A stretch of 64,000 nucleotides of DNA, from positions 1,910,501 through 1,974,500 of the forward strand of contig NZ_CP067087.1 of NCBI RefSeq assembly GCF_016745095.1, given 5' to 3'. The position numbers and the translations under genes were made by a program. A model generated the notes under the pieces. That model saw only the letters and a program-made list of their open reading frames with translations, was not told the origin of the DNA and ran no database searches. Source of the stretch: Croceicoccus sp. YJ47. GTDB taxonomy: Bacteria; Pseudomonadota; Alphaproteobacteria; Sphingomonadales; Sphingomonadaceae. The first letter of the stretch is position 1. Each line of letters begins with the position of its first letter. Positions 1-64,000 of the stretch are shown here, piece by piece.

Positions 1-946
1 CCGCCACCGTGGTTAGCAGCGTGGTCGCCGTATCGTCGTCGGCATCCTGCGCGCGCCCTTCGAGCCCGGCGATGATCGGTTCCAGCGTGGTGATCTTTGC
101 GTCATCATCCGCGGTCAGCGAATTGGCCGCGTGCGACAGCGCGGCGGGGTCGGACATGTCCTTCCCGAACAAGACCGCCATGCGCGAGGTATGGTCGGCC
201 GCGGCGGCAAGCTTGCCTGCAATGTCGGGCGCGGCGGCGGACAGCATGCCGGCATAGCCCGCGAGCCGCTCCGCCTTTTCCTGAAGCCGGTAGCGGATCG
301 ACGTGTTCCACCCGATATCGGTGCGACCGTCCATGTCGTAGCCGACCCATGTCGCCAGCCGCAGCGGCACGGGCTTGAGCGTGCGCCAATCCTCGGGCCA
401 GCGATCGCGCGCGGTTTCGAACATATGGCGCACGACGCGGTCGCGGGCGCCCTGCGCGCGTTCGATGGCGCGCATGGCGGCATCGTGTTCGGAATCCAGC
501 GTGATCTGCACCCGTTCGTGCGGGGCGGTGCACACCTGGTCGCCGTCGACGTCGCCCTTGCTCGCCGCCTCGGTCACGGCATTCGCCTGCGCCGGGGTGA
601 GGAGGAAGGTCGGGTGCGCGGTGAACACCACGTGCATGAGCGGGGTGCCGAACCGCGCGGCGTAATCGGCGAATGTCTCACCCTCGCGCGGGTCGAAGCT
701 GGCGAGATTGGCGTCGGTCGCGATCGGTTCGAGCATGCGGTGCAGCTTGTGCGCGCGCGCCTGCATCCCCTCGCACTCAAGCGCGGAAACCAGCCCGTCC
801 AGCTCGCGAAGATCGGTCTCGCCCGATTCGAGGTCGCGGCTGAATTCCAGGCCGAGCTGAAACACCGGGTTGAACATCGGCGTTTCGCGCGTGCGGCGGT
901 GCAGTTCGCGCAGGCGTTCGTGCAGATTCTCGATCTTCGGGCTCAT
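1..946 (-). CDS. ppc: phosphoenolpyruvate carboxylase-like protein, N-terminal part (cut by window edge)
   Basis: Open without a stop from the ATG at 946 to the window edge, about 315 residues. PEP carboxylase makes oxaloacetate from PEP and bicarbonate in the cytoplasm. Seen: a TAHPT motif near residue 109 (family form TAHPTE, catalytic His) and a W-x-G-x-D-x-DGR stretch near residue 206 that matches the family W-GGDRDGN region. The TAHPT is followed by FLL instead of Glu-Val and the second motif is GYDMDGRTD, so this is a divergent member. The ATG overlaps the eda stop (ATGA), implying translational coupling with the Entner-Doudoroff genes upstream. The C-terminal catalytic half is not in the window, so the assignment rests on the N-terminal half. 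Confidence 0.68.
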
Positions 947-1563
947 GCGCCGAGCTCCGCAGCCTTTTGGGCGAGCGCCACGATTTTGCTCTTGTCCGGC
1001 GCACCCTTGGGCGCGACCCAGCTGCCGCCGACGCACAGGATTTGCGGATGGGCAAGCCATTCGGGCGCGGTTTCGGCCGAAATTCCGCCGGTGGGGCAGA
1101 AGGCGACGGTGCCGAACGGCCCGGCAATCGCTTTTAACGCAGGCAGGCCGCCGCTCGCTTCGGCCGGGAAGAATTTGAAATGGGTGAGGCCCATGTCCAT
1201 GCCGCGCATGATGTCGGAGGCATTGGCCGTGCCGGGGAGAAAGGGAATGCCGCTCGCGATCGCGGCCTTGCCCAGCGGCTGCGTCAGGCCGGGCGAGACC
1301 ACGAATTCGGCGCCCGCCCTTTCCACCGCCGCCAGATCGCGTTCGTTGAGCACGGTGCCCGCGCCGACGATGGCGCCGTCGACGCTCTTCATCGCGCGAA
1401 TCGCGTCGAGGGCGCAATCGGTACGCAATGTCACCTCAAGACACGGCAGCCCCCCTTCGACCAGCGCTTCGGCGAGCGGGATGGCATGGTCGATATGCTC
1501 GACGACCAGCACGGGGATCACCGGCGCCTTTGTCATGATGTCGCGGATCTGGGTCATGGTCAT
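943..1563 (-). CDS. eda: 2-keto-3-deoxy-6-phosphogluconate (KDPG) aldolase
   Basis: Cleaves KDPG to pyruvate and glyceraldehyde 3-phosphate, the last step of the Entner-Doudoroff pathway; cytoplasmic. The 206-residue length is typical of the family. The Schiff-base lysine is in HFKFFPAE (Lys130), and the catalytic Glu and a phosphate/substrate Arg lie in LEVTLRT (Glu43, Arg47). GAGTVL (67-72) and the CPTGGIS loop are the usual phosphate-site elements. It follows edd by 58 bp on the same strand and overlaps the PEP-carboxylase-like start by 4 bases. Confidence 0.97.
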
Positions 1564-1621
1564 GGCTCCTGTGTAGGGCGGTCATAGGCCCGGCGGCATC
1601 GCCCGGCGGCAAGGTGAGGCG

Positions 1622-3452
1622 TCAAAGCCCGGCGTGGGCGAGGATGGCGGAGGCGCCCTTTTCCGCGCCATCGGCACCGGCGCGCATCATGGCGAACAAT
1701 TCGCGGCCCACGCCCATCGCCGGCTCCGGGGCGGGGGCAGGGGTGCGGGCGGACAGGTCGGCACTGGTGGACAAGGTGCCCGACGCCGCGTCGACGCGGA
1801 CGATATCGCCATCCTGCAACAGCGAGAGCGGCCCGGCATTGCCCGCGGCATCGGGCAGCGCCTCGGGCGTGCAGTGGATGGCGGCGGGCACCTTGCCCGA
1901 TGCGCCGGACATGCGCCCGTCGGTGACGAGCGCCACGTTGAAGCCGCGATCCTGCAACACGCCGAGCGCCGGGGTCAGCTTGTGCAATTCGGGCATGCCA
2001 TTGGCGCGCGGCCCCTGGAACCGGACGACGACGACGACGTCGCGTTCAAGCTCGCCATCCTTGAACGCCTTGGTGACGGCTTCCTGCGTGTGGAAGACGC
2101 GGCAGGGCGCCTCAACGGTCCAGCGTTCGCGTTTCACCGCGCTGGTCTTGATCGTCGCACGGCCCAGATTGCCGGTAAGCAGGCGCATGCCGCCATCGGG
2201 CTGAAACGGGTCGGTCGCGGGTTTGAGCATTTCGTCGTCGCCCGATTGCGCGGGCGCGGGGTGCCAGACCAGCGCGTCCCCCTCCATCGACGGTTCGCTC
2301 GCATAATCGCGCAGGCTGTCGCCGCCCACGGTGCGGATGTCCTCATGCGCGAGCCCGTTGTCGAGCAGTTCGCGAATGACATAGCCCATGCCGCCCGCCG
2401 CGTGGAAATGGTTCACGTCGCCCTGCCCGTTGGGATAGACGCGCGCGATGAGCGGGACCGCCTTCGACAATTCGTCGATGTCCTGCCAGTCGATGATGAC
2501 CCCGGCGGCGCGGGCAAAGGCGGGGATATGCAGCACGTGATTGGTCGATCCGCCGGTCGCCAGCAGGCCGGCGACCGCGTTCACGATCGCCTTTTCGTCG
2601 ACGCATTCGGCGAGCGGGCGCGGATCCTCGCCCTTGGTCGAGATTTTCGCGAGCCGGTGCACCGCCGCACGGGTCAGCTGCGTGCGCAATTGCGTGCCGG
2701 GCGTGACGAAGGCGGCCGCCGGCATGTGCAGGCCCATCATCTCCATCATCATCTGGTTCGAATTGGCGGTGCCGTAAAACGTGCAGGTGCCCGGCGAATG
2801 GTAGGACGCGTTTTCCGACGCCAGCAATTCGTCGCGCCCGACCTTGCCCTCTGCGTAAAGCTGGCGCGTCTTCTGCTTCTGGCTGTTGGTGATCCCGCTC
2901 GGCATCGGGCCGGAGGGGACGAGGATGCACGCAAGATGCCCGAACCGCAGCGCGCCGATGAGCAGGCCCGGCACGATCTTGTCGCAAATGCCGAGCAGCG
3001 CCATGCCGTCATACATTTCATGGCTCAACGCGACGGCGGTCGACAAGGCGATGGTGTCGCGCGAAAACAGCGACAGCTCCATGCCGTCCTGCCCCTGCGT
3101 CACGCCGTCGCACATGGCTGGCGTCCCGCCCGCGACCTGCGCGGTGGCGCCGACTTCGCGTGCGAAGAGCTTCATCTGTTCCGGGTACCGGCCATAGGGC
3201 TGATGCGCGGACAGCATGTCGTTATACGCGGTCACGATGGCGAGATTGGGCCGGGCCGCATCGGCGACGCCGCCCTTGTCATTGCCCATGCCGGCCATCG
3301 CGTGGGCGAGGTTGGAGCAGGCGACCTGGCTGCGGTCGGGGGTGCGGTCGCCCTCGCGGCGCATGAGGTCGAGATAGCGTTGCCGGCTCTTCTTTGCTGT
3401 TGGCGATGATCCGGTCGGTCACGCGGGCGACGGCGGGGTTCAGATCTGCCAT
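1622..3452 (-). pseudogene. edd: phosphogluconate dehydratase, frameshifted near the N-terminus
   Basis: 6-phosphogluconate dehydratase of the ILVD/EDD family (Fe-S enzyme making KDPG). Full length should be about 609 residues. Translation from the ATG at 3452 gives [20 protein letters not shown] and then leaves frame. The continuation [20 protein letters not shown] is found in the next frame, after one extra base at about 3392. From the ATG at 3364 the frame is open for 580 residues and holds the conserved core, for example [25 protein letters not shown] and [10 protein letters not shown]. That internal ATG has no visible Shine-Dalgarno. The 580-residue product would lack about 29 conserved N-terminal residues. 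Because the rest is intact, this may be a sequencing error. Upstream is zwf; downstream is eda. Confidence 0.9.
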
Positions 3453-3580
3453 GGGCCTCTTTCTTCAATCAGGGGGGCGCAGGCCTTTTTCGCCAGCGCC
3501 TTCGCTTTGCCAATGCAACACGCGCGGATCGGTGCCCCGAAAGGCGCCGGCACCCTGCGCTTTATTCGTATGCGCGCGCT

Positions 3581-5053
3581 CTACTCATGCCAGGTCACGC
3601 CGTCCCGTTCGGCCAGCGCGATCGCGGCGGACGGGCCATAGCTTCCCGCGGTATAGGTCTTGGGCGAAATGTCGTGTTCGTCCCAGGTGGCGCGGATCGC
3701 ATCGATCCAGTCCCACTGCGCCTCCACCTCGTCGCGGCGCACGAACAGGGTCTGATCCCCCTCGACGAGATCGAGGAGCAGCCGTTCGTATGCGATGCGC
3801 CGTTCCGGCCCCGCGAACGCATCGGGCATCGTGATGTCGAGCGGGACCGAACGCAGGCGCAAGCCTTCGCGGTCGAGGCCCGGCACCTTCGCCATGAGCG
3901 AGAGACGGATGTTTTCCTTCGGCTGGATCCCGATGACGAGCGTGTTCGGCTGCGTCCGCGCGCCGCGTCCCGCGAAGATGGAAAACGGAACGTCGCGGAA
4001 TTTCACGATGATCTCGGTCGTGCGTTCGGGCATGCGCTTGCCCGTGCGCAGGTAGAAGGGCACCCCCTTCCAGCGCCAGTTGTCGACATGCGCCTTGATC
4101 GCGACGAAGGTCTCCGTATCGGAATCCTGGCCCAGCTCCTCGTCATAGCCGGGGACGGCCTTGCCCGCGATGGCGCCGGCGCGATATTGCCCGCGCACGG
4201 TTTCATCGCGCGCGACCCGGCGCAGCGAACGCAGCACCTTCACCTTTTCATCGCGGATCGGGGTCGCATCGAAGCTCGTCGGCGGTTCCATCGCCACGAG
4301 CGCGAGCAATTGCAGCATGTGGTTCTGCACCATGTCGCGCAGCGCGCCCGCCCCGTCGTAGAACCCGACCCGTCCTTCGAGGCCCACGGTTTCGGCGACG
4401 GTAATCTGCACATGGTCGATATGCGCCGCATTCCACAGCGGTTCGAACAGGATATTGGCAAAGCGCAGCGCGAGCAGGTTCTGCACCGTCTCCTTGCCGA
4501 GATAATGGTCGATGCGGAAAATGCGGTGTTCGGGAAAGGCCGCGGCGACCGCGTCGTTGATCTGACACGAGGTGGCGAGATCGGTGCCGAGCGGTTTTTC
4601 AAGGCCGATGCGCACATTGCCCGACGCAAGGCCATTGGCCTGAAGTCCCGCGATCGTCGGTTCGAACAGGAAAGGCGCGGTCGACAGGAAGATGGAAAGC
4701 CCGCGATTGTCGCCGGTGTCGACGCCGCCGACCTTCTTTGCCAGCACGTCGAACCCTTCGGGCGTCGACGCGTCGAGCGCCTGATAACTCAGCTTTTCAA
4801 GGAACGGCTCGATCTTCACGGCGCGCCCGGCGGGCAGGAACCGGGTCAGTGCCTCGCGCACGAATTCGCGGAAACCGTCGTCGTCATATTCGGATCGCGC
4901 GGTGCAGATGATGCGAATATCTTCGGGCAGCAACCCATCGGAATCGAGTGCGCAGAGCGAGGGCAGCAGCATGCGTTGCGCCAGATCGCCCGTCGCGCCG
5001 AACAACAGCAGCTTGTTGGCCGTGAAATGCGGTGCGGCTGCCGTTTCGGTCAT
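3581..5053 (-). CDS. zwf: glucose-6-phosphate 1-dehydrogenase
   Basis: Oxidises glucose 6-phosphate to 6-phosphogluconolactone with NAD(P)+, feeding edd and eda downstream. The product of 490 residues is of normal length. GATGDL at 19-24 is the dinucleotide site, EKPLG at 152-156 and RIDHYLGKE at 180-188 carry the substrate-binding and catalytic residues (His183). I chose the ATG at 5053 rather than an upstream in-frame start at 5131 because an AAGGGAG Shine-Dalgarno lies about ten bases upstream and the Rossmann fold starts right after. No 6-phosphogluconolactonase gene lies between zwf and edd, unlike many sphingomonads, so that step must be encoded elsewhere or proceed spontaneously. Confidence 0.97.
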   Translation of the reverse strand: MTETAAAPHFTANKLLLFGATGDLAQRMLLPSLCALDSDGLLPEDIRIICTARSEYDDDGFREFVREALTRFLPAGRAVKIEPFLEKLSYQALDASTPEGFDVLAKKVGGVDTGDNRGLSIFLSTAPFLFEPTIAGLQANGLASGNVRIGLEKPLGTDLATSCQINDAVAAAFPEHRIFRIDHYLGKETVQNLLALRFANILFEPLWNAAHIDHVQITVAETVGLEGRVGFYDGAGALRDMVQNHMLQLLALVAMEPPTSFDATPIRDEKVKVLRSLRRVARDETVRGQYRAGAIAGKAVPGYDEELGQDSDTETFVAIKAHVDNWRWKGVPFYLRTGKRMPERTTEIIVKFRDVPFSIFAGRGARTQPNTLVIGIQPKENIRLSLMAKVPGLDREGLRLRSVPLDITMPDAFAGPERRIAYERLLLDLVEGDQTLFVRRDEVEAQWDWIDAIRATWDEHDISPKTYTAGSYGPSAAIALAERDGVTWHE

Positions 5054-5183
5054 AAACGCGAGATACTCCCTTGTGTCGCGGGCGGTTGCGGCCTCGCCCC
5101 CGGTTGTTAGCAGGTGCGGCGCGCGGTGCAAGCGCCGCCCGCGCCGATCTGTCCCGCCTTATCCGCGCGTGACCGACCCGAGC

Positions 5184-5984
5184 TTATCCGCGTGTGACCG
5201 AAATGCGCTTGTCCTGCATTTGCGCGAGGCCATAGCTGGTGAGGAAGCTGACGTCGGCGGCATCGCGCCCGACGCCGATCTTCACGATCTCGCCGGCGGT
5301 CGCCATGTGCGTCGCATCGACGAGATGCCAGGCGCCCGACCCCGGCTCCCCCGTTTCATCGGCCAGGAACACCTCGGCGACGGCGTGGAAATCCTGCGGC
5401 GTGACATCGGGGGCATAGCAGCTGACGAAGCGGGCCGGGATCGCGGACGCCCGCGCCATGGTGCACACGACATGCGCATAATCGCGGCAGATCCCCTGCC
5501 GCTCGACAAAGCTGTCGAGCGCGGTCGTGGTCGCGTTGCTGCTGCCGGGGACGTAGCTGAAATTGTCTGCGACCCACTGCACCATCGCATTGATCCGCGC
5601 GCCGCCGGACAATTCGCCGAACTCCGCCTCGACAAAGGACTGAAACCGGTCGGCCGGGCAATAGCGCGAATCGAACAGATAGGGCACGGTCGCGCCCGGC
5701 AGCTGATGCGGGGGAAGCTGGTTCAGCGCGGCCAGATCCACCAGATGCCGGTCGATGTCGGCGGTGATCCGGTAATCGGCGGTAAAGTCCCCTTCGCAGC
5801 GCAGCCAGACGCGCGTGCCGATGGCATCCTCGCCCGAAATATGCGCCTCGTGCTCGCTCGCGCTGATGGCGAGGCCGGGGCCGGACAGGGCCTGCTCGGG
5901 AATGGCGGCGGCCTCCATCTGCAACAGGAAATCGGTCGGTTCCTCGAAACGATAGGCGATATGCGTGTCGACATGGATGATCAT
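5184..5984 (-). CDS. transglutaminase-like cysteine peptidase family protein
   Basis: A 266-residue protein with the transglutaminase-like catalytic triad: Cys166 in GICRDYAH, His200 in DFHAVAE and Asp223 in HLVDAT. The N-terminal part resembles the beta-strand domain that precedes the catalytic domain in bacterial transglutaminase-like proteins. Members are thought to act as peptidases or amidases; the substrate here is unknown. I placed the start at 5984 (MIIHVDTHIAYRF). An in-frame ATG at 6032 is possible but adds residues unlike the family. It lies 130 bp upstream of zwf on the same strand, with no sign of functional linkage. Confidence 0.85.
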   Translation of the reverse strand: MIIHVDTHIAYRFEEPTDFLLQMEAAAIPEQALSGPGLAISASEHEAHISGEDAIGTRVWLRCEGDFTADYRITADIDRHLVDLAALNQLPPHQLPGATVPYLFDSRYCPADRFQSFVEAEFGELSGGARINAMVQWVADNFSYVPGSSNATTTALDSFVERQGICRDYAHVVCTMARASAIPARFVSCYAPDVTPQDFHAVAEVFLADETGEPGSGAWHLVDATHMATAGEIVKIGVGRDAADVSFLTSYGLAQMQDKRISVTRG

Positions 5985-6084
5985 CGGGGGCGGGCTCTCT
6001 TCGAAAGGGGGATGCGCGCCGCGTGCACGCATGTGATTAACGCGGGGACAGGCGAATTTATCCGGGCAAAACGTCCGGGGCGGG

Positions 6085-7485
6085 TCATTCGTGCGCGTCG
6101 GGGTCGGGCGGCAGATCGTTGCCCGCGTGCGCCGGTGCAGGCCCCGCATCCCGGCCCGGCCCGCGCCAGACCGCGATCACGCGCAGCACGAGCGCCGCCA
6201 CCGTCGAGACGAGCACCGACCACGCAATGCCGAGCGGGCCGTAGCGTTCCAGCGACACGGCAATCCCGACGAGCATGATCGCGAGCGTCGCCAGCCGGAT
6301 CACGACCAGCTGCCGCGTGCGGTCCGTCGCGAGCAGCAGCGGGTCGATCGACACGCTGCCCACCTCCAGCGCCGCGGAAATGCCCAGCAGCAGCAGCAGG
6401 GGATAGGCGGGCAGGTACTCCGCCCCGCTCATCAACAGGATGAGCGGCTTGCCCAGGAACACGAGCGCCACCGCGATCACCGCCGCGGCCAGCCCCGCCG
6501 CCGCGCTCGTCCGTTTCAGCACGTGGGCGATTTCGCGCCGCGAAAGATCGCGGTCGGCATAGGCATGGCTGCGCGCCATTTCGGTGAAGATCGCGCGGCT
6601 CAGCATCTGGCTGACCTTGGTCATGGAATTGGAAAGCTGCGCCGCGAGCCGGTAATAGCCCGCCGCGGCCGCCGCCCCGAAACTGCCCAAAAGCAGGATC
6701 GGCGCCTGCGAGATTAGCGTCGTCACGGTAAGGTTGATGTTCGAGGCGAACAGGAACCGCCACAATCCGGGGAAATTGCGGTGGATGCGAAACGGGTTGG
6801 TCAACCGTATCCGCCGCACGATGCCCGGCGCATGGCGATAGGCCAGTGCCCAGTAGGCGACCGACGTGGCCAGCTCCGACGCCATCCATGCGAGGATGAA
6901 CCCGTCGATGCTCGGCGCGAAGGCAAGCGCCACGAGCGCGCCGATCATGCGCACCACCGGCATCGCCGTTTCCGCCGCCGCGCCCGCCCCGAACCGGTCC
7001 AGCATCCGCAGCAGCCCCGTCGGCGTCGAATACAGCCCCAGCAGGAGCACCGCAGTATAGATCGCGCCCCAAAGCTGCACCACAGGTTCCCAGCCCAAAA
7101 GATCGCCGAGCCCGAAACAGATCATCGGCCCCGCGATCAGCCCGATGGCCGAGGTCACCAGATCCACCGTCAGCGTCGCACCCAGCAGCCGGCCCAGTCG
7201 GCCATCCTCGTGCGTTTCGCCATATCCATGCCCGAACTTCACCACCCCCTGCCAGCTGTCGAAGGTGATGAACCGCTTGATGAACTGCGCGATGGTGAGC
7301 ACGAGTGCGAACACGCCGAAGCCCGACGGGCCGAGCGTGCGCGTCACGATGGCGAGGTAGAACAGCGAGAGCACCGCGCCCACGCCCTTGCCCGACAGCA
7401 GCCAGCCGGAATTCTTCGCCACGCGCAGGAGCGGGGACGCACCGGACCCGGATGCCATCAATCTGCGGAGCATTGCGAATGCCAT
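6085..7485 (-). CDS. polysaccharide/oligosaccharide flippase-like membrane protein
   Basis: A 466-residue, very hydrophobic protein with about a dozen predicted membrane segments. The N-terminus (SGWLLSGKGVGAVLSLFYLA) fits the Wzx/MVF polysaccharide-exporter family, which flips lipid-linked glycans across the inner membrane. I chose the ATG at 7485, which is preceded by an AGGGG sequence, over in-frame starts further upstream that would run into the divergent kinase gene. No glycosyltransferase or polymerase gene is adjacent, so the exported glycan cannot be inferred. It is divergent from the lipid-kinase pair with about 120 bp between. Confidence 0.85.
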   Translation of the reverse strand: MAFAMLRRLMASGSGASPLLRVAKNSGWLLSGKGVGAVLSLFYLAIVTRTLGPSGFGVFALVLTIAQFIKRFITFDSWQGVVKFGHGYGETHEDGRLGRLLGATLTVDLVTSAIGLIAGPMICFGLGDLLGWEPVVQLWGAIYTAVLLLGLYSTPTGLLRMLDRFGAGAAAETAMPVVRMIGALVALAFAPSIDGFILAWMASELATSVAYWALAYRHAPGIVRRIRLTNPFRIHRNFPGLWRFLFASNINLTVTTLISQAPILLLGSFGAAAAAGYYRLAAQLSNSMTKVSQMLSRAIFTEMARSHAYADRDLSRREIAHVLKRTSAAAGLAAAVIAVALVFLGKPLILLMSGAEYLPAYPLLLLLGISAALEVGSVSIDPLLLATDRTRQLVVIRLATLAIMLVGIAVSLERYGPLGIAWSVLVSTVAALVLRVIAVWRGPGRDAGPAPAHAGNDLPPDPDAHE

Positions 7486-7606
7486 GCGCGCCCCTATCCC
7501 GGCGAGGCGGAAAATGCCCAGCCTTTTTTCGCCCGCGCACGCCCCGCCTTTTTCCGCCCGCGCGCGCAATGCGTTTGCAGGGGTGATTTGCGCATCGCTT
7601 GCCGCT

Positions 7607-8605
7607 ATGGCGCGCAGGGTGAACGCCCGCCATCCCATCGAACCCGCCGCCGATCCGCGCAAGGGCCGGATCGTCGTCGTGTGCAATCCGCGCAGCCACC
7701 GCATCCGCGCGCGCAGCCTGGCCGTGCCCGACGGGGTGTGCGTCGTCGATCCGCGCACGCGCGGCGACCTGCACGCGATCCTCGCGGAACTCGCGCGCAG
7801 CGACGTGTCGCTTGTGGTCATTGCGGGCGGGGACGGGACCATCCGCGACGTGTTGTCCTGCGGCGGATCGCTCTGGGCATCGGGGGGCGGGCGGGCGGTC
7901 GCCATCCTGCCCAAGGGCAAGACCAATGCGCTCGCCATGGATCTTGGCATCCCGCGCGACTGGGAAACGGCCGATGCGATCCGCGCCTGGCATGACGGGC
8001 GCGGCGCCATTCGCCCCCCAATCGAGGTGGTGCACAACGACGCGCCTGCCGATGAGCGCGAGCCCGTGCGCGGCTTTCTTTTCGGGGCAGGAGCCTTCGT
8101 CGATGCGACCGACATGGCGCAGACGACGCATCGCATGGGCGCGTTCAACAACCTCGCCGTGGCGCTCTCGACGGCGGGCACGGTCGCGCGCGTGGCGTTC
8201 GGGGGCGACAATTCCCCTTCGCGCGCGGGCAAGCGGATGCGAATCCACTATGGCGAGGATGCGGAACCCATGCATGGTGCCGCCCTCCACAGCGATGCGA
8301 TGCGCTTCATCATGCTGGCGACGACGATGCACCGCATGCCGATGGGCGTGCGCCCGTTCGGCGATCCGCGCGGGGGCTTGAAAACGCTTGTCGTGGATGC
8401 GCCGCCGCGCCGTTTCATGCGGAATTTCGCCGCCATCGTGCGCGGCAGCACGGCGGAGCGGCTGGAACGCGATGGCATGCACCGGGTCGATGCCAGGAGC
8501 ATGGAAATCGATCTCGACGGGGGCTTCATCCTCGATGGGGAGCGTTTCGATCCGGGCCGCTATACCTTGCGCGAAGGTGCGCCGATCCGGTTCGTCACGC
8601 CGTGA
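7607..8605 (+). CDS. diacylglycerol kinase-like (DAGK catalytic domain) lipid kinase
   Basis: A 332-residue protein of the DAGK/YegS/LCB5 family, which phosphorylates diacylglycerol or a sphingoid-type lipid with ATP. Visible are the N-terminal VCNPRS strand-loop (25-30) and the nucleotide-binding GGDGT motif at 74-78, followed by LPKGKTNALA, the family's conserved loop. I chose the ATG at 7607; in-frame starts at 7388 and 7514 would add a compositionally odd extension, and the first would overlap the flippase gene. Its stop overlaps the GTG start of the next gene (GTGA), so the two are probably translated together. That neighbour looks like a CDP-diacylglycerol synthase, which points to phosphatidic acid as the product. 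Confidence 0.85.
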   Translation: MARRVNARHPIEPAADPRKGRIVVVCNPRSHRIRARSLAVPDGVCVVDPRTRGDLHAILAELARSDVSLVVIAGGDGTIRDVLSCGGSLWASGGGRAVAILPKGKTNALAMDLGIPRDWETADAIRAWHDGRGAIRPPIEVVHNDAPADEREPVRGFLFGAGAFVDATDMAQTTHRMGAFNNLAVALSTAGTVARVAFGGDNSPSRAGKRMRIHYGEDAEPMHGAALHSDAMRFIMLATTMHRMPMGVRPFGDPRGGLKTLVVDAPPRRFMRNFAAIVRGSTAERLERDGMHRVDARSMEIDLDGGFILDGERFDPGRYTLREGAPIRFVTP

Positions 8606-9543
8606 GTGCGGATCGCTCCGATCTCGCCGCGCGGGTCGCGGCGGGGCTGCGTGCGCCGGTGCGCGATGAAATCCGCGCATTTGCCGCATATCTGGCCCGG
8701 CATTACGATGCGCGCGCGGTGCTGTTCTACGGGTCGAATTTGCGGAGCGGGTCGCTCGACGGGGTGCTCGATTTCTACGTGCTGACCGCCGGGGGGCGTG
8801 AACGCGGGTTGTGGCCGCGCGTCGCCTATCACGAATATGCCCATGCGGGGGAGGAGATGCGCGCCAAGGTCGCGGTGATGACGCTCGCCACCTTTGCCCA
8901 TGCCGCCACCGGGCGCCATGTCGATACGACGATCTGGGCGCGCTTCGTGCAGCCGGTCGCGCTTGCCTGGACAGATGGGGAGGATGCCCGCGACGCGGTG
9001 CGCGGGGCGATCGGCGACGCGGTGATCACCGCCGCGACGGTCGCCGCCTCGCTCGGCCCGGATGAGGGGACGGAGCGCGATTACTGGCAGGCGTTGTTCG
9101 CCGCGACCTACCGCGCCGAACTGCGGGTGGAAAAGCCCGGGCGCGAGCAGCAGATCCTCGATTTCGGGGCGGATCATTTCGACGGGCTGATGATTGCCGG
9201 GTGGACGGCGGCGGGGATCGACCATGACCGGCGCGGCGCCATCCTGCGCCCCCATATGCCGGAGGCGATGCGCGATGAAACGCGCGCCCGCTGGCACCGG
9301 CGGCGGCGGATGGGCAAGCCGCTCAATATCGTGCGGCTGTTGCGCGCGGCCACCACCTTCGACGGGGGCGCGCGCTATCTTGCGTGGAAAGTGCACCGGC
9401 ACAGCGGGATCACCGTGCCGCTCACCTCCTTTCGCGAACGGCACCCGCTGCTATGCGCGCCGGTGCTGGTCGCGGGTTATTGGCGCGAGCGGCGCCGGAT
9501 GCGCCGCGCCGCGGATCAGTCGTCGTCCTCGACCCGTTCGTAA
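8602..9543 (+). CDS. Tam41/Mmp37-like nucleotidyltransferase (possible phosphatidate cytidylyltransferase)
   Basis: A 313-residue protein starting with GTG overlapping the kinase stop. It has no signal peptide or clear membrane span. By eye it follows the mitochondrial Tam41 CDP-diacylglycerol synthase along its length: the nucleotidyltransferase element FYGS (42-45) with an acidic residue in VLDFYVL (Asp57), a Lys/Val-rich strand near 89-93, ARFVQPV at 113-119 where Tam41 proteins have AGRL-KPV, a YWQALFAATYRAELR segment, and a C-terminal stretch near 263-280 that matches the K-G-hydrophobic-T-A-G-like end. Tam41 converts phosphatidate and CTP to CDP-diacylglycerol at a membrane surface. The kinase partner supports this. 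No biochemical role for a bacterial member is known to me. Its 3' end overlaps the next, convergent gene by 28 bp. Confidence 0.65.
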   Translation: MSADRSDLAARVAAGLRAPVRDEIRAFAAYLARHYDARAVLFYGSNLRSGSLDGVLDFYVLTAGGRERGLWPRVAYHEYAHAGEEMRAKVAVMTLATFAHAATGRHVDTTIWARFVQPVALAWTDGEDARDAVRGAIGDAVITAATVAASLGPDEGTERDYWQALFAATYRAELRVEKPGREQQILDFGADHFDGLMIAGWTAAGIDHDRRGAILRPHMPEAMRDETRARWHRRRRMGKPLNIVRLLRAATTFDGGARYLAWKVHRHSGITVPLTSFRERHPLLCAPVLVAGYWRERRRMRRAADQSSSSTRS

Positions 9544-9941
9544 GGGACGAAATCGCCAAGGAACACGACGCCGCGCATGAAGCCGGTCTGATCGACCATG
9601 CGGATGGTATCGACGCTGCACAGCTGATTCAGCACCGTATCGGTGACCATGATGTCATTGTCGTCGAGCGCCTCAAGCCCGCTTTCCGGACGGTTGACGT
9701 AAAGCTTGCTGCCGACCTCCCACACGATCGCGGTTTCGTCGTAGATCGTCGTGCGCTGATTGCGGTAATTGGGAATGCAACGCACCGGTTCGCCCGCGAC
9801 GCGCCCTTCCAGCTTCTCGGCAAGCTTGGCCTCGGCTTTCGCCCGGACGCGGTCCTGCCGGGTTTCGTCGGTGTCGGCCATGGCTGGCGCGGAAAGCAGA
9901 GCGCCCGCGGCCATGGCGACGGTCAGTGTCTTCTTGAACAT
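9516..9941 (-). CDS. small secreted protein of unknown function
   Basis: A 141-residue protein. A signal peptide is evident (MFKKTLTVAMAAGALLSAPAMA with an AMA cleavage site). The mature part is charged and has two cysteines (one in RCIPNY, one in LCSVD) that could form a disulfide. The start at 9941 has a good AGGAG Shine-Dalgarno, so the longer upstream frame is not used. I do not recognise a family. It is convergent with the Tam41-like gene; the two coding ends overlap by 28 bp. Confidence 0.8.
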   Translation of the reverse strand: MFKKTLTVAMAAGALLSAPAMADTDETRQDRVRAKAEAKLAEKLEGRVAGEPVRCIPNYRNQRTTIYDETAIVWEVGSKLYVNRPESGLEALDDNDIMVTDTVLNQLCSVDTIRMVDQTGFMRGVVFLGDFVPYERVEDDD

Positions 9942-10005
9942 ATCTCGCTCCTTCGTTTCGCAAACCATACGCGATTCGGTGTTAACCATCCATGACGCGC
10001 GGCCC

Positions 10006-10560
10006 CTACCAATCGTTTCCCGCCGCGATGGCGCGCTCTTCCGCCGCGCTGCTCTGCTTACCGAGCACGTCGTTGCGATGGGGAAAACGGCCAAAGCGCG
10101 CGATCATGCGGTAATGCACGCGGGCGAAGGACAGCACCTCGCGGTTCCCGAGCCGCGCGAACAGGCGGAGAGAGCGGCGCTGATCCGCGATGGCTTCGCT
10201 GTGCATGAGCGGCATGAGGATGAATTGCCGTTCCGCCGTGGTCAGCCCCCGGTCCCAGCCGCGCCGCAGGACACCATCGGTAATCGCGCGGGCCAGCGGA
10301 TCGTTCGCAAAGGCGCGCGGATCGTCGCGGAACAGGTTGCGCGGCACCTGATCGAACAGGAGTATCGCCGCGCGCGCGATGTCGGGCGTGTGCAGGAACG
10401 CGCGCGCCGGCTGCCCTCTCAACCTCGCCCATTCGCGGGCAAATCGCCGCCGCAGCAGGGCATCGACGTCGTCGCCGCCCCCGAACCAGTCGCGCGGCGA
10501 CAGCACGCCGAACCACACATGCAGCATGTCCGCCGCCCACGGCCGGGGTGCGAGCGCCAT
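10006..10560 (-). CDS. DUF924 family protein
   Basis: A 184-residue protein typical of DUF924: an N-terminal helix ending in VLSPRDWFGGGDDVD, a central LLFDQVPRNLFR motif which is the family hallmark, and MPLMHSE and HRNDVLG further on. Function is unknown; the fold is all-helical and TPR-like in related structures. The start at 10560 lies 5 bp after the position where tldD would end if its frameshift were repaired, so the two form an operon. Confidence 0.88.
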   Translation of the reverse strand: MALAPRPWAADMLHVWFGVLSPRDWFGGGDDVDALLRRRFAREWARLRGQPARAFLHTPDIARAAILLFDQVPRNLFRDDPRAFANDPLARAITDGVLRRGWDRGLTTAERQFILMPLMHSEAIADQRRSLRLFARLGNREVLSFARVHYRMIARFGRFPHRNDVLGKQSSAAEERAIAAGNDW

Positions 10561-10565
10561 CGCCC

Positions 10566-11989
10566 CTATCCCGTGCCGCCCACGGTCAGCCCCTCGACCA
10601 GCAAGGTCGGCTGTCCGACGCCGCGGGCACGCTCTGCCCGCCCTTGCCACATACGCCGACCCCTTCGTCGAGCGCGAGATCGTTGCCAATGCCCTTCACC
10701 TGCGTGAGCACGGTCGGCCCGTCGCCGATCAGCGTCGCGCCCTTGATCGGCGCGCCGAGCTTGCCGTTTTCGACCTTGTACGCCTCGGTGCAGGAGAACA
10801 CGAACTTGCCCGACACGATGTCGACCTGCCCGCCGCCGAAGCTTTTGGCGTAGATCCCGTCCTTCATCCCCGCCAGCATTTCGGCCGGATCGTCATTGCC
10901 GCCCTTCATGAAGGTGTTGGTCATGCGCGGCATGGGCGCGTGGGCGTAATTCTGGCGGCGGCCATTGCCGGTGGGTTCCACACCCATCAACCGGGCATTG
11001 AGCCGGTCGTGGATGTAGCCCTTCAATATGCCATCCTCGATCAGCACGGTTTCGCGCGTGGGCGTGCCCTCGTCATCGATGGTGAGCGAGCCGCGCCGCC
11101 CCGGCATCGACCCATCGTCCACCACCGTCACGCCGGGGGCGGCGACACGCTCCCCGATCCGCCCGGAAAAGGCGGAGGTGCCCTTGCGGTTGAAATCCCC
11201 TTCGAGGCCATGCCCGACCGCCTCGTGCAGCAGCACGCCCGGCCATCCGGGGCCGAGCAGCACCGCGCATTTGCCCGCCGGCGCCGCCACGCTTTCCATA
11301 TTGACCAGCGCCTGGTGCAGCGCTTCGTCGATGGCGCGGTTCCATGTCGCCGGTTCGAACAGATCGTCGTAGAGACGGCGCCCGCCAATGCCGAAGCTGC
11401 CGGTTTCGCGGCGTCCGTTCTGTTCCGCCACGATCGAGACGTTGAGCCGGACGAGCGGGCGGATGTCGTTCGCGACGAAGCCGTCGGCGCGCACGATTTC
11501 GACCACCGACCAGCTCGCCGCGAGCGATGCGGTCACCTGGCAGACGCGCGGATCGCGCGCACGCGCCGCGGCGTCGATGGTTTCGAGCAGGCGCACCTTG
11601 TCCGCAAACGCAATCCCGTCGAGCGGGCTTTCATCGGTGTAGAGATGGCGATTGGTGCCGATCGGCGGCGGGGCGGGGCGGCCCGTGGTCGCGTCGAGCA
11701 GCGACAGCGTTTCGCCCGCGCGGCGAATCGCATCGGCGCTGATCTCGTTCGCGTGGGCGAAACCGGTCGTCTCCCCCGATATGCCGCGCAGGCCAAAGCC
11801 AGCCTCCCGCGAATAATCGGCGGTCCGCAGGCGCCCGTCGTCAAAGGCCAGCGCCTCCGACGCGGTGAATTGCAGGAACAGCTCCCCGTCGTCGCAATCG
11901 CGCAATGTTTCGCGCGCGAGCATCTGCGCGCCATCGGGGTCGAGCAGGCCGGGTTTGTAAAGGAACGAGCGGGGTTCGGTTGCTGTCAT
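10566..11989 (-). pseudogene. tldD: TldD metalloprotease, frameshifted at the C-terminus
   Basis: TldD is the catalytic half of the TldD/TldE zinc protease, which matures ribosomally made peptides and degrades unstructured proteins. The zinc motif HEAVGH is at 255-260, and the long conserved C-terminal domain is present up to GVCGKGGQSVPA. There one G is missing in a G run near 10620. The current frame ends at 10586 with an unrelated tail (467 aa). One frame over, the family ending GQPTLLVEGLTVGGTG continues to a TAG at 10566-10568, giving about 474 residues. Only the last 20 or so residues are affected. No tldE/pmbA is in the window. A sequencing error is quite possible. Confidence 0.88.
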
Positions 11990-12087
11990 CCCGCCGATAT
12001 AGGGGGCGAGGCGGCGTTACGCCAGACGGGGCGGAACGGATGCGGCCACGCGGTGCCGGTCAGGCAGGCCCGGTCAGCTACGCCCGG

Positions 12088-12333
12088 TCACGCGACGGCG
12101 GCATCGCCCGGTTCGGGCAGGTCGCCTGCGTTCAGCTCGTCGATCCTGCGTTCCGCAGGGCCGCCCTTCAACACGAAGCGGCGATCGCAATAGCCGCATT
12201 CGACATAGCCCTTCTCGTCGATCTCCATCCACACGCGCGGATGGCCGAGCGCCGCGCCGGTGCGGATATCGGTGGCGCCGTCGCATTTGACGCGGCGCGT
12301 GTCGGTATAGACGGTTTCGGGCGGCTGGATCAT
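12088..12333 (-). CDS. zinc-finger domain protein, NDUFS6-like
   Basis: An 81-residue protein with a zinc-ribbon signature: one Cys in VKCDG, a His in LGHPRVW, and CGYC, followed by RRFVLK. This is the small alphaproteobacterial family related to the NDUFS6/13 kDa accessory subunit of mitochondrial complex I. The role in bacteria is uncertain; association with respiratory complex I is an inference from the eukaryotic homologue. It is divergent from the ABC ATPase gene and follows the tldD promoter region. Confidence 0.85.
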   Translation of the reverse strand: MIQPPETVYTDTRRVKCDGATDIRTGAALGHPRVWMEIDEKGYVECGYCDRRFVLKGGPAERRIDELNAGDLPEPGDAAVA

Positions 12334-12452
12334 GGTTCATGCGATTAGCAATGCAATTTCCCGGCGGCAAGACGGATTGCGCGCCGCATGTGCCGATACT
12401 GTCCGCATCGACCCCCTTGTCTCGCCGCGCACTTGCGCGCATGAGGCGATGC

Positions 12453-13391
12453 GTGACCGATACCGCCGCCATATCCATCCGCAATCTCACCAAACGCTAT
12501 GCCCCCGCCGGACCGGGCGAGGAGGGCAAGCTTGCGTTGAACGATGTCAGCTTCGACGTGCCGCAGGGCGGGATTTTCGGCCTGCTCGGCCCCAATGGTG
12601 CGGGCAAGTCGACCTTGATCAATATCCTCGCCGGGTTGGTCGGCAAATCGTCGGGCAACGCGTCGATCTGGGGCTTCGACATCGATTCGCAGCGCCGCAA
12701 TGCGAAGCGCGCCATCGGCATCGTGCCGCAGGAAATCGTCTTCGACCCGTTCTTCACGCCGTATGAGGTGCTGGAGAATCAGGCCGGATTCTATGCCGTG
12801 CCCAAGGATGAACGCCGCAGCCGCGAATTGCTCGCCGCCGTACATCTGTCGGACAAGGCAAATGCCTATGCCCGCACGCTGTCGGGGGGGATGAAGCGTC
12901 GGCTCCTCATTGCGAAGGCGATGGTGCATTCGCCGCCTGTGCTCATCCTCGACGAGCCGACGGCGGGCGTCGATGTCGATCTGCGCCGGCAATTGTGGGA
13001 GCTTGTCACCCAATTGAACGACGAGGGCGTGACCGTGGTGCTGACCACGCATTATCTCGAAGAGGCGGAGCAGCTTTGCGACCGCATCGCCATCATCAAC
13101 CATGGACAGCTGATCGCCGATACCTCGACGCGCGAATTGCTCGAAACCGCGCGGGAAAAAGTGGTGGAGGTCGTGCTCGACAACCCGATCACCGCCGCGC
13201 CGACGCATCCGGCATTTCACAAGTCGGAGCTGATCGGCGAACGCTCGGTGGCGATCACCTATGACAAGGACCGGATGACCGCGGGCGAAGTGCTCTCCAT
13301 CCTTCAGGATCAGGGCCGCGCCATCGTCGACGTGACCACGCGCGAGGCCGATCTGGAGGAAGTGTTCGTCAACCTCACCCGCGACCGGTAA
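12453..13391 (+). CDS. ABC transporter ATP-binding protein
   Basis: A 312-residue ABC ATPase of the drug/antibiotic export (DrrA/NodI-like) type. Walker A GPNGAGKS is at 46-53, the ABC signature LSGGMKRR at 143-150 and Walker B LILDEPT at about 164-170, with the H-loop in TTHYLEEAE. The C-terminal extension of some 90 residues is typical of this exporter class. I chose the GTG at 12453 (MTDTAAIS); an in-frame ATG lies 12 bases upstream. There is no permease gene next to it: the following gene, 13 bp away, is convergent. Confidence 0.9.
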   Translation: MTDTAAISIRNLTKRYAPAGPGEEGKLALNDVSFDVPQGGIFGLLGPNGAGKSTLINILAGLVGKSSGNASIWGFDIDSQRRNAKRAIGIVPQEIVFDPFFTPYEVLENQAGFYAVPKDERRSRELLAAVHLSDKANAYARTLSGGMKRRLLIAKAMVHSPPVLILDEPTAGVDVDLRRQLWELVTQLNDEGVTVVLTTHYLEEAEQLCDRIAIINHGQLIADTSTRELLETAREKVVEVVLDNPITAAPTHPAFHKSELIGERSVAITYDKDRMTAGEVLSILQDQGRAIVDVTTREADLEEVFVNLTRDR

Positions 13392-13404
13392 GCGGCGCGG
13401 GGTT

Positions 13405-13962
13405 TCAGCCCGCCGTTTCCTGCGCCCGGGCGAGCAGGCCCGGCGACAGCAGCATCAGCAACCGCACGTCGATCCCCTTGCCCCGTGCGCGCTGTTCATC
13501 GAGGAAAGCCTCGATCCCACAAAGCGGCACGCGGTGCACGATGATGTTCTCCATGTCCGTCCCGCCGCCTTCGCCCACCTTGGCAAGGCCGCGGGCCAGC
13601 ACCATGGTGAAGCTTTCGCTGACCATGCCGGGGCTGGAATAGAAATCGCCGATGTCGATGAGTTCCTCGGCGCGATAGCCCGTTTCCTCGATCAGCTCGC
13701 GCCCCGCGGCGGCCAGCGTATCCTCGCCCGCGACGCTTTCGTAATCGCCGACGAGGCCAGCGGGCATCTCGATGCTGAACCGTCCCATCGGCACGCGATA
13801 TTGTTCGACCAGAATCACATCGCCCGCGTCGATGGCGAGGATCACGGCGGCGCGCATGTTGCGCGGGCGGGTGACATATTCCCACCGTCCGCGCGTCTTG
13901 GCGACGACGTAATCGCCCTGCCATTCGATGCGTTCGGGGGCGTCGTGGTCGGGAACGCTCAT
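13405..13962 (-). CDS. Nudix hydrolase, ADP-ribose pyrophosphatase-like
   Basis: A 185-residue protein with the Nudix catalytic core RELIEETGY at 88-96 and the preceding acidic helix (AGEDTLAA). The upstream EQYRVPMGRFSIEMPAG segment is characteristic of the ADP-ribose/nucleotide-sugar pyrophosphatase subfamily, which hydrolyses ADP-ribose to AMP and ribose 5-phosphate. The start ATG overlaps the stop of the TPM gene upstream (ATGA), so it is translated from the same transcript as the LemA/TPM group. Confidence 0.9.
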   Translation of the reverse strand: MSVPDHDAPERIEWQGDYVVAKTRGRWEYVTRPRNMRAAVILAIDAGDVILVEQYRVPMGRFSIEMPAGLVGDYESVAGEDTLAAAGRELIEETGYRAEELIDIGDFYSSPGMVSESFTMVLARGLAKVGEGGGTDMENIIVHRVPLCGIEAFLDEQRARGKGIDVRLLMLLSPGLLARAQETAG

Positions 13963-14639
13963 ATCTCGATCAACCTGTCGGGAATTTCATTGGGATTGGT
14001 GTGGTCGGCGGGCAGATGCTCGGTCAGGACCGCGCCCACGCGCTCGATCGCGGCGACCATGCCAGCCGTCGTATCCCCATGTTTCAGATGGACCAGCATC
14101 GCGGCCATCGCCTCGCCCCAGATGTCGTCGGACACCTTTGCGGCAATGGCCTCGTCGGCGAGGATCTCGGCGCGATGTTCCTGCATGGAGAGGTAGATGA
14201 GCACGCCGGTGCGGCCATGGGTGCGGCGTTCGGCCCCGACGCGGAAGATCGAGATGGCGCGTTCGTGCACCCGCTGCGTCCGCACGCGACCGGGCACCGT
14301 GGCAAAGCGCAAGCGGTCGAACCCCAGCGCCAGCCACAGGCCGAGAAAACCCACGATGCCGAGCGCCGCGCCTGCCTCCAGCACGGGGCCGGGGGCATAT
14401 TGCGTGTCCCATCCCCCCTGCACCATGTCGAGCAGGGCGAGCAAAGGCGCGGGAAACACCCCCGCCAGCACGATCAGCCCGAACCCGAACAAGGCCGCCC
14501 AGGCAAGGGCGATATCGCTGTACCCGTCGGAGCGGTCGGCGAGCACGGTCACGATTTCGCCCGAGGTGCGCGCCTCCGCCCGGCTGACCGCCGCCGAAAT
14601 CGCATCGTGGTCGGCGGGGGTGAGGATCGCGCTCACCAT
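13959..14639 (-). CDS. TPM-domain membrane protein
   Basis: A 226-residue protein with a TPM-type (TLP18.3/Psb32/MOLO-1) domain split around a membrane hairpin. An N-terminal SGEIVTVLADRSDGYSD strand is followed by two hydrophobic segments near 45-75 and 90-107, and then RAISIFRVGAERRTHGRTGVLIYLSM and further conserved acidic residues. This is the form that usually sits beside a LemA/YgcG-type pair. The start lies 3 bp from the stop of the preceding TPM gene; the stop overlaps the Nudix start. The molecular role is not established. Confidence 0.85.
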   Translation of the reverse strand: MVSAILTPADHDAISAAVSRAEARTSGEIVTVLADRSDGYSDIALAWAALFGFGLIVLAGVFPAPLLALLDMVQGGWDTQYAPGPVLEAGAALGIVGFLGLWLALGFDRLRFATVPGRVRTQRVHERAISIFRVGAERRTHGRTGVLIYLSMQEHRAEILADEAIAAKVSDDIWGEAMAAMLVHLKHGDTTAGMVAAIERVGAVLTEHLPADHTNPNEIPDRLIEI

Positions 14640-15482
14640 CCGCCTCCGGCGCCGCCGCCGTTAAAGCCGCCGCCCCCGCCGCCGAAACCGCCGAAGCCGC
14701 CGCCAAAACCGCCATCGCCGCCGCCGAAACCGCCCCCGCCAAAGCCGCCGCCACGATCATGGCCGCCGCCCATCGCATTGCCGATCGCGGACCACAGGAT
14801 CACGTCGGCGACCGCGTTGCCCGCGCCGTAACGCCGCCGCCGGCCGCGCCGCCCGCGACCCCCGCCGCGCCCGAACATGAACATGAAGGCCACGATCATC
14901 ACGACCCAGAAGATCGCGCCGCCAATGGTGCCCGCGTCGACTTCGCCCTCCTGCGCCGCGGCGGCGGCCTCGGCCTCCGCGATGGCTTCGGCCTGCGCCG
15001 GCTCCCATGTTCAGCCGTTCGATGATCGCATCGACGCCCGCGGCGATCCCGCCGGGCAGGTCCCCTTCGCGAAAGGCGGGAAGGACGACATTGCGCACGA
15101 TGCGCCCCGTCGAAATATCAGTCAGCCGCGTCTGCACCCCGCGCGAGGTGGTGATGAACACCTCGCGTTCGCTCGGCGCGACGAGCATCAGCACGCCCTG
15201 CTCCGTCTGCTCGCCCCCGATGCCCCATGTTTCGGCCAGCCCCTGCGCATAGGCAAAGGGTTCCGCGCCATCGAGGCTCTCCACCGTGGCGACAATGACC
15301 GCATTGCCGGTTTCGCGGTTGTAACGCCGCAATTTCCGGTCAAGCGCCGCCTCTTCCGCCGGGGGAAGGACATTCGCCGCGTCCAGCACCGGACCATCGG
15401 GGCGGGCGGGATAATCCTGCGCCCCGGCGGGCCCGGCGACCATCGCCATAACGGCGATCAGCAGGGCGAGAACAAACCGCAT
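14633..15482 (-). pseudogene. TPM-domain (YgcG-like) protein, frameshifted
   Basis: Signal peptide (MRFVLALLIAVMAMVAGPAGA) followed by a TPM domain containing DAANVLPPAEEAALD, GNAVIVATVESLDG and REVFITTSRGVQTRLTD. The frame holds up to AIIERLNM. There one extra G (about 15007) shifts it into an arginine-rich nonsense frame ending at 14757. In the neighbouring frame the expected linker (EPAQAEAIAEAEAAAA), a membrane segment (FWVVMIVAFMFMFG) and a glycine-rich tail (GGGFGGG repeats) run to 14633, giving about 282 residues. The shift joins two clearly cognate halves, so it is a recent mutation or an error. The Gly-rich tail accounts for the CCGCCG-rich sequence at 14640-14760. Confidence 0.88.
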
Positions 15483-15514
15483 GGGTAAACCCGCGGGCAA
15501 GGAAAGGCGGGCGA

Positions 15515-16189
15515 TCAATTCGCCGCCGCTGCGGGCGCCTGCGTGCTGTTGTCGTTGGCGGGGGCGGCACCGGGTGCGATGCCGGGCGCGCCCATGTTGC
15601 CGAAATCGACATCGGGCGCCGTCTGTGCCGACGGTTCGGCGGTGAACGCCTGCATCGGTTCGGCGCCGTGGATGATCTTCGCCCCGATGACGGAGGGGAA
15701 GGTGCGGATCTCGGTGTTATATTCCTGCACCGCATCGTTATAGCGCGTGCGGGCGGTGTCGATGCGGTTCTCGCTGCTTTCGAGCGAAACCATCAGATCG
15801 GCGAACCGGCCCTGGCTCTGCAACTGGGGGTAGTTTTCGACCACCGTGCGCAGCTGGCCCAAGGCCTGAGTCAGCTGGTTCTGCGCCTGCTGAAACCGTT
15901 GGAATTCCGCGGGGTCGGACAGGTCGTCGGTCGTGACGGTGATGCCGGTCGCGCGGGCGCGCGCCTCCGTCACATTGGTCAGGATCTGCGTCTCCGACTG
16001 CGCGGCGGCACGGACCGTCGCGACGAGATTGGGGACGAGATCGGCGCGGCGTTGATACGCGCTTTGCACGTCGGCCCAGCGCGCCTTGGCATTTTCCTCC
16101 GCCGTGGGGACGGAATTGATGCCGCACGCGGAAAGGCCGAGCGCGAGAAGACCGGCCACGGCGATGCGAAAGCTGCGCAGAACAGGCAT
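15515..16189 (-). CDS. lemA: LemA family lipoprotein
   Basis: A 224-residue LemA protein: signal peptide with lipobox LSAC (Cys about residue 22), then an all-helical domain with the family motifs RRADLVPNLVATV, NENYPQL-like VVENYPQLQSQ and RYNDAVQEYN. LemA proteins are membrane-anchored, exposed helical bundles of unknown exact role that co-occur with TPM proteins, as here (two TPM genes follow on the same strand). An AAGGGAT sequence precedes the start at 16189; the longer upstream frame is not needed. The C-terminus is Ala/Pro/Asn-rich. Confidence 0.93.
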   Translation of the reverse strand: MPVLRSFRIAVAGLLALGLSACGINSVPTAEENAKARWADVQSAYQRRADLVPNLVATVRAAAQSETQILTNVTEARARATGITVTTDDLSDPAEFQRFQQAQNQLTQALGQLRTVVENYPQLQSQGRFADLMVSLESSENRIDTARTRYNDAVQEYNTEIRTFPSVIGAKIIHGAEPMQAFTAEPSAQTAPDVDFGNMGAPGIAPGAAPANDNSTQAPAAAAN

Positions 16190-16374
16190 TGACGAAAGAT
16201 CCCTTGCAATAAAATCCGCCGCCCGAAAAACCCGCGCGGCAGGTGTATTGCCAGTATAAGGCGGCTGTGCGCGCACGCAATGGTTTTCGCCCCGGATTGC
16301 ATGGCTCGCGGGGCCATGCCACATGGTCATTCGACCAGACGGGCGTGCGGAACGCCGGCATACGGGGGACATCG

Positions 16375-16842
16375 GTGTTCAACGAGTTCAAGAAATTCAT
16401 CGCGCGCGGCAACGTGCTCGACCTCGCCGTGGGCGTCGTGATCGGCGCGGCGTTCGGCAAAATCGTGACCTCGCTTACCGAGAGCATCATCATGCCGATC
16501 ATCGGCGCGATTTTCGGGACGATCGATTTTTCCAACCATTTCCTGCGCCTCGGTCCGATCCCCGAAGGATACAGCGGCGCCCCCGACAATTATGCCGCGC
16601 TCAAGGAAGCGGGCGTGCCGATGCTCGGCTATGGCGATCTCGCGACGCAGGTGGTGAATTTCCTGGTGATTGCGGCGGCGCTGTTCCTGCTGGTGAAATC
16701 GGTCAATCGCGCGCTCGACGCGATCGAGGAGGAGAAGAAGGCCGCCGATTCGACCTCCGACACGAACAAGGCACCCACCGATTCGCAGCTCGATGTGCTC
16801 AAGGAAATTCGGGACGCGTTGAAAAATCGCGACGCGACCTGA
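16375..16842 (+). CDS. mscL: large-conductance mechanosensitive channel
   Basis: A 155-residue MscL, a homopentameric inner-membrane channel that releases solutes on hypo-osmotic shock. Seen are the N-terminal FNEFKKFIARGNVLDLAVGV segment leading into TM1 (VGVVIGAAFGKIVTSL), a periplasmic loop, TM2 (QVVNFLVIAAALFLLV) and the C-terminal charged helix. I chose the GTG at 16375, preceded by GGGGGA five bases upstream; upstream in-frame codons give a tail foreign to the family. It lies about 40 bp before ssrA on the same strand. Confidence 0.95.
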   Translation: MFNEFKKFIARGNVLDLAVGVVIGAAFGKIVTSLTESIIMPIIGAIFGTIDFSNHFLRLGPIPEGYSGAPDNYAALKEAGVPMLGYGDLATQVVNFLVIAAALFLLVKSVNRALDAIEEEKKAADSTSDTNKAPTDSQLDVLKEIRDALKNRDAT

Positions 16843-16880
16843 CCGTCTTCCCCTTCACATCGCGCGCCAATGCCCTATAT

Positions 16881-17231
16881 GGGGAGGTGCCGGTTTCGAC
16901 CGGCTATGGCGATAAATTGTGATGTGCAATAGGCACAGCGGACCCGGGGGCAGTACCCGGCGGCTCCACCATATACCCCGTTTCGATGGGGCGCATGACG
17001 GGGCCGAACCAGGATCGACGTGTGTTGAAAGACATTATTTTTGCCCGGGCTGAGTAACCCGTAAAACTGTTCAAAACACACAAGTGCCAACGATAACGAA
17101 GCACTCGCTCTCGCCGCGTAATGTGACGGCCTAACGGCCTGAATTTACAAAGCTAAAGCGCGGTTGGACCCACCGGGCAACAGAAGTGGATTCCGGGGCT
17201 CCGGGGGTAGCTAGCAACAGAAACCCCCACC
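16881..17231 (+). ncRNA. ssrA: transfer-messenger RNA, circularly permuted two-piece form
   Basis: tmRNA rescues stalled ribosomes and tags the unfinished peptide for proteolysis. The gene is permuted as in other alphaproteobacteria. The acceptor piece comes first, with a T-arm (GGTTTCGACC near 16891) and a 3' GGCTCCACCA ending at 16971. A processed loop follows (16972-16999). The coding piece then starts GGGGCCGAACCAGGATCGAC at 17000. GGGGCC pairs with GGCTCC and includes the G-U pair expected at position 3 for alanine charging. The tag reading frame is at 17086-17121. The 3' end, in a GGGGG/CCCCC hairpin, is approximate. A TATAT at 16876-16880 may be part of its -10 element. Confidence 0.95.
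17086..17121 (+). other. tmRNA proteolysis tag reading frame
   Basis: Eleven codons and a TAA encode ANDNEALALAA. It ends with the ALAA-type degron recognised by ClpXP and matches tags typical of sphingomonads. Confidence 0.95.
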
Positions 17232-17507
17232 TTATTCCTGTATCGTCGTGCTTTCTTCCGCATGGTCGGCCTCCGCCGCCCGGGCCGCGGCCTCATGCGC
17301 GAGGCAATCGAACAGCTTCACCCCGGCCATGAACACCGAACCCGTGCAGGCGAGGAACAGCAGCCGCCCGCCCCAGCCAGGATATTCGACGAGATAGGCC
17401 GAACCACGCTCCGCCGCGCCGAGCGCGAGGGCGTAGATCACCATCGACGCCTCGAACCGCGTCTTGATGACGAAAAGCCTGCCGACTTTCCGCAACCTGT
17501 CCCGCAC
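17232..17507 (-). CDS. small membrane protein of unknown function
   Basis: A 91-residue frame starting with GTG at 17507. It has two hydrophobic stretches, MVIYALALGAA and LLFLACTGSVFMAGVKLF, consistent with a two-helix inner-membrane protein. The rest is a basic N-terminus and an acidic C-terminus. The start is uncertain: an AAGG lies only a few bases upstream of the GTG and a TTG twelve bases downstream is an alternative. I do not recognise the family. It ends immediately after ssrA, convergent to it. Confidence 0.6.
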   Translation of the reverse strand: MRDRLRKVGRLFVIKTRFEASMVIYALALGAAERGSAYLVEYPGWGGRLLFLACTGSVFMAGVKLFDCLAHEAAARAAEADHAEESTTIQE

Positions 17508-17581
17508 CTTGCCGATTCCCGATCACCCTTTCGCCGTGAAATATGCGAAAGGATAGGCGGCCCGCCGGCGTTGACAAGCTG

Positions 17582-18835
17582 TTAACCAAGCTCCTCGATA
17601 TCGAGCGCGGTCAGAAGCGCATTTCGTGCCGTTTCAACGGTTTGCGCCAGCGCATCATCGCCCAGCCGGTCCGGCGCGATGGTTTCGGGCCAGTGTTCGG
17701 CAATGACCGATTCGATCTGCGCCGCCTTCTCCTCGTTCAGAAGAAAGCGCGGATCGACATGTGCGGGATCGCACGCCACGCGCAGGCGCAGGCACGCCGG
17801 ACCGCCGCCATTGGCCATCGATTGGCGCACATCCACGGGCAAGACCTGCCGGATCGGGCCATTGCTTGCCAGCATCGTGTCGAGCCATTGGCGCACCTCC
17901 GGATCCTCCCAGGTTTCGAGCGGCACGATCAATGCCATGCCCCCTTCGGGAAGCGTGACGAGCTGCGCATTGAAGAGATAGCTCGCCACCGCCTTTTCGA
18001 GGCTGACGGCGCTGGCGGGGACGATGACGAACTGCGCGCCCGGCAGGATGGCACGGATCGCGTCATAGGTGCCTTCGGGATCGGCGAAGGCCTGTTCATG
18101 CGCGAACAGCACGGTTTCATTGGCCACCGCGACGACGTCGTTGTGGAAGGCGCCGACCTCGATCGCCGCGGGTGCCTGTTCGACGAACAAGGTGCGTTCG
18201 GGCGAAAGGCCGTGCAACCGGGCGACGGCGCGGCTCGCCTGCTCGTGCTGCCGTGCGGGAAAACGCCCGCCCTGACGCCCATAGACGAAGATTTCGAGCG
18301 CGCGATCGGCATGGCCGGTGCCCATCCGCATGTGATTGGCCGCGCCCTCGTCGCCATAGGTGGCGGGCACCGGCCCGTGCACCGCGAAATGATCGTCGGC
18401 AAAGGCGAGCCGCAATTGCCGCAAGGTGTCGGGCCATTCGATCGAGCGATGCGCCATGGTGACGAGATTGGCGACGGTCAGGTGACAGCGTCCGTCCGCG
18501 GTATCGGGCGCGGGCGAAACCGTCGCGGCATTGGCCGTCCACATCGAGGATGCCGACCATGCCGAGGCGAGCAGCGCCGGGTCGAAATCGCGCCCCTCCG
18601 TAACGCCCATCGCGGCGGGAAACGCACGATTGGGGCGGGGCAGGGGCAGGAAAAACCCCTGCGCCAGCCCCAGCGCCATGTTGTGCCGCATCTTCGCCAC
18701 GCCCTGCAACGCGGCGGCGCGCGGGTGCGACACATCGCCCTTGTGCCGGGTCGCGGCCAGATTGCCGAGGCTCAGCCCCGCATAATTGTGCGAGGGGCCG
18801 ACGATGCCGTCGAAATTGATCTCCCGAATACTCAT
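17582..18835 (-). CDS. astB: N-succinylarginine dihydrolase
   Basis: Converts N2-succinylarginine to N2-succinylornithine, ammonia and CO2, step two of the arginine succinyltransferase (AST) pathway. The 417-residue length, the N-terminal NFDGIVGPSHNYAGLS and the NGGGPACLRLRV motif with the catalytic Cys are characteristic of AstB (amidinotransferase fold). Its ATG overlaps the astA stop (ATGA). astC and astD are not in the window. Confidence 0.96.
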   Translation of the reverse strand: MSIREINFDGIVGPSHNYAGLSLGNLAATRHKGDVSHPRAAALQGVAKMRHNMALGLAQGFFLPLPRPNRAFPAAMGVTEGRDFDPALLASAWSASSMWTANAATVSPAPDTADGRCHLTVANLVTMAHRSIEWPDTLRQLRLAFADDHFAVHGPVPATYGDEGAANHMRMGTGHADRALEIFVYGRQGGRFPARQHEQASRAVARLHGLSPERTLFVEQAPAAIEVGAFHNDVVAVANETVLFAHEQAFADPEGTYDAIRAILPGAQFVIVPASAVSLEKAVASYLFNAQLVTLPEGGMALIVPLETWEDPEVRQWLDTMLASNGPIRQVLPVDVRQSMANGGGPACLRLRVACDPAHVDPRFLLNEEKAAQIESVIAEHWPETIAPDRLGDDALAQTVETARNALLTALDIEELG

Positions 18836-19845
18836 CGCGCCACGCTCCAGATTTCGTCGCCGGTTGTCACGTTCAGCAGGCGCTTCGCCTCCGCATCGAT
18901 GGCGACGCCGTCCTCCTCCACCTTGCGATGGCCGTAGCAGCAGCGAAATTCGCCCAGCCTTCCCGTCGCGATCAGCGCGCGTTCCCCGTCCGCGCCATCG
19001 GCGTCGAGCAGGGGGGCGGCATGGGCGTCCGCGATCGTGCGCACATTGTCGGTGCGCGCCGTCATGGTCGGCCCGCCGTCGAAGATGTCGACATAGCCCT
19101 CGGCCGCGAACCCCTCGTTTTCGAGCATGCGCATCGCCGGACGCCCGGTTTCGTGCGGCACGCCGATCGCCTCGCGCGCGCTGTCCGAAATCATCGAGAC
19201 ATAGATGGGATGGCGGGGAAACAGGTCCGCGATGAACTGGTTGCCGTGCACCGCGTTGAATTCGTCCGCCTCGCGAAAGCTCATGCCGAAGAACCGCCCG
19301 GCGACCCCGTCCCAGAACGGGGAATTGCCCTGTGCCCCGACGATACCGCGCAATTCGGCGAGCAGGCGTTCGCCGAACCGGTCGCGGTGCATGGCGATGA
19401 ACAGGTAGCGGCTACGCGCGAGCAACATGCCCAGCCCGCCCGCGCGCGCATTGGGATGAAGGAACAGCCCGCCGACCTCGCTCGCCCCTTCGAGATCGGT
19501 GACGAGTTGCAGCGTTTCGTTGCGGAAGGTCCGGTCGAGCTCGCGGCTGTGCTGCGTCTGGCTCGTGATGCGGTAGGAATAGAAGGGGAGGTCGCCGCCG
19601 ATGCTGCTGAAGATCTGGCAGGTGCCGCGCACCGCGTTGTCCTCGCTATCCTCGAGCACCATGACGAACAGATCGTCGCCGACACCGCTCGCCTCGCGGC
19701 CCGTCGCCTCCGCCGAACGGGACAGCTTCTTCATCAATGCGTCGCGATGCGGCGGCAGGTTGGTGAACCCGCCCCCCGTCAGCTTCGCCATTTCATAAAG
19801 ATGCTCCAGATCGTCGGTGCGCGCGGGCCGGATGAGATAGCTCAT
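18832..19845 (-). CDS. astA: arginine N-succinyltransferase
   Basis: Transfers succinyl from succinyl-CoA to the alpha-amino group of arginine, first step of the AST pathway. The 337-residue sequence has the family N-terminus (LIRPARTDDLEHLYEMA), SEVGGLFLHPNARAGGLG and the FWDGVAGRFFGM block. The start at 19845 overlaps the stop of the M20 gene (ATGA); the upstream extension in frame is unrelated sequence. Only one AstA is present, so this is the homomeric type. Confidence 0.95.
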   Translation of the reverse strand: MSYLIRPARTDDLEHLYEMAKLTGGGFTNLPPHRDALMKKLSRSAEATGREASGVGDDLFVMVLEDSEDNAVRGTCQIFSSIGGDLPFYSYRITSQTQHSRELDRTFRNETLQLVTDLEGASEVGGLFLHPNARAGGLGMLLARSRYLFIAMHRDRFGERLLAELRGIVGAQGNSPFWDGVAGRFFGMSFREADEFNAVHGNQFIADLFPRHPIYVSMISDSAREAIGVPHETGRPAMRMLENEGFAAEGYVDIFDGGPTMTARTDNVRTIADAHAAPLLDADGADGERALIATGRLGEFRCCYGHRKVEEDGVAIDAEAKRLLNVTTGDEIWSVAR

Positions 19846-21059
19846 GCCAGTTCCCCCGCCGCAATGCGGTGAAGGACCAGCGCCGACAATCCCGCACGCT
19901 CGGCCAGCGAATCGACGATCATGAATTCGTCCGCCGAATGGATGGAGCCGCCGCGCACGCCCATCGTGTCGACCACCGGCACGCCGCACGCCGCGATATT
20001 ATTGCCGTCGCACACGCCGCCTGTATCCTTGCGGCCGAACTCCTGGCCGAGGTCGTGGCCGGTGCGCTGCACTAGGGCAAAGAGTTTTTCCGCCCCTTCG
20101 TCGACCGGCTTGGGCGGGCGCGAAATGCCGCCGTGCAATTGCATGGTGACGCCGTGCGCACGCGCGATATTCGCGATCATCCCGTCGAGCGCGCGGGTAA
20201 AGCTTTCCGCCGCCGCGTGGCTCTTGGGCCGGATGTTGAAGCGCAATATGGCAAGGTCGGGAACCACATTATTGGCTCCGCCGCCGTCGATCCGCGCCGG
20301 ATTGATGGGAATGTCGGCGTTCTGCAATTCCTTCAGCCGCACGGCCAGTTCCGCCGCCGCGACGATGGCATTGCGCCCGTCGCCGGGGTTGCGCCCCGCA
20401 TGGGCGGATTTGCCTGTGACGGTTACGCTGTAATTGCCGGACCCGCCACGCGCGCCCGCGAGCGTGCCATCGGGAAGCGTCGCCGGTTCATAGGTCAGCG
20501 CCGCATGCTTGCCCCGGGCGAGCCGGTCGATGAGCGCGGCACTCCCCGCGCTTCCCGTTTCCTCGTCCGAATTGATCATCACGTCATAGCCGAGCCGGTC
20601 CGCATCGGCGCCGCTCTCGAACGCTTTCAAGGCTTCCAGTATCACGCACAGCCCGCCCTTCATGTCGGCAAGGCCGGGACCGTTAAGCACGCCGGGTTCC
20701 AGCTCGGCAATATCCTGAAACGCGGAATCGGCGGGAAACACCGTGTCCATGTGCCCGGTGAGGAGGACGCGCCGCGCCGCATCGGGCCGGACGGAGAGGA
20801 CCATGTGGCGCCCGCGCTGCACCTCTTCCTCGCGGCCGTCGGGGGCGATGGCGATGACGGGGTCGGGCGCGATCATCGTGACATCGCCCGGCAATTGGGA
20901 AAACGCCTCGGCGAGAAGGTCCGCCTGATGCGCGAGGCCGTCCAGATTGGCGGTGCCGGTGTTGATCCGGCTCCATGCCAATGTGCGGTCCAGCATGGCG
21001 GAGGCGTCGATGGTGTCCAGAAGCGCGGCTTCGGTCGGATTGAGTGATGCTGCTTTCAT
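19842..21059 (-). CDS. M20 family metallopeptidase, glutamate carboxypeptidase-like
   Basis: A 405-residue zinc hydrolase of the M20 (ArgE/DapE/CPG2) family. Metal ligands are visible in GHMDTVF, GLADMKGG, NSDEETGS and the C-terminal SIHSADE. The closest resemblance by eye is to carboxypeptidase G2-type enzymes, which release glutamate from N-acylated substrates. It is the first gene of the operon and overlaps astA by 4 bases. No astE (M14 family) gene is seen, so this enzyme could perform the final step, hydrolysis of N-succinylglutamate; that is inference. The start at 21059 matches the family N-terminus better than the longer frame. Confidence 0.88.
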   Translation of the reverse strand: MKAASLNPTEAALLDTIDASAMLDRTLAWSRINTGTANLDGLAHQADLLAEAFSQLPGDVTMIAPDPVIAIAPDGREEEVQRGRHMVLSVRPDAARRVLLTGHMDTVFPADSAFQDIAELEPGVLNGPGLADMKGGLCVILEALKAFESGADADRLGYDVMINSDEETGSAGSAALIDRLARGKHAALTYEPATLPDGTLAGARGGSGNYSVTVTGKSAHAGRNPGDGRNAIVAAAELAVRLKELQNADIPINPARIDGGGANNVVPDLAILRFNIRPKSHAAAESFTRALDGMIANIARAHGVTMQLHGGISRPPKPVDEGAEKLFALVQRTGHDLGQEFGRKDTGGVCDGNNIAACGVPVVDTMGVRGGSIHSADEFMIVDSLAERAGLSALVLHRIAAGELA

Positions 21060-21163
21060 ATGCGACCAACTCCTAAGCCGCGCAGAGGGAATTGGCCAGT
21101 GTGGTTGCATCAGGCGCGCGCCCGGAGCAGGCGCGCCCCCGGATCAGGCGCGGATGGCGTGCA

Positions 21164-21985
21164 TCACGACAGTGCGCGCGCGATCGCGGTGAATTCCGCG
21201 AGGGTGAGCGTTTCGGCGCGCCGCTGCGCATCGATGGCAAGCGTGTCGAGCGCTGCCAAGGCGCCCGGCATACCCTTCAAACTCTGGCGCAGCATCTTGC
21301 GCCGCTGGCCGAAGGCCGCCTCCGTCACGCGGGCGAGCACGCGCATCGATACGCCCGGCGGCGCATCGGCAGGGGTGACATGGACGATCGCGCTCATCAC
21401 CTTGGGCGGCGGGGTAAACGCGCTTCGGTGCACCTTCATCGCGATTTTCGCGCGCGCCCTCCATCCGGCCAGCACCGACAACCGGCCATAGGCGCCCGTG
21501 TCCGGTTCGGCGACGATGCGCTGCGCGACTTCCTGCTGAAACATCAGGGTGAGCGAGGTCCATTGCGGCGGCCACTCCTCCTGCCCCATCCAGCCCGTGA
21601 ACAGCGCGGTGCCGACATTATAGGGCAGGTTCGACAAAATCGCATAGGGACCGGGAAAGAGCGTTGCCGGGTCGATGGCCATGGCATCCCCCTCGATCAC
21701 GCGGAGCTGTCCGGGAAACGCATCCTGCAACTCGGCAAGCGCGGGGAGGCAGCGGCGGTCCATCTCGATCGCCGTGACCTGCGCGCCCGCCCGCAACAAC
21801 GCGCGCGTCAGCCCGCCGGGCCCCGGCCCGACTTCCAGCACGTCGCGCCCGGCAAGATCGCCCGGTATCGCCGCAATACGGTCGAGCAATTGTTCGTCGA
21901 GCAGGAAATTCTGACCCAGTGCCTTGCTCGCCGACAAACCGTGCCGCGCGATCGTTTCGCGGATGGGCGGAAGGGTCTGCGTCAC
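21164..21985 (-). CDS. rsmA: 16S rRNA (adenine(1518)-N(6)/adenine(1519)-N(6))-dimethyltransferase
   Basis: Dimethylates two adenosines in the 3' hairpin of 16S rRNA. The SAM-binding motif VLEVGPGPGGLT, the KALGQNFL N-terminal signature and the catalytic NLPY (SNLPYNVGT) are present; about 273 residues. The start is a GTG at 21985 overlapping the pdxA stop (GTGA). The order surA-pdxA-rsmA is conserved in proteobacteria. Confidence 0.96.
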   Translation of the reverse strand: MTQTLPPIRETIARHGLSASKALGQNFLLDEQLLDRIAAIPGDLAGRDVLEVGPGPGGLTRALLRAGAQVTAIEMDRRCLPALAELQDAFPGQLRVIEGDAMAIDPATLFPGPYAILSNLPYNVGTALFTGWMGQEEWPPQWTSLTLMFQQEVAQRIVAEPDTGAYGRLSVLAGWRARAKIAMKVHRSAFTPPPKVMSAIVHVTPADAPPGVSMRVLARVTEAAFGQRRKMLRQSLKGMPGALAALDTLAIDAQRRAETLTLAEFTAIARALS

Positions 21986-22989
21986 GCGGCCAGCCGGCGA
22001 AGGGCGCATTCGTGGGCCATGCGGATCGCGGCGATGGTCGGGCCGGCGTGCGCCGCATCGGTGCCCGCGATGCCAAAGGCCGTGCCGTGGTCGGGCGAGG
22101 TGCGCACGATCGGAAGGCCGAGGGTGACATTCACCCCGGCATCGAAATCGAGCACCTTGAGCGGGATCAGCGCCTGATCGTGATACATGCACGCGGCGAG
22201 ATCATAGCCTGCGCGCGCGGCGGCGTGGAACATCGCATCGCCCGGATGCGGGCCGGTGATGGTCATTCCCGCCTCGCGCAGCGCGGCGATGGCGGGGGCG
22301 ATGATGCGCGCTTCCTCGTCGCCCATGCGTCCGTTCTCCCCGGCATGGGGGTTGAGCCCGGCGACCGCGATGCGCGGCGCGGCAATGCCGAAATCGCGGG
22401 TGAGCGCGGCGGCGGCAATGGCGATCCGCTTCTCGATCAGCGCCGCGCTCAGCCGTCCCGGCACCTCGCACAGCGGGACATGCACGGTCAGCGGCACCAC
22501 GCGCAGCGACGGCCCGGCCAGCATCATCACCGCGTCTTCGGCCGGTACGCCGCAGGCCTCGGCGACGAATTCGGTCTGTCCGGGGTGGGCGAAACCGACA
22601 TCCTGCAACGCTGCCTTCGCGATCGGCCCTGTGATCAGCGCCGATGCCTCGCCCGTGACGGTCAGCCGCGCGGCCTCCCCCAACGCGGCGAGGGCGAGGC
22701 TTGCGCCATCGCGGTCCGGATGGCCGGGGCGGTAGGGGACGTCGCCAAGGTCCAGCACCGGCATCGCATCGCCCGCCGCGTCCATGTCGGACAGGCTGGC
22801 GATGGGTGCGATGTCGACCGCCAGCCCGTGATGCGCCGCGACGCCGCGCATCAATTGCGCGCTACCGACGATGGCAAAGGGCGGGAGACCCTGCGCCGCG
22901 CGGTCGCAGAACGCCTGCGCGAGCAATTGCGGCCCCACGCCCGCCGGATCGCCGACGGAGGCCACCAGAGGGCGCATGCGCGGCGTCAC
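21982..22989 (-). CDS. pdxA: 4-hydroxythreonine-4-phosphate dehydrogenase
   Basis: Oxidises 4-hydroxythreonine 4-phosphate in vitamin B6 synthesis. The 335-residue sequence begins with the family GDPAGVGPQ motif and contains TGPIAKAAL, GLNPHAGENG and the metal-binding YHDQALIPLK. The GTG at 22989 gives MTPRMRPL; an ATG four codons later (22977) is equally possible. It lies 9 bp after surA and overlaps rsmA. Confidence 0.96.
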   Translation of the reverse strand: MTPRMRPLVASVGDPAGVGPQLLAQAFCDRAAQGLPPFAIVGSAQLMRGVAAHHGLAVDIAPIASLSDMDAAGDAMPVLDLGDVPYRPGHPDRDGASLALAALGEAARLTVTGEASALITGPIAKAALQDVGFAHPGQTEFVAEACGVPAEDAVMMLAGPSLRVVPLTVHVPLCEVPGRLSAALIEKRIAIAAAALTRDFGIAAPRIAVAGLNPHAGENGRMGDEEARIIAPAIAALREAGMTITGPHPGDAMFHAAARAGYDLAACMYHDQALIPLKVLDFDAGVNVTLGLPIVRTSPDHGTAFGIAGTDAAHAGPTIAAIRMAHECALRRLAA

Positions 22990-22998
22990 GTGCGCGGA

Positions 22999-24429
22999 TC
23001 AGTTATATTCGATGACGGCATCGCGGCGCAGGTCGCGCAGATAGATCTGCGCCCGCTTGTTGATGCGCTCGTCCTCGATCTGCGACATGAGCTGATCGAA
23101 ATCTGGGCCGGACGCGGCGGTCGGCTCGCTCCGCCCGCACAGCATCAGCACACGCACGCCTTCCTCGACCGAGCCGAAGGGCTGCGTCACGCCGCCCGGC
23201 GGGAGGGTCATCATCGTATCCTGCAACGGGGCGGGAAGATCGCGCACGCGGACATTGTCATTCGACACGACCTCGGCGCCCAGCTGTGCCGCCGCGGCAT
23301 CGACGCCGCCGCAACCGCCGAGATTCTGCACCCCTTCGGAGAACCGTTCGGCCCGCGCCGCCGCTTCGTCCTGCGAAATGCCGGCGGGGAAGGCGATCGA
23401 AATCTGCTTCAGCGAGAGCAGCGCATCCTTCGGATCGGAGACGAGCACCTGGCGCTTGTCGATGAGATAGAGGATGGAATAGCCGCCCGTCAGCGGGATC
23501 GGCCCGACGAGCTGCCCCTGCTGCATCTGCGCTGCGGTGCGGGCGAGTTCGGGCGGCAGCGTGCCGAGCCGGACCCAGCCGAGGTCGCCGCCGACTGCCG
23601 CGGTCGAGGCCTCCGAATACTGACGCGCGTAGGCGACGAAACTGCCGCCCTGCTGAATCTGCTGCATCACCTGCTGCGCGCGCTGTTCGACGGCGGCGGC
23701 GTTTTCGCTGGTTGCCGAAAGGAAAATTTCGCCGACGCGATATTCCTCGGTCCCCTTGTCCGCCTCGAGCCGGTCGAGCCGTTCCTGAACCTCTTCTTCC
23801 GACACGTTGATGAAGGGCGCGATATTGCGGCGCAGGAGGCGCTGCCACGCGAGTTCGCCGCGGATCTGCTGCTTCATCGAACGGGGGGAGGAGCCGATGG
23901 ATTCCAGATAGGCATCCAGCTCCGCCGGGGTCAGGTTGAAATTCTGCTGCGACACGCGGTTGTAGGTCGCCTCCACCTCGGCGTCGGACACCGGGACCTC
24001 GGATGCGGTCGCTTCCTGAATCTGTAGCGTTTCGTCGATCAGGTTCGTCTGAATCTGTGCGCGCAGGCGTTGCCGGTCCTCGGGCGAAAGCTCCGTTTCA
24101 TTCGCGGCCAGCACGATGGCGAGCCGGTGGTCGATATCGGTGCCGGTGATGATGTCGCCATTGACGATTGCCGTCGCGCCGCGGAACCCGCCGCCGGTGT
24201 CGCCGCTGGTGAAAACCTGCGGCTGTGCGGGAATGTCGAGCGGCTGCGTCGCGCCGGGATCCTCGCGATTGGCGGCCTGCGCCGCGTCGGAGGCGACCTG
24301 CGCCAGCACCGGCGTCACCGTGAGCGCCATCGCGCCCAGCGCGCAGGCGGTGCGGGAAAGGGCGCGCAGGCCGATGCCCATCGGTCCCGTTTTTTTCGGC
24401 AAGGAAGAACTGTTGCTCATCATGTCCAT
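22999..24429 (-). CDS. surA: SurA-type periplasmic peptidylprolyl isomerase/chaperone
   Basis: Escorts outer-membrane proteins through the periplasm. Signal peptide near residues 15-45 (CALGAMALTVTPVLA), then the SurA N-domain (NGDIITGTDIDHRLAIV, NLIDETLQIQEA) and at least one parvulin domain (EYRVGEIFLSAT, ARQYSEASTAAVGGDLGW, LVGPIPLTGGYSILYL). The second parvulin domain of E. coli SurA is only partly recognisable. The product is about 476 residues; ATGs at 24429, 24423 and 24420 are all usable. Placement between lptD and pdxA is the classical one, and LptD is a known SurA client. Confidence 0.93.
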   Translation of the reverse strand: MDMMSNSSSLPKKTGPMGIGLRALSRTACALGAMALTVTPVLAQVASDAAQAANREDPGATQPLDIPAQPQVFTSGDTGGGFRGATAIVNGDIITGTDIDHRLAIVLAANETELSPEDRQRLRAQIQTNLIDETLQIQEATASEVPVSDAEVEATYNRVSQQNFNLTPAELDAYLESIGSSPRSMKQQIRGELAWQRLLRRNIAPFINVSEEEVQERLDRLEADKGTEEYRVGEIFLSATSENAAAVEQRAQQVMQQIQQGGSFVAYARQYSEASTAAVGGDLGWVRLGTLPPELARTAAQMQQGQLVGPIPLTGGYSILYLIDKRQVLVSDPKDALLSLKQISIAFPAGISQDEAAARAERFSEGVQNLGGCGGVDAAAAQLGAEVVSNDNVRVRDLPAPLQDTMMTLPPGGVTQPFGSVEEGVRVLMLCGRSEPTAASGPDFDQLMSQIEDERINKRAQIYLRDLRRDAVIEYN

Positions 24430-24606
24430 TCTGTCGTTTCGCCGCCCCATGGGCCGGCCCCTATCTGCCGTCATTTGCCGCGCCGGCGGTGAACGGCGCA
24501 TGAGTGAACCGCCCCTTCCGCCGGGCGATAGCCGCTTTCACCCGGGGTGAACAGGCCCGCGGCGTATATCGCCCGTCATCGCGCGTTCCTCATCGCGCGT
24601 TGACGC

Positions 24607-27006
24607 TCACAGGCCGAAATTGCGCAGCGCGAAATCGAACAGGAACGTGCTGCCGCGCTGTACGTCGCCCGATTCGAAATTGTCGTAGCGCCACGTGACC
24701 GCGAATTGCAGGCACTCATCGTCATAGGCAACGCCGAGCCGCGTGCGCAACGCCTCGAACCCGTCGGAGGCGAATTGCGGATTGATCGCCTGATCGGTGA
24801 GGTTGATGACGGTCGATCCGAACACCGACCAGTAGCTCGCGAAGGCATAGCGCCCGGCGAGGCGCAATTCCTCGCGGTCCTGCAAATCCTCCAGCACGGC
24901 GGGGATGTTGCGATCGAGCTTGAGATAGCCGATTTCCGCATAGGTTTCGCGCGTCCCGACGGTGAGATCCCATTCGTTGCGGCGAAAGGCGAGATTGTCC
25001 TTGTCGATGCGAAAGCGATAGGCCGCCTTCACGAAATCGCGGAACCGCAATTCGGCGCGCCCGACCACGTCCGAGGTGCGATTGACCAGCCCCGTGCCGT
25101 CGGGGAGCAGCGTATCGTCGCGCGTGATGCGATAGCTTTGCCCGATGGTCGCCAGCGCGCGCCAGTCCGGCCGGGTCCAGCGCCAGTCCAGCCCGTAGGT
25201 GAAGCGCGTCCCGTCCTCCACCCGGTCATAGCCGGGAAAGCGGTTGAGCGCGAAGAGATTGGAATCCTCAAGGTCGATCGCGCGCGGATCCTCGTTCGGA
25301 ATGACGCTGTTGCGAAATTGCGGCGCCGCGACGAGCTGCACCCGCGGGGTCAGCACCTGCTGCCCGCCGAACAGCCCGCCGGTGAGCGGCCATTTCACGT
25401 CCACCGCACCGAGCGCGATCCCGCGCCCGTGCCAGCCCGGATCGCCGCGATATTGGAGGATCGTGCTGCGGTCGTTCTCATCCGAATGATAGACATCGCC
25501 GCGCAGCAAGGCCGTCGCCGTCACCTGCTGTCCCCAGGGGGTGACCGCGTGCCGGCTCCACGTCGCGCCGGCAAAGGCGCGCTGCGTATCCTGCCCGTCG
25601 GTGCGGACGAGCGCGAGCGAGTTCGCCTGCAGCATGATCCGCCCGCCCAGCAGCGGATCGTCCACCCGGCGGCGATAATCGATGAGCGGGAGCGCGAAGG
25701 GGACCTGCCCCTGATCGTCACCGAAGCGCAGCGTCTGCGCCCCCCAGCCGGTGAATTCGAAAAAGCTGTCGTCGTCGATCCGGCGCAGCGACACGGTCGA
25801 GCGGAGCCGGTCGTCCCGGCTGATGTCATAGCGGCGCAGGAACGTGCGGTCGGTCGTGACGCGCACCGAACCCGTGACCGAGAGGTTCTCGTTCAGGTTA
25901 TAGCGCCCGTTCCCGTCGAGATAGCCGCGAAATGATTCCTGTTCCGTGCGGGTAGGGTTGTTGCCGACCGGCACGCGCGAACTGCTCGTCGCGTATCCGG
26001 TGACCTGATACGCGCCCTTTTCGGTCAGGGCGCGATAGCGGGCCGACACCATCGGCAACACGTCGGAATAGACGTTCGCACCCAGCGTCAGCTCCCGATT
26101 GGGAGCGATCCGCATGTAATAGGCGGCGGAAACCTGCACCCCGTTCGATTGGGTGAAGCGCAGATTCGGGCTGGTGATGCCGGACACCGCGCGGTCCGCC
26201 GCCAGGATGGACAGTGTCGGCAGCGGGAGCGCCACCGTGTCGAACAGGACGAGCCGCGCCCCGTCGAAATCGATCTTCTGCGTGGCGGGATCGTAATGCA
26301 CCTGCCGCGCGGTGATGCGCCAGCTTGGCCGTTTGGGGCATCCGTCGCCCGTCTCGATCGCGCAGGCGGTGTAATTCGTGGACTCGAGCGTGATGCTGCC
26401 ATCGTCGGCGCGGGTGCCCGAACGCGCGGCCAGCCGCCCCCCTTCGCCCAGCACGATGAGCAGGTTTTCAAGCGCACCCGCCCGCAATTCCTCGGTCAGG
26501 GCGATGCGGTCGGTGTAAAGGACATTGCCGCCATCGTCGACCGACCGCACATTGCCGACAGCGACGATCGCGCCGTTCGCCCGGTTCCATTCCACCGTAT
26601 CGGCGCGCACTTCTTGGCGACCCCGGCGGAGCAGGACATTGCCGCTGGCGGTGACGATTTGCTGATCGGTATCGTATTGCAATTCGTCGGCGGCGAAACC
26701 CACCGTGCCGTCGGCCGGTTCGTCCAGCTCGAACGTGGGGACGTACCAGCGGTCGTCGCCGGGCGCGGCGCCATCGGGGCGATTCTCGTCGATTTCCGGC
26801 TGGTTGTCCGGGTCGCCTTCGTCCCAGAATTGCGGTGCATCGGGGCCGGTCGCCTGCGCCCATGCCGGCGCCGCGCATACGATCATCGCGCCCAGCGACG
26901 CCGCGGCCAGCCAGTGGCGCGCGCAAAGGGATGCCCGAACCGGCGATCGGTCCGGGGCGGCAGTGCGGTCAAACGGTGTCGTCACAGGGTCGGCGCGGGG
27001 CGGCAT
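24607..27006 (-). CDS. lptD: LPS-assembly protein LptD
   Basis: Outer-membrane beta-barrel that inserts lipopolysaccharide into the outer leaflet with LptE. A 799-residue precursor: signal peptide ending APAWA near residue 50, an N-terminal OstA/jellyroll domain (ADELQYDTDQQIVTASGNVLLRRG), then the long barrel domain. Two cysteines close together in ACAIETGDGCP and one near the C-terminus (DDECLQF) could form the inter-domain disulfide. It is divergent from pepA and upstream of surA. Confidence 0.96.
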   Translation of the reverse strand: MPPRADPVTTPFDRTAAPDRSPVRASLCARHWLAAASLGAMIVCAAPAWAQATGPDAPQFWDEGDPDNQPEIDENRPDGAAPGDDRWYVPTFELDEPADGTVGFAADELQYDTDQQIVTASGNVLLRRGRQEVRADTVEWNRANGAIVAVGNVRSVDDGGNVLYTDRIALTEELRAGALENLLIVLGEGGRLAARSGTRADDGSITLESTNYTACAIETGDGCPKRPSWRITARQVHYDPATQKIDFDGARLVLFDTVALPLPTLSILAADRAVSGITSPNLRFTQSNGVQVSAAYYMRIAPNRELTLGANVYSDVLPMVSARYRALTEKGAYQVTGYATSSSRVPVGNNPTRTEQESFRGYLDGNGRYNLNENLSVTGSVRVTTDRTFLRRYDISRDDRLRSTVSLRRIDDDSFFEFTGWGAQTLRFGDDQGQVPFALPLIDYRRRVDDPLLGGRIMLQANSLALVRTDGQDTQRAFAGATWSRHAVTPWGQQVTATALLRGDVYHSDENDRSTILQYRGDPGWHGRGIALGAVDVKWPLTGGLFGGQQVLTPRVQLVAAPQFRNSVIPNEDPRAIDLEDSNLFALNRFPGYDRVEDGTRFTYGLDWRWTRPDWRALATIGQSYRITRDDTLLPDGTGLVNRTSDVVGRAELRFRDFVKAAYRFRIDKDNLAFRRNEWDLTVGTRETYAEIGYLKLDRNIPAVLEDLQDREELRLAGRYAFASYWSVFGSTVINLTDQAINPQFASDGFEALRTRLGVAYDDECLQFAVTWRYDNFESGDVQRGSTFLFDFALRNFGL

Positions 27007-27129
27007 GGCTTGCCTATCGCACCGACGATCCTTAACTGCAATCCACGATCACGCGGCCCCTGCGCATATGCAAACGGCATGGGCGCCGGGCCGCGACCAG
27101 AACAGAACATAAAGCCCGCAGGAGCTGCC

Positions 27130-28590
27130 ATGAAAACCCGTTTCGAAAGCGCCATCCCCAATGATGCGCGCACCGTCGCCTATATCGTCGATACCGATAC
27201 CCTGCCGGGCGACCTGCCCGCATCGCTCAAGGACGGCGCCGGCATCAGCCGCTTTACCGGCAAGGCGGGGCAGGTCTTCGAAGGGTTCGGCGAGGCGGGT
27301 GGCAAGACCCGCCGCACCGTGCTGGCCGGCGCGGGCAAGCCCGATGCGAAGGACCGTCAGGCGGCCCTCGAAAAGGCGGGCGCGGCACTGGTCGCGAAAT
27401 ATCTGACCTCCGGTGAGAGCATGCTGGCCATCGATTTCGGCACCGGCTCGCTGGGTGCGCAGGATGCGGCGGCGGTGCTGACCGGCGCACGGCTGCGCGC
27501 GTTCCGCTGGGACAAATATCGCACGAAGATGAAGGACGAGCAGAAGGTTTCGCTCACCGAGATCGTCGCCGTCAACGCGCCCGACGGGACCGAGGCGGCA
27601 TGGAACGACGATGCCGCCGCCGTCGCCGCCGGTGTCGAATTCACGCGCGAGCTGGTCACCGAACCTGCGAACATCATCTATCCCGAAAGCTTCGTCGAAC
27701 GGTGCCGCGAACGGTTCGCGGGCACAGGCGTCGAGATCACCGTGCTCACCGATGAAGACATGAAGCGGATGGGCATGGGCGCCATCCTCGGCGTGGGGCA
27801 GGGTTCGGCCCGCCCGCCGCGCATCATCGCCATGCACTGGAAGGGTGGCGGCGACGAGGCGCCCATCGCGTTCGTCGGCAAGGGCGTAACCTTCGATTCG
27901 GGCGGTATTTCGATCAAGCCCGGCGCCGGCATGGAAGACATGAAGTGGGACATGGGCGGCGCCGGCGCGGTCGCGGGCGCGATGCTGGCCGTGGCGGGGC
28001 GCAAGGCGAAGGCCAATGTCGTCGGCATCTGCGGCCTTGCCGAGAACATGCCCGACGGCAATGCGCAGCGGCCGAGCGACGTCGTCACCACGATGAGTGG
28101 GCAGACGGTCGAGGTCATCAATACCGACGCCGAAGGGCGCCTCGTGCTCTCCGATTCGCTGACCTGGACGCAGCAGACGTTCAAACCTTCGCGTATCGTC
28201 GATCTCGCCACGCTGACCGGGGCGATCATCATCACGCTGGGCAATGAACACGCCGGGTTGTTCAGCAATGACGACACGCTGGCGGGCGAGCTGACCGCGG
28301 CGGGGCAGGCCGTGGGCGACAAGATCTGGCGCCTGCCGGTGAACGATGCGTATGACAGGCTGATCGATTCGCCGATCGCCGACATCCGCAATGTCGGCCC
28401 GCGCGGCGCCGGGTCGATCACCGCGGCGCAATTCCTGCAACGCTTTATCGAAAACGACACCCCCTGGGCGCATATCGACATCGCCGGCATGGTGTGGGCG
28501 GACAAGGCCGGCGCGACCTGGGACAAGGGCGCGACCGGGTTCGCCGTGCGGCTGATCGACCGGTTCGTGCGCGACACGGCGGAAGGCTGA
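27130..28590 (+). CDS. pepA: leucyl aminopeptidase, M17 family
   Basis: Cytosolic hexameric di-metal aminopeptidase. A 486-residue protein with the catalytic Lys/metal block FVGKGVTFDSGGISIKPG and the family signature NTDAEGRLVLSD, which holds metal ligands and the bicarbonate-binding Arg. The start at 27130 has a CAGGAG Shine-Dalgarno seven bases upstream; the longer frame overlaps lptD and is not real. holC follows 20 bp downstream, an arrangement common in proteobacteria. Confidence 0.96.
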   Translation: MKTRFESAIPNDARTVAYIVDTDTLPGDLPASLKDGAGISRFTGKAGQVFEGFGEAGGKTRRTVLAGAGKPDAKDRQAALEKAGAALVAKYLTSGESMLAIDFGTGSLGAQDAAAVLTGARLRAFRWDKYRTKMKDEQKVSLTEIVAVNAPDGTEAAWNDDAAAVAAGVEFTRELVTEPANIIYPESFVERCRERFAGTGVEITVLTDEDMKRMGMGAILGVGQGSARPPRIIAMHWKGGGDEAPIAFVGKGVTFDSGGISIKPGAGMEDMKWDMGGAGAVAGAMLAVAGRKAKANVVGICGLAENMPDGNAQRPSDVVTTMSGQTVEVINTDAEGRLVLSDSLTWTQQTFKPSRIVDLATLTGAIIITLGNEHAGLFSNDDTLAGELTAAGQAVGDKIWRLPVNDAYDRLIDSPIADIRNVGPRGAGSITAAQFLQRFIENDTPWAHIDIAGMVWADKAGATWDKGATGFAVRLIDRFVRDTAEG

Positions 28591-28610
28591 ACGACCGGAA
28601 GGGGCGGGAC

Positions 28611-29039
28611 ATGCGCGTCGATTTCTACCATCTGACCCGCGATCCCGCCCCGCAGGCCATCGCCGAAATCGCGCCCAAGGCGCTTGCCCGCGATCTGCGC
28701 ATGCTGATCGTGAGCGGCCATGCGGATCAGCGCGACGCAGTGTCGCAGGCGCTTTGGAATGCGCCCGGCTTTCTCGCCCATGGGGAGGCGGGCGGCGCGG
28801 CCGATGCGCGGCAACCGCTGCTCCTTTCCGACAGGGTCGATGCGGCCAATGGCGCGCAGGTCGTCGGGTTCGCCGATGGGCAATGGCGGGAGACCGACGG
28901 GTTCGAGCGCGCGATGCTGTTCTTCGACGAAAGCGCGATCGACGCGGCGCGCGACACCTGGCGTTCGCTCAAATCCCGCGAAGGGGTCGAGCGGCATTAC
29001 TGGAAACAGGAGGAGGGCGGCTGGCGCGAAATGGGGTGA
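28611..29039 (+). CDS. holC: DNA polymerase III subunit chi
   Basis: A 142-residue HolC. The chi subunit links the clamp loader to SSB. It has the family N-terminus ([10 protein letters not shown]), LLLSD-V-A-NGA and a C-terminal [13 protein letters not shown]. Preceded by GGAAGGGG; 20 bp downstream of pepA. Confidence 0.93.
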
Positions 29040-29142
29040 GGCCCGTTTTGCCCTGCGCACTTGCCCGTGGCGCCGCTCCCCGCTAGGGGCGCGCGCAACC
29101 CATTCGCGTAATTTCATTTCGATTCTGCAAAAGGATATACCC

Positions 29143-29565
29143 ATGGCTGCCACGCGCACCTTTTCGATCATCAAGCCCGACGCCACCCGCCGCAACCTGA
29201 CCGGCGCCGTCACGAAAATGCTGGAGGATGCCGGCCTGCGCGTCGTCGCGTCGAAGCGCATCCAGATGACCAAGGAACAGGCCGAGGGCTTCTATGCCGT
29301 GCACAAGGAACGCCCGTTCTATGGCGAGCTGGTCGATTTCATGATCAGCGGCCCGGTCGTGGTCCAGGTGCTCGAAGGCGAGGATGCGGTGAAGCGCAAC
29401 CGTGACGTCATGGGCGCGACCAACCCCGCCGACGCGGACGAAGGTACGATCCGCAAGGCCTATGCCGAATCGATCGAAGCCAATTCGGTCCACGGTTCGG
29501 ACAGCGAAGAAAACGCCAAGACCGAGATCGCCTTCTTCTTCGACGAGAACGAAATCGTCGGCTGA
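29143..29565 (+). CDS. ndk: nucleoside diphosphate kinase
   Basis: Transfers the gamma-phosphate between nucleoside tri- and diphosphates. The 140-residue length, catalytic His117 in NSVHGSDS, and N-terminal TFSIIKPDA are diagnostic. An AAGGA lies upstream of the start. A strong rho-independent terminator follows 28 bp after the stop. Confidence 0.98.
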
Positions 29566-29592
29566 TCGCCCGCGCGGTTTCGACGATTGAAA

Positions 29593-29621
29593 GGCCGCTC
29601 CGTCACCGGGGCGGCCTTTTT
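29593..29621 (+). terminator. rho-independent terminator after ndk
   Basis: GGCCGCTCC pairs with GGGGCGGCC (9 bp with one G-U), six-base loop, then five T residues. The sulfotransferase gene on the other strand ends 4 bp away, so the hairpin may serve both sides. Confidence 0.9.
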
Positions 29622-29625
29622 CGGT

Positions 29626-30852
29626 TCAGCGCGCCGTGCCCGCGCGCGGAAGGCCGAAATCCGCCGGGTCGTAGCGGTGCCGCCGGTGCGGCGAATGGCG
29701 TGCGCGTTTCATGCGGGCGGCCATCGCGGCCTCGGCCCGTGCCGACAGAGACAGTCCCAGCCCATCGTAACACCGCCCGATCGCCGCGCGCCAGTCGGCA
29801 TTGAACTCGGCAAAGGACAGGCGCACCAGCGGGCCGTCCCAATGCTGCAACGCCGCCTCCATCCGCGCCTCGCGCAGCGCGACCTTGCGCGTCCATTCCG
29901 CGCCGATCCACGCCGGGTCGACATGGTCCGACTGCACGATCATCTGGTTCGCGACGAGGGAGGCCGCGCTTGCCGTGACGTCGCGGCGGGCGCGGTCAAT
30001 CGTGACGATGCGGGCGTCGGGAAATGTCGCCATGACGGCGGCGAGGTCTTCGCTGAATTGAGGGACCTTCAACACCCGCGGGCGATCCGCATTGCCGCGA
30101 TGCGCCGCATCACTGGCGAGGATGCGGGCGAATTCGCGGTAGCACGGGGCGGGGTCGCGCGCCTCGCTCCATGCCGAAAAGGACGGGATGCGCCATTGCG
30201 CCTCGAGCGCGGGGTGCAGCAATGCGGTGGTGAGCCAGCCCAGCTCCTCGTCCACCCGTGCCGCGCCGAAGGGGTGCAGCGAATCGATCCACGGGTCGAG
30301 CCGCCGCGCGATCCAGAGCATGACCCCGCCCATCAGCGGACGCAGATCGGGCGTCTGCGGCACCGGCGACCAGCTGTCGCAGAACCGGGTCGCCGACAGG
30401 GCTGGATCGGCGGCGAGCAGGCGGTGCAGGCGCGTCGTGCCGGACCGCATCTGCCCCACCACGATGATCGGCGGCGCCATCGGGGTGCGCGCCATCTCCG
30501 GTCGGTCGCGCCACAGCCTTCCCAGCGCGAGATGCTGCCGCATGATCCGCACGATCTGCCCATGCGCCATCGCCCGGCCCAGCGGATTGAGCCGGGCCTC
30601 CTCCTCCAGCGCGGCGGTCAGGCGGCGTACCCGTTCGGCAAAATCGGCGACGTCGGCGGCGCTGCGCCCGAAATTCTCGCAATCGGTCGGAAACCCGCGC
30701 CGCGCCTTTGCCCATAGCGCGTCCGGGTCGAGCGTGGGATAGGGCAGCCAGCCGCGCCGCCACGCCGCCGCCAGCGCATCGCTCGCCCGGTCGGCCAACC
30801 GTCCGCGCGCGAGCGGATCGCGTGGTGGGTGCGCATCGCGCATGTCGCTCAT
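29626..30852 (-). CDS. sulfotransferase family protein
   Basis: A 408-residue protein with the PAPS 5'-phosphosulfate-binding loop GQMRSGTTRLHRLLA at about 133-147 and a later RARRDVTASAASLVANQM segment corresponding to the 3'-phosphate site. The long helical N-terminal part and LADP-LSATRFCDSWSP region match the bacterial sulfotransferase-3-like family of unknown substrate. The start overlaps the purN stop (ATGA), so it is expressed with purN although no metabolic link is evident. Confidence 0.9.
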   Translation of the reverse strand: MSDMRDAHPPRDPLARGRLADRASDALAAAWRRGWLPYPTLDPDALWAKARRGFPTDCENFGRSAADVADFAERVRRLTAALEEEARLNPLGRAMAHGQIVRIMRQHLALGRLWRDRPEMARTPMAPPIIVVGQMRSGTTRLHRLLAADPALSATRFCDSWSPVPQTPDLRPLMGGVMLWIARRLDPWIDSLHPFGAARVDEELGWLTTALLHPALEAQWRIPSFSAWSEARDPAPCYREFARILASDAAHRGNADRPRVLKVPQFSEDLAAVMATFPDARIVTIDRARRDVTASAASLVANQMIVQSDHVDPAWIGAEWTRKVALREARMEAALQHWDGPLVRLSFAEFNADWRAAIGRCYDGLGLSLSARAEAAMAARMKRARHSPHRRHRYDPADFGLPRAGTAR

Positions 30853-31457
30853 CGCCCGGCCCGCGCGCGATCCGCCTGCACCAACGCGGCGAGACAGCGC
30901 GCGTAGAGCTGATGCTCCGCGATGAGTACGCGCGCGGCCAGCGACCCCGCATCGTCACCCGGCAAGATCGCGACCCGCGTCTGGCCCAGCACCGGCCCGT
31001 CGTCGAGCTCCGGCGTCACCAGGTGGACGGAGCACCCGCCATGCGAATCGCCCGCGGCAATCGCGCGGGCATGGGTGTCGAGCCCCTTGTACGCCGGCAG
31101 GAGCGAGGGATGGATGTTCACCATGCGCCCGGCCCATCCGGCCACGAAATCCGCGCTCAATATCCGCATATATCCGGCGAGCGCGACATAATCGCACCCC
31201 GCACCGCGCAGCCGTTCGTCCATGGCCGCATCGTGGTCGGCGCGCGTCATGCCGCCATGCGGGATGGCGAAGGTGTCGATCCCCTCGCCCGCGGCGAGCG
31301 CGAGTCCCGGCGCCTCGGCACGGTTCGACCCGACGACCGCGATCTCGAACGGGCAATCCGCAGCGCGCGAGGCATAGAGCAGCGCCGCCATATTGGTGCC
31401 GCTGCCCGAAATGAGCACGCCGATGCGCGCTCGCCCCCCGTTTGTGACGGTTGTCAT
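30849..31457 (-). CDS. purN: phosphoribosylglycinamide formyltransferase
   Basis: Third step of purine synthesis, using 10-formyltetrahydrofolate. A 202-residue protein with GVLISGSGTNMAAL at the N-terminus, the catalytic Asn-His in NIHPSLLPAYKG, and the later Asp of HLVTPELDDGP. I chose the start at 31457 (MTTVTNGGRARIGV). It diverges from the AI-2E permease gene; purM lies beyond that permease. Confidence 0.96.
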   Translation of the reverse strand: MTTVTNGGRARIGVLISGSGTNMAALLYASRAADCPFEIAVVGSNRAEAPGLALAAGEGIDTFAIPHGGMTRADHDAAMDERLRGAGCDYVALAGYMRILSADFVAGWAGRMVNIHPSLLPAYKGLDTHARAIAAGDSHGGCSVHLVTPELDDGPVLGQTRVAILPGDDAGSLAARVLIAEHQLYARCLAALVQADRARAGR

Positions 31458-31630
31458 TGCGGGGGGAGGGCGGGCATGGGATAGGAGGACGGGCGCATGC
31501 GAAGCGGCCGCGCGGCAGAGCGAGGGATCATCATCATCAGACGCCCACACCTATGCGCAGCGGCGCCGCGCGGCAATATGCTGCATGCCCGCGCCGCCAC
31601 GCCCGTGCGCAAGCCAGAGGCCGCATACCG

Positions 31631-32704
31631 ATGATCCGCACGCCATTCGCCCCCCGGCCCGAGGACATGCCCTTCCTGCGTAAGATCGCGTGGCTCGTGG
31701 TCATCAGCGCGGCGCTGCTCATCGTGTGGCGCGCGGCGAGCCTGCTCATCCTCGTGTTCGGGTCGGTGCTGGGCGCGGTGGTGTTCCATGCCGCCGCCCG
31801 GCTGTTCCGGCGTATCGGCATCCGGGGGGAGGGCGCCTCGCTCATCCTCGGCATCCTGCTGGTGCTGTCGGTGGTGGGGCTGATTATCTGGCTGTTCGCC
31901 TCGCAATTCGGGTATCAGATCCGCAATCTCGGCACGGAACTGCCCGCTGCCCTCGCCGAACTTGCCGACAATGTCGACGATACGCCCCTCGGCCTGACGG
32001 CGGTGGCGGCGGTGCGCGATGCGATCGACGGCGCCGCGTTTCGCGAATTGCTCGGCAGCCTGAGCTTTGGCGTCGTGGAGATCTTCCTCAATTCCATCAT
32101 CGTGCTGGTGGGGGCATTGTTCTTTGCCGCGAGCCCCGATGTGTACAAGCGCGGGCTGGTGGTGATGACGCCCCCCGCCGCGCGCGAAAAGGTCGGCATC
32201 GTGATCGAGGAGATCGCGCTTGCGCTCCGGCTGTGGCTCGTCGCGCAATTGCTGTGCATGGCGTCGATGGGGCTGCTGGTGGCTGGCGGGCTGTGGCTGA
32301 TCGGGGTCGAGGGGTGGGCGATGCTCGGCCTGCTCGCCGGATTGTCCGAATTCGTGCCCTATGTGGGACCGCTGGCCGCGATGGTGCCTACGCTCGCGCT
32401 CGCCGCGCCCGAAGGGGGGCAGATGATCGGCCTCGTCTTCGTCGTCTATTTCGCCGTGCGGATGATACAGACGAACCTCATCACCCCCTTCGTCACGCGC
32501 TCGGTCGTGTCGATCCCGCCGGCGCTGACCCTGTTCGTGATCCTCGGCGTGGGGGCGGTGTTCGGGATTTACGGGCTGTTCTTTTCCGCCGCGATGCTGG
32601 TCGTGGCGTTTGTCGGGATACGCGAGATCTACCTGCGCGATACGCTCGGCGAGGAAGGGATCGAGGCGATTCCGCAGGAGGTCGACGAGGACGAGCCGCA
32701 ATAG
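31631..32704 (+). CDS. AI-2E family transporter
   Basis: A 357-residue inner-membrane protein of the AI-2E/PerM exporter family with about eight membrane segments: two N-terminal (IAWLVVISAALLIVW, LLILVFGSVLGAVVF), one near 80-100, and the C-terminal cluster containing the family block LAGLSEFVPYVGPLAAMVP and LITPFVTRSVVSIPPALT. Family members export small signals or sodium/protons; the substrate is unknown here. It is convergent with purM, 7 bp between the stops. Confidence 0.92.
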   Translation: MIRTPFAPRPEDMPFLRKIAWLVVISAALLIVWRAASLLILVFGSVLGAVVFHAAARLFRRIGIRGEGASLILGILLVLSVVGLIIWLFASQFGYQIRNLGTELPAALAELADNVDDTPLGLTAVAAVRDAIDGAAFRELLGSLSFGVVEIFLNSIIVLVGALFFAASPDVYKRGLVVMTPPAAREKVGIVIEEIALALRLWLVAQLLCMASMGLLVAGGLWLIGVEGWAMLGLLAGLSEFVPYVGPLAAMVPTLALAAPEGGQMIGLVFVVYFAVRMIQTNLITPFVTRSVVSIPPALTLFVILGVGAVFGIYGLFFSAAMLVVAFVGIREIYLRDTLGEEGIEAIPQEVDEDEPQ

Positions 32705-32711
32705 CAGCGGC

Positions 32712-33854
32712 TCATGCCTCGTGGACGGCGCTCCACGGTTCCCGCGCGGCCCAGTGCGTGCCCGACACGGTGCAGCCGCGCTGACCCTCGACGATCTCGC
32801 CGATGCGGTGCACGGTTTCGCCCGCCGCCTTCAGATCGGCGGTGAGGCTTTCCACCTCGTCCGGCGCCACCGACAGCACCATGCCGATGCCGCAGTTGAA
32901 GGTGCGCGCCATCTCCTCGGGTTCGATATTGCCCTGCGCCTGCAGGAACGCCATCAACCGCGTCTGCGGCCAGCTGTCGGCGTCGATGCGCGCGTGCAAC
33001 CCTTCGGGCAGGACGCGCGGCACGTTTTCGAGCAGGCCTCCGCCCGTGATATGCGCCAGCGCATGGATGCGTGCCGCGCGCACGGGACCAAGCAGGCTCT
33101 TCACATAAATCCGCGTCGGCGCGATGAGCGCGTCGATGAGCAGGACATCCTGATCGAAGAGGGCCGGACGGTCGAGCTTCCACCCCTTGTCGGCGGCGAG
33201 CCGGCGGACCAGCGAATAGCCGTTGGAATGCACGCCCGACGAGGCAAGGCCGAGCAGCACGTCGCCCGCCGCGACCCGGTCCCCGGTCAGCTGTTCGCCG
33301 CGTTCCACCGCACCGACGCAGAACCCCGCAAGATCGTAATCGCCCGGCCCGTACATGCCCGGCATTTCCGCCGTTTCCCCGCCGATCAGCGCGCAGCCGG
33401 CCTGTTTGCACCCCTCGGCGATGCCGGCGACGACTCGCACCGCGACGTCGTTTTCCAGCTTTCCGGTCGCGAAATAATCGAGGAAGAACAGCGGCTCGGC
33501 CCCCTGCACGATCAGATCGTTGACGCACATGGCGACGAGATCGATGCCGATATGGTCGTGCCGGTCATGGTCGATGGCGAGCTTTACCTTCGTGCCCACG
33601 CCGTCGTTTGCCGCGACGAGCAGGGGATCGGAATATCCCGCCGCCTTCGGGTCGAAGAACCCGCCGAACCCGCCCAGCTCCGATGTGGCGCCGGGCCGCG
33701 CCGTCGATTTCGCGAGCGGGCCGATCGCCTTTACCAGCGCATTGCCCGCGGCGATGGAAACGCCGGCCTTGGCATAGCTGTAGGATTCGTTCGTGCCGTC
33801 CGCGCCATCGGGGCGGGCGGCATCGGGGCGGGCGGCGTTGCGTTCGTCGGTCAT
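32712..33854 (-). CDS. purM: phosphoribosylformylglycinamidine cyclo-ligase
   Basis: AIR synthetase, step five of purine synthesis. A 380-residue protein with GGFGGFFDP, the [14 protein letters not shown] nucleotide loop, [17 protein letters not shown] and [16 protein letters not shown]. The extra N-terminal stretch ([13 protein letters not shown]) repeats a short motif and is not conserved in the family, so the true start might be further in. It diverges from the DUF2066-type gene. Confidence 0.97.
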
Positions 33855-33916
33855 GTTTGCGCCGGTAATGCTTTCGCGCTTGGATTTCCACGCATCATTG
33901 GGCAAAGAGGCGCGAA

Positions 33917-35257
33917 ATGTTGTCCTTTCCCGCCCCCACCCCCGCATTTTCCGGTCTTGGCACGCGTGCGTTGCGTGGCTGGCGGCTCTTGCTCGTCATG
34001 GCGGGCGTGGTCCTGCTCGCCCTGATCGGGTGGCGCGCCATCGCGCAGGTCGAAGGCGACCGCGGCATTCCGCCCATCGCCAGCACCGGCGATTTCGAGA
34101 TCGGCGGGATCACCGTCAACACCATGGGGAAAAACGCGACCGACGCGCGGCAGAACGGCTGGCGCGAGGCGCAGCGCAAGGCGTGGGGCGTGCTCTACGC
34201 CCGCTCCAACGGCGGGGCCGAAGCGCCCGAACTTCCCGATTCGCGAATCGCGTCGATGGTGTCCGCCGTCGTGGTGGAGGAAGAACGCATCGGCCCGCGC
34301 CGCTATGTCGCGCGGCTCGGCGTGATCTTCGACCGGGCGCGGGCGGGTGAGATCCTCGGGTCGGTCGGCGGGGCGCAGGCGCGTTCGGCGCCGATGCTGG
34401 TCGTGCCGGTCACATTCTCAGGCGGCGTGGCGTCCCTGTACGAAACGCGCACGCCATGGCAGCGGGCATGGGCCGAATTCCGCACCGCGCAAAGCCCCAT
34501 CGATTATGTCCGGCCGAGTGGATCGGGCTACGAATCGCTTATTCTCAATGCGGGGCAGATGGTCCGGCGCAGCCGTAGCTGGTGGCGGGTCGTGCTCGAC
34601 GAATTCGGGGCGAGCAGCGTCGTGTTCCCGGTCGCGCGGCTCGAACGGCAATATCCCGGCGGCCCGGTGAAGGGCACGTTCACCGCGCGCTTCGGGCCGG
34701 AAAACGATTATCTCGGCAGCTTCACCATGACGGCGGAAAGCGAAGAGGCGTTGCCGGTCATGCTGGCGCGCGCGGCGCAGCGGCTCGACCGGATCTATGC
34801 CAATGCGCTGGCGGCCGGGCGGCTCGGCGTCGACGATACGCTCGACATGCAGGAGCAGGCCCTCGATCCCGCCGTGCTCGAGGCGCTCGCCCGCGACCTG
34901 CGCCAGGCCGCCGCACCCTCCGCACCGTCGCCGTCGCAGGCACCGCAGCCCGCACCGTCCGCCGGATCTTCCGCTGGCGAGGGCACGAGCAGCCCGCAGC
35001 CTGCGCCCAGCACGCCGGCGATCGCGAATTACACCGTGCAGGTCGCCACGCCCGACCCCGCCGCATTCGACGGCGCCCTCTCCGCCATCCGCAGCGTTCC
35101 GGGCGTGCAATCCGCCACGGTCGGATCGACGGCGATCGGCGGGACGTCAGTCGTGCGGGTCGGCTATGCCGGCGATCTGTCCGATCTCGCCGCGTCGCTT
35201 TCGGCGCGGGGATGGCGCGTGACGCAAGGGTCGGGTGCGCTCTCGATCAGCCGGTAG
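33917..35257 (+). CDS. DUF2066-like exported/membrane-anchored protein
   Basis: A 446-residue protein with one N-terminal membrane segment ([16 protein letters not shown]). The region after it ([29 protein letters not shown] and [26 protein letters not shown]) resembles the DUF2066 domain. A Ser/Pro/Ala-rich linker at about 335-370 precedes a C-terminal ferredoxin-like fold ([20 protein letters not shown]). Function unknown. The Hda-like gene starts about 8 bp after the stop; this adjacency suggests one transcript. Confidence 0.75.
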
Positions 35258-35265
35258 GCACGCGC

Positions 35266-35880
35266 TTGGCCCGTCAGATTCCCCTCCCGCTGGCCGCCGG
35301 CGACGGTGAGCAGCGCATCGTCGTCGGCAATGCGAACGAGCCCGTTCTGCGCGCGTGTCAGGATGCGGCGAACTGGCCGTTTCGCACCGCATTGCTGTCC
35401 GGGCCGCGGCGGTCGGGGCGGTCGCTGATCGCGCGGTGGTTCATGGAATCGGGGCAGGGGCACGCCATCGACGATGCCGAGGACGCGGACGAGGCGGAGA
35501 TATTCCACGCCTGGAACCGGGCGCAGACGGGCAATGTCCCGTTGCTGATCATCGGGCGCCCGGTGCCCGACGTGTGGTCGGTGCGCCTGCCCGATCTGCG
35601 CAGCAGGCTTTCCCCGGCGCTCAATCTCGCCATCGGGGAGCCGGACGATGCGATGCTGGCCGCGCTGATCGAGGCGCATGCCCGGCAAAGGGGGCTTGTC
35701 CTCGGCGAAGGGGCCACCACCTATCTGGTTCCGCGCTGCACCCGCAGCTTTGCGGGTGTCGAGGAACTGGTCGCGCGGATCGATCGTATCAGCCTCGAAC
35801 GCAAGAGTTCCGCCACGCTGGCCATCTGGCGGGAGGCATTGTCCCGTCCGCGCGGGCCGGTGCAGGACGGGCCGAAATAG
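35266..35880 (+). CDS. Hda/DnaA-related ATPase-like protein
   Basis: About 204 residues related to the DnaA AAA+ domain, as in HdaA/Hda, which helps inactivate DnaA after replication starts. Seen are NANEPVLRACQDA, the P-loop region LLSGPRRSGRSLIARWF, and EAEIFHAWNRAQTGNVPLLIIGRPVPDVWSVRLPDLRSRL, which corresponds to the sensor-1/box VII area. The P-loop Lys is Arg (SGRS). No ATG is available near the start of homology; TTG at 35266 (MARQIPLPLA) is my best choice. No lid-domain HTH, as expected for Hda. Confidence 0.8.
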   Translation: MARQIPLPLAAGDGEQRIVVGNANEPVLRACQDAANWPFRTALLSGPRRSGRSLIARWFMESGQGHAIDDAEDADEAEIFHAWNRAQTGNVPLLIIGRPVPDVWSVRLPDLRSRLSPALNLAIGEPDDAMLAALIEAHARQRGLVLGEGATTYLVPRCTRSFAGVEELVARIDRISLERKSSATLAIWREALSRPRGPVQDGPK

Positions 35881-35923
35881 CCCCGCGCTTGCCAGCCTGC
35901 GCGGCAAATGAGAGAATGGGCCG

Positions 35924-36634
35924 ATGTTCGAACGCCTGATTGCCTATCTGGACTCCATTCGCGCCCGCGACCCTGCGCCCCGTTCGCGCTGGGAAATCCT
36001 GCTGTATCCCGGCGTGCTGGCGGTGGGGCTCTACCGCGTGTCGCACTGGCTTTTCGATGGCGGGCTGTTTTTCGCGGCGCGCTTCGTCAACCATCTCGCC
36101 CGGTTCTTCACCGGGATCGACATTCACCCCGGTGCGACGATCGGGCGCAATCTGTTCATCGACCACGGGTTCAGCGTGATTGGCGAAACCGCGGAGATCG
36201 GCGACGATGTCACGATCTACCAATGCGTCACGCTGGGCGGGACGAACCCCACCAACGGAAAGGCGGGCAAGCGGCATCCCACCCTGCTCGACGGGGTGAT
36301 CGTTGGGTCCGGCGCACAGATCATCGGGCCGGTGACGGTCGGCCGCCGCGCCCGGATCGGCGCCGCGGCGGTGGTGACCGACGACGTGCCCGAAGGGGCG
36401 ACCATGGTCGGCATCAAGGCCCGCTCCACGGTGGTCCCTGTCGAAACGTGGCAGCGCGAATTCGTCCCCTACGGCACCCCGTGCAAGGATCCGTGCGAGC
36501 CGATCAACCCCCGGATCGAGGATCTTGAGGAACAGATCGCCGCGCTTCGTGCCGAGCTGTCCGCGATGCGCCGCGCCGGTGCCGAGACGCAGGACGCCGA
36601 GCCAAGACGGACCGACGAGGCAGGCCACGGATGA
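35924..36634 (+). CDS. cysE: serine O-acetyltransferase
   Basis: First committed step of cysteine synthesis. A 236-residue left-handed beta-helix enzyme of the short EpsC/CysE type: FFTGIDIHPGATIGRNLFIDHG, IYQCVTLGGT, KRHPTLLDGVIVGSGAQIIGP. The catalytic His lie in DIHPGA and DHG. The C-terminus has an added charged coiled-coil-like stretch (LEEQIAALRAELSAMR). It follows the Hda-like gene by 43 bp. Confidence 0.93.
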   Translation: MFERLIAYLDSIRARDPAPRSRWEILLYPGVLAVGLYRVSHWLFDGGLFFAARFVNHLARFFTGIDIHPGATIGRNLFIDHGFSVIGETAEIGDDVTIYQCVTLGGTNPTNGKAGKRHPTLLDGVIVGSGAQIIGPVTVGRRARIGAAAVVTDDVPEGATMVGIKARSTVVPVETWQREFVPYGTPCKDPCEPINPRIEDLEEQIAALRAELSAMRRAGAETQDAEPRRTDEAGHG

Positions 36635-36668
36635 ATCGCGAGCGCATGCGAATCGAAGGCTGCGGCGC

Positions 36669-37004
36669 ATGAGCAATATCGTCCCCCTTCCATTGGGCAA
36701 GGCCGGCCAGGTCGGGTTCGAACGGATCGAATTGTCGCGCATCATGGATCTTTACGGACGCATGGTCGCGGCGGGCGAATGGCGCGATTACGCGATGGAT
36801 TTCGACAAGGACGCGGCCAGCTTCTCCGCCTTTCGCCGGGCCGCCGAACGGCCGCAGATGCGCGTGGAAAAGCGCCCGTCGCTGCGCGGTCGGCAGGGCA
36901 TGTGGACGCTTTTCGGGGAGGCGGGACAGGTGCTGAAACGCGGGCACGAATTGCCCGGCGTGCTGGCCGTGATAGAGCGCAGATTGCTCAAGATCGTCGA
37001 GTGA
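36669..37004 (+). CDS. DUF2794 domain-containing protein
   Basis: A 111-residue protein matching the alphaproteobacterial DUF2794 family: FERIELSRIMDLYGRMVAAGEWRDYAMD, FSAFRRAAERPQMRVEKRPSL and LFGEAGQVLKRG. Function unknown. It lies 34 bp after cysE on the same strand. Confidence 0.9.
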   Translation: MSNIVPLPLGKAGQVGFERIELSRIMDLYGRMVAAGEWRDYAMDFDKDAASFSAFRRAAERPQMRVEKRPSLRGRQGMWTLFGEAGQVLKRGHELPGVLAVIERRLLKIVE

Positions 37005-37025
37005 TCGTGGCGGTTGGTACAAAAT

Positions 37026-37065
37026 CTGTCGGATGAATGTCAGATTTCTGTAACAAAAACGTCAT
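37026..37065 (+). promoter_or_regulatory. array of four PhoB half-sites (Pho boxes)
   Basis: Four 7-mers start exactly 11 bp apart: CTGTCGG (37026), ATGTCAG (37037), CTGTAAC (37048), ACGTCAT (37059). The PhoB half-site consensus is CTGTCAT and one Pho box is two half-sites with this 11-bp repeat. A GACTAT about 13 bp downstream (37079) could be the -10 element. This fits control of the following porin by phosphate starvation. Confidence 0.8.
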
Positions 37066-37101
37066 AGCGGCGATGCTCTCGACTATCGAAGGCCTCTCGC
37101 T

Positions 37102-38514
37102 ATGCATAAACGACCGCTCATTGCCCTGCTCGCTACCGCCACTGCGCTGACCGCGCCGCCTGTGTGCGCGCAGGACAGCGAAGTGGACATCCTGCGCAGC
37201 GAGATCGAGGCGATGCGCGCCGAGATGCAGGCGATGAACGCCCGCATGGATGCGCTGCAATCCCGCCTCGCCGAGGCGCAGGCCGACGACGATCGCGGCG
37301 AAACGCAGCTCGCCGCCGAGGCGCCGGTCGATACGCCGCCGGGTGTCGCGCCGACCGTGCCGGTCGCGCCCGCCGCCCGCGACACTGCCGTGGCGGTCGC
37401 ATGGAAGGGCGGCCCGCAGATCAGCGGCGAGGGCGGGTGGAGCTTCAAGCCGCGCGGCTAGCTCAATTACGATGTCGGCTATGTCTCCGCGCCCGACGGG
37501 GTGGAGGATGACGGCACCGGCTTTACCAGCGAGGCGCGCCGGGTGCGGCTCGGCATGCAGGGCGAGGTGCCGGGCGGCTTCGGCTACAAGGTGGAGGTCG
37601 ATTTCGCCGGCGATCAGGTGTTCCTGACCGATGCGTTGATCGGATACGAAACCGGCGACCTCGAAATCATCGCGGGACAGCACAATCCGTGGCAGGGGCT
37701 GGAGGAGCTGACCTCCAGCCTGCACACCAGCTTCATCGAGCGCGCCGCCTTTACCGATGCGTTCTTCTTCATCCGGCGCGTGGGGTTGAGCGGGCAATAT
37801 TCCCGCGGCGACGTCCTGCTTCAGGGGGGTGTGTTCACCGACAACAGCGCCGCGCTCAACGACGATGGCAATAATTCGCACGGGGTCGACCTTCGCGCGG
37901 TGTACATGCCGCGCATCGGCGACACGCAATGGCATGTCGGCGGCTCGTTCCATCACCGCGATCTGGGCGACAGCATCCCCGCCGTCACCTACCGCCAGCG
38001 CCCGTTCGAGCATCCCAGCGACACCCGTTTCATCAGCACGGGGTCGATCTCCGCCGATTCGGAAACGGGCATGGGCCTCGAAGGTGCGGCGGTTTTCGGG
38101 CGGCTCCACGTCATGGGCGAAACCTTCTGGCAGCACGTATCGCGGCCGGGCCTTGCCGATCCGACGTTCTTTGGCGGGGCGGTCGAAGTCGGCTATTTCC
38201 TCACCCCCGACCGGCGCGGATACAAGGGCGGCGTGTTCGAGCGCGTGGTCCCGACCGACGGGCTGGAGAAAGGCGGGATCGGCGCGTGGCAGGTCAATGC
38301 GCGCTACGACCGGCTCGACCTTACCGATGCGGGGGTGCGCGGGGGCACGCAGGATGGCTACATGCTGTCGCTCATCTGGACGCCGACGGCCTTTACCCGC
38401 CTGCTCGCCAATTATGCGCGGCTGGAATATACCGGATCGGTGCTGCCCGATGCGCAGGGCAACCGTGATTACGGCGTGGACGTCATCGCCATGCGCGCGC
38501 AGATCGATTTCTGA
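37102..38514 (+). pseudogene. phosphate-selective porin (OprP/OprO-like) interrupted by an in-frame TAG
   Basis: Outer-membrane porin of the OprO/OprP family: signal peptide (MHKRPLIALLATATALTAPPVCA), a coiled-coil segment with heptad-like repeats (about 29-66: VDILRSEIEAMRAEMQAMN), a low-complexity linker, then a barrel domain that continues in the same frame to 38514. Codon 120 is TAG (37459-37461) where related proteins have Gln or Arg in FKPRG-x-L-YD. A single C-to-T change from CAG explains it. The total is 470 sense codons. The downstream part starting at 37501 could not be exported without the signal peptide. The Pho boxes upstream agree with the family. It may be a real loss or a base-call error. 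Confidence 0.85.
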
Positions 38515-38520
38515 GCCGGA

Positions 38521-39216
38521 TCAAAGCCGGGCGAGCGTCGGCACCAGCGCGTCGTAATGGTCGATGACGGCATCGGCGTTCAGCTCCGCGACCGGCCCGT
38601 CGCGATAGCCGAAGCTGACCGCGACGCAGGGCTGTTCCGCGGCGCGGGCCGCACCGGTGTCATACACCGAATCGCCCACAAAGGCCGCCGGCCCGCCGCC
38701 GCATAGCTCCACCAGATGATGCAGCATGTCGGGCTTCGGCTTGGCCCGGTCGGTGCCGAGCGTATCGCCGCCGACGATGGCGTCGAACCTGTCGGCGAGG
38801 CCGATCTGGTGCAGCAGGTCGCGCGCCAGCGATTCCAGCTTGTTCGTCGCCACGCCGAGCCGGATGCCCCGCCGCGCCAGATCGTCGAGCGCGGGTTCCA
38901 GCCCGTCGAACATGCGCGTATCGACGCAGATATTGTGCCGGTAATGGTCGAGCAACCGATCGTAGAGCGGGTTCAGGACCGCCGGATCGACCTGTGCGTC
39001 CGGCGTGCCGGTCGCCGTTTCGGACAGCGCGCGGGCGAGCAGTTTCTTCGCCCCGCCGCCGACCATGCCGCGAATGTCCGCAAGCGGCAGCGGCGCGACA
39101 CCGGCGTGATCGAGCGCATGGTTCAACGCGGCCGCAATATCGGGCACGGTGTCGAGCAGGGTTCCGTCGAGATCGAAACCGACGACGGAAAAACGGATGG
39201 TGTCGGCATTGGTCAT
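38521..39216 (-). CDS. gph: phosphoglycolate phosphatase, HAD superfamily
   Basis: Dephosphorylates 2-phosphoglycolate formed during repair of oxidised DNA ends or by Rubisco. A 231-residue HAD hydrolase: motif I GFDLDGTLLDT, motif II VATNKL, motif III Lys in KPKPD, motif IV FVGDSVYDTGAARAA. A helical cap domain of the phosphoglycolate-phosphatase type lies between motifs I and II. ATG at 39216 chosen; an in-frame ATG at 39228 adds four residues. It is convergent with the porin gene with 6 bp between. Confidence 0.92.
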   Translation of the reverse strand: MTNADTIRFSVVGFDLDGTLLDTVPDIAAALNHALDHAGVAPLPLADIRGMVGGGAKKLLARALSETATGTPDAQVDPAVLNPLYDRLLDHYRHNICVDTRMFDGLEPALDDLARRGIRLGVATNKLESLARDLLHQIGLADRFDAIVGGDTLGTDRAKPKPDMLHHLVELCGGGPAAFVGDSVYDTGAARAAEQPCVAVSFGYRDGPVAELNADAVIDHYDALVPTLARL

Positions 39217-39377
39217 GGGCACCGACATGCCCGTTTGCCCGCACGATGCAAGCCTCGTGAATGACATTCGCCCCGCCCTGCCGTTGGCGGCGGGACGGGG
39301 CGAGCGGTGCGCCAATAAGAAGGGGGCCGGCGCACCGAGGGAAAGAACTTTTCGCGCCTCGTCAGCCGAAATGCGGC

Positions 39378-40061
39378 CTATTCGGCGGGCTCCGCGATGG
39401 CGGGGCGGCGGGCGGGCAGGGCCACGGGAAGATCCTCGTCGGCGCGCAGCGGGCGGAATTCGCCCGTCCGGCCGTCGAGGCCGAGGACCTGGCCCTCGTG
39501 AATGTCGACGAACCACCCATGCAGCGTCATCTCGCCGCGCGCGATGGCGGTGGCGACGGTGGGGTGGGTGCGAAGATTGGTAAGCTGCGCCTCCACATTG
39601 GCGAGGCTGACCTCGCGCACGCGGTCATCGCCCGACAGTTCGGGATTGCAGCCATCGACGATATGACGGGCCGCCGATGCGTGCTTCAACCATGCCGCAA
39701 CGCTGGGCATCGGGTCGAGATCGGCGGGATCCCCGGCGAGCGCGGTCATCGCGCCGCAACCCGAATGGCCGCACACGATGATGTCCGTCACGCCCAGTGC
39801 CGCGACCGCATATTCGATGGTGGAGGACACGCCGCCGTTCTGCGTCACATAAGGCGGCACGATATTGCCCGCATTCCGGCACACGAACAGGTCGCCGGGG
39901 TCGGCCTCCATGATCTGTTCCGGCACGATCCGCGAATCGGCGCAGGAGATGATCATCGCCTGCGGGCTCTGCCCGTCGGTGGTCAGCTTGTTGAACAGCT
40001 CGCTGCGATTGGGGAAATTGGTCTTCTCGAAATTGAAGACCCGTCCGATCAGTTCGTTCAT
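39378..40061 (-). CDS. beta-class carbonic anhydrase
   Basis: Interconverts CO2 and bicarbonate. A 227-residue protein with the zinc/active-site residues Cys40, Asp42 and Arg44 (SCADSR) and His99 and Cys102 (CGHSGCGAM). The C-terminus extends past the typical fold with a Pro/Arg-rich tail. It lies 118 bp downstream of the histidine kinase on the same strand. Confidence 0.95.
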   Translation of the reverse strand: MNELIGRVFNFEKTNFPNRSELFNKLTTDGQSPQAMIISCADSRIVPEQIMEADPGDLFVCRNAGNIVPPYVTQNGGVSSTIEYAVAALGVTDIIVCGHSGCGAMTALAGDPADLDPMPSVAAWLKHASAARHIVDGCNPELSGDDRVREVSLANVEAQLTNLRTHPTVATAIARGEMTLHGWFVDIHEGQVLGLDGRTGEFRPLRADEDLPVALPARRPAIAEPAE

Positions 40062-40179
40062 GATGGCACGCTTTCGCTTGATGGCTGTTATGGCTTGCCA
40101 CCGGATATAGCGAGGCGCGTCCGACGATGTTTGGCGCGCCTGTAACAAATTGTTGCGAAGGCCGGCCTGCCGCCCGCGA

Positions 40180-41508
40180 TCAGCGCGCCGGTTTCGGCTC
40201 GTGCGTGCGGCGCGGCAGGACGATCTTGGCGAGCAGGCCGCCCTCGTGCCGGTTGCGGATGACGAGCCGCGCACCTTCGGCCGCGACGATGTCGCTCACG
40301 ATGGCGAGGCCGAGGCCCAGCCCCGCCGTGTCGCGGGACCGCGCATTGTCGAGCCGGGTGAACGGCTTCATCGCCTCGGCCAGTCGCTCCGTGTCGATGC
40401 CGGGGCCGTCATCCTCCACTGAAATGGTGTATTCCATCGCGGTGATGCGGATGGTGACCATCGCATTGCCGCCGTAATGCAGCGCGTTTTCGAGGAGGTT
40501 GGAAATCGCGCGCCGCATCGGCACCGGGCGGGCCATGATCTCCAGATGGCCCGGCCCCATGTAGCGCGCATTGCGCCCGGTATCGAGCGCGTCATCGACC
40601 AGTGTTTCGACCATGGCGGCGATGTCGATGCGTTCGCGCGACACGCGGGTATCGGTCCCGCTCGCATAATCCTGAAGCGAGGCGAGCAGGCCGTTCATCT
40701 CGTCCACGTCGGCCAGCATGGAGCGGCGCGCGGCATAGGGAATGTCGGCATCCTCCACCCGCATGCGCAGGCGGGACAGCGGCGTGCGCAGATCGTGGCC
40801 GATGGCCGCCATGGTCGTGGCGTTGCGGCGGATGGAGCGGTGCACGCGGTCCTGCATCACGTTGAAGGCGTTGATGAGCGTGCGGATCTCCGCCGGCCCG
40901 CTCTCGTCGAGGGGCCGCGGTTCTCCGGCCCCGACGCGCGTGCTCGCCTCCACCAGCCGGCGCAGCGGGCGCAGCGCCGCCCGCATCAGCACCGCGGCGA
41001 GCAGCACCAGCAGGCCGATCGGCAACAACAAGGTCACCATCCGCTCGATATTCAATGACCGGGCGAGCCGGGTGTAGGTGCGGAACGACACCTGCGTCCC
41101 GTCGTCCAGCAGCATGGACCCGGCAAGATCGCCCGATTGCGCGACGCCGGGCAGTTGCAGGCGCAGGTTCGTCCCCGCAAGCTCCGGTTCGAGGTTCACG
41201 ACCTGATCGCGCAGCGCGTCGAGCTCGAAACTGCGCGCCGCCCGTTGCCGCGACACGCTCCAGTCGATGCGGAACCGTTCGGTGCTCAGCTCCCGTGCGA
41301 TGGCGGGGCGATCGGCGGGCGCGTTGCGTTCGAGCACGCGATGCGCGATCACGAGATGCTCGGCCATGCGCGCGGCGTCCTCCTCGCGCAGGGAGAAATT
41401 GTTCGCCCGTTCGAACAGGAACGCATTGGCCAGCGAATCGAGCGCCAGCACCAGCAGGAAAATCGCCAGCAACCGTCCCAGCAGGCCGAACGACGGCAAG
41501 CCGCGCAT
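40180..41508 (-). CDS. two-component sensor histidine kinase
   Basis: A 442-residue membrane kinase: TM1 about 9-31, periplasmic domain about 32-155, TM2 about 157-178, HAMP domain, the phosphoacceptor His238 in AAIGHDLRTPLSRLR, an N box ISNLLENALHYG, and G boxes VEDDGPGID and TAGLGLGLAIV. It resembles the EnvZ/RstB class. The ATG shares one base with the stop of the response-regulator gene (TGATG). Its partner gene contains an in-frame stop, which would leave this kinase without its cognate regulator. Confidence 0.93.
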   Translation of the reverse strand: MRGLPSFGLLGRLLAIFLLVLALDSLANAFLFERANNFSLREEDAARMAEHLVIAHRVLERNAPADRPAIARELSTERFRIDWSVSRQRAARSFELDALRDQVVNLEPELAGTNLRLQLPGVAQSGDLAGSMLLDDGTQVSFRTYTRLARSLNIERMVTLLLPIGLLVLLAAVLMRAALRPLRRLVEASTRVGAGEPRPLDESGPAEIRTLINAFNVMQDRVHRSIRRNATTMAAIGHDLRTPLSRLRMRVEDADIPYAARRSMLADVDEMNGLLASLQDYASGTDTRVSRERIDIAAMVETLVDDALDTGRNARYMGPGHLEIMARPVPMRRAISNLLENALHYGGNAMVTIRITAMEYTISVEDDGPGIDTERLAEAMKPFTRLDNARSRDTAGLGLGLAIVSDIVAAEGARLVIRNRHEGGLLAKIVLPRRTHEPKPAR

Positions 41509-42218
41509 CAGCCGCGCGTCACGCCTTCGGAAAACAGATAGCCGACGCCGCGCACGGTGACGATCGGCGCATCCTTGTCCCCGCGCGACAATTTGCGGCG
41601 CAGGCGGCTGACGAGCACGTCCACGCTGCGGTCCGAACTGTTGCCGAGCCGGCTGCGCGACAGTTCGATCAGCCGTTCGCGGCCGATGACGCGCTGCGGT
41701 TCGTGGAGAAACACGCTGAGCAGGTCGAATTCCGCCGAGGTCAGGTCGACGATGGCGCCGCTGGGCGAGCGCAGTTCGCGCCGCGCGAAGGACAGCGTCC
41801 AGCCGTCGAAATGGGCCTCGTTGACGCGCTCCTCGGTGCCGCGATCCTCGCCCGAATGGCGGCGCAGCACGGCGCCGATGCGCGCGATCAACTCGCGCGT
41901 GCCGAACGGTTTGGGCAGGTAATCGTCGGCGCCCAGTTCGAGGCCGATGACCCTGTCGGGCTCGCTCACCCGCGCGCTGATGAAGATGACGGGCACGTCG
42001 CTGTCGCGGCGCAGGCGGCGCAGCAATTCGATGCCGCTCGTCCCCGGAAGCATGATGTCGAGCACGATGAGATCGGCCTACGCATTGTCGAGCGCGACCC
42101 ACATTTCCGCCCCGGTTTCGGCGGCGCGCACGTGATAGCCGTGCTGCTGCAACGCGCGCATGGTCAGCACGCGCAGGGAGGGATCGTCCTCGACCAGAAG
42201 GATGGAGGGGGCGGTCAT
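41508..42218 (-). pseudogene. OmpR-family response regulator interrupted by an in-frame TAG
   Basis: Receiver domain (ILLVEDD with acidic residues 10-12; phosphoacceptor Asp54 in IVLDIMLPG; Lys in YLPKPFG) and a winged-helix DNA-binding domain (VDLTSAEFDLLSVFL, DRSVDVLVSRLRRKL, VRGVGYLF); 236 codons. Codon 47 is TAG (42078-42080) in DNA-x-ADLIVLD, where Gln (CAG) is the expected residue. The reading frame is otherwise intact on both sides. Re-initiation at the Met after Asp54 would lack the phosphoacceptor. It overlaps the kinase gene by one base. A base-call error cannot be excluded. Confidence 0.88.
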
Positions 42219-42429
42219 GGCGGCGGGGCGGCTTTCCGTTCTTCGATGAATGCGCGACGCTATACGCGGATGGCGCGGCAATCAATGGCGCGCGGTGGGC
42301 CTTGCCGGGACGGTGTGCGTGGCCCGACGCCGGCGGGGGGCGGGCCGGGGGCGGCCCGGGCGCGGATTGTGCGCGGATAGCGGGCCGATGCCTATGGAAA
42401 CGATGCGCAAATGCTGGCAAGGCGTCGCC

Positions 42430-43791
42430 ATGAGCGAACTGGCCACGATCGTCCTTGCCGCGGGCAAGGGAACCCGCATGAAAAGCAATCGGCACAAGGT
42501 GCTGCACCCGATCGCGGGACGGCCTATGCTGCTCCACCTGATGGATGCGGCGGCCTCGCTTGCGGCGCGGCGCACCGTCGTGGTCGTGGGCGAATATCGC
42601 GAACAATTGCACGATGCCCTGGGCGAAAGCGTGGATTATGCGGTGCAGGAGCCGCAACTCGGCACCGGGCACGCCGTCGCGCAGGCGAAGGAGGCGCTGC
42701 GCGGGTTCACCGGCGACGTGCTCATCCTCTATGGCGACGTGCCGCTGGTGCGGGCCGACACGATGCGGGCGATGCGCGAACGGTTGCACGGCCCCGATAC
42801 GCCCGCGGTCGTGGTGCTCGGCTTTCGTCCGGCGCAGACGCGCGCCTATGGCCGGATCATCGCGGCGGACGACGGGCGGATCGAAAAGATGGTCGAACAT
42901 CGCGATGCGAGCGAGGAGGAACGCGCCTGCACGCTGTGCAATTCGGGCGTGATGGCGGTGCGCGGCGATGAGCTGTTCGCCCTGCTCGACCGGGTGGGCA
43001 ACGACAATTCGCAAGGGGAATATTACCTCACCGACATCGTCAATCTCGCCAACGGGGATGGGCGCACCTGTGCCGTGGTCGAAACCGACCGGCCGGGCGA
43101 GGTCGCTGGCGTCAACAGCCGCGCCGAACTCGCCAGCGCGGAGGCGCAGTGGCAAGCCTTTCGCCGCGAGGAGGCGATGGAGCAGGGCACGACGATGCCC
43201 GCGCCCGAAACCGTGTTCTTCAGCTGGGACACGAAGCTTGGCCGCGACGTCACGATCGAGCCGAACGTGGTGTTCGGCCCCGGCGTCGTGCTCCACGACA
43301 ATGTGACCGTCCGCGCGTTCAGCCATCTGGAAGGCGCGGTCCTGCACGAGGGCGCGGTGGCCGTACCCTATGCCCGGCTCCGCCCCGGCACGGTCATGGA
43401 AGAAGGCGCGAAGGTCGGCAATTTCGTCGAGATGAAAGCGGCCGTTCTGGGCAAGGGGGCGAAGGCCAGCCACCTCACCTATCTCGGCGATGCGGAGGTG
43501 GGCGAGGGCGCCAATATCGGCGCGGGCACCATCACGTGCAACTATGACGGCTATTTCAAGCATCGCACCACCATCGGGCCGCGCGCCTTCATCGGGTCGA
43601 ACAGCGCGCTCATCGCGCCGCTTTCCATCGGGGCCGACGCGATCGTCGGCGCAGGGAGTGCGGTCAGCCGCGACGTCGGCGATGGCGAATTGCGCATGGT
43701 GCGCGGCGAACAGCTGGTAAAGCCGGGCTGGGCCGACCGATTCCATGACGCGATGAAGAAAAAGAAGAAAGCCCAGGCGAAGGACGGATAG
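42430..43791 (+). CDS. glmU: bifunctional UDP-N-acetylglucosamine pyrophosphorylase / glucosamine-1-phosphate N-acetyltransferase
   Basis: Makes UDP-GlcNAc for peptidoglycan and LPS. A 453-residue protein: N-terminal pyrophosphorylase with LAAGKGTRMKS, then a left-handed beta-helix acetyltransferase domain with hexapeptide repeats (VTIEPNVVFGPGVVLHDNV, GTITCNYDGYFKHRT). The start at 42430 gives MSELATIVLAAG. It lies 4 bp before glmS, so both steps of the pathway are co-expressed. Confidence 0.97.
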   Translation: MSELATIVLAAGKGTRMKSNRHKVLHPIAGRPMLLHLMDAAASLAARRTVVVVGEYREQLHDALGESVDYAVQEPQLGTGHAVAQAKEALRGFTGDVLILYGDVPLVRADTMRAMRERLHGPDTPAVVVLGFRPAQTRAYGRIIAADDGRIEKMVEHRDASEEERACTLCNSGVMAVRGDELFALLDRVGNDNSQGEYYLTDIVNLANGDGRTCAVVETDRPGEVAGVNSRAELASAEAQWQAFRREEAMEQGTTMPAPETVFFSWDTKLGRDVTIEPNVVFGPGVVLHDNVTVRAFSHLEGAVLHEGAVAVPYARLRPGTVMEEGAKVGNFVEMKAAVLGKGAKASHLTYLGDAEVGEGANIGAGTITCNYDGYFKHRTTIGPRAFIGSNSALIAPLSIGADAIVGAGSAVSRDVGDGELRMVRGEQLVKPGWADRFHDAMKKKKKAQAKDG

Positions 43792-43795
43792 GCCC

Positions 43796-45619
43796 ATGTG
43801 CGGAATTATCGGGATTGCAGGCCGTGAGCCGGTGGCCGACCGGCTGGTCGACGGGCTGCGCCGCATGGAATATCGCGGCTATGACAGCGCAGGGCTGTGC
43901 ACGCTTCACGACGGCGCGATGATCCGCCGCCGGGCGGAGGGCAAGCTTGCCAATCTGGTCGCCGAATTGCGCGATCGTCCCGCGCCGGGCGAGGTTGGCA
44001 TCGCGCACACCCGCTGGGCGACGCATGGCGCTCCGACGGAGGCGAACGCCCACCCCCATGCCACGGACGAGGTCGCCATCGTCCACAACGGCATCATCGA
44101 GAATTTCCGGGCGCTGCGCGAGGAGATGATCGCACGCGGCCGCGTGTTCGAAAGCGAAACCGACAGCGAGGTCGTCGCCCATCTCGTCTCCGAACAGGTC
44201 GAGACCGGCGCATCGCCCGAGGACGCGGTGCGCGAGGTTCTGCCGAGGCTGCGCGGTGCGTTTGCGCTCGGCATCGCGTTCCGGCGGCATCCCGATCTCA
44301 TCATCGGGGCGCGGCGCGGTTCGCCGCTCGTGCTCGGCCATGGGGAGGGGGAAACCTATCTCGGTTCCGACGCGCTGGCGCTGGCCCCGCTGACGCAGCG
44401 GATCTCCTATCTGGAGGAGGGCGACTGGGTCGTGGTCACCTGCGACGGCGCGCAGGTCTATGACGATGAAAACCGCCCGGTGGAGCGTGCCATCACCCTT
44501 TCGGGGGCGAGCGCAGCGGCCACGGAAAAGGGCAATTACCGCCATTTCATGCAGAAGGAGATCTTCGAGCAGCCGACCGTCGTCGCGCAGACGCTGACCT
44601 CCTATATCCGGCAGCTCGAACGCGAGGTGGCGCTGCCGCAGATCGATTTCGACCTGTCGGCGATCAATCGCGTGACGATCGTGGCATGCGGCACCAGTTT
44701 TTACGCCGCGATGGTCGCGAAATACTGGTTCGAGCAATTCGCCCGCGTGCCGGTCGACATCGATGTCGCATCCGAATTCCGCTATCGCGAGCCGGTGCTG
44801 GAGGAGGGCGGCCTCGCGCTGTTCATATCGCAGAGCGGGGAAACCGCCGACACGCTCGCCGCGCTGCGCCATTGCCGCGAGGCGGGGCAGACGATCGCCG
44901 TCGTCGTCAACGTGCCGACGAGCACCATGGCGCGGGAGGCGGACCTGTTGCTCCCCACCCATGCCGGGCCGGAAATCGGCGTCGCCAGCACCAAGGCGTT
45001 CACGTGTCAGCTTGCCGTGCTCGCCGCGCTGGCCGCGCATTTCGCGAAGGTGCGCGGGCGCATCGATGCCGCGGGGGAAAGCGAGATCGTCGATCATCTG
45101 CTGCGCGCGCCTGCCGCGCTCAATGCCGCGCTCGACCATGACGACGACATCGCCGCCATGGCGCATCTCATCGCGCCGGCGCGCGACGTGCTCTATATGG
45201 GGCGGGGGCCGGATTATCCGCTCGCGCTCGAAGGGGCGCTGAAGCTCAAGGAAATCAGCTATATCCACGCCGAGGGCTACGCCAGCGGAGAGATGAAGCA
45301 CGGGCCGATCGCCCTGATCGACGAGGACGTGCCGATCATCGTGCTGGCCCCGTCCGGGCCGCTGTTCGAAAAGACCGTCTCCAACATGCAGGAGGTCCGC
45401 GCCCGCGGCGGGAAGGTCGTGCTGATCTCCGATGCCGAAGGGCTGGCCGAGGCGGGCGAGGGGTGCATCGCCACGATCGAGATGCCGAAGGTGCATCCGC
45501 TGATCGCGCCGCTGGTCTATGCCGTGCCGGTGCAATTGCTGGCCTATCACGTGGCCTGCGTCAAAGGGACCGACGTGGATCAGCCGCGCAATCTCGCGAA
45601 ATCCGTCACGGTGGAGTGA
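43796..45619 (+). CDS. glmS: glutamine-fructose-6-phosphate aminotransferase (isomerizing)
   Basis: Converts fructose 6-phosphate and glutamine to glucosamine 6-phosphate. A 607-residue protein with N-terminal nucleophile Cys2 (MCGIIGIAG), the glutaminase domain (YRGYDSAG, HTRWATHG) and two SIS domains (CGTSFYAA, SQSGETADTLAALR, STKAFTCQ), ending in the family C-terminus PRNLAKSVTVE. No glmS ribozyme is visible in the 4-bp gap to glmU. Confidence 0.98.
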   Translation: MCGIIGIAGREPVADRLVDGLRRMEYRGYDSAGLCTLHDGAMIRRRAEGKLANLVAELRDRPAPGEVGIAHTRWATHGAPTEANAHPHATDEVAIVHNGIIENFRALREEMIARGRVFESETDSEVVAHLVSEQVETGASPEDAVREVLPRLRGAFALGIAFRRHPDLIIGARRGSPLVLGHGEGETYLGSDALALAPLTQRISYLEEGDWVVVTCDGAQVYDDENRPVERAITLSGASAAATEKGNYRHFMQKEIFEQPTVVAQTLTSYIRQLEREVALPQIDFDLSAINRVTIVACGTSFYAAMVAKYWFEQFARVPVDIDVASEFRYREPVLEEGGLALFISQSGETADTLAALRHCREAGQTIAVVVNVPTSTMAREADLLLPTHAGPEIGVASTKAFTCQLAVLAALAAHFAKVRGRIDAAGESEIVDHLLRAPAALNAALDHDDDIAAMAHLIAPARDVLYMGRGPDYPLALEGALKLKEISYIHAEGYASGEMKHGPIALIDEDVPIIVLAPSGPLFEKTVSNMQEVRARGGKVVLISDAEGLAEAGEGCIATIEMPKVHPLIAPLVYAVPVQLLAYHVACVKGTDVDQPRNLAKSVTVE

Positions 45620-45724
45620 TCGTCGCCCGTATTGGGCCCGTATCCGGAACGCAGCGGCGGGATACCCGTTGATTGGTCAAAGGGCGCAGACCCCATGAAA
45701 ACCAATCGAAGGAGACATACCCCC

Positions 45725-46219
45725 ATGGCACAATTCTATGCCGCCGGCCTCGACGACAATGCCCGCAAGAATTCGATCGCGCTGCTGAATGCGCGGCTGA
45801 CCGATTCGATCGATTTGACGCTCGCGGTGAAGCAGGCGCACTGGACCATCAAGGGGCCGAGCTTCATCGGCCTGCACGAATTGCTGGATCAGGTGGCGGA
45901 CCGCATGCTGGAGCGCACCGACACCATTGCCGAGCGTTCGATCATCCTCGGCGGGCAGACGCCGGGCACGTCGCAGGCCGTCGCGGAAAAAAGCGAGCTC
46001 GAAGCCTATCCGCAGGATATCTCGGATCAGAAGGACCATGTCGAGGCGCTGACCAAGCGTTTCGTGGCCTTCGGCGCAAAGCTGCGCGAATCGATCGACG
46101 CGGCGGGCGAAGCCGGCGACGAGGACACCGCCGACCTGTTCACCGAAATCAGCCGCGGCATCGACAAGGATGCCTGGTTCATCGGGGCCCATTACGATTC
46201 GGCCAACGCCAAGGGCTGA
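45725..46219 (+). CDS. dps: Dps-type DNA-protection ferritin
   Basis: A 164-residue Dps/ferritin-like protein that stores iron and protects DNA in stationary phase. The ferroxidase-site signature is present: KQAHWTIKGPSFIGLHELLDQ followed by MLERTDTIAER. The start at 45725 has AAGGAG at an ideal distance. A strong terminator follows, so the gene is probably monocistronic. Confidence 0.95.
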   Translation: MAQFYAAGLDDNARKNSIALLNARLTDSIDLTLAVKQAHWTIKGPSFIGLHELLDQVADRMLERTDTIAERSIILGGQTPGTSQAVAEKSELEAYPQDISDQKDHVEALTKRFVAFGAKLRESIDAAGEAGDEDTADLFTEISRGIDKDAWFIGAHYDSANAKG

Positions 46220-46232
46220 TGATTGATCGAAG

Positions 46233-46265
46233 GGGGCGCGCCGCACGACCGGCGCGCCCCTTTTT
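46233..46265 (+). terminator. rho-independent terminator after dps
   Basis: A perfect 10-bp stem (GGGGCGCGCC / GGCGCGCCCC) with an eight-base loop followed by five T residues. Confidence 0.93.
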
Positions 46266-46296
46266 CTTATTTTGCGGCCTTGCGAGGATAGCCGAC

Positions 46297-47076
46297 ATGG
46301 ATCTCATGATTGCGGGCAAGCGCGCGCTGATTACCGGCGCGTCCGGCGGGCTGGGCAGCGAAACCGCGCGGTTTCTGCATGACGAAGGTGTCGCGCTCTT
46401 CCTGACCGATCGGGACGAAGATGGGCTTGATGCCGTGGCCGACCGGTTCGGCGCGGACCGGGCGGTGGCCGACCTGTCGAGCAAGGAAGGATGCGATGCG
46501 CTCGCCGAGAAGGCGGGGACGATCGACATCTGGGTCCATGCCGCCGGCGTCACCGGGGCCAAGGGCGACCCCCTGCGGATGAGCGAGGACGACTGGCACG
46601 ACGCGCTCGCCATCGATTTCCTGTCGGCGGTCCGCCTCGCCCGCCATCTGTGCCCGCCCATGGTGGAGCGCGGATGGGGGCGCGTGGTCATGCTCGCCAG
46701 CGAAAATGTCGCGCAACCCTACCCCGACGAAACCGTCTATAATTCCGCGAAAAGCGCGCTCGTCAGCTTCGCGAAAAGCGTGGCGATGCAGCATTCGGGT
46801 TCGGGCATGCTGGTCAATTGCGTGGCGCCCGCCTTCATCGAAACGCCGATGACCGACGGCATGATGGAACAACGCGCCGACGAGATGGACGTGTCCGAGG
46901 ACGAGGCCGTCGCAAGCTTTCTCAAGGAAGAACGCCCGTATCTCGTGCTCGGCCGGCGCGGGAAACCTGCGGAAGTCGCCGCGGTCATCGCCATGCTGTG
47001 CAGCGAGCGCGCGTCCTTCGTGACGGGCGCGAACTGGCACGTGGATGGCGGTTCGGTCGGTTCGATCAATATCTGA
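46297..47076 (+). CDS. short-chain dehydrogenase/reductase (SDR)
   Basis: A 259-residue classical SDR: cofactor motif TGASGGLG at 13-20, catalytic Ser135, Tyr148 and Lys152 (YNSAK), and C-terminal FVTGANWHVDGGSVGSI. Asp39 after the second strand (LTDRD) suggests preference for NAD(H). The substrate is unknown. It follows the dps terminator and is probably separately transcribed. Confidence 0.9.
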   Translation: MDLMIAGKRALITGASGGLGSETARFLHDEGVALFLTDRDEDGLDAVADRFGADRAVADLSSKEGCDALAEKAGTIDIWVHAAGVTGAKGDPLRMSEDDWHDALAIDFLSAVRLARHLCPPMVERGWGRVVMLASENVAQPYPDETVYNSAKSALVSFAKSVAMQHSGSGMLVNCVAPAFIETPMTDGMMEQRADEMDVSEDEAVASFLKEERPYLVLGRRGKPAEVAAVIAMLCSERASFVTGANWHVDGGSVGSINI

Positions 47077-47159
47077 AACCGCCGTATCTCTGCCTCTGCA
47101 CGGCGGATCCGTGGCATTCCATGGTTGAACCCGGCGCGCGGGTGTAGGATGGGGCGCGC

Positions 47160-48794
47160 ATGTCCATGATCCTGCGTCCTGTATTTCTCCTGTTCTCGAT
47201 CCTGTGTCTGTTGGCCATGCCGCACATGGCGCAGGCGCAATTGCTGCCCGCGACGGGGGGCGACGAAGAAGCGGCCGAGCAGGCGCCCGACCCCTATGGC
47301 CGCGAAACGCCGCGCGATGCGGTGACCGAACTGATCCGTGCGCTCGCCGGACAGGATTATGCGCAGGCCTCGCACTATTTCGATTTCGAGAATGCCGACA
47401 CCACCGCCGGCGAATCGGATGCGCAGGTGCTGGCCGCGACATTGCAGGCCTCGCTTGACGCCGGGGGCAAGCTGCGCAGCTTCTCCGAATTGTCGAGCGA
47501 TGCGGCGGGCCGCGTCGACGATGGCCTCCCGCCCGACCGCGAACGCATCGGCACGCTGGGCGATGCGGACAACACGCCGATCGTCCTGATGCGGTCGGAA
47601 TCGGCGGATGGCGCGATGGTGTGGCGCATTGCCCCCGAAACGGTCGACGCGCTGGAGGGGCAATCGCGCGATCTGCAGCTGACCGACAGCAATATCGACG
47701 AGATCGAGGGCGGCTGGGCGATTGCGGGCGCGCCGATTGGCGACTGGCTGATGGTGATCGGCGTGTTCCTCGGCCTGTTCATTGCCTTTCGTCTCGTCGC
47801 GGCGGCCATATTGTGGCTGCTGCGCGCGGCGCTGTCCGATCCGCATACGAACGGATTGTATCGTTTTCTCGATGCCGCGCTGCCGCCGTTCGCGCTCCTG
47901 CTCGCGGTAATCGTGTTTCAGCTTTGGGGCGGGGGCGCCTCCATCTCCATCATCGCGCGTCAGACGGCGCTGCGCTATATCGGCATTGCCGCGTGGGTGG
48001 CGCTCGCCTGGTTCGCCCTGCGGTTGATCGACACGATCGCGCGCACGCTCACCCACCGGATGGAGAAGGCCGAGCGTCGACAGGCGGTGTCGGTCGTGAC
48101 GCTGGCGCGACGCGCGGCGAAGATCATCCTGCTCGGCATCGCGACGGTGGCCATTCTCGACACGCTGGGCATCGACGTGACGACGGGGATCGCCGCACTC
48201 GGCATCGGCGGTCTGGCGCTCGCTCTCGGCGCGCAGAAGACGATCGAAAATCTCGTGGGCAGCGTGATGGTGATTGCCGACCGTCCGGTGCAGGTCGGCG
48301 ATTTCTGCCGCGTGGGCGACGTGACCGGCACGGTGGAGGATATCGGCATGCGGTCCACCCGGATCCGCACGCTGGACCGGACGCTGGTGACCATTCCCAA
48401 TGGCGATTTCAGCTCGCTTCAGATCGAGAATTACGCCGCCCGCGACCAGTTCCTGTTCCACCCGACGATCGGCCTCGAATATGCGCTCACGCCGGAGCAG
48501 TTGCGCGATGGCATCCGCATCATCGAAAGCGTGCTTCAGGAGAACGAGCATGTCGCGATCGACTGGCGCGCGCGGTTGAAGAATTTCGGCGCAAGTTCGC
48601 TCGATATCGAGGTGTTCGCCTATATTGAGGTGAGCGATTATGCCGAGAGCCTCGCCATTCGTCAGGCGCTGCTGCTCGACATTTACGACCGGCTGCATGC
48701 CGCGAATATCGGCGTCGCCTTCCCGACGCAGACGCTCTACCTGCGCCGCGATGCCGACGGGTCCGAAGGGGATGGGGACGCGGCGAAGGGCTGA
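47160..48794 (+). CDS. MscS-type mechanosensitive channel family protein
   Basis: A 544-residue protein: signal peptide (AMPHMAQA), a periplasmic domain of some 170 residues, three to five membrane segments and the MscS core with the pore helix IAALGIGGLALALGAQKTIENLVGS and the beta-domain VQVGDFCRVGDVTGTVEDIGMRSTRIRT. The N-terminal domain is larger than in E. coli MscS. The 3' end overlaps the convergent esterase gene by 58 bp. Confidence 0.92.
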   Translation: MSMILRPVFLLFSILCLLAMPHMAQAQLLPATGGDEEAAEQAPDPYGRETPRDAVTELIRALAGQDYAQASHYFDFENADTTAGESDAQVLAATLQASLDAGGKLRSFSELSSDAAGRVDDGLPPDRERIGTLGDADNTPIVLMRSESADGAMVWRIAPETVDALEGQSRDLQLTDSNIDEIEGGWAIAGAPIGDWLMVIGVFLGLFIAFRLVAAAILWLLRAALSDPHTNGLYRFLDAALPPFALLLAVIVFQLWGGGASISIIARQTALRYIGIAAWVALAWFALRLIDTIARTLTHRMEKAERRQAVSVVTLARRAAKIILLGIATVAILDTLGIDVTTGIAALGIGGLALALGAQKTIENLVGSVMVIADRPVQVGDFCRVGDVTGTVEDIGMRSTRIRTLDRTLVTIPNGDFSSLQIENYAARDQFLFHPTIGLEYALTPEQLRDGIRIIESVLQENEHVAIDWRARLKNFGASSLDIEVFAYIEVSDYAESLAIRQALLLDIYDRLHAANIGVAFPTQTLYLRRDADGSEGDGDAAKG

Positions 48795-49738
48795 GCCGCT
48801 GCCGGAGCACCCGGAGCCGCATCGCCGCTGGCCGGGCCGGCGACGGTGCGCACGAAAGCGGCCATGTCGGACAGTGCGGGGCTGTTGCCGCGCAGCGGGC
48901 GGGCGAGGCTGGTGACGATGCCGACATGGCCGACGCCGTCGTAGCGCCGCAAGGTCGCGGCAACCCCGCCCGCGCGCAGCCTTTGCGCGAGCGCCTCGCT
49001 ATTGCGGGGGAGCACGGTCTCGTCCTTCGCCCCGAACATGAGCAGCGCCGGCGGATCGCCCGCGCCGGCCCAGGTGACCGGCTGCGTTTCGGCCGCATCG
49101 GGCCACTGGCCAAAGGCGGCGCGGCTGGCCTCCACATCGAAAGGCGCGAAATCATAGGGTCCTGCAAGCCCTGCGAAACCGCGCACAGCCGCCCTGTCGG
49201 CGCCAAGCCAGCGGTCGTCGAACGCCAGCATCGCGGCGATATACGCCCCTGCCGAATGGCCGGCGAGCACGATGCGCGACCCATCCCCGCCATACTCGCC
49301 CGCATGCGCCCGCGCCCAGCGCACCGCCGCGGCCCCATCCTCGACAAAGGCGGGGTAGCGCACCTGCGGCACCAGCCGGTAATCGGGCACGATGGTCACG
49401 AAACCCTGCGCCGAAAGGGCCCGGCCCACGAAATCATAGCCGCGCCGCGTCCCGCTGCTCCAGCTCCCGCCGTAGAAGAACACGACCACGGGGCGGTCGC
49501 CGGCATTCGCGGTCGCGCCCGGCGCGCTGTCCCTGGGCGCATAGATGTCGAGCCTTTGCCGCGGGTCGTCGCCATAGGGGATGCCGGTCGCGACCCGCCG
49601 TGCGCCGCCGTCCTTCGGCATGAGGCTGTTGAATGTGCGCAGCGGCGAACACGCAGCCACCGCACCCGTGCCGAGCAGGATCGCGGCCATGGCGATCCAT
49701 GCCGGTGCCTTGCCGCCTCGTTGCCTCCACCGTGTCAT
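48737..49738 (-). CDS. alpha/beta hydrolase, esterase-like lipoprotein
   Basis: A 333-residue protein with a lipobox (VAAC, Cys30), so likely membrane-anchored, and an esterase fold: oxyanion YGGSW (89-93), nucleophile Ser162 in GHSAG, and His in GVGHVG near the C-terminus. It resembles the BD-FAE/carboxylesterase group (hormone-sensitive-lipase-like). The Pro/Ser/Ala-rich C-terminus is what overlaps the mscS-type gene. AGGGGGACGGGA upstream supports the start at 49738. It diverges from the Crp/Fnr gene with about 120 bp between. Confidence 0.88.
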   Translation of the reverse strand: MTRWRQRGGKAPAWIAMAAILLGTGAVAACSPLRTFNSLMPKDGGARRVATGIPYGDDPRQRLDIYAPRDSAPGATANAGDRPVVVFFYGGSWSSGTRRGYDFVGRALSAQGFVTIVPDYRLVPQVRYPAFVEDGAAAVRWARAHAGEYGGDGSRIVLAGHSAGAYIAAMLAFDDRWLGADRAAVRGFAGLAGPYDFAPFDVEASRAAFGQWPDAAETQPVTWAGAGDPPALLMFGAKDETVLPRNSEALAQRLRAGGVAATLRRYDGVGHVGIVTSLARPLRGNSPALSDMAAFVRTVAGPASGDAAPGAPAAAQPFAASPSPSDPSASRRR

Positions 49739-49861
49739 TCCCGTCCCCCTGCGCATCGGCACCGCCGCCGCTATCCGTGTCCGCCCCGCATTTGGCAAGC
49801 GCCTGCAAACAGGAGAAATTAGACTTGTCGCCGCCCCGCGCTCCATTACAGATGTAACGGG

Positions 49862-50659
49862 ATGAAAGGGATTGGTGTGAGCAGATCGTTCGGTTCGCTT
49901 GAAAAGGCCGGGAAGCATTGCGGCGGACTGCTCGCCATGGACCGGCGCATGCGGCCCCATCTTCCCGATGGTCATCGCTGGAACCTGTCGGACGCGATCC
50001 TCGACACCCGCCGGGTGCAGCGCGATACGCAGATTTCCTTTGCCGAACGCATGGCGGAACCGCTCCTGCATATCGAGGAAGGCCTCGCCTACAGCTTCAC
50101 CACGCTGCCCGACGGGCGCCGCCATGTCGAGGATATGTTCGGCAGCGGCGGCGTGTGCAACTGGAGGCAGAGCCTGCGCGCCGCGCTCCCCTATGCGCTC
50201 ATGCTGAAGGCGGGGACCACGATCACCCGGCTCGACACGGCCGCCGTCCTGCGCGAGATGGAGCGCGATCCCCATCTGGCCGAGGCGTTTCGCAGGCTCG
50301 ACCTGTCGCGGCAATGGCGCCTGCGCCAGCGCAGCCGCACCCTCATCAGCGGGGCCATCCATGACGGGCTCATGCATGTCCTCCTCGATCTCAGCTTCGA
50401 GACGCATGGCACCTTCGGGCGCTTCGACCCGATGCCCGTCCAGATGACGCAGGAGGAGATCAGCACCATCCTCGGCTCCTCCACCGTCCATGTGAACCGT
50501 ACGGTGAAGAAGCTCGTGGCCGATGGCCGCCTGCGCCGCCGCAGCCGCGTGTTCGAAATCGTCGACCCGGACCGCGAACGCCAGCGTCTCGCCTATGACA
50601 CGCCCTCATTCCCGGCTATCGCCGGCAAACCCGCTCTTGTGAAGGAACCATCCGCATGA
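49862..50659 (+). CDS. Crp/Fnr family transcriptional regulator
   Basis: About 265 residues: N-terminal cyclic-nucleotide-binding-like domain (ILDTRRVQRDTQISFAER, LLHIEEGLAYSFTTLPDGRRHVEDMF) and a C-terminal winged helix (MTQEEISTILGSSTVHVNRTVKKLVADGRL). Of its few cysteines none form an FNR-like Fe-S cluster set. The GTG at 49877 is an alternative start. The stop overlaps the next gene (ATGA), so this regulator and the DUF305/LVIVD protein are co-translated and it may autoregulate the pair. Confidence 0.88.
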   Translation: MKGIGVSRSFGSLEKAGKHCGGLLAMDRRMRPHLPDGHRWNLSDAILDTRRVQRDTQISFAERMAEPLLHIEEGLAYSFTTLPDGRRHVEDMFGSGGVCNWRQSLRAALPYALMLKAGTTITRLDTAAVLREMERDPHLAEAFRRLDLSRQWRLRQRSRTLISGAIHDGLMHVLLDLSFETHGTFGRFDPMPVQMTQEEISTILGSSTVHVNRTVKKLVADGRLRRRSRVFEIVDPDRERQRLAYDTPSFPAIAGKPALVKEPSA

Positions 50660-52878
50660 TCGTCACGCCTGCCGTTTTTCGCCTTTCATTGCCGGCCATG
50701 CTGCTCGCCACGGTTCCGATGTTCGCCCCGGCCATGGCGCAGACGGCGCCGATCGTGCAGCCCGGCGGCGTCGGCGCCGGTGCGCGCAATCTTTCGGCGG
50801 AGCAGGCCCGGCAGCTGGCAGGGGCGCAATATTCGCCCGCCGATGTCGATTTCATGCAGCAGATGATCGCCCACCACCGGCAGGCGGTCGAGATGGCCGC
50901 ACTCGTCGCGGATCGCACCAATCGGGAGGAGATCGTCGCGGTCGCGGGCCGCATCGACGCAGGGCAGGCGGACGAGATCGCCTTCATGACCAACTGGCTC
51001 GCCGAACATGGCGAACCTGTTGAAATGGCCGGCATGGGCCATGCGCACCACACCGACATGAAAGGCATGGCCAGCCCGCAGCAGATGGCCCGGCTCGCCG
51101 CGTCGAACGGGGCGAATTTCGATGCGCAGTTCCTCACCCTCATGATCGCGCACCACGAAGGCGCGGTCGACATGGTCGATGCGCTGCTGCAACAGCCGGG
51201 CACGGCCTATGACCCGGTCATGCTGGAATTCACCGATGATGTGAAGAACGACCAGAACGCCGAGATCGAGCGGATGAACGCCGTCCTCGCCAGCCTGTCG
51301 GACGATCCGCGCGCGACATTGACCGCAGGGCTGACCGATGCGGGGCAGGCGATCGAGAACCTGCGCCTCGTCACCAGCCTGCCGAAACCCGCCGGATTCT
51401 TCGACCCCGCCAATCCGGGCGAGTTGCAGCCGCTGAAACCCAAAAAGACCGGCGAGGAGGACGCAGACGCCGCCGTCGCCTCCGACCCCCGCGACGAGGA
51501 AGCGGACAAGCCGCAATTCGGCACGCGCAGCCCGCTGCTCTCCTTTGCCAATACCGACATGGCCTTTGCCGGCGATTTGATGGTCGCGGGCAATTACCAC
51601 GGGTGGAACGCCTATCGCCTGAGCGAGGATGGCGTGCCCGTGCTGGTCAGTTCGGTCGTGTGTCCGGGCGGGCAGGGCGACGTGTCGATCGTCGGCGATC
51701 TGCTGCTGATGAGCGTGCAGGACACGCGCGCCCGCAAGGATTGCGGATTGCAGGGCGTGTCCGGAAAGGTCAGCGACGAACGCTTCCGCGGGCTGCGCAT
51801 CTTCGACATTTCGGACATCACGAAGCCGGTGCAGGTCGGACAGGTGCAGACCTGCCGCGGGTCGCACACCCATTCGGTCGTGTCGCAGACGAAGGACGCG
51901 CTCATCGTCTATAACTCCGGCACCTCGCGCGTGCGGGACGAGGAAGAGCTGGCCGGTTGCATCGGGGAGGTGCCGGGCGACGATCGCACGGCCCTGTTCC
52001 GCATCGATGTCATCGAGATCCCGCTTGCCGATCCGTCGCAGGCGCGCATCGTCGACAGCCCCGCCGTTTTCGCGGATGAGGAAACCGGGCGGCTCGCCGG
52101 GCTGTGGCAGGGAGGCGACCATGGCGACGACACGCAGGATACCAGCCGCACCGACCAATGCCACGACATCACCGTGTTCCCGTCCAAGAACCTCGCCGCG
52201 GGCGCATGTTCGGGCAACGGGATCATTTTCGACATTTCCGACCCGCGCAAGCCGAAGCGCATCGACGAAGTTGTCGACAAGGGCTTTGCCTACTGGCACT
52301 CCGCGACGTTCAACAATGACGGGACGAAGGTGCTGTTCACCGACGAATGGGGCGGCGGCGGGCGCCCGCGTTGTCGCGCTTCCGACCCGAAGAACTGGGG
52401 CGCCGACGCGATCTATGAAATCGTGGATGGACAGCTCGAATTCCGCAGCCTGTACAAGCTGCCCGCGCCGCAGGGGGACAAGGAAAATTGCGTCGCGCAC
52501 AACGGTTCGATCATTCCGGTGCCGGGGCGCGATATCTTCGTGCAGGCCTGGTATCAGGGCGGCATCTCGGTCGTCGATTTCACCGATCCCGCCAACCCGT
52601 TCGAGATTGCCTATTTCGACCGCGGGCCCATTGACGAGGATCAGCTGGTGACCGGCGGATACTGGTCTGCATACTGGTACAACGGACGCATCTACGCGAC
52701 CGAGATCACGCGCGGGCTGGACGTGTTCGCATTGGAGCCGAGCGAGTTTTTGAGCGCGGAGGAAATCGCCGCTGCCGAAGCCGCCGACCAGGGCAACACC
52801 TTCAACCCGCAGCAGCAGTTCCCCGTGACCTGGCCCGCATCGGTGACCGCCGCGCTCGACAAAAAGGCAGAAGGCTAA
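50656..52878 (+). CDS. secreted DUF305 and LVIVD-repeat fusion protein
   Basis: A 740-residue exported protein (signal peptide MLLATVPMFAPAMA). Residues about 45-225 are a DUF305 ferritin-like domain with paired motifs HHRQAVEM (73-80) and HHEGAVDM (166-173) and a His/Met-rich MGHAHHTDM between them. An acidic linker follows (about 256-285), then a beta-propeller of LVIVD-type repeats (FDISDITKPVQVG, FDISDPRKPKRIDE, VDFTDPANPFEIA). The Cys residues in the propeller could form disulfides. His/Met pairs suggest metal handling, possibly copper; that is inference. Both domains are known separately; the fusion plus Crp/Fnr overlap suggests a stress-induced periplasmic function. Confidence 0.85.
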   Translation: MIVTPAVFRLSLPAMLLATVPMFAPAMAQTAPIVQPGGVGAGARNLSAEQARQLAGAQYSPADVDFMQQMIAHHRQAVEMAALVADRTNREEIVAVAGRIDAGQADEIAFMTNWLAEHGEPVEMAGMGHAHHTDMKGMASPQQMARLAASNGANFDAQFLTLMIAHHEGAVDMVDALLQQPGTAYDPVMLEFTDDVKNDQNAEIERMNAVLASLSDDPRATLTAGLTDAGQAIENLRLVTSLPKPAGFFDPANPGELQPLKPKKTGEEDADAAVASDPRDEEADKPQFGTRSPLLSFANTDMAFAGDLMVAGNYHGWNAYRLSEDGVPVLVSSVVCPGGQGDVSIVGDLLLMSVQDTRARKDCGLQGVSGKVSDERFRGLRIFDISDITKPVQVGQVQTCRGSHTHSVVSQTKDALIVYNSGTSRVRDEEELAGCIGEVPGDDRTALFRIDVIEIPLADPSQARIVDSPAVFADEETGRLAGLWQGGDHGDDTQDTSRTDQCHDITVFPSKNLAAGACSGNGIIFDISDPRKPKRIDEVVDKGFAYWHSATFNNDGTKVLFTDEWGGGGRPRCRASDPKNWGADAIYEIVDGQLEFRSLYKLPAPQGDKENCVAHNGSIIPVPGRDIFVQAWYQGGISVVDFTDPANPFEIAYFDRGPIDEDQLVTGGYWSAYWYNGRIYATEITRGLDVFALEPSEFLSAEEIAAAEAADQGNTFNPQQQFPVTWPASVTAALDKKAEG

Positions 52879-52917
52879 GCCTCACCTTCGCGGCGAAACC
52901 GTGCTAGGACACCGGCC

Positions 52918-53670
52918 ATGTCGCATCGCCTCGTCCTTCGTTTCTCCGCAATACCCGATACGGCGGTCAGCATCGCGCTGGCCGCCGGGATCGTTACGGC
53001 GTGGCTCGCCATTCATGTCGGCGCGATCTTCGCGTGGGAATGGCAATGGGGCACCGCGCCTCTCGCCGTGCTGCTCATCGCGGTGCAGACGTGGCTCTCG
53101 GTCGGGCTGTTCATCATCGCGCATGATTGCATGCACGGCTCGCTCGCGCCCGGTCATGACAGGGTGCAGCATGCGCTCGGCACGTTTGCGCTGGGTGCGT
53201 ATGCGGCGCTGTCCTATCGTGCGATGCTGCCCGCGCATCACCGGCACCATGCCGCGCCCGGCTCATCGGAGGATCCCGATTTCCACGCCGGCAATCCGCA
53301 TGCGCTGCTGCCGTGGTTTGCTGCGTTCTTCGGCCGCTATTACACTCATGGGCAGATCGTCCGGATCACGCTCGTCGCGCTGCTCTACATGGCGCTGGGC
53401 GCGCGGCTGGTGAACATCGCGGCGTTCTGGGCGGTGCCGGCGGTGCTGGCGCTGGTGCAATTGTTCGTGTTCGGCACGTGGTTGCCGCATCGCCACGGCG
53501 CCGACGGTTTCGCGGACCATCACAACGCGCGCAGCCTGCGCGGGGGCGGGCGGGGCGCGATGCTGCGCTCGCTCCTCGCCTGCTTTCACTTCGGCGGCTA
53601 TCATCACGAACATCATCTTTCGCCCGGCACGCCATGGTGGTGCCTGCCGCGGGTGACGCGGAGGCGTTAG
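52918..53670 (+). CDS. crtW: beta-carotene ketolase (CrtW type)
   Basis: A 250-residue membrane di-iron oxygenase. Histidine motifs HDCMH (69-73), HHRHH (107-111) and HHEHH (229-233), with FGTWLPHR and HNARSL, are characteristic of CrtW rather than CrtR or fatty-acid desaturases. It adds 4-keto groups to beta-ionone rings, giving echinenone, canthaxanthin or, with a hydroxylase, astaxanthin. No other carotenoid gene is in the window. It lies 39 bp after the LVIVD gene and its stop overlaps that of the convergent fghA. Confidence 0.92.
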   Translation: MSHRLVLRFSAIPDTAVSIALAAGIVTAWLAIHVGAIFAWEWQWGTAPLAVLLIAVQTWLSVGLFIIAHDCMHGSLAPGHDRVQHALGTFALGAYAALSYRAMLPAHHRHHAAPGSSEDPDFHAGNPHALLPWFAAFFGRYYTHGQIVRITLVALLYMALGARLVNIAAFWAVPAVLALVQLFVFGTWLPHRHGADGFADHHNARSLRGGGRGAMLRSLLACFHFGGYHHEHHLSPGTPWWCLPRVTRRR

Positions 53671-54500
53671 GCCTTCAACCGCTCCGCGTGCCAGGCGACG
53701 TGATCCGCCATGAAGGTGGAGATGAAGTAATAGGAGTGGTCGTAGCCCTCCTGCATCCGGATATCGGCGGCAATGCCCGCATCCTTGCAGGCCTGCCGCA
53801 GCAATTCGGGCTTTAGCTGCTCGACCAGGAAATCGTCGGACGTCCCCTGTTCGATCAGCAATTCGGGCACGCGCGCGCCATCCTCGATCAGCGCGACGGC
53901 ATCGTATTCGCGCCATTTCGCCCGGTCCGCCCCGATATAGCGGGTGAGCGCCTTGTCCCCCCACGGGCATTGCAGCGGCGCGACGATGGGGGCAAATGCG
54001 CTGACCGAACGGAACCGGGCCGGATCGCGCAGCGCCATGGTCAGCGCGCCGTGACCGCCCATCGAATGGCCGGTGATTGATTGCCGGTCCATGTCGGCGG
54101 GGAAATGCGCCCCGATCACCGCGGGCAGCTCGGTTTCCAGATAGGACCGCATGCGGTAATGCTGCGCCCAAGGCTGCTCGGTCGCATCGACGTAGAAACC
54201 GGCGCCTTTCCCGAAATCATAGGCCTCGTCATCGGGCACGTCGTCCCCGCGCGGCGAGGTGTCGGGCGCGACGAAGATGATGCCCTGTTCGGCGCAGGCG
54301 GCGCGATATTCGCCCTTTTCCGTGACATTGGCATGGGTGCAGGTCAGCCCCGACAGATACCACAGCACCGGCAGTTTCGCGCCCGGCGCATGATCGGGCA
54401 CGAAGACCGAGAATGTCATTTCGGTCCCCGTTTCCGCGCTGGCATGGGTGTGGACGCTTTGCACGCCGCCGTGCGAACGGTTCTGCGCTGTGGTTTCCAT
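53667..54500 (-). CDS. fghA: S-formylglutathione hydrolase
   Basis: Hydrolyses S-formylglutathione to formate and glutathione, last step of GSH-dependent formaldehyde oxidation. A 277-residue esterase-D-type protein with LSGLTCTHANV, the nucleophile in SITGHSMGGHGAL, the Asp in GTSDDFLVEQL and the His in DHSYYFI. GAAGGA precedes the start at 54500. It is the last gene of the frmA operon. Confidence 0.95.
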   Translation of the reverse strand: METTAQNRSHGGVQSVHTHASAETGTEMTFSVFVPDHAPGAKLPVLWYLSGLTCTHANVTEKGEYRAACAEQGIIFVAPDTSPRGDDVPDDEAYDFGKGAGFYVDATEQPWAQHYRMRSYLETELPAVIGAHFPADMDRQSITGHSMGGHGALTMALRDPARFRSVSAFAPIVAPLQCPWGDKALTRYIGADRAKWREYDAVALIEDGARVPELLIEQGTSDDFLVEQLKPELLRQACKDAGIAADIRMQEGYDHSYYFISTFMADHVAWHAERLKA

Positions 54501-54528
54501 GGGTTCGGTCCTTCTCGCGGCGTCGGTA

Positions 54529-54918
54529 TCAGGGGCGGTGGAGGCCGCAGATCTTGTGCCCGTCGAGATCGCGGAAATAGGACAGGTACATCGTGCCCAT
54601 GCTCGCCTCGCGCTTGCCCGGGGGGTTTTCGATGCTGGTCGCGCCGTTGGCGACGGCGACATCGTGCAGTTCCTTCACCTGTTCCGGCGAATCGCAGGCG
54701 ATGCCGATCGTCATGCCGTTCGCGGTGGTCGCAGGCTCGTCATTGATCGGCTGCGTGATGGCCAGCATGGAACCGCCATGCGCGAAGAACACGCGGCGAT
54801 GTCCGCTGTTGGCGGTGTTGTCCATCCCGCCCTTGCACCCGACGACGGCGAGGATCTTTTCATAGAAGGCCTTCGCCTTGTCGATATCGTTGGTGCCGAT
54901 CATCACGTGGTTGAGCAT
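54529..54918 (-). CDS. VOC (glyoxalase/bleomycin-resistance) family protein
   Basis: A 129-residue protein of the vicinal-oxygen-chelate fold: MLNHVMIGTNDIDKAKAFYEK at the start and YFRDLDGHKICGLHRP at the end. AAAGGAGAG lies upstream of the ATG at 54918. Its position between frmA and fghA suggests a role in aldehyde or glutathione-adduct handling, which is inference. Confidence 0.9.
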   Translation of the reverse strand: MLNHVMIGTNDIDKAKAFYEKILAVVGCKGGMDNTANSGHRRVFFAHGGSMLAITQPINDEPATTANGMTIGIACDSPEQVKELHDVAVANGATSIENPPGKREASMGTMYLSYFRDLDGHKICGLHRP

Positions 54919-54931
54919 GCATTCTCTCCTT

Positions 54932-55270
54932 TTACGGGGTCCGGCCATTCACAGGGTCGGGGGCCGGCGGGCACCACAGGTCCGAAACCAGGTCGAGGTC
55001 CATGCGCTGCACCTCGCGTTCCATGGCGTCCCGCATGGCATCATAAGGCCCGGCGGCGATTTCGGTTCCGGCCAGCGCGGCAAAGGCCGCGTCGCGCGCC
55101 GCCCGGTCGGGCCACCGTGCAAAGGCGCAGAAATGCCCGGCCTCATTGGTGAAAAGCGCGGAGCCGTGGCTGTTCTCCTTCAACAGCAGCCGCGTCATCG
55201 CGTCCCAGCCCTCGCGAAATTGCGTTTCGCGGCCGGGACGGATGCGCCATTCGAAAAAGGTCGCGAGCAC
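54932..55270 (-). CDS. antibiotic biosynthesis monooxygenase-like (ABM domain) protein
   Basis: About 112 residues starting at GTG 55270 (LATFFEWRIRPGRETQFREGW), a dimeric ferredoxin-like ABM fold with WDAMTRLLL and FARWPDRAARDAAFA. Such small proteins act as cofactor-free oxygenases or have unknown roles. It sits 13 bp after frmA and 13 bp before the VOC gene, so it is an operon member. Confidence 0.78.
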   Translation of the reverse strand: MLATFFEWRIRPGRETQFREGWDAMTRLLLKENSHGSALFTNEAGHFCAFARWPDRAARDAAFAALAGTEIAAGPYDAMRDAMEREVQRMDLDLVSDLWCPPAPDPVNGRTP

Positions 55271-55283
55271 GGACCGCCAGTGA

Positions 55284-56390
55284 TCAGTAGACGACGACGC
55301 TGCGGATCGATTCGCCCGCATGCATCAGGTCGAAACCCTTGTTGATCTCGTCCAGCATGAGGACGTGGGTGATCATCGGGTCGATGTCGATCTTGCCGTT
55401 CATGTACCAGTCGACGATCTTGGGCACGTCGGTCCGGCCCTTCGCCCCGCCGAACGCGGTCCCGCGCCAGTTGCGCCCGGTGACGAGCTGAAACGGGCGC
55501 GTCTCGATCGTGGCGCCTGCCTCGGCGACGCCGATGATGATCGAGGTGCCCCACCCCTTGTGACAGCATTCGAGCGCGTCGCGCATCACCTTCGTATTGC
55601 CGGTGCAGTCGAACGAATAATCCGCCCCGCCGTCGAGCATGTTGACGAGATGTTCGACGACATTGCCGACATCCTTGGGGTTGACGAAATCGGTCATGCC
55701 GAACTTGCGGCCCCATTCTTCCTTGTCGCCGTTGATGTCGACGCCGACGATGCGGTCTGCGCCCGCCATGCGCGCACCCTGAATGACGTTCAATCCGATC
55801 CCGCCGAGGCCGAAAACCACGACATTGTCGCCGGGCTTCACCTTGGCCGTGTTGACCACCGCGCCGACGCCGGTCGTGACGCCGCACCCGACATAGCAGC
55901 TCGTCTTGAACGGGGCGTCCTCGCGGATTTTCGCAACGGCGATTTCGGGCAGCACGGTAAAGTTCGAGAACGTCGAACACCCCATGTAGTGGTAGATCGT
56001 CTCGCCCTTGTACGAAAAGCGGCTGGTCCCGTCGGGCATCAGCCCCTTGCCCTGCGTTTCGCGGATGGCGCTGCACAGGTTGGTCTTGCCCGACAGGCAC
56101 ATTTTGCACTGCCGGCATTCGGGGGTGTAGAGCGGGATGACATGGTCGTCGGGCTTCACGCTGGTGACGCCGGCGCCGATCTCGCGCACGATGCCGGCGC
56201 CTTCATGGCCGAGCACGCTGGGGAACAGCCCTTCGGCGTCCAGCCCGTCGAGCGTGTAGGCATCGGTATGGCACAGGCCGGTCGCCATGATCTCGACCAG
56301 GACCTCGCCCTCTTTGGGACCTTCGAGATCGAGCTCGACGATTTCGAGGGGCTTTTTCGCTTCGAATGCAACCGCGGCGCGGGTTTTCAT
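55284..56390 (-). CDS. frmA: S-(hydroxymethyl)glutathione dehydrogenase / class III alcohol dehydrogenase
   Basis: Oxidises S-hydroxymethylglutathione to S-formylglutathione with NAD+. A 368-residue zinc enzyme: catalytic-zinc ligands in GLCHTDAY and GHEGAG and the later Cys in [11 protein letters not shown], structural-zinc cysteines in [16 protein letters not shown], and the [10 protein letters not shown] site. GGAGATACC precedes the ATG at 56390. It heads the operon frmA-ABM-VOC-fghA and diverges from a LysR-type regulator. Confidence 0.96.
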
Positions 56391-56479
56391 AAAGGTATCT
56401 CCTGCTTTGCGCGCGAGTGTAGCGATCCCCCCGGATGGTGATAAAGGGGCATTTGAGAAAAGGATTATCGCAGCACGGT

Positions 56480-56485
56480 TATAAT
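56480..56485 (+). promoter_or_regulatory. candidate -10 box of the LysR gene
   Basis: A consensus TATAAT lies only 12 bp before the chosen lysR-type ATG. TTGAGA at about 56453 is a possible -35 at 21-bp spacing, which is long. If it is used, the transcript would have almost no leader. Confidence 0.4.
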
Positions 56486-56497
56486 GACGATGGGCGA

Positions 56498-57421
56498 ATG
56501 GCCATGATCGGCGGATGGGACGGCATCGAGGAATTCGTCGCGGTCGCACAGGCGGGCAGCTTTACCGCCGGCGCCCGCGCATTCGGTGCGTCGGTCACGC
56601 ATATGAGCCGCGCCGTCGCCCGGCTGGAGATGCGGGTGCAGGCGCAATTGTTCCATCGCACGACGCGCTCGCTCCGCCTGACCGACACGGGGCGCATATT
56701 TTTCGAGGATTGCCGCCGCATCGTGGACGAGCGGGAGGAGGCGATCGCCGCCATCACCCGCGACGGCGAACCGCGCGGCGAATTGCGGCTCACCTGCTCC
56801 TACGCGCTGGGCGAACAGTTCGTGGCGCCTCTGGTGCGCGAATTCGCGCAGGGGTTCCCGGCGCTTTCGGTGACGGTCGATCTCGACAATGACGTGATCG
56901 ACCTCATTGCCGAGGGGTACGACATCGCCATTCGGACAGGGCAGCTGAACGATTCGCGCCTGATTGCGACGCGGGTGGCGGAACGCGCGCTGATTACCTG
57001 TGGCGCGCCGGACTATCTGGCGGCGCATGGCTATCCGCGCACGCTGGCGGAGCTTTCGGACCACGCCTGTCTCGGCGGGTCATCGGGGGCGTGGCGGTTT
57101 CGCGGCGATGCGGTGGTGCGCCCGGTGGGCCGGTGGCGCTGCAACAGCGGGGCGGCCGTGCTCGACGCTGCGCTGCACGGGATGGGGATATGCCAGCTGC
57201 CGGCGTTCTATGCCCGGCGCCATGTGACGGCGGGGCGGCTGATCCCCTTGCTGGAGGACATGGCCCCGCCGCCCGAGCCGATCTGGGCCGTCTATCCGCA
57301 GCGGCGGCATCTTTCGCCCAAGATCAGCCAGCTTGTCGCCATGCTGCGCGCGCGTCTGCCGGCGCGGCTGGCGGGGACGCATGACGTCGCAAAGGATGAA
57401 AACGACATACCGGAACCTTGA
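56498..57421 (+). CDS. LysR family transcriptional regulator
   Basis: A 307-residue LTTR: N-terminal winged helix ([32 protein letters not shown]) and substrate-binding domain ([23 protein letters not shown]). The form resembles the CrgA/DmlR-like group. ATGs at 56498 and 56504 are both possible. It diverges from frmA and is 91 bp upstream of, and in the same direction as, the old-yellow-enzyme gene, so it could control either or both. Confidence 0.93.
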
Positions 57422-57454
57422 AATTTCGCATTTGCGGCATAGCTGGCGGATCGA

Positions 57455-57468
57455 TCCGAATTTTCGGA
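57455..57468 (+). promoter_or_regulatory. inverted repeat between LysR and the OYE gene
   Basis: TCCGAA-TT-TTCGGA is a perfect 6-bp palindrome with a 2-bp spacer. It is close to a LysR T-N11-A box and ends 45 bp before the OYE start. Followed by a nine-C run at 57478-57486. Confidence 0.45.
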
Positions 57469-57512
57469 CCTGTCCTGCCCCCCCCCGTAAGTTTTCCGGA
57501 GTATCCGCCGCC

Positions 57513-58630
57513 ATGTCCTCCCCCGTCACCGATATCCTGTTTCAGCCTTTCGACCGTGCGGGCCTGTCGCTCGACAATCGCATCGTCATGGCGCCGATGA
57601 CGCGCACCGCCGCGCCCGATGGCGTCCCCGGCACGGCCAATGCCGAATATTACCGCCGCCGCGCCGAAGGGGGCGTAGGGCTCATCCTGTCCGAAGGGAC
57701 GGTGATCGACCGCCCGGCATCGCGCAATGAAAAGGATATTCCCCTCTTCCATTCCGACGCCGCGCTCGCCGGATGGAAAGAGGTGATCGACACGGTGCAC
57801 GATGCGGGCGGGAAGATGGGGCCGCAGATCTGGCATACCGGCGCGACCAAGGGGAACGCCGGCTGGACCCCGATGCCGAGGTGGAGAGCCCGTCGGGCCT
57901 GCTCGCCCCCGGCAAGCCGCGCGGCAAGGCCATGACGGAAGAAGACGTCGCCGACACGGTCGCCGCCTTCGCCCGCGCGGCGGCGGATGCGAAGCGGCTG
58001 GGCTTCGACACGGTCGAATTGCACGGTGCGCACGGCTATCTCGTGGACGAATTCTTCTGGCCCGGCACGAATGCGCGGCAGGACCGGTACAATGGCCCCA
58101 CGATTGCCGAGCGTTCGCGCTTTGCCGCCGAGATCGTCGCCGCCATGCGCGAGGCGGTCGGCCCCGGCTATCCGCTGATTCTCCGGGTGAGCCAGTGGAA
58201 ACAGCAGGATTACGATGCCCGCCTCGCCACCACGCCGGAGGAGATGGAGGCGTGGCTCGGCCCGCTGGTCGATGCAGGCGCCGATATTCTCCACTGCTCG
58301 CAGCGCCGGTTCTGGGAACCGGAATTCCCGGAGATCGACGGCGAGGACGGGCTGAACTTTGCCGGGTGGGCGAAGAAGATCACCGGCGCCCCGACGATCA
58401 GCGTCGGCTCGGTCGGGCTGTCGGGCGAATTCATCGCGGCATTCGGCGGCGAAAAATCGCAGAGCACCGGCGTCGAAAATCTCGTCGCGCGGATGGAGCG
58501 GGAGGAATTCGACCTCATCGCGGTGGGCCGCGCGCTCATCAGCAATCCCGACTGGGCGAACCGTATCCACAAAGGGGATGCGGACGGTTTGAAGGGGTTC
58601 GATCCGGCCGATCTCGCCACGCTTGCCTGA
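57513..58630 (+). pseudogene. NADH:flavin oxidoreductase (old yellow enzyme), frameshifted
   Basis: FMN-dependent ene-reductase family: N-terminal LFQPFDRAGLSLDNRIVMAPMTRT, then GGVGLILSEGTVI and MGPQIWHTGA. At about 57868-57871 one C is missing from a C run in GWTP-DAEVESPSG. The first frame then ends at 57935. The remaining TIM-barrel part (FDTVELHGAHGYLVDEFFW, RVSQWKQQDYDAR, ISVGSVG, IAVGRALISNPDW) continues in another frame to 58630. Repaired, it would be 372 residues, normal for the family. It would reduce C=C bonds of enones. It is the first gene of a putative degradation cluster. Error or recent mutation cannot be told apart. Confidence 0.9.
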
Positions 58631-58654
58631 ACCGGGTGTTCAAGCGGCGCAGCC

Positions 58655-58686
58655 CGGCGCGGCAGTGCCGGCCGCGCCGCTTGACA
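58655..58686 (+). promoter_or_regulatory. hairpin and TTGACA element between the OYE and BVMO genes
   Basis: A perfect 9-bp stem (CGGCGCGGC / GCCGCGCCG, seven-base loop, 58655-58679) without a T run is followed by a consensus -35 hexamer TTGACA at 58681-58686. The -10 match 17 bp on (CAAACA) is poor. It may mark a partial terminator plus a new promoter for the BVMO gene. Confidence 0.35.
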
Positions 58687-58714
58687 TCGGCGTACCGAGT
58701 TTTCAAACAGGGGC

Positions 58715-60256
58715 ATGACCGCTGTCCCCCCGACGCCCCGCGACGATGACCGGCCCGATGGGGCCGACCGCGGCATGCAGTCCGGTGGGGAGGCGTGCGA
58801 AACGCTCGACGTTCTGATCGTGGGCGGGGGTCTTTCGGGGATCAGCGCGGCCCATGCGCTCATCACCCAATGCCCGCGAAGCCGCTGGGCGATCTTCGAA
58901 GCGCGCGACACGATCGGCGGTACGTGGGACCTGTTCCGCTATCCGGGCATCCGGTCCGATTCCGACATGACGACGCTGGGTTTTCCCTTTCGCCCGTGGC
59001 GCGGCGACAAGGCGATTGCCGACGGGGCGGATATTCTGGACTATATCCGCGACACCGCGCGCGAATATGGCATCGACCGGAAAGTCCGCTTTGGCCATCG
59101 CGTCATCGCCGCCGAATGGTCGAGCGCGACCGCCCGCTGGCAAGTCACCTACGAAACGGAGGCGGGGGCGGGGCGCATCGAATGCCGGTTCCTGTTCCTG
59201 TGCGCCGGGTATTACGATTACGAAGAGGCGCACCGACCGCATTTCGAAGACGAGGACCGCTTCACAGGCGACATCGTGCACCCGCAGTTCTGGCCTGAGG
59301 ACATCAGGGTCGAGGACCGCCGTTTCGTGGTCATCGGGTCCGGCGCGACGGCGGTGACGATGGTGCCTGCCCTGGCCCGACGCGGGGCGCGGCGGGTCAC
59401 CATGCTGCAACGCTCGCCGGGCTATATCGTGTCCTTGCCCTCGCGCGACCGGGTTGGCGCTGCGCTGCGCCGGGTGTTTCCGCAAAAACTGGCCGATTTC
59501 CTCATTCGATGGAAGAATATCGGGCTTTCGACGTTCTTCTATAATTTCGCGCGCAAACGCCCCGATGCGATGCGCCGCCGGGTCAAGGCGATGCAGCGCG
59601 ACGCGCTCCGCCCCGATTTCGATATCGAGCGGCACTTCACCCCCGATTACGACCCCTGGGACCAGCGGCTGTGCCTCGTGCCCGATGGCGATCTGTTCGA
59701 GGCGCTGAATGCCGGGACCGCCGCTATCGTGACGGACGAGATCGCGCGGTTCGACGCCGATGGCATCGTGCTGACATCCGGCGGGCATGTGCCCGCCGAC
59801 GTGATTGTGACCGCGACGGGGCTCAAGCTCAAGGTGATGGGCGGCATGACGATTGCCGTCGACGGAGAGGACGTGACCCCCGGATCGCGGCTTGTATATA
59901 AGGGTGCGATGCTGGACCGGGTGCCCAATTTCGCCTTTGCGGTGGGCTATACCAATGCGTCGTGGACGTTGAAATGCGACCTGACCGCGCGGCTGGTGGC
60001 GCGTTTGCTGAACCACATGGACGGCACGGGGGCGGATTTCGTGCAGCCCGTCGCGGGGCCGGACGACGCGTCGGACGAACCGATGCTCGACCTGCAATCG
60101 GGCTATCTGCAACGTTCGGCGGGGATACTCCCGCGGCAGGGGCGCCGGCCGCCCTGGCGCGTGGAGCAGAACTATTTTCGCGACCTTCGCGCCTTCCGCA
60201 AGGGGAAGCCGCGCGACGGCGTATTGCAATATGGCACGGCGGGGGATCAGGCATGA
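58715..60256 (+). CDS. flavin-containing monooxygenase, type I Baeyer-Villiger class
   Basis: A 513-residue FAD/NADPH protein: GGGLSG at 37-42, GGTWDLFRYPG at 68-78, the Baeyer-Villiger fingerprint FxGxxxHxxxWP at 183-194 (FTGDIVHPQFWP), and a second Rossmann motif GSGATA at 208-213. BVMOs insert oxygen next to a ketone carbonyl, giving an ester or lactone. The stop overlaps the SDR start (ATGA). With the downstream hydrolase, SDR and ligase it forms a plausible pathway; the natural substrate is unknown. Confidence 0.9.
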   Translation: MTAVPPTPRDDDRPDGADRGMQSGGEACETLDVLIVGGGLSGISAAHALITQCPRSRWAIFEARDTIGGTWDLFRYPGIRSDSDMTTLGFPFRPWRGDKAIADGADILDYIRDTAREYGIDRKVRFGHRVIAAEWSSATARWQVTYETEAGAGRIECRFLFLCAGYYDYEEAHRPHFEDEDRFTGDIVHPQFWPEDIRVEDRRFVVIGSGATAVTMVPALARRGARRVTMLQRSPGYIVSLPSRDRVGAALRRVFPQKLADFLIRWKNIGLSTFFYNFARKRPDAMRRRVKAMQRDALRPDFDIERHFTPDYDPWDQRLCLVPDGDLFEALNAGTAAIVTDEIARFDADGIVLTSGGHVPADVIVTATGLKLKVMGGMTIAVDGEDVTPGSRLVYKGAMLDRVPNFAFAVGYTNASWTLKCDLTARLVARLLNHMDGTGADFVQPVAGPDDASDEPMLDLQSGYLQRSAGILPRQGRRPPWRVEQNYFRDLRAFRKGKPRDGVLQYGTAGDQA

Positions 60257-61071
60257 GCAGGCCCATGAATCTGGACGGAAAGATCGCCGTCATCACCGGT
60301 GCGGGCGGCGGGATCGGCCGGGCGCTGGCCCGCTCGCTGGCGCGGCGGGGGTGCAATGTCGCGCTGTGCGATGTGGACGCGGCGGGATTGTCCGAAACGG
60401 CGCGGCTCGTCGGCAATGCGGTGCAGAATTCGGTCCATGTGCTCGACGTGTCGGACAGAGACGCGGTCGCCGCGCTTCCCGATGCGGTCATCGCGGCGCA
60501 TGGCGCGGTCGACATCGTGGTGAACAATGCGGGCATCGCGCTGGGCGGCGGTTTTGGCGAGATCAGCACGGCGCAGTTCGACCGGGTGATGGCGGTCAAT
60601 TTCGAGGGGGTGGTGTCGATGACGCGTGCGTTTCTGCCGCATCTTGAACAACGGGCGCAGGCGCGGATCGTCAATCTGTCGAGCCTGTTCGGCCTGATCG
60701 CGCCGCCGGGGCAGAGCGCCTATGCCGCGTCGAAATTCGCCGTGCGCGGTTTTTCCGAAGCCTTGCGCCACGAGCTTGAGGCCGCAGGCTCGCCCGTCGG
60801 CCTGACGGTGGTGCACCCCGGCGGCGTGCGCACCAATATCGCCGCCAATGCGACCATCGGCGAGGGGGTCGACCCCGAAACGCGGGAAAAGCACAAGCGC
60901 AAGTTCGAAAAGGCGCTCGTCATGGATCCGGCGGAGGCGGGCGAAATCATTGCGCGCGGGATAGAAGCGCAGCGTCCGCGCGTTCTCGTCGGGAAGGACG
61001 CGAAAATCGTGTCCGTGATCGAACGCATCATGCCGGTGGGATACTGGCGCCTGCTGGGACGGAGATTGTAA
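60253..61071 (+). CDS. short-chain dehydrogenase/reductase (SDR)
   Basis: A 272-residue classical SDR: TGAGGGIG at 15-22, Asp after the second strand (LCDVDAAG, NAD preference), NNAG, LSSLFG and the catalytic SAYAASK. The C-terminal region (VIERIMPVGYWRLLGRR) is typical of SDRs from oxidative degradation clusters. It could oxidise the alcohol released from the BVMO ester. Two bases separate it from the hydrolase gene. Confidence 0.92.
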   Translation: MSRPMNLDGKIAVITGAGGGIGRALARSLARRGCNVALCDVDAAGLSETARLVGNAVQNSVHVLDVSDRDAVAALPDAVIAAHGAVDIVVNNAGIALGGGFGEISTAQFDRVMAVNFEGVVSMTRAFLPHLEQRAQARIVNLSSLFGLIAPPGQSAYAASKFAVRGFSEALRHELEAAGSPVGLTVVHPGGVRTNIAANATIGEGVDPETREKHKRKFEKALVMDPAEAGEIIARGIEAQRPRVLVGKDAKIVSVIERIMPVGYWRLLGRRL

Positions 61072-61073
61072 TC

Positions 61074-62030
61074 ATGAGTTTTGTGAAACGCATGGCCACG
61101 CTGGCCGCGAGCGGGGCCGCGCTGGGCGGGCTGGGGCTTGTCGGGTTCACCGCGCTGACCGCGCGCAAGGCGGAACAGATGGTGCCGCGCGACGGGCGCT
61201 TCCTCCGGGTCAACGATGCGCGCATTCATTATGTCGACATGGGTTCCGGACCGCCGATCGTGATGATCCACGGCCTTTACGGACAGATGCGCAACCTCAC
61301 CTATGCGCTGGCCGAACGGCTGGTGAAGGATCACCGGGTCATCGTCATCGACCGGCCGGGATGCGGCTATTCCACGTGGACCGGGGCGCAGGACAAGGGG
61401 CTGCGTGCTCAGGCCGCCATCATCGCGCAGGTGATCGCCGCGCTCGATCTCGACCGGCCGCTGGTGGTGGGGCATTCGATGGGCGGGGCGGTGTCGCTCG
61501 CGCTCGCGCTCCACGCGCCGGATGCGGTGGGCGGGCTGGCCCTGCTGGCCCCGCTGACGCAGCCGGTGGACGAGCCGGGCGTGTTCGCCAATCTCGCCAT
61601 TCCCTCGCCGACAAAGCGCGAGGCGGTGGCGTGGACGCTGGCAACGCCGATGTCGCTGCGCCGGGCGGAGGAGCAGCAACGCTTCGTCTTTTCCCCCGAT
61701 ACGCCGCCTGCCGATTTTGCGACGCGGGGCGGCGGGGCACTGGCCCTGCGTCCCTCCGCGTTCCGGGCGGCGTCGTCCGACCTGTGCCATGCAAAGGACG
61801 ACATGGAGGCGATTTCCCCGCGCTATGGCGAGATCACGATGCCGGTGGGCATCTTGTTCGGGGAGGGCGACACGCTGCTCGACCCGATGCTCCATGGAAC
61901 GCGCACCGCCGATGCGCTCCCCAATGGCGAGCTGACCGTGATCGAGGGCGGGCACATGATCCCCGTGACCTGGCCGGACAAGACCGCGCAATGGGTGCTG
62001 TCCCAGGCGAAGCGCATTTCGCGCGAATGA
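61074..62030 (+). CDS. alpha/beta hydrolase
   Basis: A 318-residue hydrolase with an N-terminal membrane segment (LAASGAALGGLGLVGFTAL), oxyanion HGLYG, nucleophile GHSMGG, an acid in the GEGDTL region and the His in GGHMIP. It could hydrolyse the ester or lactone made by the upstream BVMO at the membrane. It lies 2 bp after the SDR and 62 bp before the acyl-CoA ligase. Confidence 0.92.
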   Translation: MSFVKRMATLAASGAALGGLGLVGFTALTARKAEQMVPRDGRFLRVNDARIHYVDMGSGPPIVMIHGLYGQMRNLTYALAERLVKDHRVIVIDRPGCGYSTWTGAQDKGLRAQAAIIAQVIAALDLDRPLVVGHSMGGAVSLALALHAPDAVGGLALLAPLTQPVDEPGVFANLAIPSPTKREAVAWTLATPMSLRRAEEQQRFVFSPDTPPADFATRGGGALALRPSAFRAASSDLCHAKDDMEAISPRYGEITMPVGILFGEGDTLLDPMLHGTRTADALPNGELTVIEGGHMIPVTWPDKTAQWVLSQAKRISRE

Positions 62031-62092
62031 TTGAAAAGGCGGGACCGGGCGCATGAAAACACCCGGACCGCATGTGAGAGGAGAATGAACCA

Positions 62093-63733
62093 ATGGCGCT
62101 GCGCTATGCCAGCCGGGCGGACGAGGCCTATGATTTTCCGCTGACGATCGGGCATCTGCTCGATGCGGCGCTGGCGACCTCCGCCGAGCAGGAGATCGTC
62201 TATCGCGACCGGCTCACCATGACCTATCGCGATCTGCGCGGGCGGATCGGCCGGCTCGCCCGCGTCTTGTCCGACCACGGTGCGGGCGAGGGGACGACCG
62301 TCGCCGTCATGGACTGGGACAGCCACCGTTACCTGGAGGCGTATTTCGCGGTGCCGATGATGGGCGCGGTGCTGATGACGGTGAACGTGCGCCTGCCCAC
62401 CGCGCAGATTCAGTACACGCTGAACCACGCAAAGACCGAAGTGATCGTGGTTCACCGCGATTTCCTGCCCCTGCTCGACGCGGTGCGCGACACGCTTACC
62501 GGCGTGAAGGCGATCATCGTCATCGACGAGGACGAGGACAGCGCAGGCGCGGCCCTGCCCGCATATGCGGTAAGCGAATATGAGGCGCTGCTCGCGCAGG
62601 TGGAGGAGCCATTCGCGTTCTGCCCCATCGACGAAAACGCGATCGCCACCACCTTCTACACCACCGGGACCACCGGCGATCCCAAGGGCGTGGAATATTC
62701 GCACCGGCAGATCGTCCTGCTCACCCTTGCGTCCAACGCGCCGTTCGGGACGACGCGCCGGCCCGGTTTCGGCATCAACGATGTCTACATGCCGTTGACG
62801 CCGATGTTCCACGTGCATGCCTGGTGCCTGCCCTATGTCGCGACGATGATCGGGGTGAAGCAGGTGTATCCGGGGAAATACGAGCCCGACATGATCTGCC
62901 GCCTGCGCCGCGAGCATGGCGTCACCTTCAGCCATTGCGTGCCCACCATTCTGCAGATGGTGCTGGGCGCCGCGGCAGAGAGCGAGGTCGATCTCGCCGG
63001 ATGGACCATGATCATCGGCGGAAGCGCACTGACCGAGGCGACGTGGAAGGACGCGACCGCGCGCGGCATGAACGTCAATGTGGGCTACGGCATGTCGGAA
63101 ACCGGCCCGATGCTGACGCAGTCGCGGGCTGCGCAATACAGGGACGAGAGCGAGCCGCTCGACCCGCATGTGATGACCATGGCGGGCGTCACGGTGCCGC
63201 TGGTGTCGGCCCGCGTCGTGGACGAGGACATGAACGACGTCGCCCATGACGGCGTAGCGCGCGGCGAGCTGGTCGTGCGGGCGCCCTGGCTGACGCAGGG
63301 GTATGTCGGCAATGCCGATGCCTCGGCGCAATTGTGGCGGGGCGGGTGGATGCACACACAGGACATCGCCACCATCGATGCGATGGGCCGGGTGCAGATC
63401 CGCGACCGGTTGAAGGACGTGATCAAGAGCGGCGGCGAATGGATCCCCTCGCTCGAGATCGAGGATCTGATCGCGGGGACCAGGGGCGTGGCGGAAGTGG
63501 CCGTGATCGGCGTGCCGGATCCGCACTGGGGCGAAAGGCCGGCGGCGGTGATCGTCGCCAGTGGCGATGCGACCCCCACGCTCGAAACGGTGAACGAACC
63601 GCTGCAACAGGCGATCGCGGACGGCCTACTCAGCCGCTATGCCGCGATCGAGCGGATGGAACTGCGCGATGCGCTACCGCGCACCAGCGTGGGCAAGATC
63701 GACAAGAAACGCATCCGCGCGGACATATCCTGA
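62093..63733 (+). CDS. acyl-CoA ligase (AMP-binding family)
   Basis: A 546-residue ANL-superfamily enzyme: the phosphate loop YTTGTTGDPKG at about 189-199, YGMSETGP, the GWMHTQDIATI hinge region and catalytic Lys near the end (PRTSVGKIDKKRI). It matches medium/long-chain fatty-acid-CoA ligases. It would activate the carboxylic acid from the upstream steps for beta-oxidation. GAGGAG lies upstream of the ATG. A long hairpin follows the stop. Confidence 0.93.
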   Translation: MALRYASRADEAYDFPLTIGHLLDAALATSAEQEIVYRDRLTMTYRDLRGRIGRLARVLSDHGAGEGTTVAVMDWDSHRYLEAYFAVPMMGAVLMTVNVRLPTAQIQYTLNHAKTEVIVVHRDFLPLLDAVRDTLTGVKAIIVIDEDEDSAGAALPAYAVSEYEALLAQVEEPFAFCPIDENAIATTFYTTGTTGDPKGVEYSHRQIVLLTLASNAPFGTTRRPGFGINDVYMPLTPMFHVHAWCLPYVATMIGVKQVYPGKYEPDMICRLRREHGVTFSHCVPTILQMVLGAAAESEVDLAGWTMIIGGSALTEATWKDATARGMNVNVGYGMSETGPMLTQSRAAQYRDESEPLDPHVMTMAGVTVPLVSARVVDEDMNDVAHDGVARGELVVRAPWLTQGYVGNADASAQLWRGGWMHTQDIATIDAMGRVQIRDRLKDVIKSGGEWIPSLEIEDLIAGTRGVAEVAVIGVPDPHWGERPAAVIVASGDATPTLETVNEPLQQAIADGLLSRYAAIERMELRDALPRTSVGKIDKKRIRADIS

Positions 63734-63775
63734 GCGAAGCGGGCCGCGCGTCGATGCGCGTGCGGCCCGCTTCGC
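63734..63775 (+). terminator. strong hairpin after the acyl-CoA ligase
   Basis: A perfect 14-bp stem (GCGAAGCGGGCCGC / GCGGCCCGCTTCGC) with a 14-base loop starts at the stop codon. Only a short CTTAT follows, so it is a terminator without a full T run, or a bidirectional one. Confidence 0.7.
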
Positions 63776-64000
63776 CTTATCGTGGAGGGCGATAGCGATT
63801 CCGGCATGGGCGGGTCACGCCGGGCCGTATTCTGTCCGCGCGCGACAGGACCAACTGCGCGATTTTGCCTGCCGCCGGCCCCGCGCTGGCGCGCCTCCGC
63901 AATCGTGCCGGCAACCATCGTTTCGCCATCGAGGCGGCAGGCGGCCCCGGTGACGATGCCCCGCATGGCTTCGCCGGCTTCGTTCGAACCAGAGCAGGAC
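63776..64000. other. window end, no gene assigned
   Basis: The last 225 bases have open frames on both strands. One minus-strand frame enters from the right edge and runs through about 63637, but it crosses the terminator and the ligase gene antisense. It has no motif I recognise. The C-terminus of a minus-strand gene lying mostly outside the window is possible. Confidence 0.3.

Follow-up and report, generated by a model that had tools for sequence, protein, structure and literature searches.

The closest described systems to the gene pair analysed here are the ceramide phosphoglycerate (CPG) pathway of Caulobacter crescentus and the mitochondrial enzyme Tam41. In the former, CC_1160 (CpgB) is a ceramide kinase, and the criteria given for such a kinase are a DAGK domain with GGDG and without the eukaryotic CxxxCxxC; the sections of the same paper on activity report that CpgB phosphorylated diacylglycerol comparably to ceramide in vitro, giving phosphatidate, and that cpgB deletion left phosphatidate in Caulobacter unchanged (PMC10331486). 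The neighbouring gene encodes CpgC (CC_1161 / CCNA_01219), which is required for CPG; its deletion removes CPG and, in the sections describing this step, CC_1160 and CC_1161 are needed and no further enzyme is known (PMC11324152). That 2024 paper (PMC11324152) already reports a CDP-DAG-synthase domain from InterPro in CC_1161 and speculates that this protein makes a ceramide activated with a nucleotide; its main text leaves Tam41 unmentioned. The parts of two later papers that deal with CpgC still describe its mechanism as unidentified (PMC12275187; 2026 preprint PMC13228409), and our literature search for CDP-ceramide together with bacterial sphingolipid found no paper.

Tam41/TAMM41 is the mitochondrial CDP-DAG synthase (PF09139; structures 6ig2 and 6ig4). 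Its architecture is described as a nucleotidyltransferase (NTase) domain, a winged helix and an amphipathic C-terminal helix (PMC7018664). The same paper is reported to show that yeast Tam41, when co-expressed, lets an E. coli strain grow that lacks CdsA and over-produces YnbB, from which it makes MPIase (PMC7018664). The relevant section of another paper states that, of the three acidic residues usual in NTases, Tam41 keeps just one (PMC11646218). Finding a Tam41 relative in a bacterium is not novel in itself, as the structure of a Firmicutes Tam41 (7ecd; Kimura 2022 as cited in the section consulted of PMC11646218) is already in the PDB. Here we propose that a pair of overlapping genes in a sphingomonad is probably a divergent CpgB–CpgC module, whose second, 313-aa protein would move CMP from CTP to ceramide-1-phosphate, giving CDP-ceramide.

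The gene pair and its conservation

The window, a 64,000-nucleotide stretch from the single 3.35-Mb contig of the Croceicoccus sp. YJ47 genome, carries the pair on its forward strand. The kinase gene (7607..8605, +) starts with ATG at 7607 and stops with TGA at 8603-8605; the second gene (8602..9543, +) starts with GTG at 8602, ends at 9543 and encodes the 313-aa product, so that the kinase stop and the start of the putative cytidylyltransferase overlap in GTGA (8602..8605, +). Both ORFs and the shared bases were read directly, and the position and overlap of the pair are as an earlier note on this DNA had given them. The first product is a lipid kinase with a DAGK catalytic domain (PF00781, E 2e-12), CpgB-like and probably a ceramide kinase: GGDGT stands at residues 74-78, GGDGT and DGE are kept in the family alignment, and no CxxxCxxC was found on reading the sequence. 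The nearest named relatives of the 313-aa protein are in Croceicoccus records, with 96% identity to that of C. hydrothermalis.

Both genes encode conserved proteins. Of 199 genomes from the same bacterial family, 158 have a relative of the 313-aa protein (a single match in 155 of these and two matches in three), and the CpgC-like gene was found in 42 of the 385 genomes sampled from the class. By profile, the kinase gene precedes the CpgC-like gene in the same orientation in 152/155 family loci, a set that comprises 150 distinct sequences (five are present in both collections), includes the window's own locus and contains some loci that also built the profiles; an earlier tblastn count had given 133/134. 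These counts bear out the tight coupling to a DAGK-type kinase that the earlier note had claimed, and the conservation of the pair beyond the window. The exceptions are L065, which lies at a contig end with 45 kinase residues visible by tblastn, and L140 and L150, where the stretch has a CpgC-like gene but no kinase could be detected. The gene immediately upstream of the CpgC-like one in L140 encodes a CDP-alcohol phosphotransferase (PF01066).

Across 30 diverse members of the 313-aa family, 41 positions do not vary; they include F42 Y43 G44 S45, L56 D57 F58 Y59, A88 K89, W112 A113 R114 F115, Q117 P118, T169, E173, R175 and E177. The FYGS, LDFY (with Asp D57) and WARF-x-QP elements are thus invariant, TYxAExR is invariant or nearly so, and the motifs singled out by the earlier note (FYGS, the Asp in LDFY, ARF-QP) are conserved features of the family. 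D57 is invariant in the family alignment A1, with Y59 at the second place of the usual DxD; by sequence position, this pattern would be in line with the account of the acidic residues of Tam41 in the cited section of PMC11646218. The clade of the window protein has FYGSN and a short loop after LDFY, in which it differs from the FYGSC clade.

Several other genes lie around the pair. A Polysacc_synt (PF01943) flippase-type gene at 6085-7521 (-) is divergent from the kinase, and its relatives occur in the flanks of 17/80 named loci in varying orientation. Next to the pair, at 9516-10094 (-), is a gene whose small product has a signal-like stretch and no match in Pfam; it was found in nine fetched loci (L001-L004, L055-L059). 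A different small protein, a DUF2141 (PF09912) product with a signal-like N terminus, is encoded near the pair in 121/154 loci (L001-L154). The loci that have it run from L005 to L142 (for example, L107:7776-8297 (-) and L041:903-1502 (+)), and its orientation differs between the two sphingomonad groups; it is absent from the nine loci closest to the window (again L001-L004 and L055-L059) and present in L091, named Croceicoccus. We considered whether the 9516-10094 product is this DUF2141 neighbour and rejected the idea, as the two proteins are unrelated. A role of the DUF2141 protein in sphingolipid handling is possible.

Predicted fold and relationship to Tam41

The earlier note had likened the 313-aa protein to the Tam41 family by eye. 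Profile searches did not recover that likeness for the window protein, which matched nothing in Pfam, NCBIfam or the PDB sequences, the Tam41/Mmp37 family included. Likewise, A1 gave no Tam41 match in Pfam or the PDB, PF09139 found nothing in the window genome even at E 10, and PF09139 was absent from the 13 families listed when 30 family members were scanned. Because neither the window protein nor the members scanned reach the cut-off, we advise against assigning the protein to PF09139. The result is an annotation gap, in that a protein with relatives in 158/199 sampled genomes of its bacterial family has no Pfam or NCBIfam match.

Structure prediction gave a different view of the relationship. 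An AlphaFold2 model of the 313-aa protein, built with 45 sequences, had a mean pLDDT of 90.9 and a pTM of 0.88, and a Foldseek search of the PDB with this model placed Tam41 at ranks 1-5. The S. pombe structures 6ig4 and 6ig2 matched with E values of 6e-8 (6ig4) to 1.7e-6, and Firmicutes 7ecd matched with an E value of 7.7e-6 and the best TM-score among the matches (0.50/0.57; TMq 0.50). The Tam41 structural alignments span 264-286 columns with 10-13% identity and a Foldseek TM of about 0.5, a loose match. With identity this low, the likeness is a remote one. The model has strands at 37-43, 55-62, 73-81, 84-94 and 119-124, followed by helices, a hairpin at 207-218 and a helix at 282-311; by our own assignment, the predicted order of an NTase sheet, then helices and a beta hairpin, then a basic helix at the C terminus fits the Tam41 architecture, and this last helix could, in the model, lie on the membrane. 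The nucleotidyltransferase core, whose absence would have counted against the earlier note, is thus present in the prediction.

A sequence bridge between the two families came from a search of 398 phylum genomes with PF09139, which returned three weak matches, none above the cut-off. One of the three, L155, is a member of the 313-aa family (296 positions aligned with the window protein at 32% identity, E 5e-32) and carries the same kinase upstream; PF09139 is its sole Pfam match at E values up to 10 (E 1.4e-4, 21.8 bits against a cut-off of 24). The other two, L156 and L157, we took as chance matches, lying inside other reading frames that resemble sigma factors. When the L155 protein was compared with S. 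pombe Tam41 by phmmer, WARFAQPSRLL was aligned with LAGRFQKPVVIL at E 1.6, below a chance match. Comparison of A1 with two Tam41 segments by hhalign gave the same register with E 0.17 and a probability of 0.3%, and A4, a more diverse alignment that includes L155, again gave this register with E 5e-4 and a probability of 31%. The by-eye pairing of ARFVQPV with AGR(F/L)-KPV in the earlier note therefore reappears in the same register, through a phmmer match that is non-significant alone and two hhalign alignments. Of the checks that the earlier note had named, the profile search gave no match for the window protein, and the fold search supports the kinship, as does L155 with PF09139 as its one Pfam match. 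We conclude that the likeness to Tam41 is genuine, though distant. The window protein shares with mitochondrial Tam41 the predicted NTase, winged-helix and basic C-terminal helix elements and the aligned segments K-x-A/G-V, RF-x-(Q)P and (T/S)Y..(E/D).R, but differs in its 12-13% identity in the fold search, its lack of a significant profile match and its proposed lipid, ceramide-1-phosphate rather than phosphatidate. It shares with 7ecd a bacterial origin and the Tam41 fold; unlike the window family, 7ecd can be identified as Tam41 from its sequence, which matches an 88-aa segment of S. pombe Tam41 at E 5.7e-12.

The fold search also bears on two other readings of the protein. Aminoglycoside nucleotidyltransferases (ANT) were the next Foldseek matches (E from 8e-5, TMq 0.25-0.28) and HalB chains matched too, as would be expected of a nucleotidyltransferase from the ANT/HalB-like side of the superfamily that acts on a non-lipid substrate and sits beside the kinase by chance. 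Tam41 scores clearly better than either, however, the kinase stays upstream in 152/155 loci and the gene has a sphingolipid context, and we regard this reading as very improbable. A second reading keeps the Tam41-fold transferase and has ceramide-1-phosphate used otherwise, with another nucleotide donor or by direct glycerate-type attachment without free CDP-ceramide. The missing Tam41 profile match of the window protein would agree with it, as would the CPG step of Caulobacter, for which CC_1160 and CC_1161 are needed and the cited sections know no further enzyme (PMC11324152). Nevertheless, the nearest structures are Tam41, two of them (6ig2 and 7ecd) carrying CTP, the fold is that of nucleotidyl transfer, and direct glycerate attachment is energetically not very favourable according to the 2024 authors' discussion of the step (PMC11324152); we therefore consider such a use of ceramide-1-phosphate unlikely and favour transfer of CMP from CTP.

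Sphingolipid genes near the pair and across genomes

To place the family among known genes, ORFs were clustered in 50 loci (20 from the second sphingomonad group, 20 from the class and 10 drawn from the 80 named loci). A serine-palmitoyltransferase (SPT) match was located within the stretch in 11/20 loci of the second group (with 2.5-kb flanks), in 15/20 class loci and in 0/80 window-type loci. In locus L148, the order is AMP ligase, SDR (short-chain dehydrogenase), ACP, SPT (NF047599, 659.6 bits, cut-off 500), CpgC-like gene, DAGK kinase, CDP-OH_P transferase, calcineurin-like phosphoesterase and two LptF/LptG genes, with a match to a GNAT-domain protein 2.7 kb past the end of the stretch, at the place expected for CC_1154 (ceramide synthesis). 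In gene order, and with the exception of CC_1157, this arrangement matches C. crescentus CC_1165 to CC_1154 as laid out in the cited part of PMC11324152, in which CpgC likewise adjoins a CpgB-type kinase. Identity between the window and L148 is 38% for the protein in the cpgC position (E 7e-47) and 27% for the kinase (E 2e-22). From its position in this Caulobacter-like order, the 313-aa family would therefore be CpgC. The window locus itself lies far from SPT, unlike the CpgC locus order.

The two gene types also go together across genomes. A search of the 385 class genomes with NF047603 at E 1e-120 gave an SPT-type match in 48, five of them above the curated cut-off; some of the 48 may be non-SPT, because this threshold admits an E. 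coli gene, presumably Kbl. Among the 42 genomes with the CpgC-like gene, 41 also carry an SPT-type match; the gene occurs alone in one genome, G528, and the SPT-type match alone in seven. The Fisher p value for this co-occurrence is 9e-47, which is too small because the genomes are not independent. In the 41 genomes with both, the gene lies within 1.4 kb of the SPT-type match in 27, farther away on the same contig in five and on a different contig in nine; the window genome, with some 0.96 Mb between the pair and SPT, is among the five. We asked if the gene had simply been missed in the SPT-only genomes and rejected this explanation, as the A1 profile, run on 16 genomes (the seven SPT-only genomes, G528 and eight of the same family without a match), found the family in the already-known G528 alone. 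A full-length kinase was not found in any of the seven SPT-only genomes, and was found in all six genomes tested that carry the gene, three of the six being represented in the model used. In G528 the pair adjoins a PLP enzyme (L141:5932-7137 (-)) that shares 31% identity with the L148 SPT. Its best score is with BioF (340 bits, below that model's cut-off of 426) and not with SPT models; it may be a variant of the base-forming enzyme.

In the window genome, an SPT lies at 955861 (798.7 bits, cut-off 670), and at 1252962 there is a match (38% identity, E 1.1e-52) to the GNAT-domain protein used as query. That query is a ceramide-synthase candidate only, because it was picked by position, its GNAT match is weak (E 2.3e-4) and NCBIfam gave it no match. 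A search of this genome with one Novosphingobium query found no CpgA-like gene. Five PF01066 matches are present, none of which could be tied to the pair. Locus L166:6542-10337 (G000:C1 about 86.5-90.3 kb) has two adjacent CDP-alcohol phosphotransferases and a myo-inositol-1-phosphate synthase, together with a nucleotidyltransferase distantly like an NTP transferase near the pair elsewhere; it may be a cluster for inositol lipids and, as such, a candidate for the use of CDP-lipids.

Elsewhere in the window genome lies a CdsA-type gene (PF01148). CdsA would share with the window protein the chemistry CTP + phospho-lipid to CDP-lipid, but belongs to an unrelated integral membrane family. Its presence weighs on the role proposed in the earlier note, a route from diacylglycerol through phosphatidate to CDP-diacylglycerol, in which the pair would be a true second CDP-diacylglycerol synthase module, the kinase recycling diacylglycerol to phosphatidate for the Tam41-like enzyme. 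The closest structures are indeed CDP-DAG synthases, the partner kinase has a DAGK domain, and Caulobacter CpgB turns diacylglycerol into phosphatidate in the in vitro assays cited above (PMC10331486). A CdsA-type gene is already present, however, the gene is strongly tied to SPT-type genes, and the cited Caulobacter results are phosphatidate unaffected by cpgB deletion (PMC10331486) and CPG lost on CC_1161 deletion (PMC11324152). We thus judge a second CDP-diacylglycerol synthase to be quite unlikely and do not take that route as the likely role. With CdsA in place and the pair both tracking and neighbouring sphingolipid genes, the role points to ceramide, ceramide-1-phosphate and CDP-ceramide.

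A proposed route to CDP-ceramide

From the predicted fold, the kinase partner in the operon and the sphingolipid setting (co-occurrence with SPT, and an SPT in the window genome), we infer the substrate, the product and the next enzyme as follows. The kinase would convert (dihydro)ceramide and ATP to ceramide-1-phosphate, and the Tam41-fold, CpgC-like protein, probably a CTP:ceramide-1-phosphate cytidylyltransferase, would convert ceramide-1-phosphate and CTP to CDP-ceramide and pyrophosphate. A CDP-alcohol phosphotransferase could then swap CMP for the head group, which in Caulobacter would be glycerate or phosphoglycerate. For the broader proposal, that CpgC is a dedicated bacterial Tam41-fold CTP:ceramide-1-phosphate cytidylyltransferase widespread in alphaproteobacteria and CDP-ceramide a real metabolite, we put the chances at about even.

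The CPG pathway product CPG2 partly supports the viability of Caulobacter without LPS, as reported in the cited parts of PMC12275187 and PMC13228409. A Tam41 fold would give CpgC, a step of this pathway, a concrete reaction that can be assayed. If the proposal is true, CDP-ceramide would be the sphingolipid counterpart of CDP-diacylglycerol, reached by a kinase and a cytidylyltransferase and followed by head-group exchange, and the fold of the mitochondrial CDP-DAG synthase would serve a second lipid class, with CDP-ceramide as an activated lipid.
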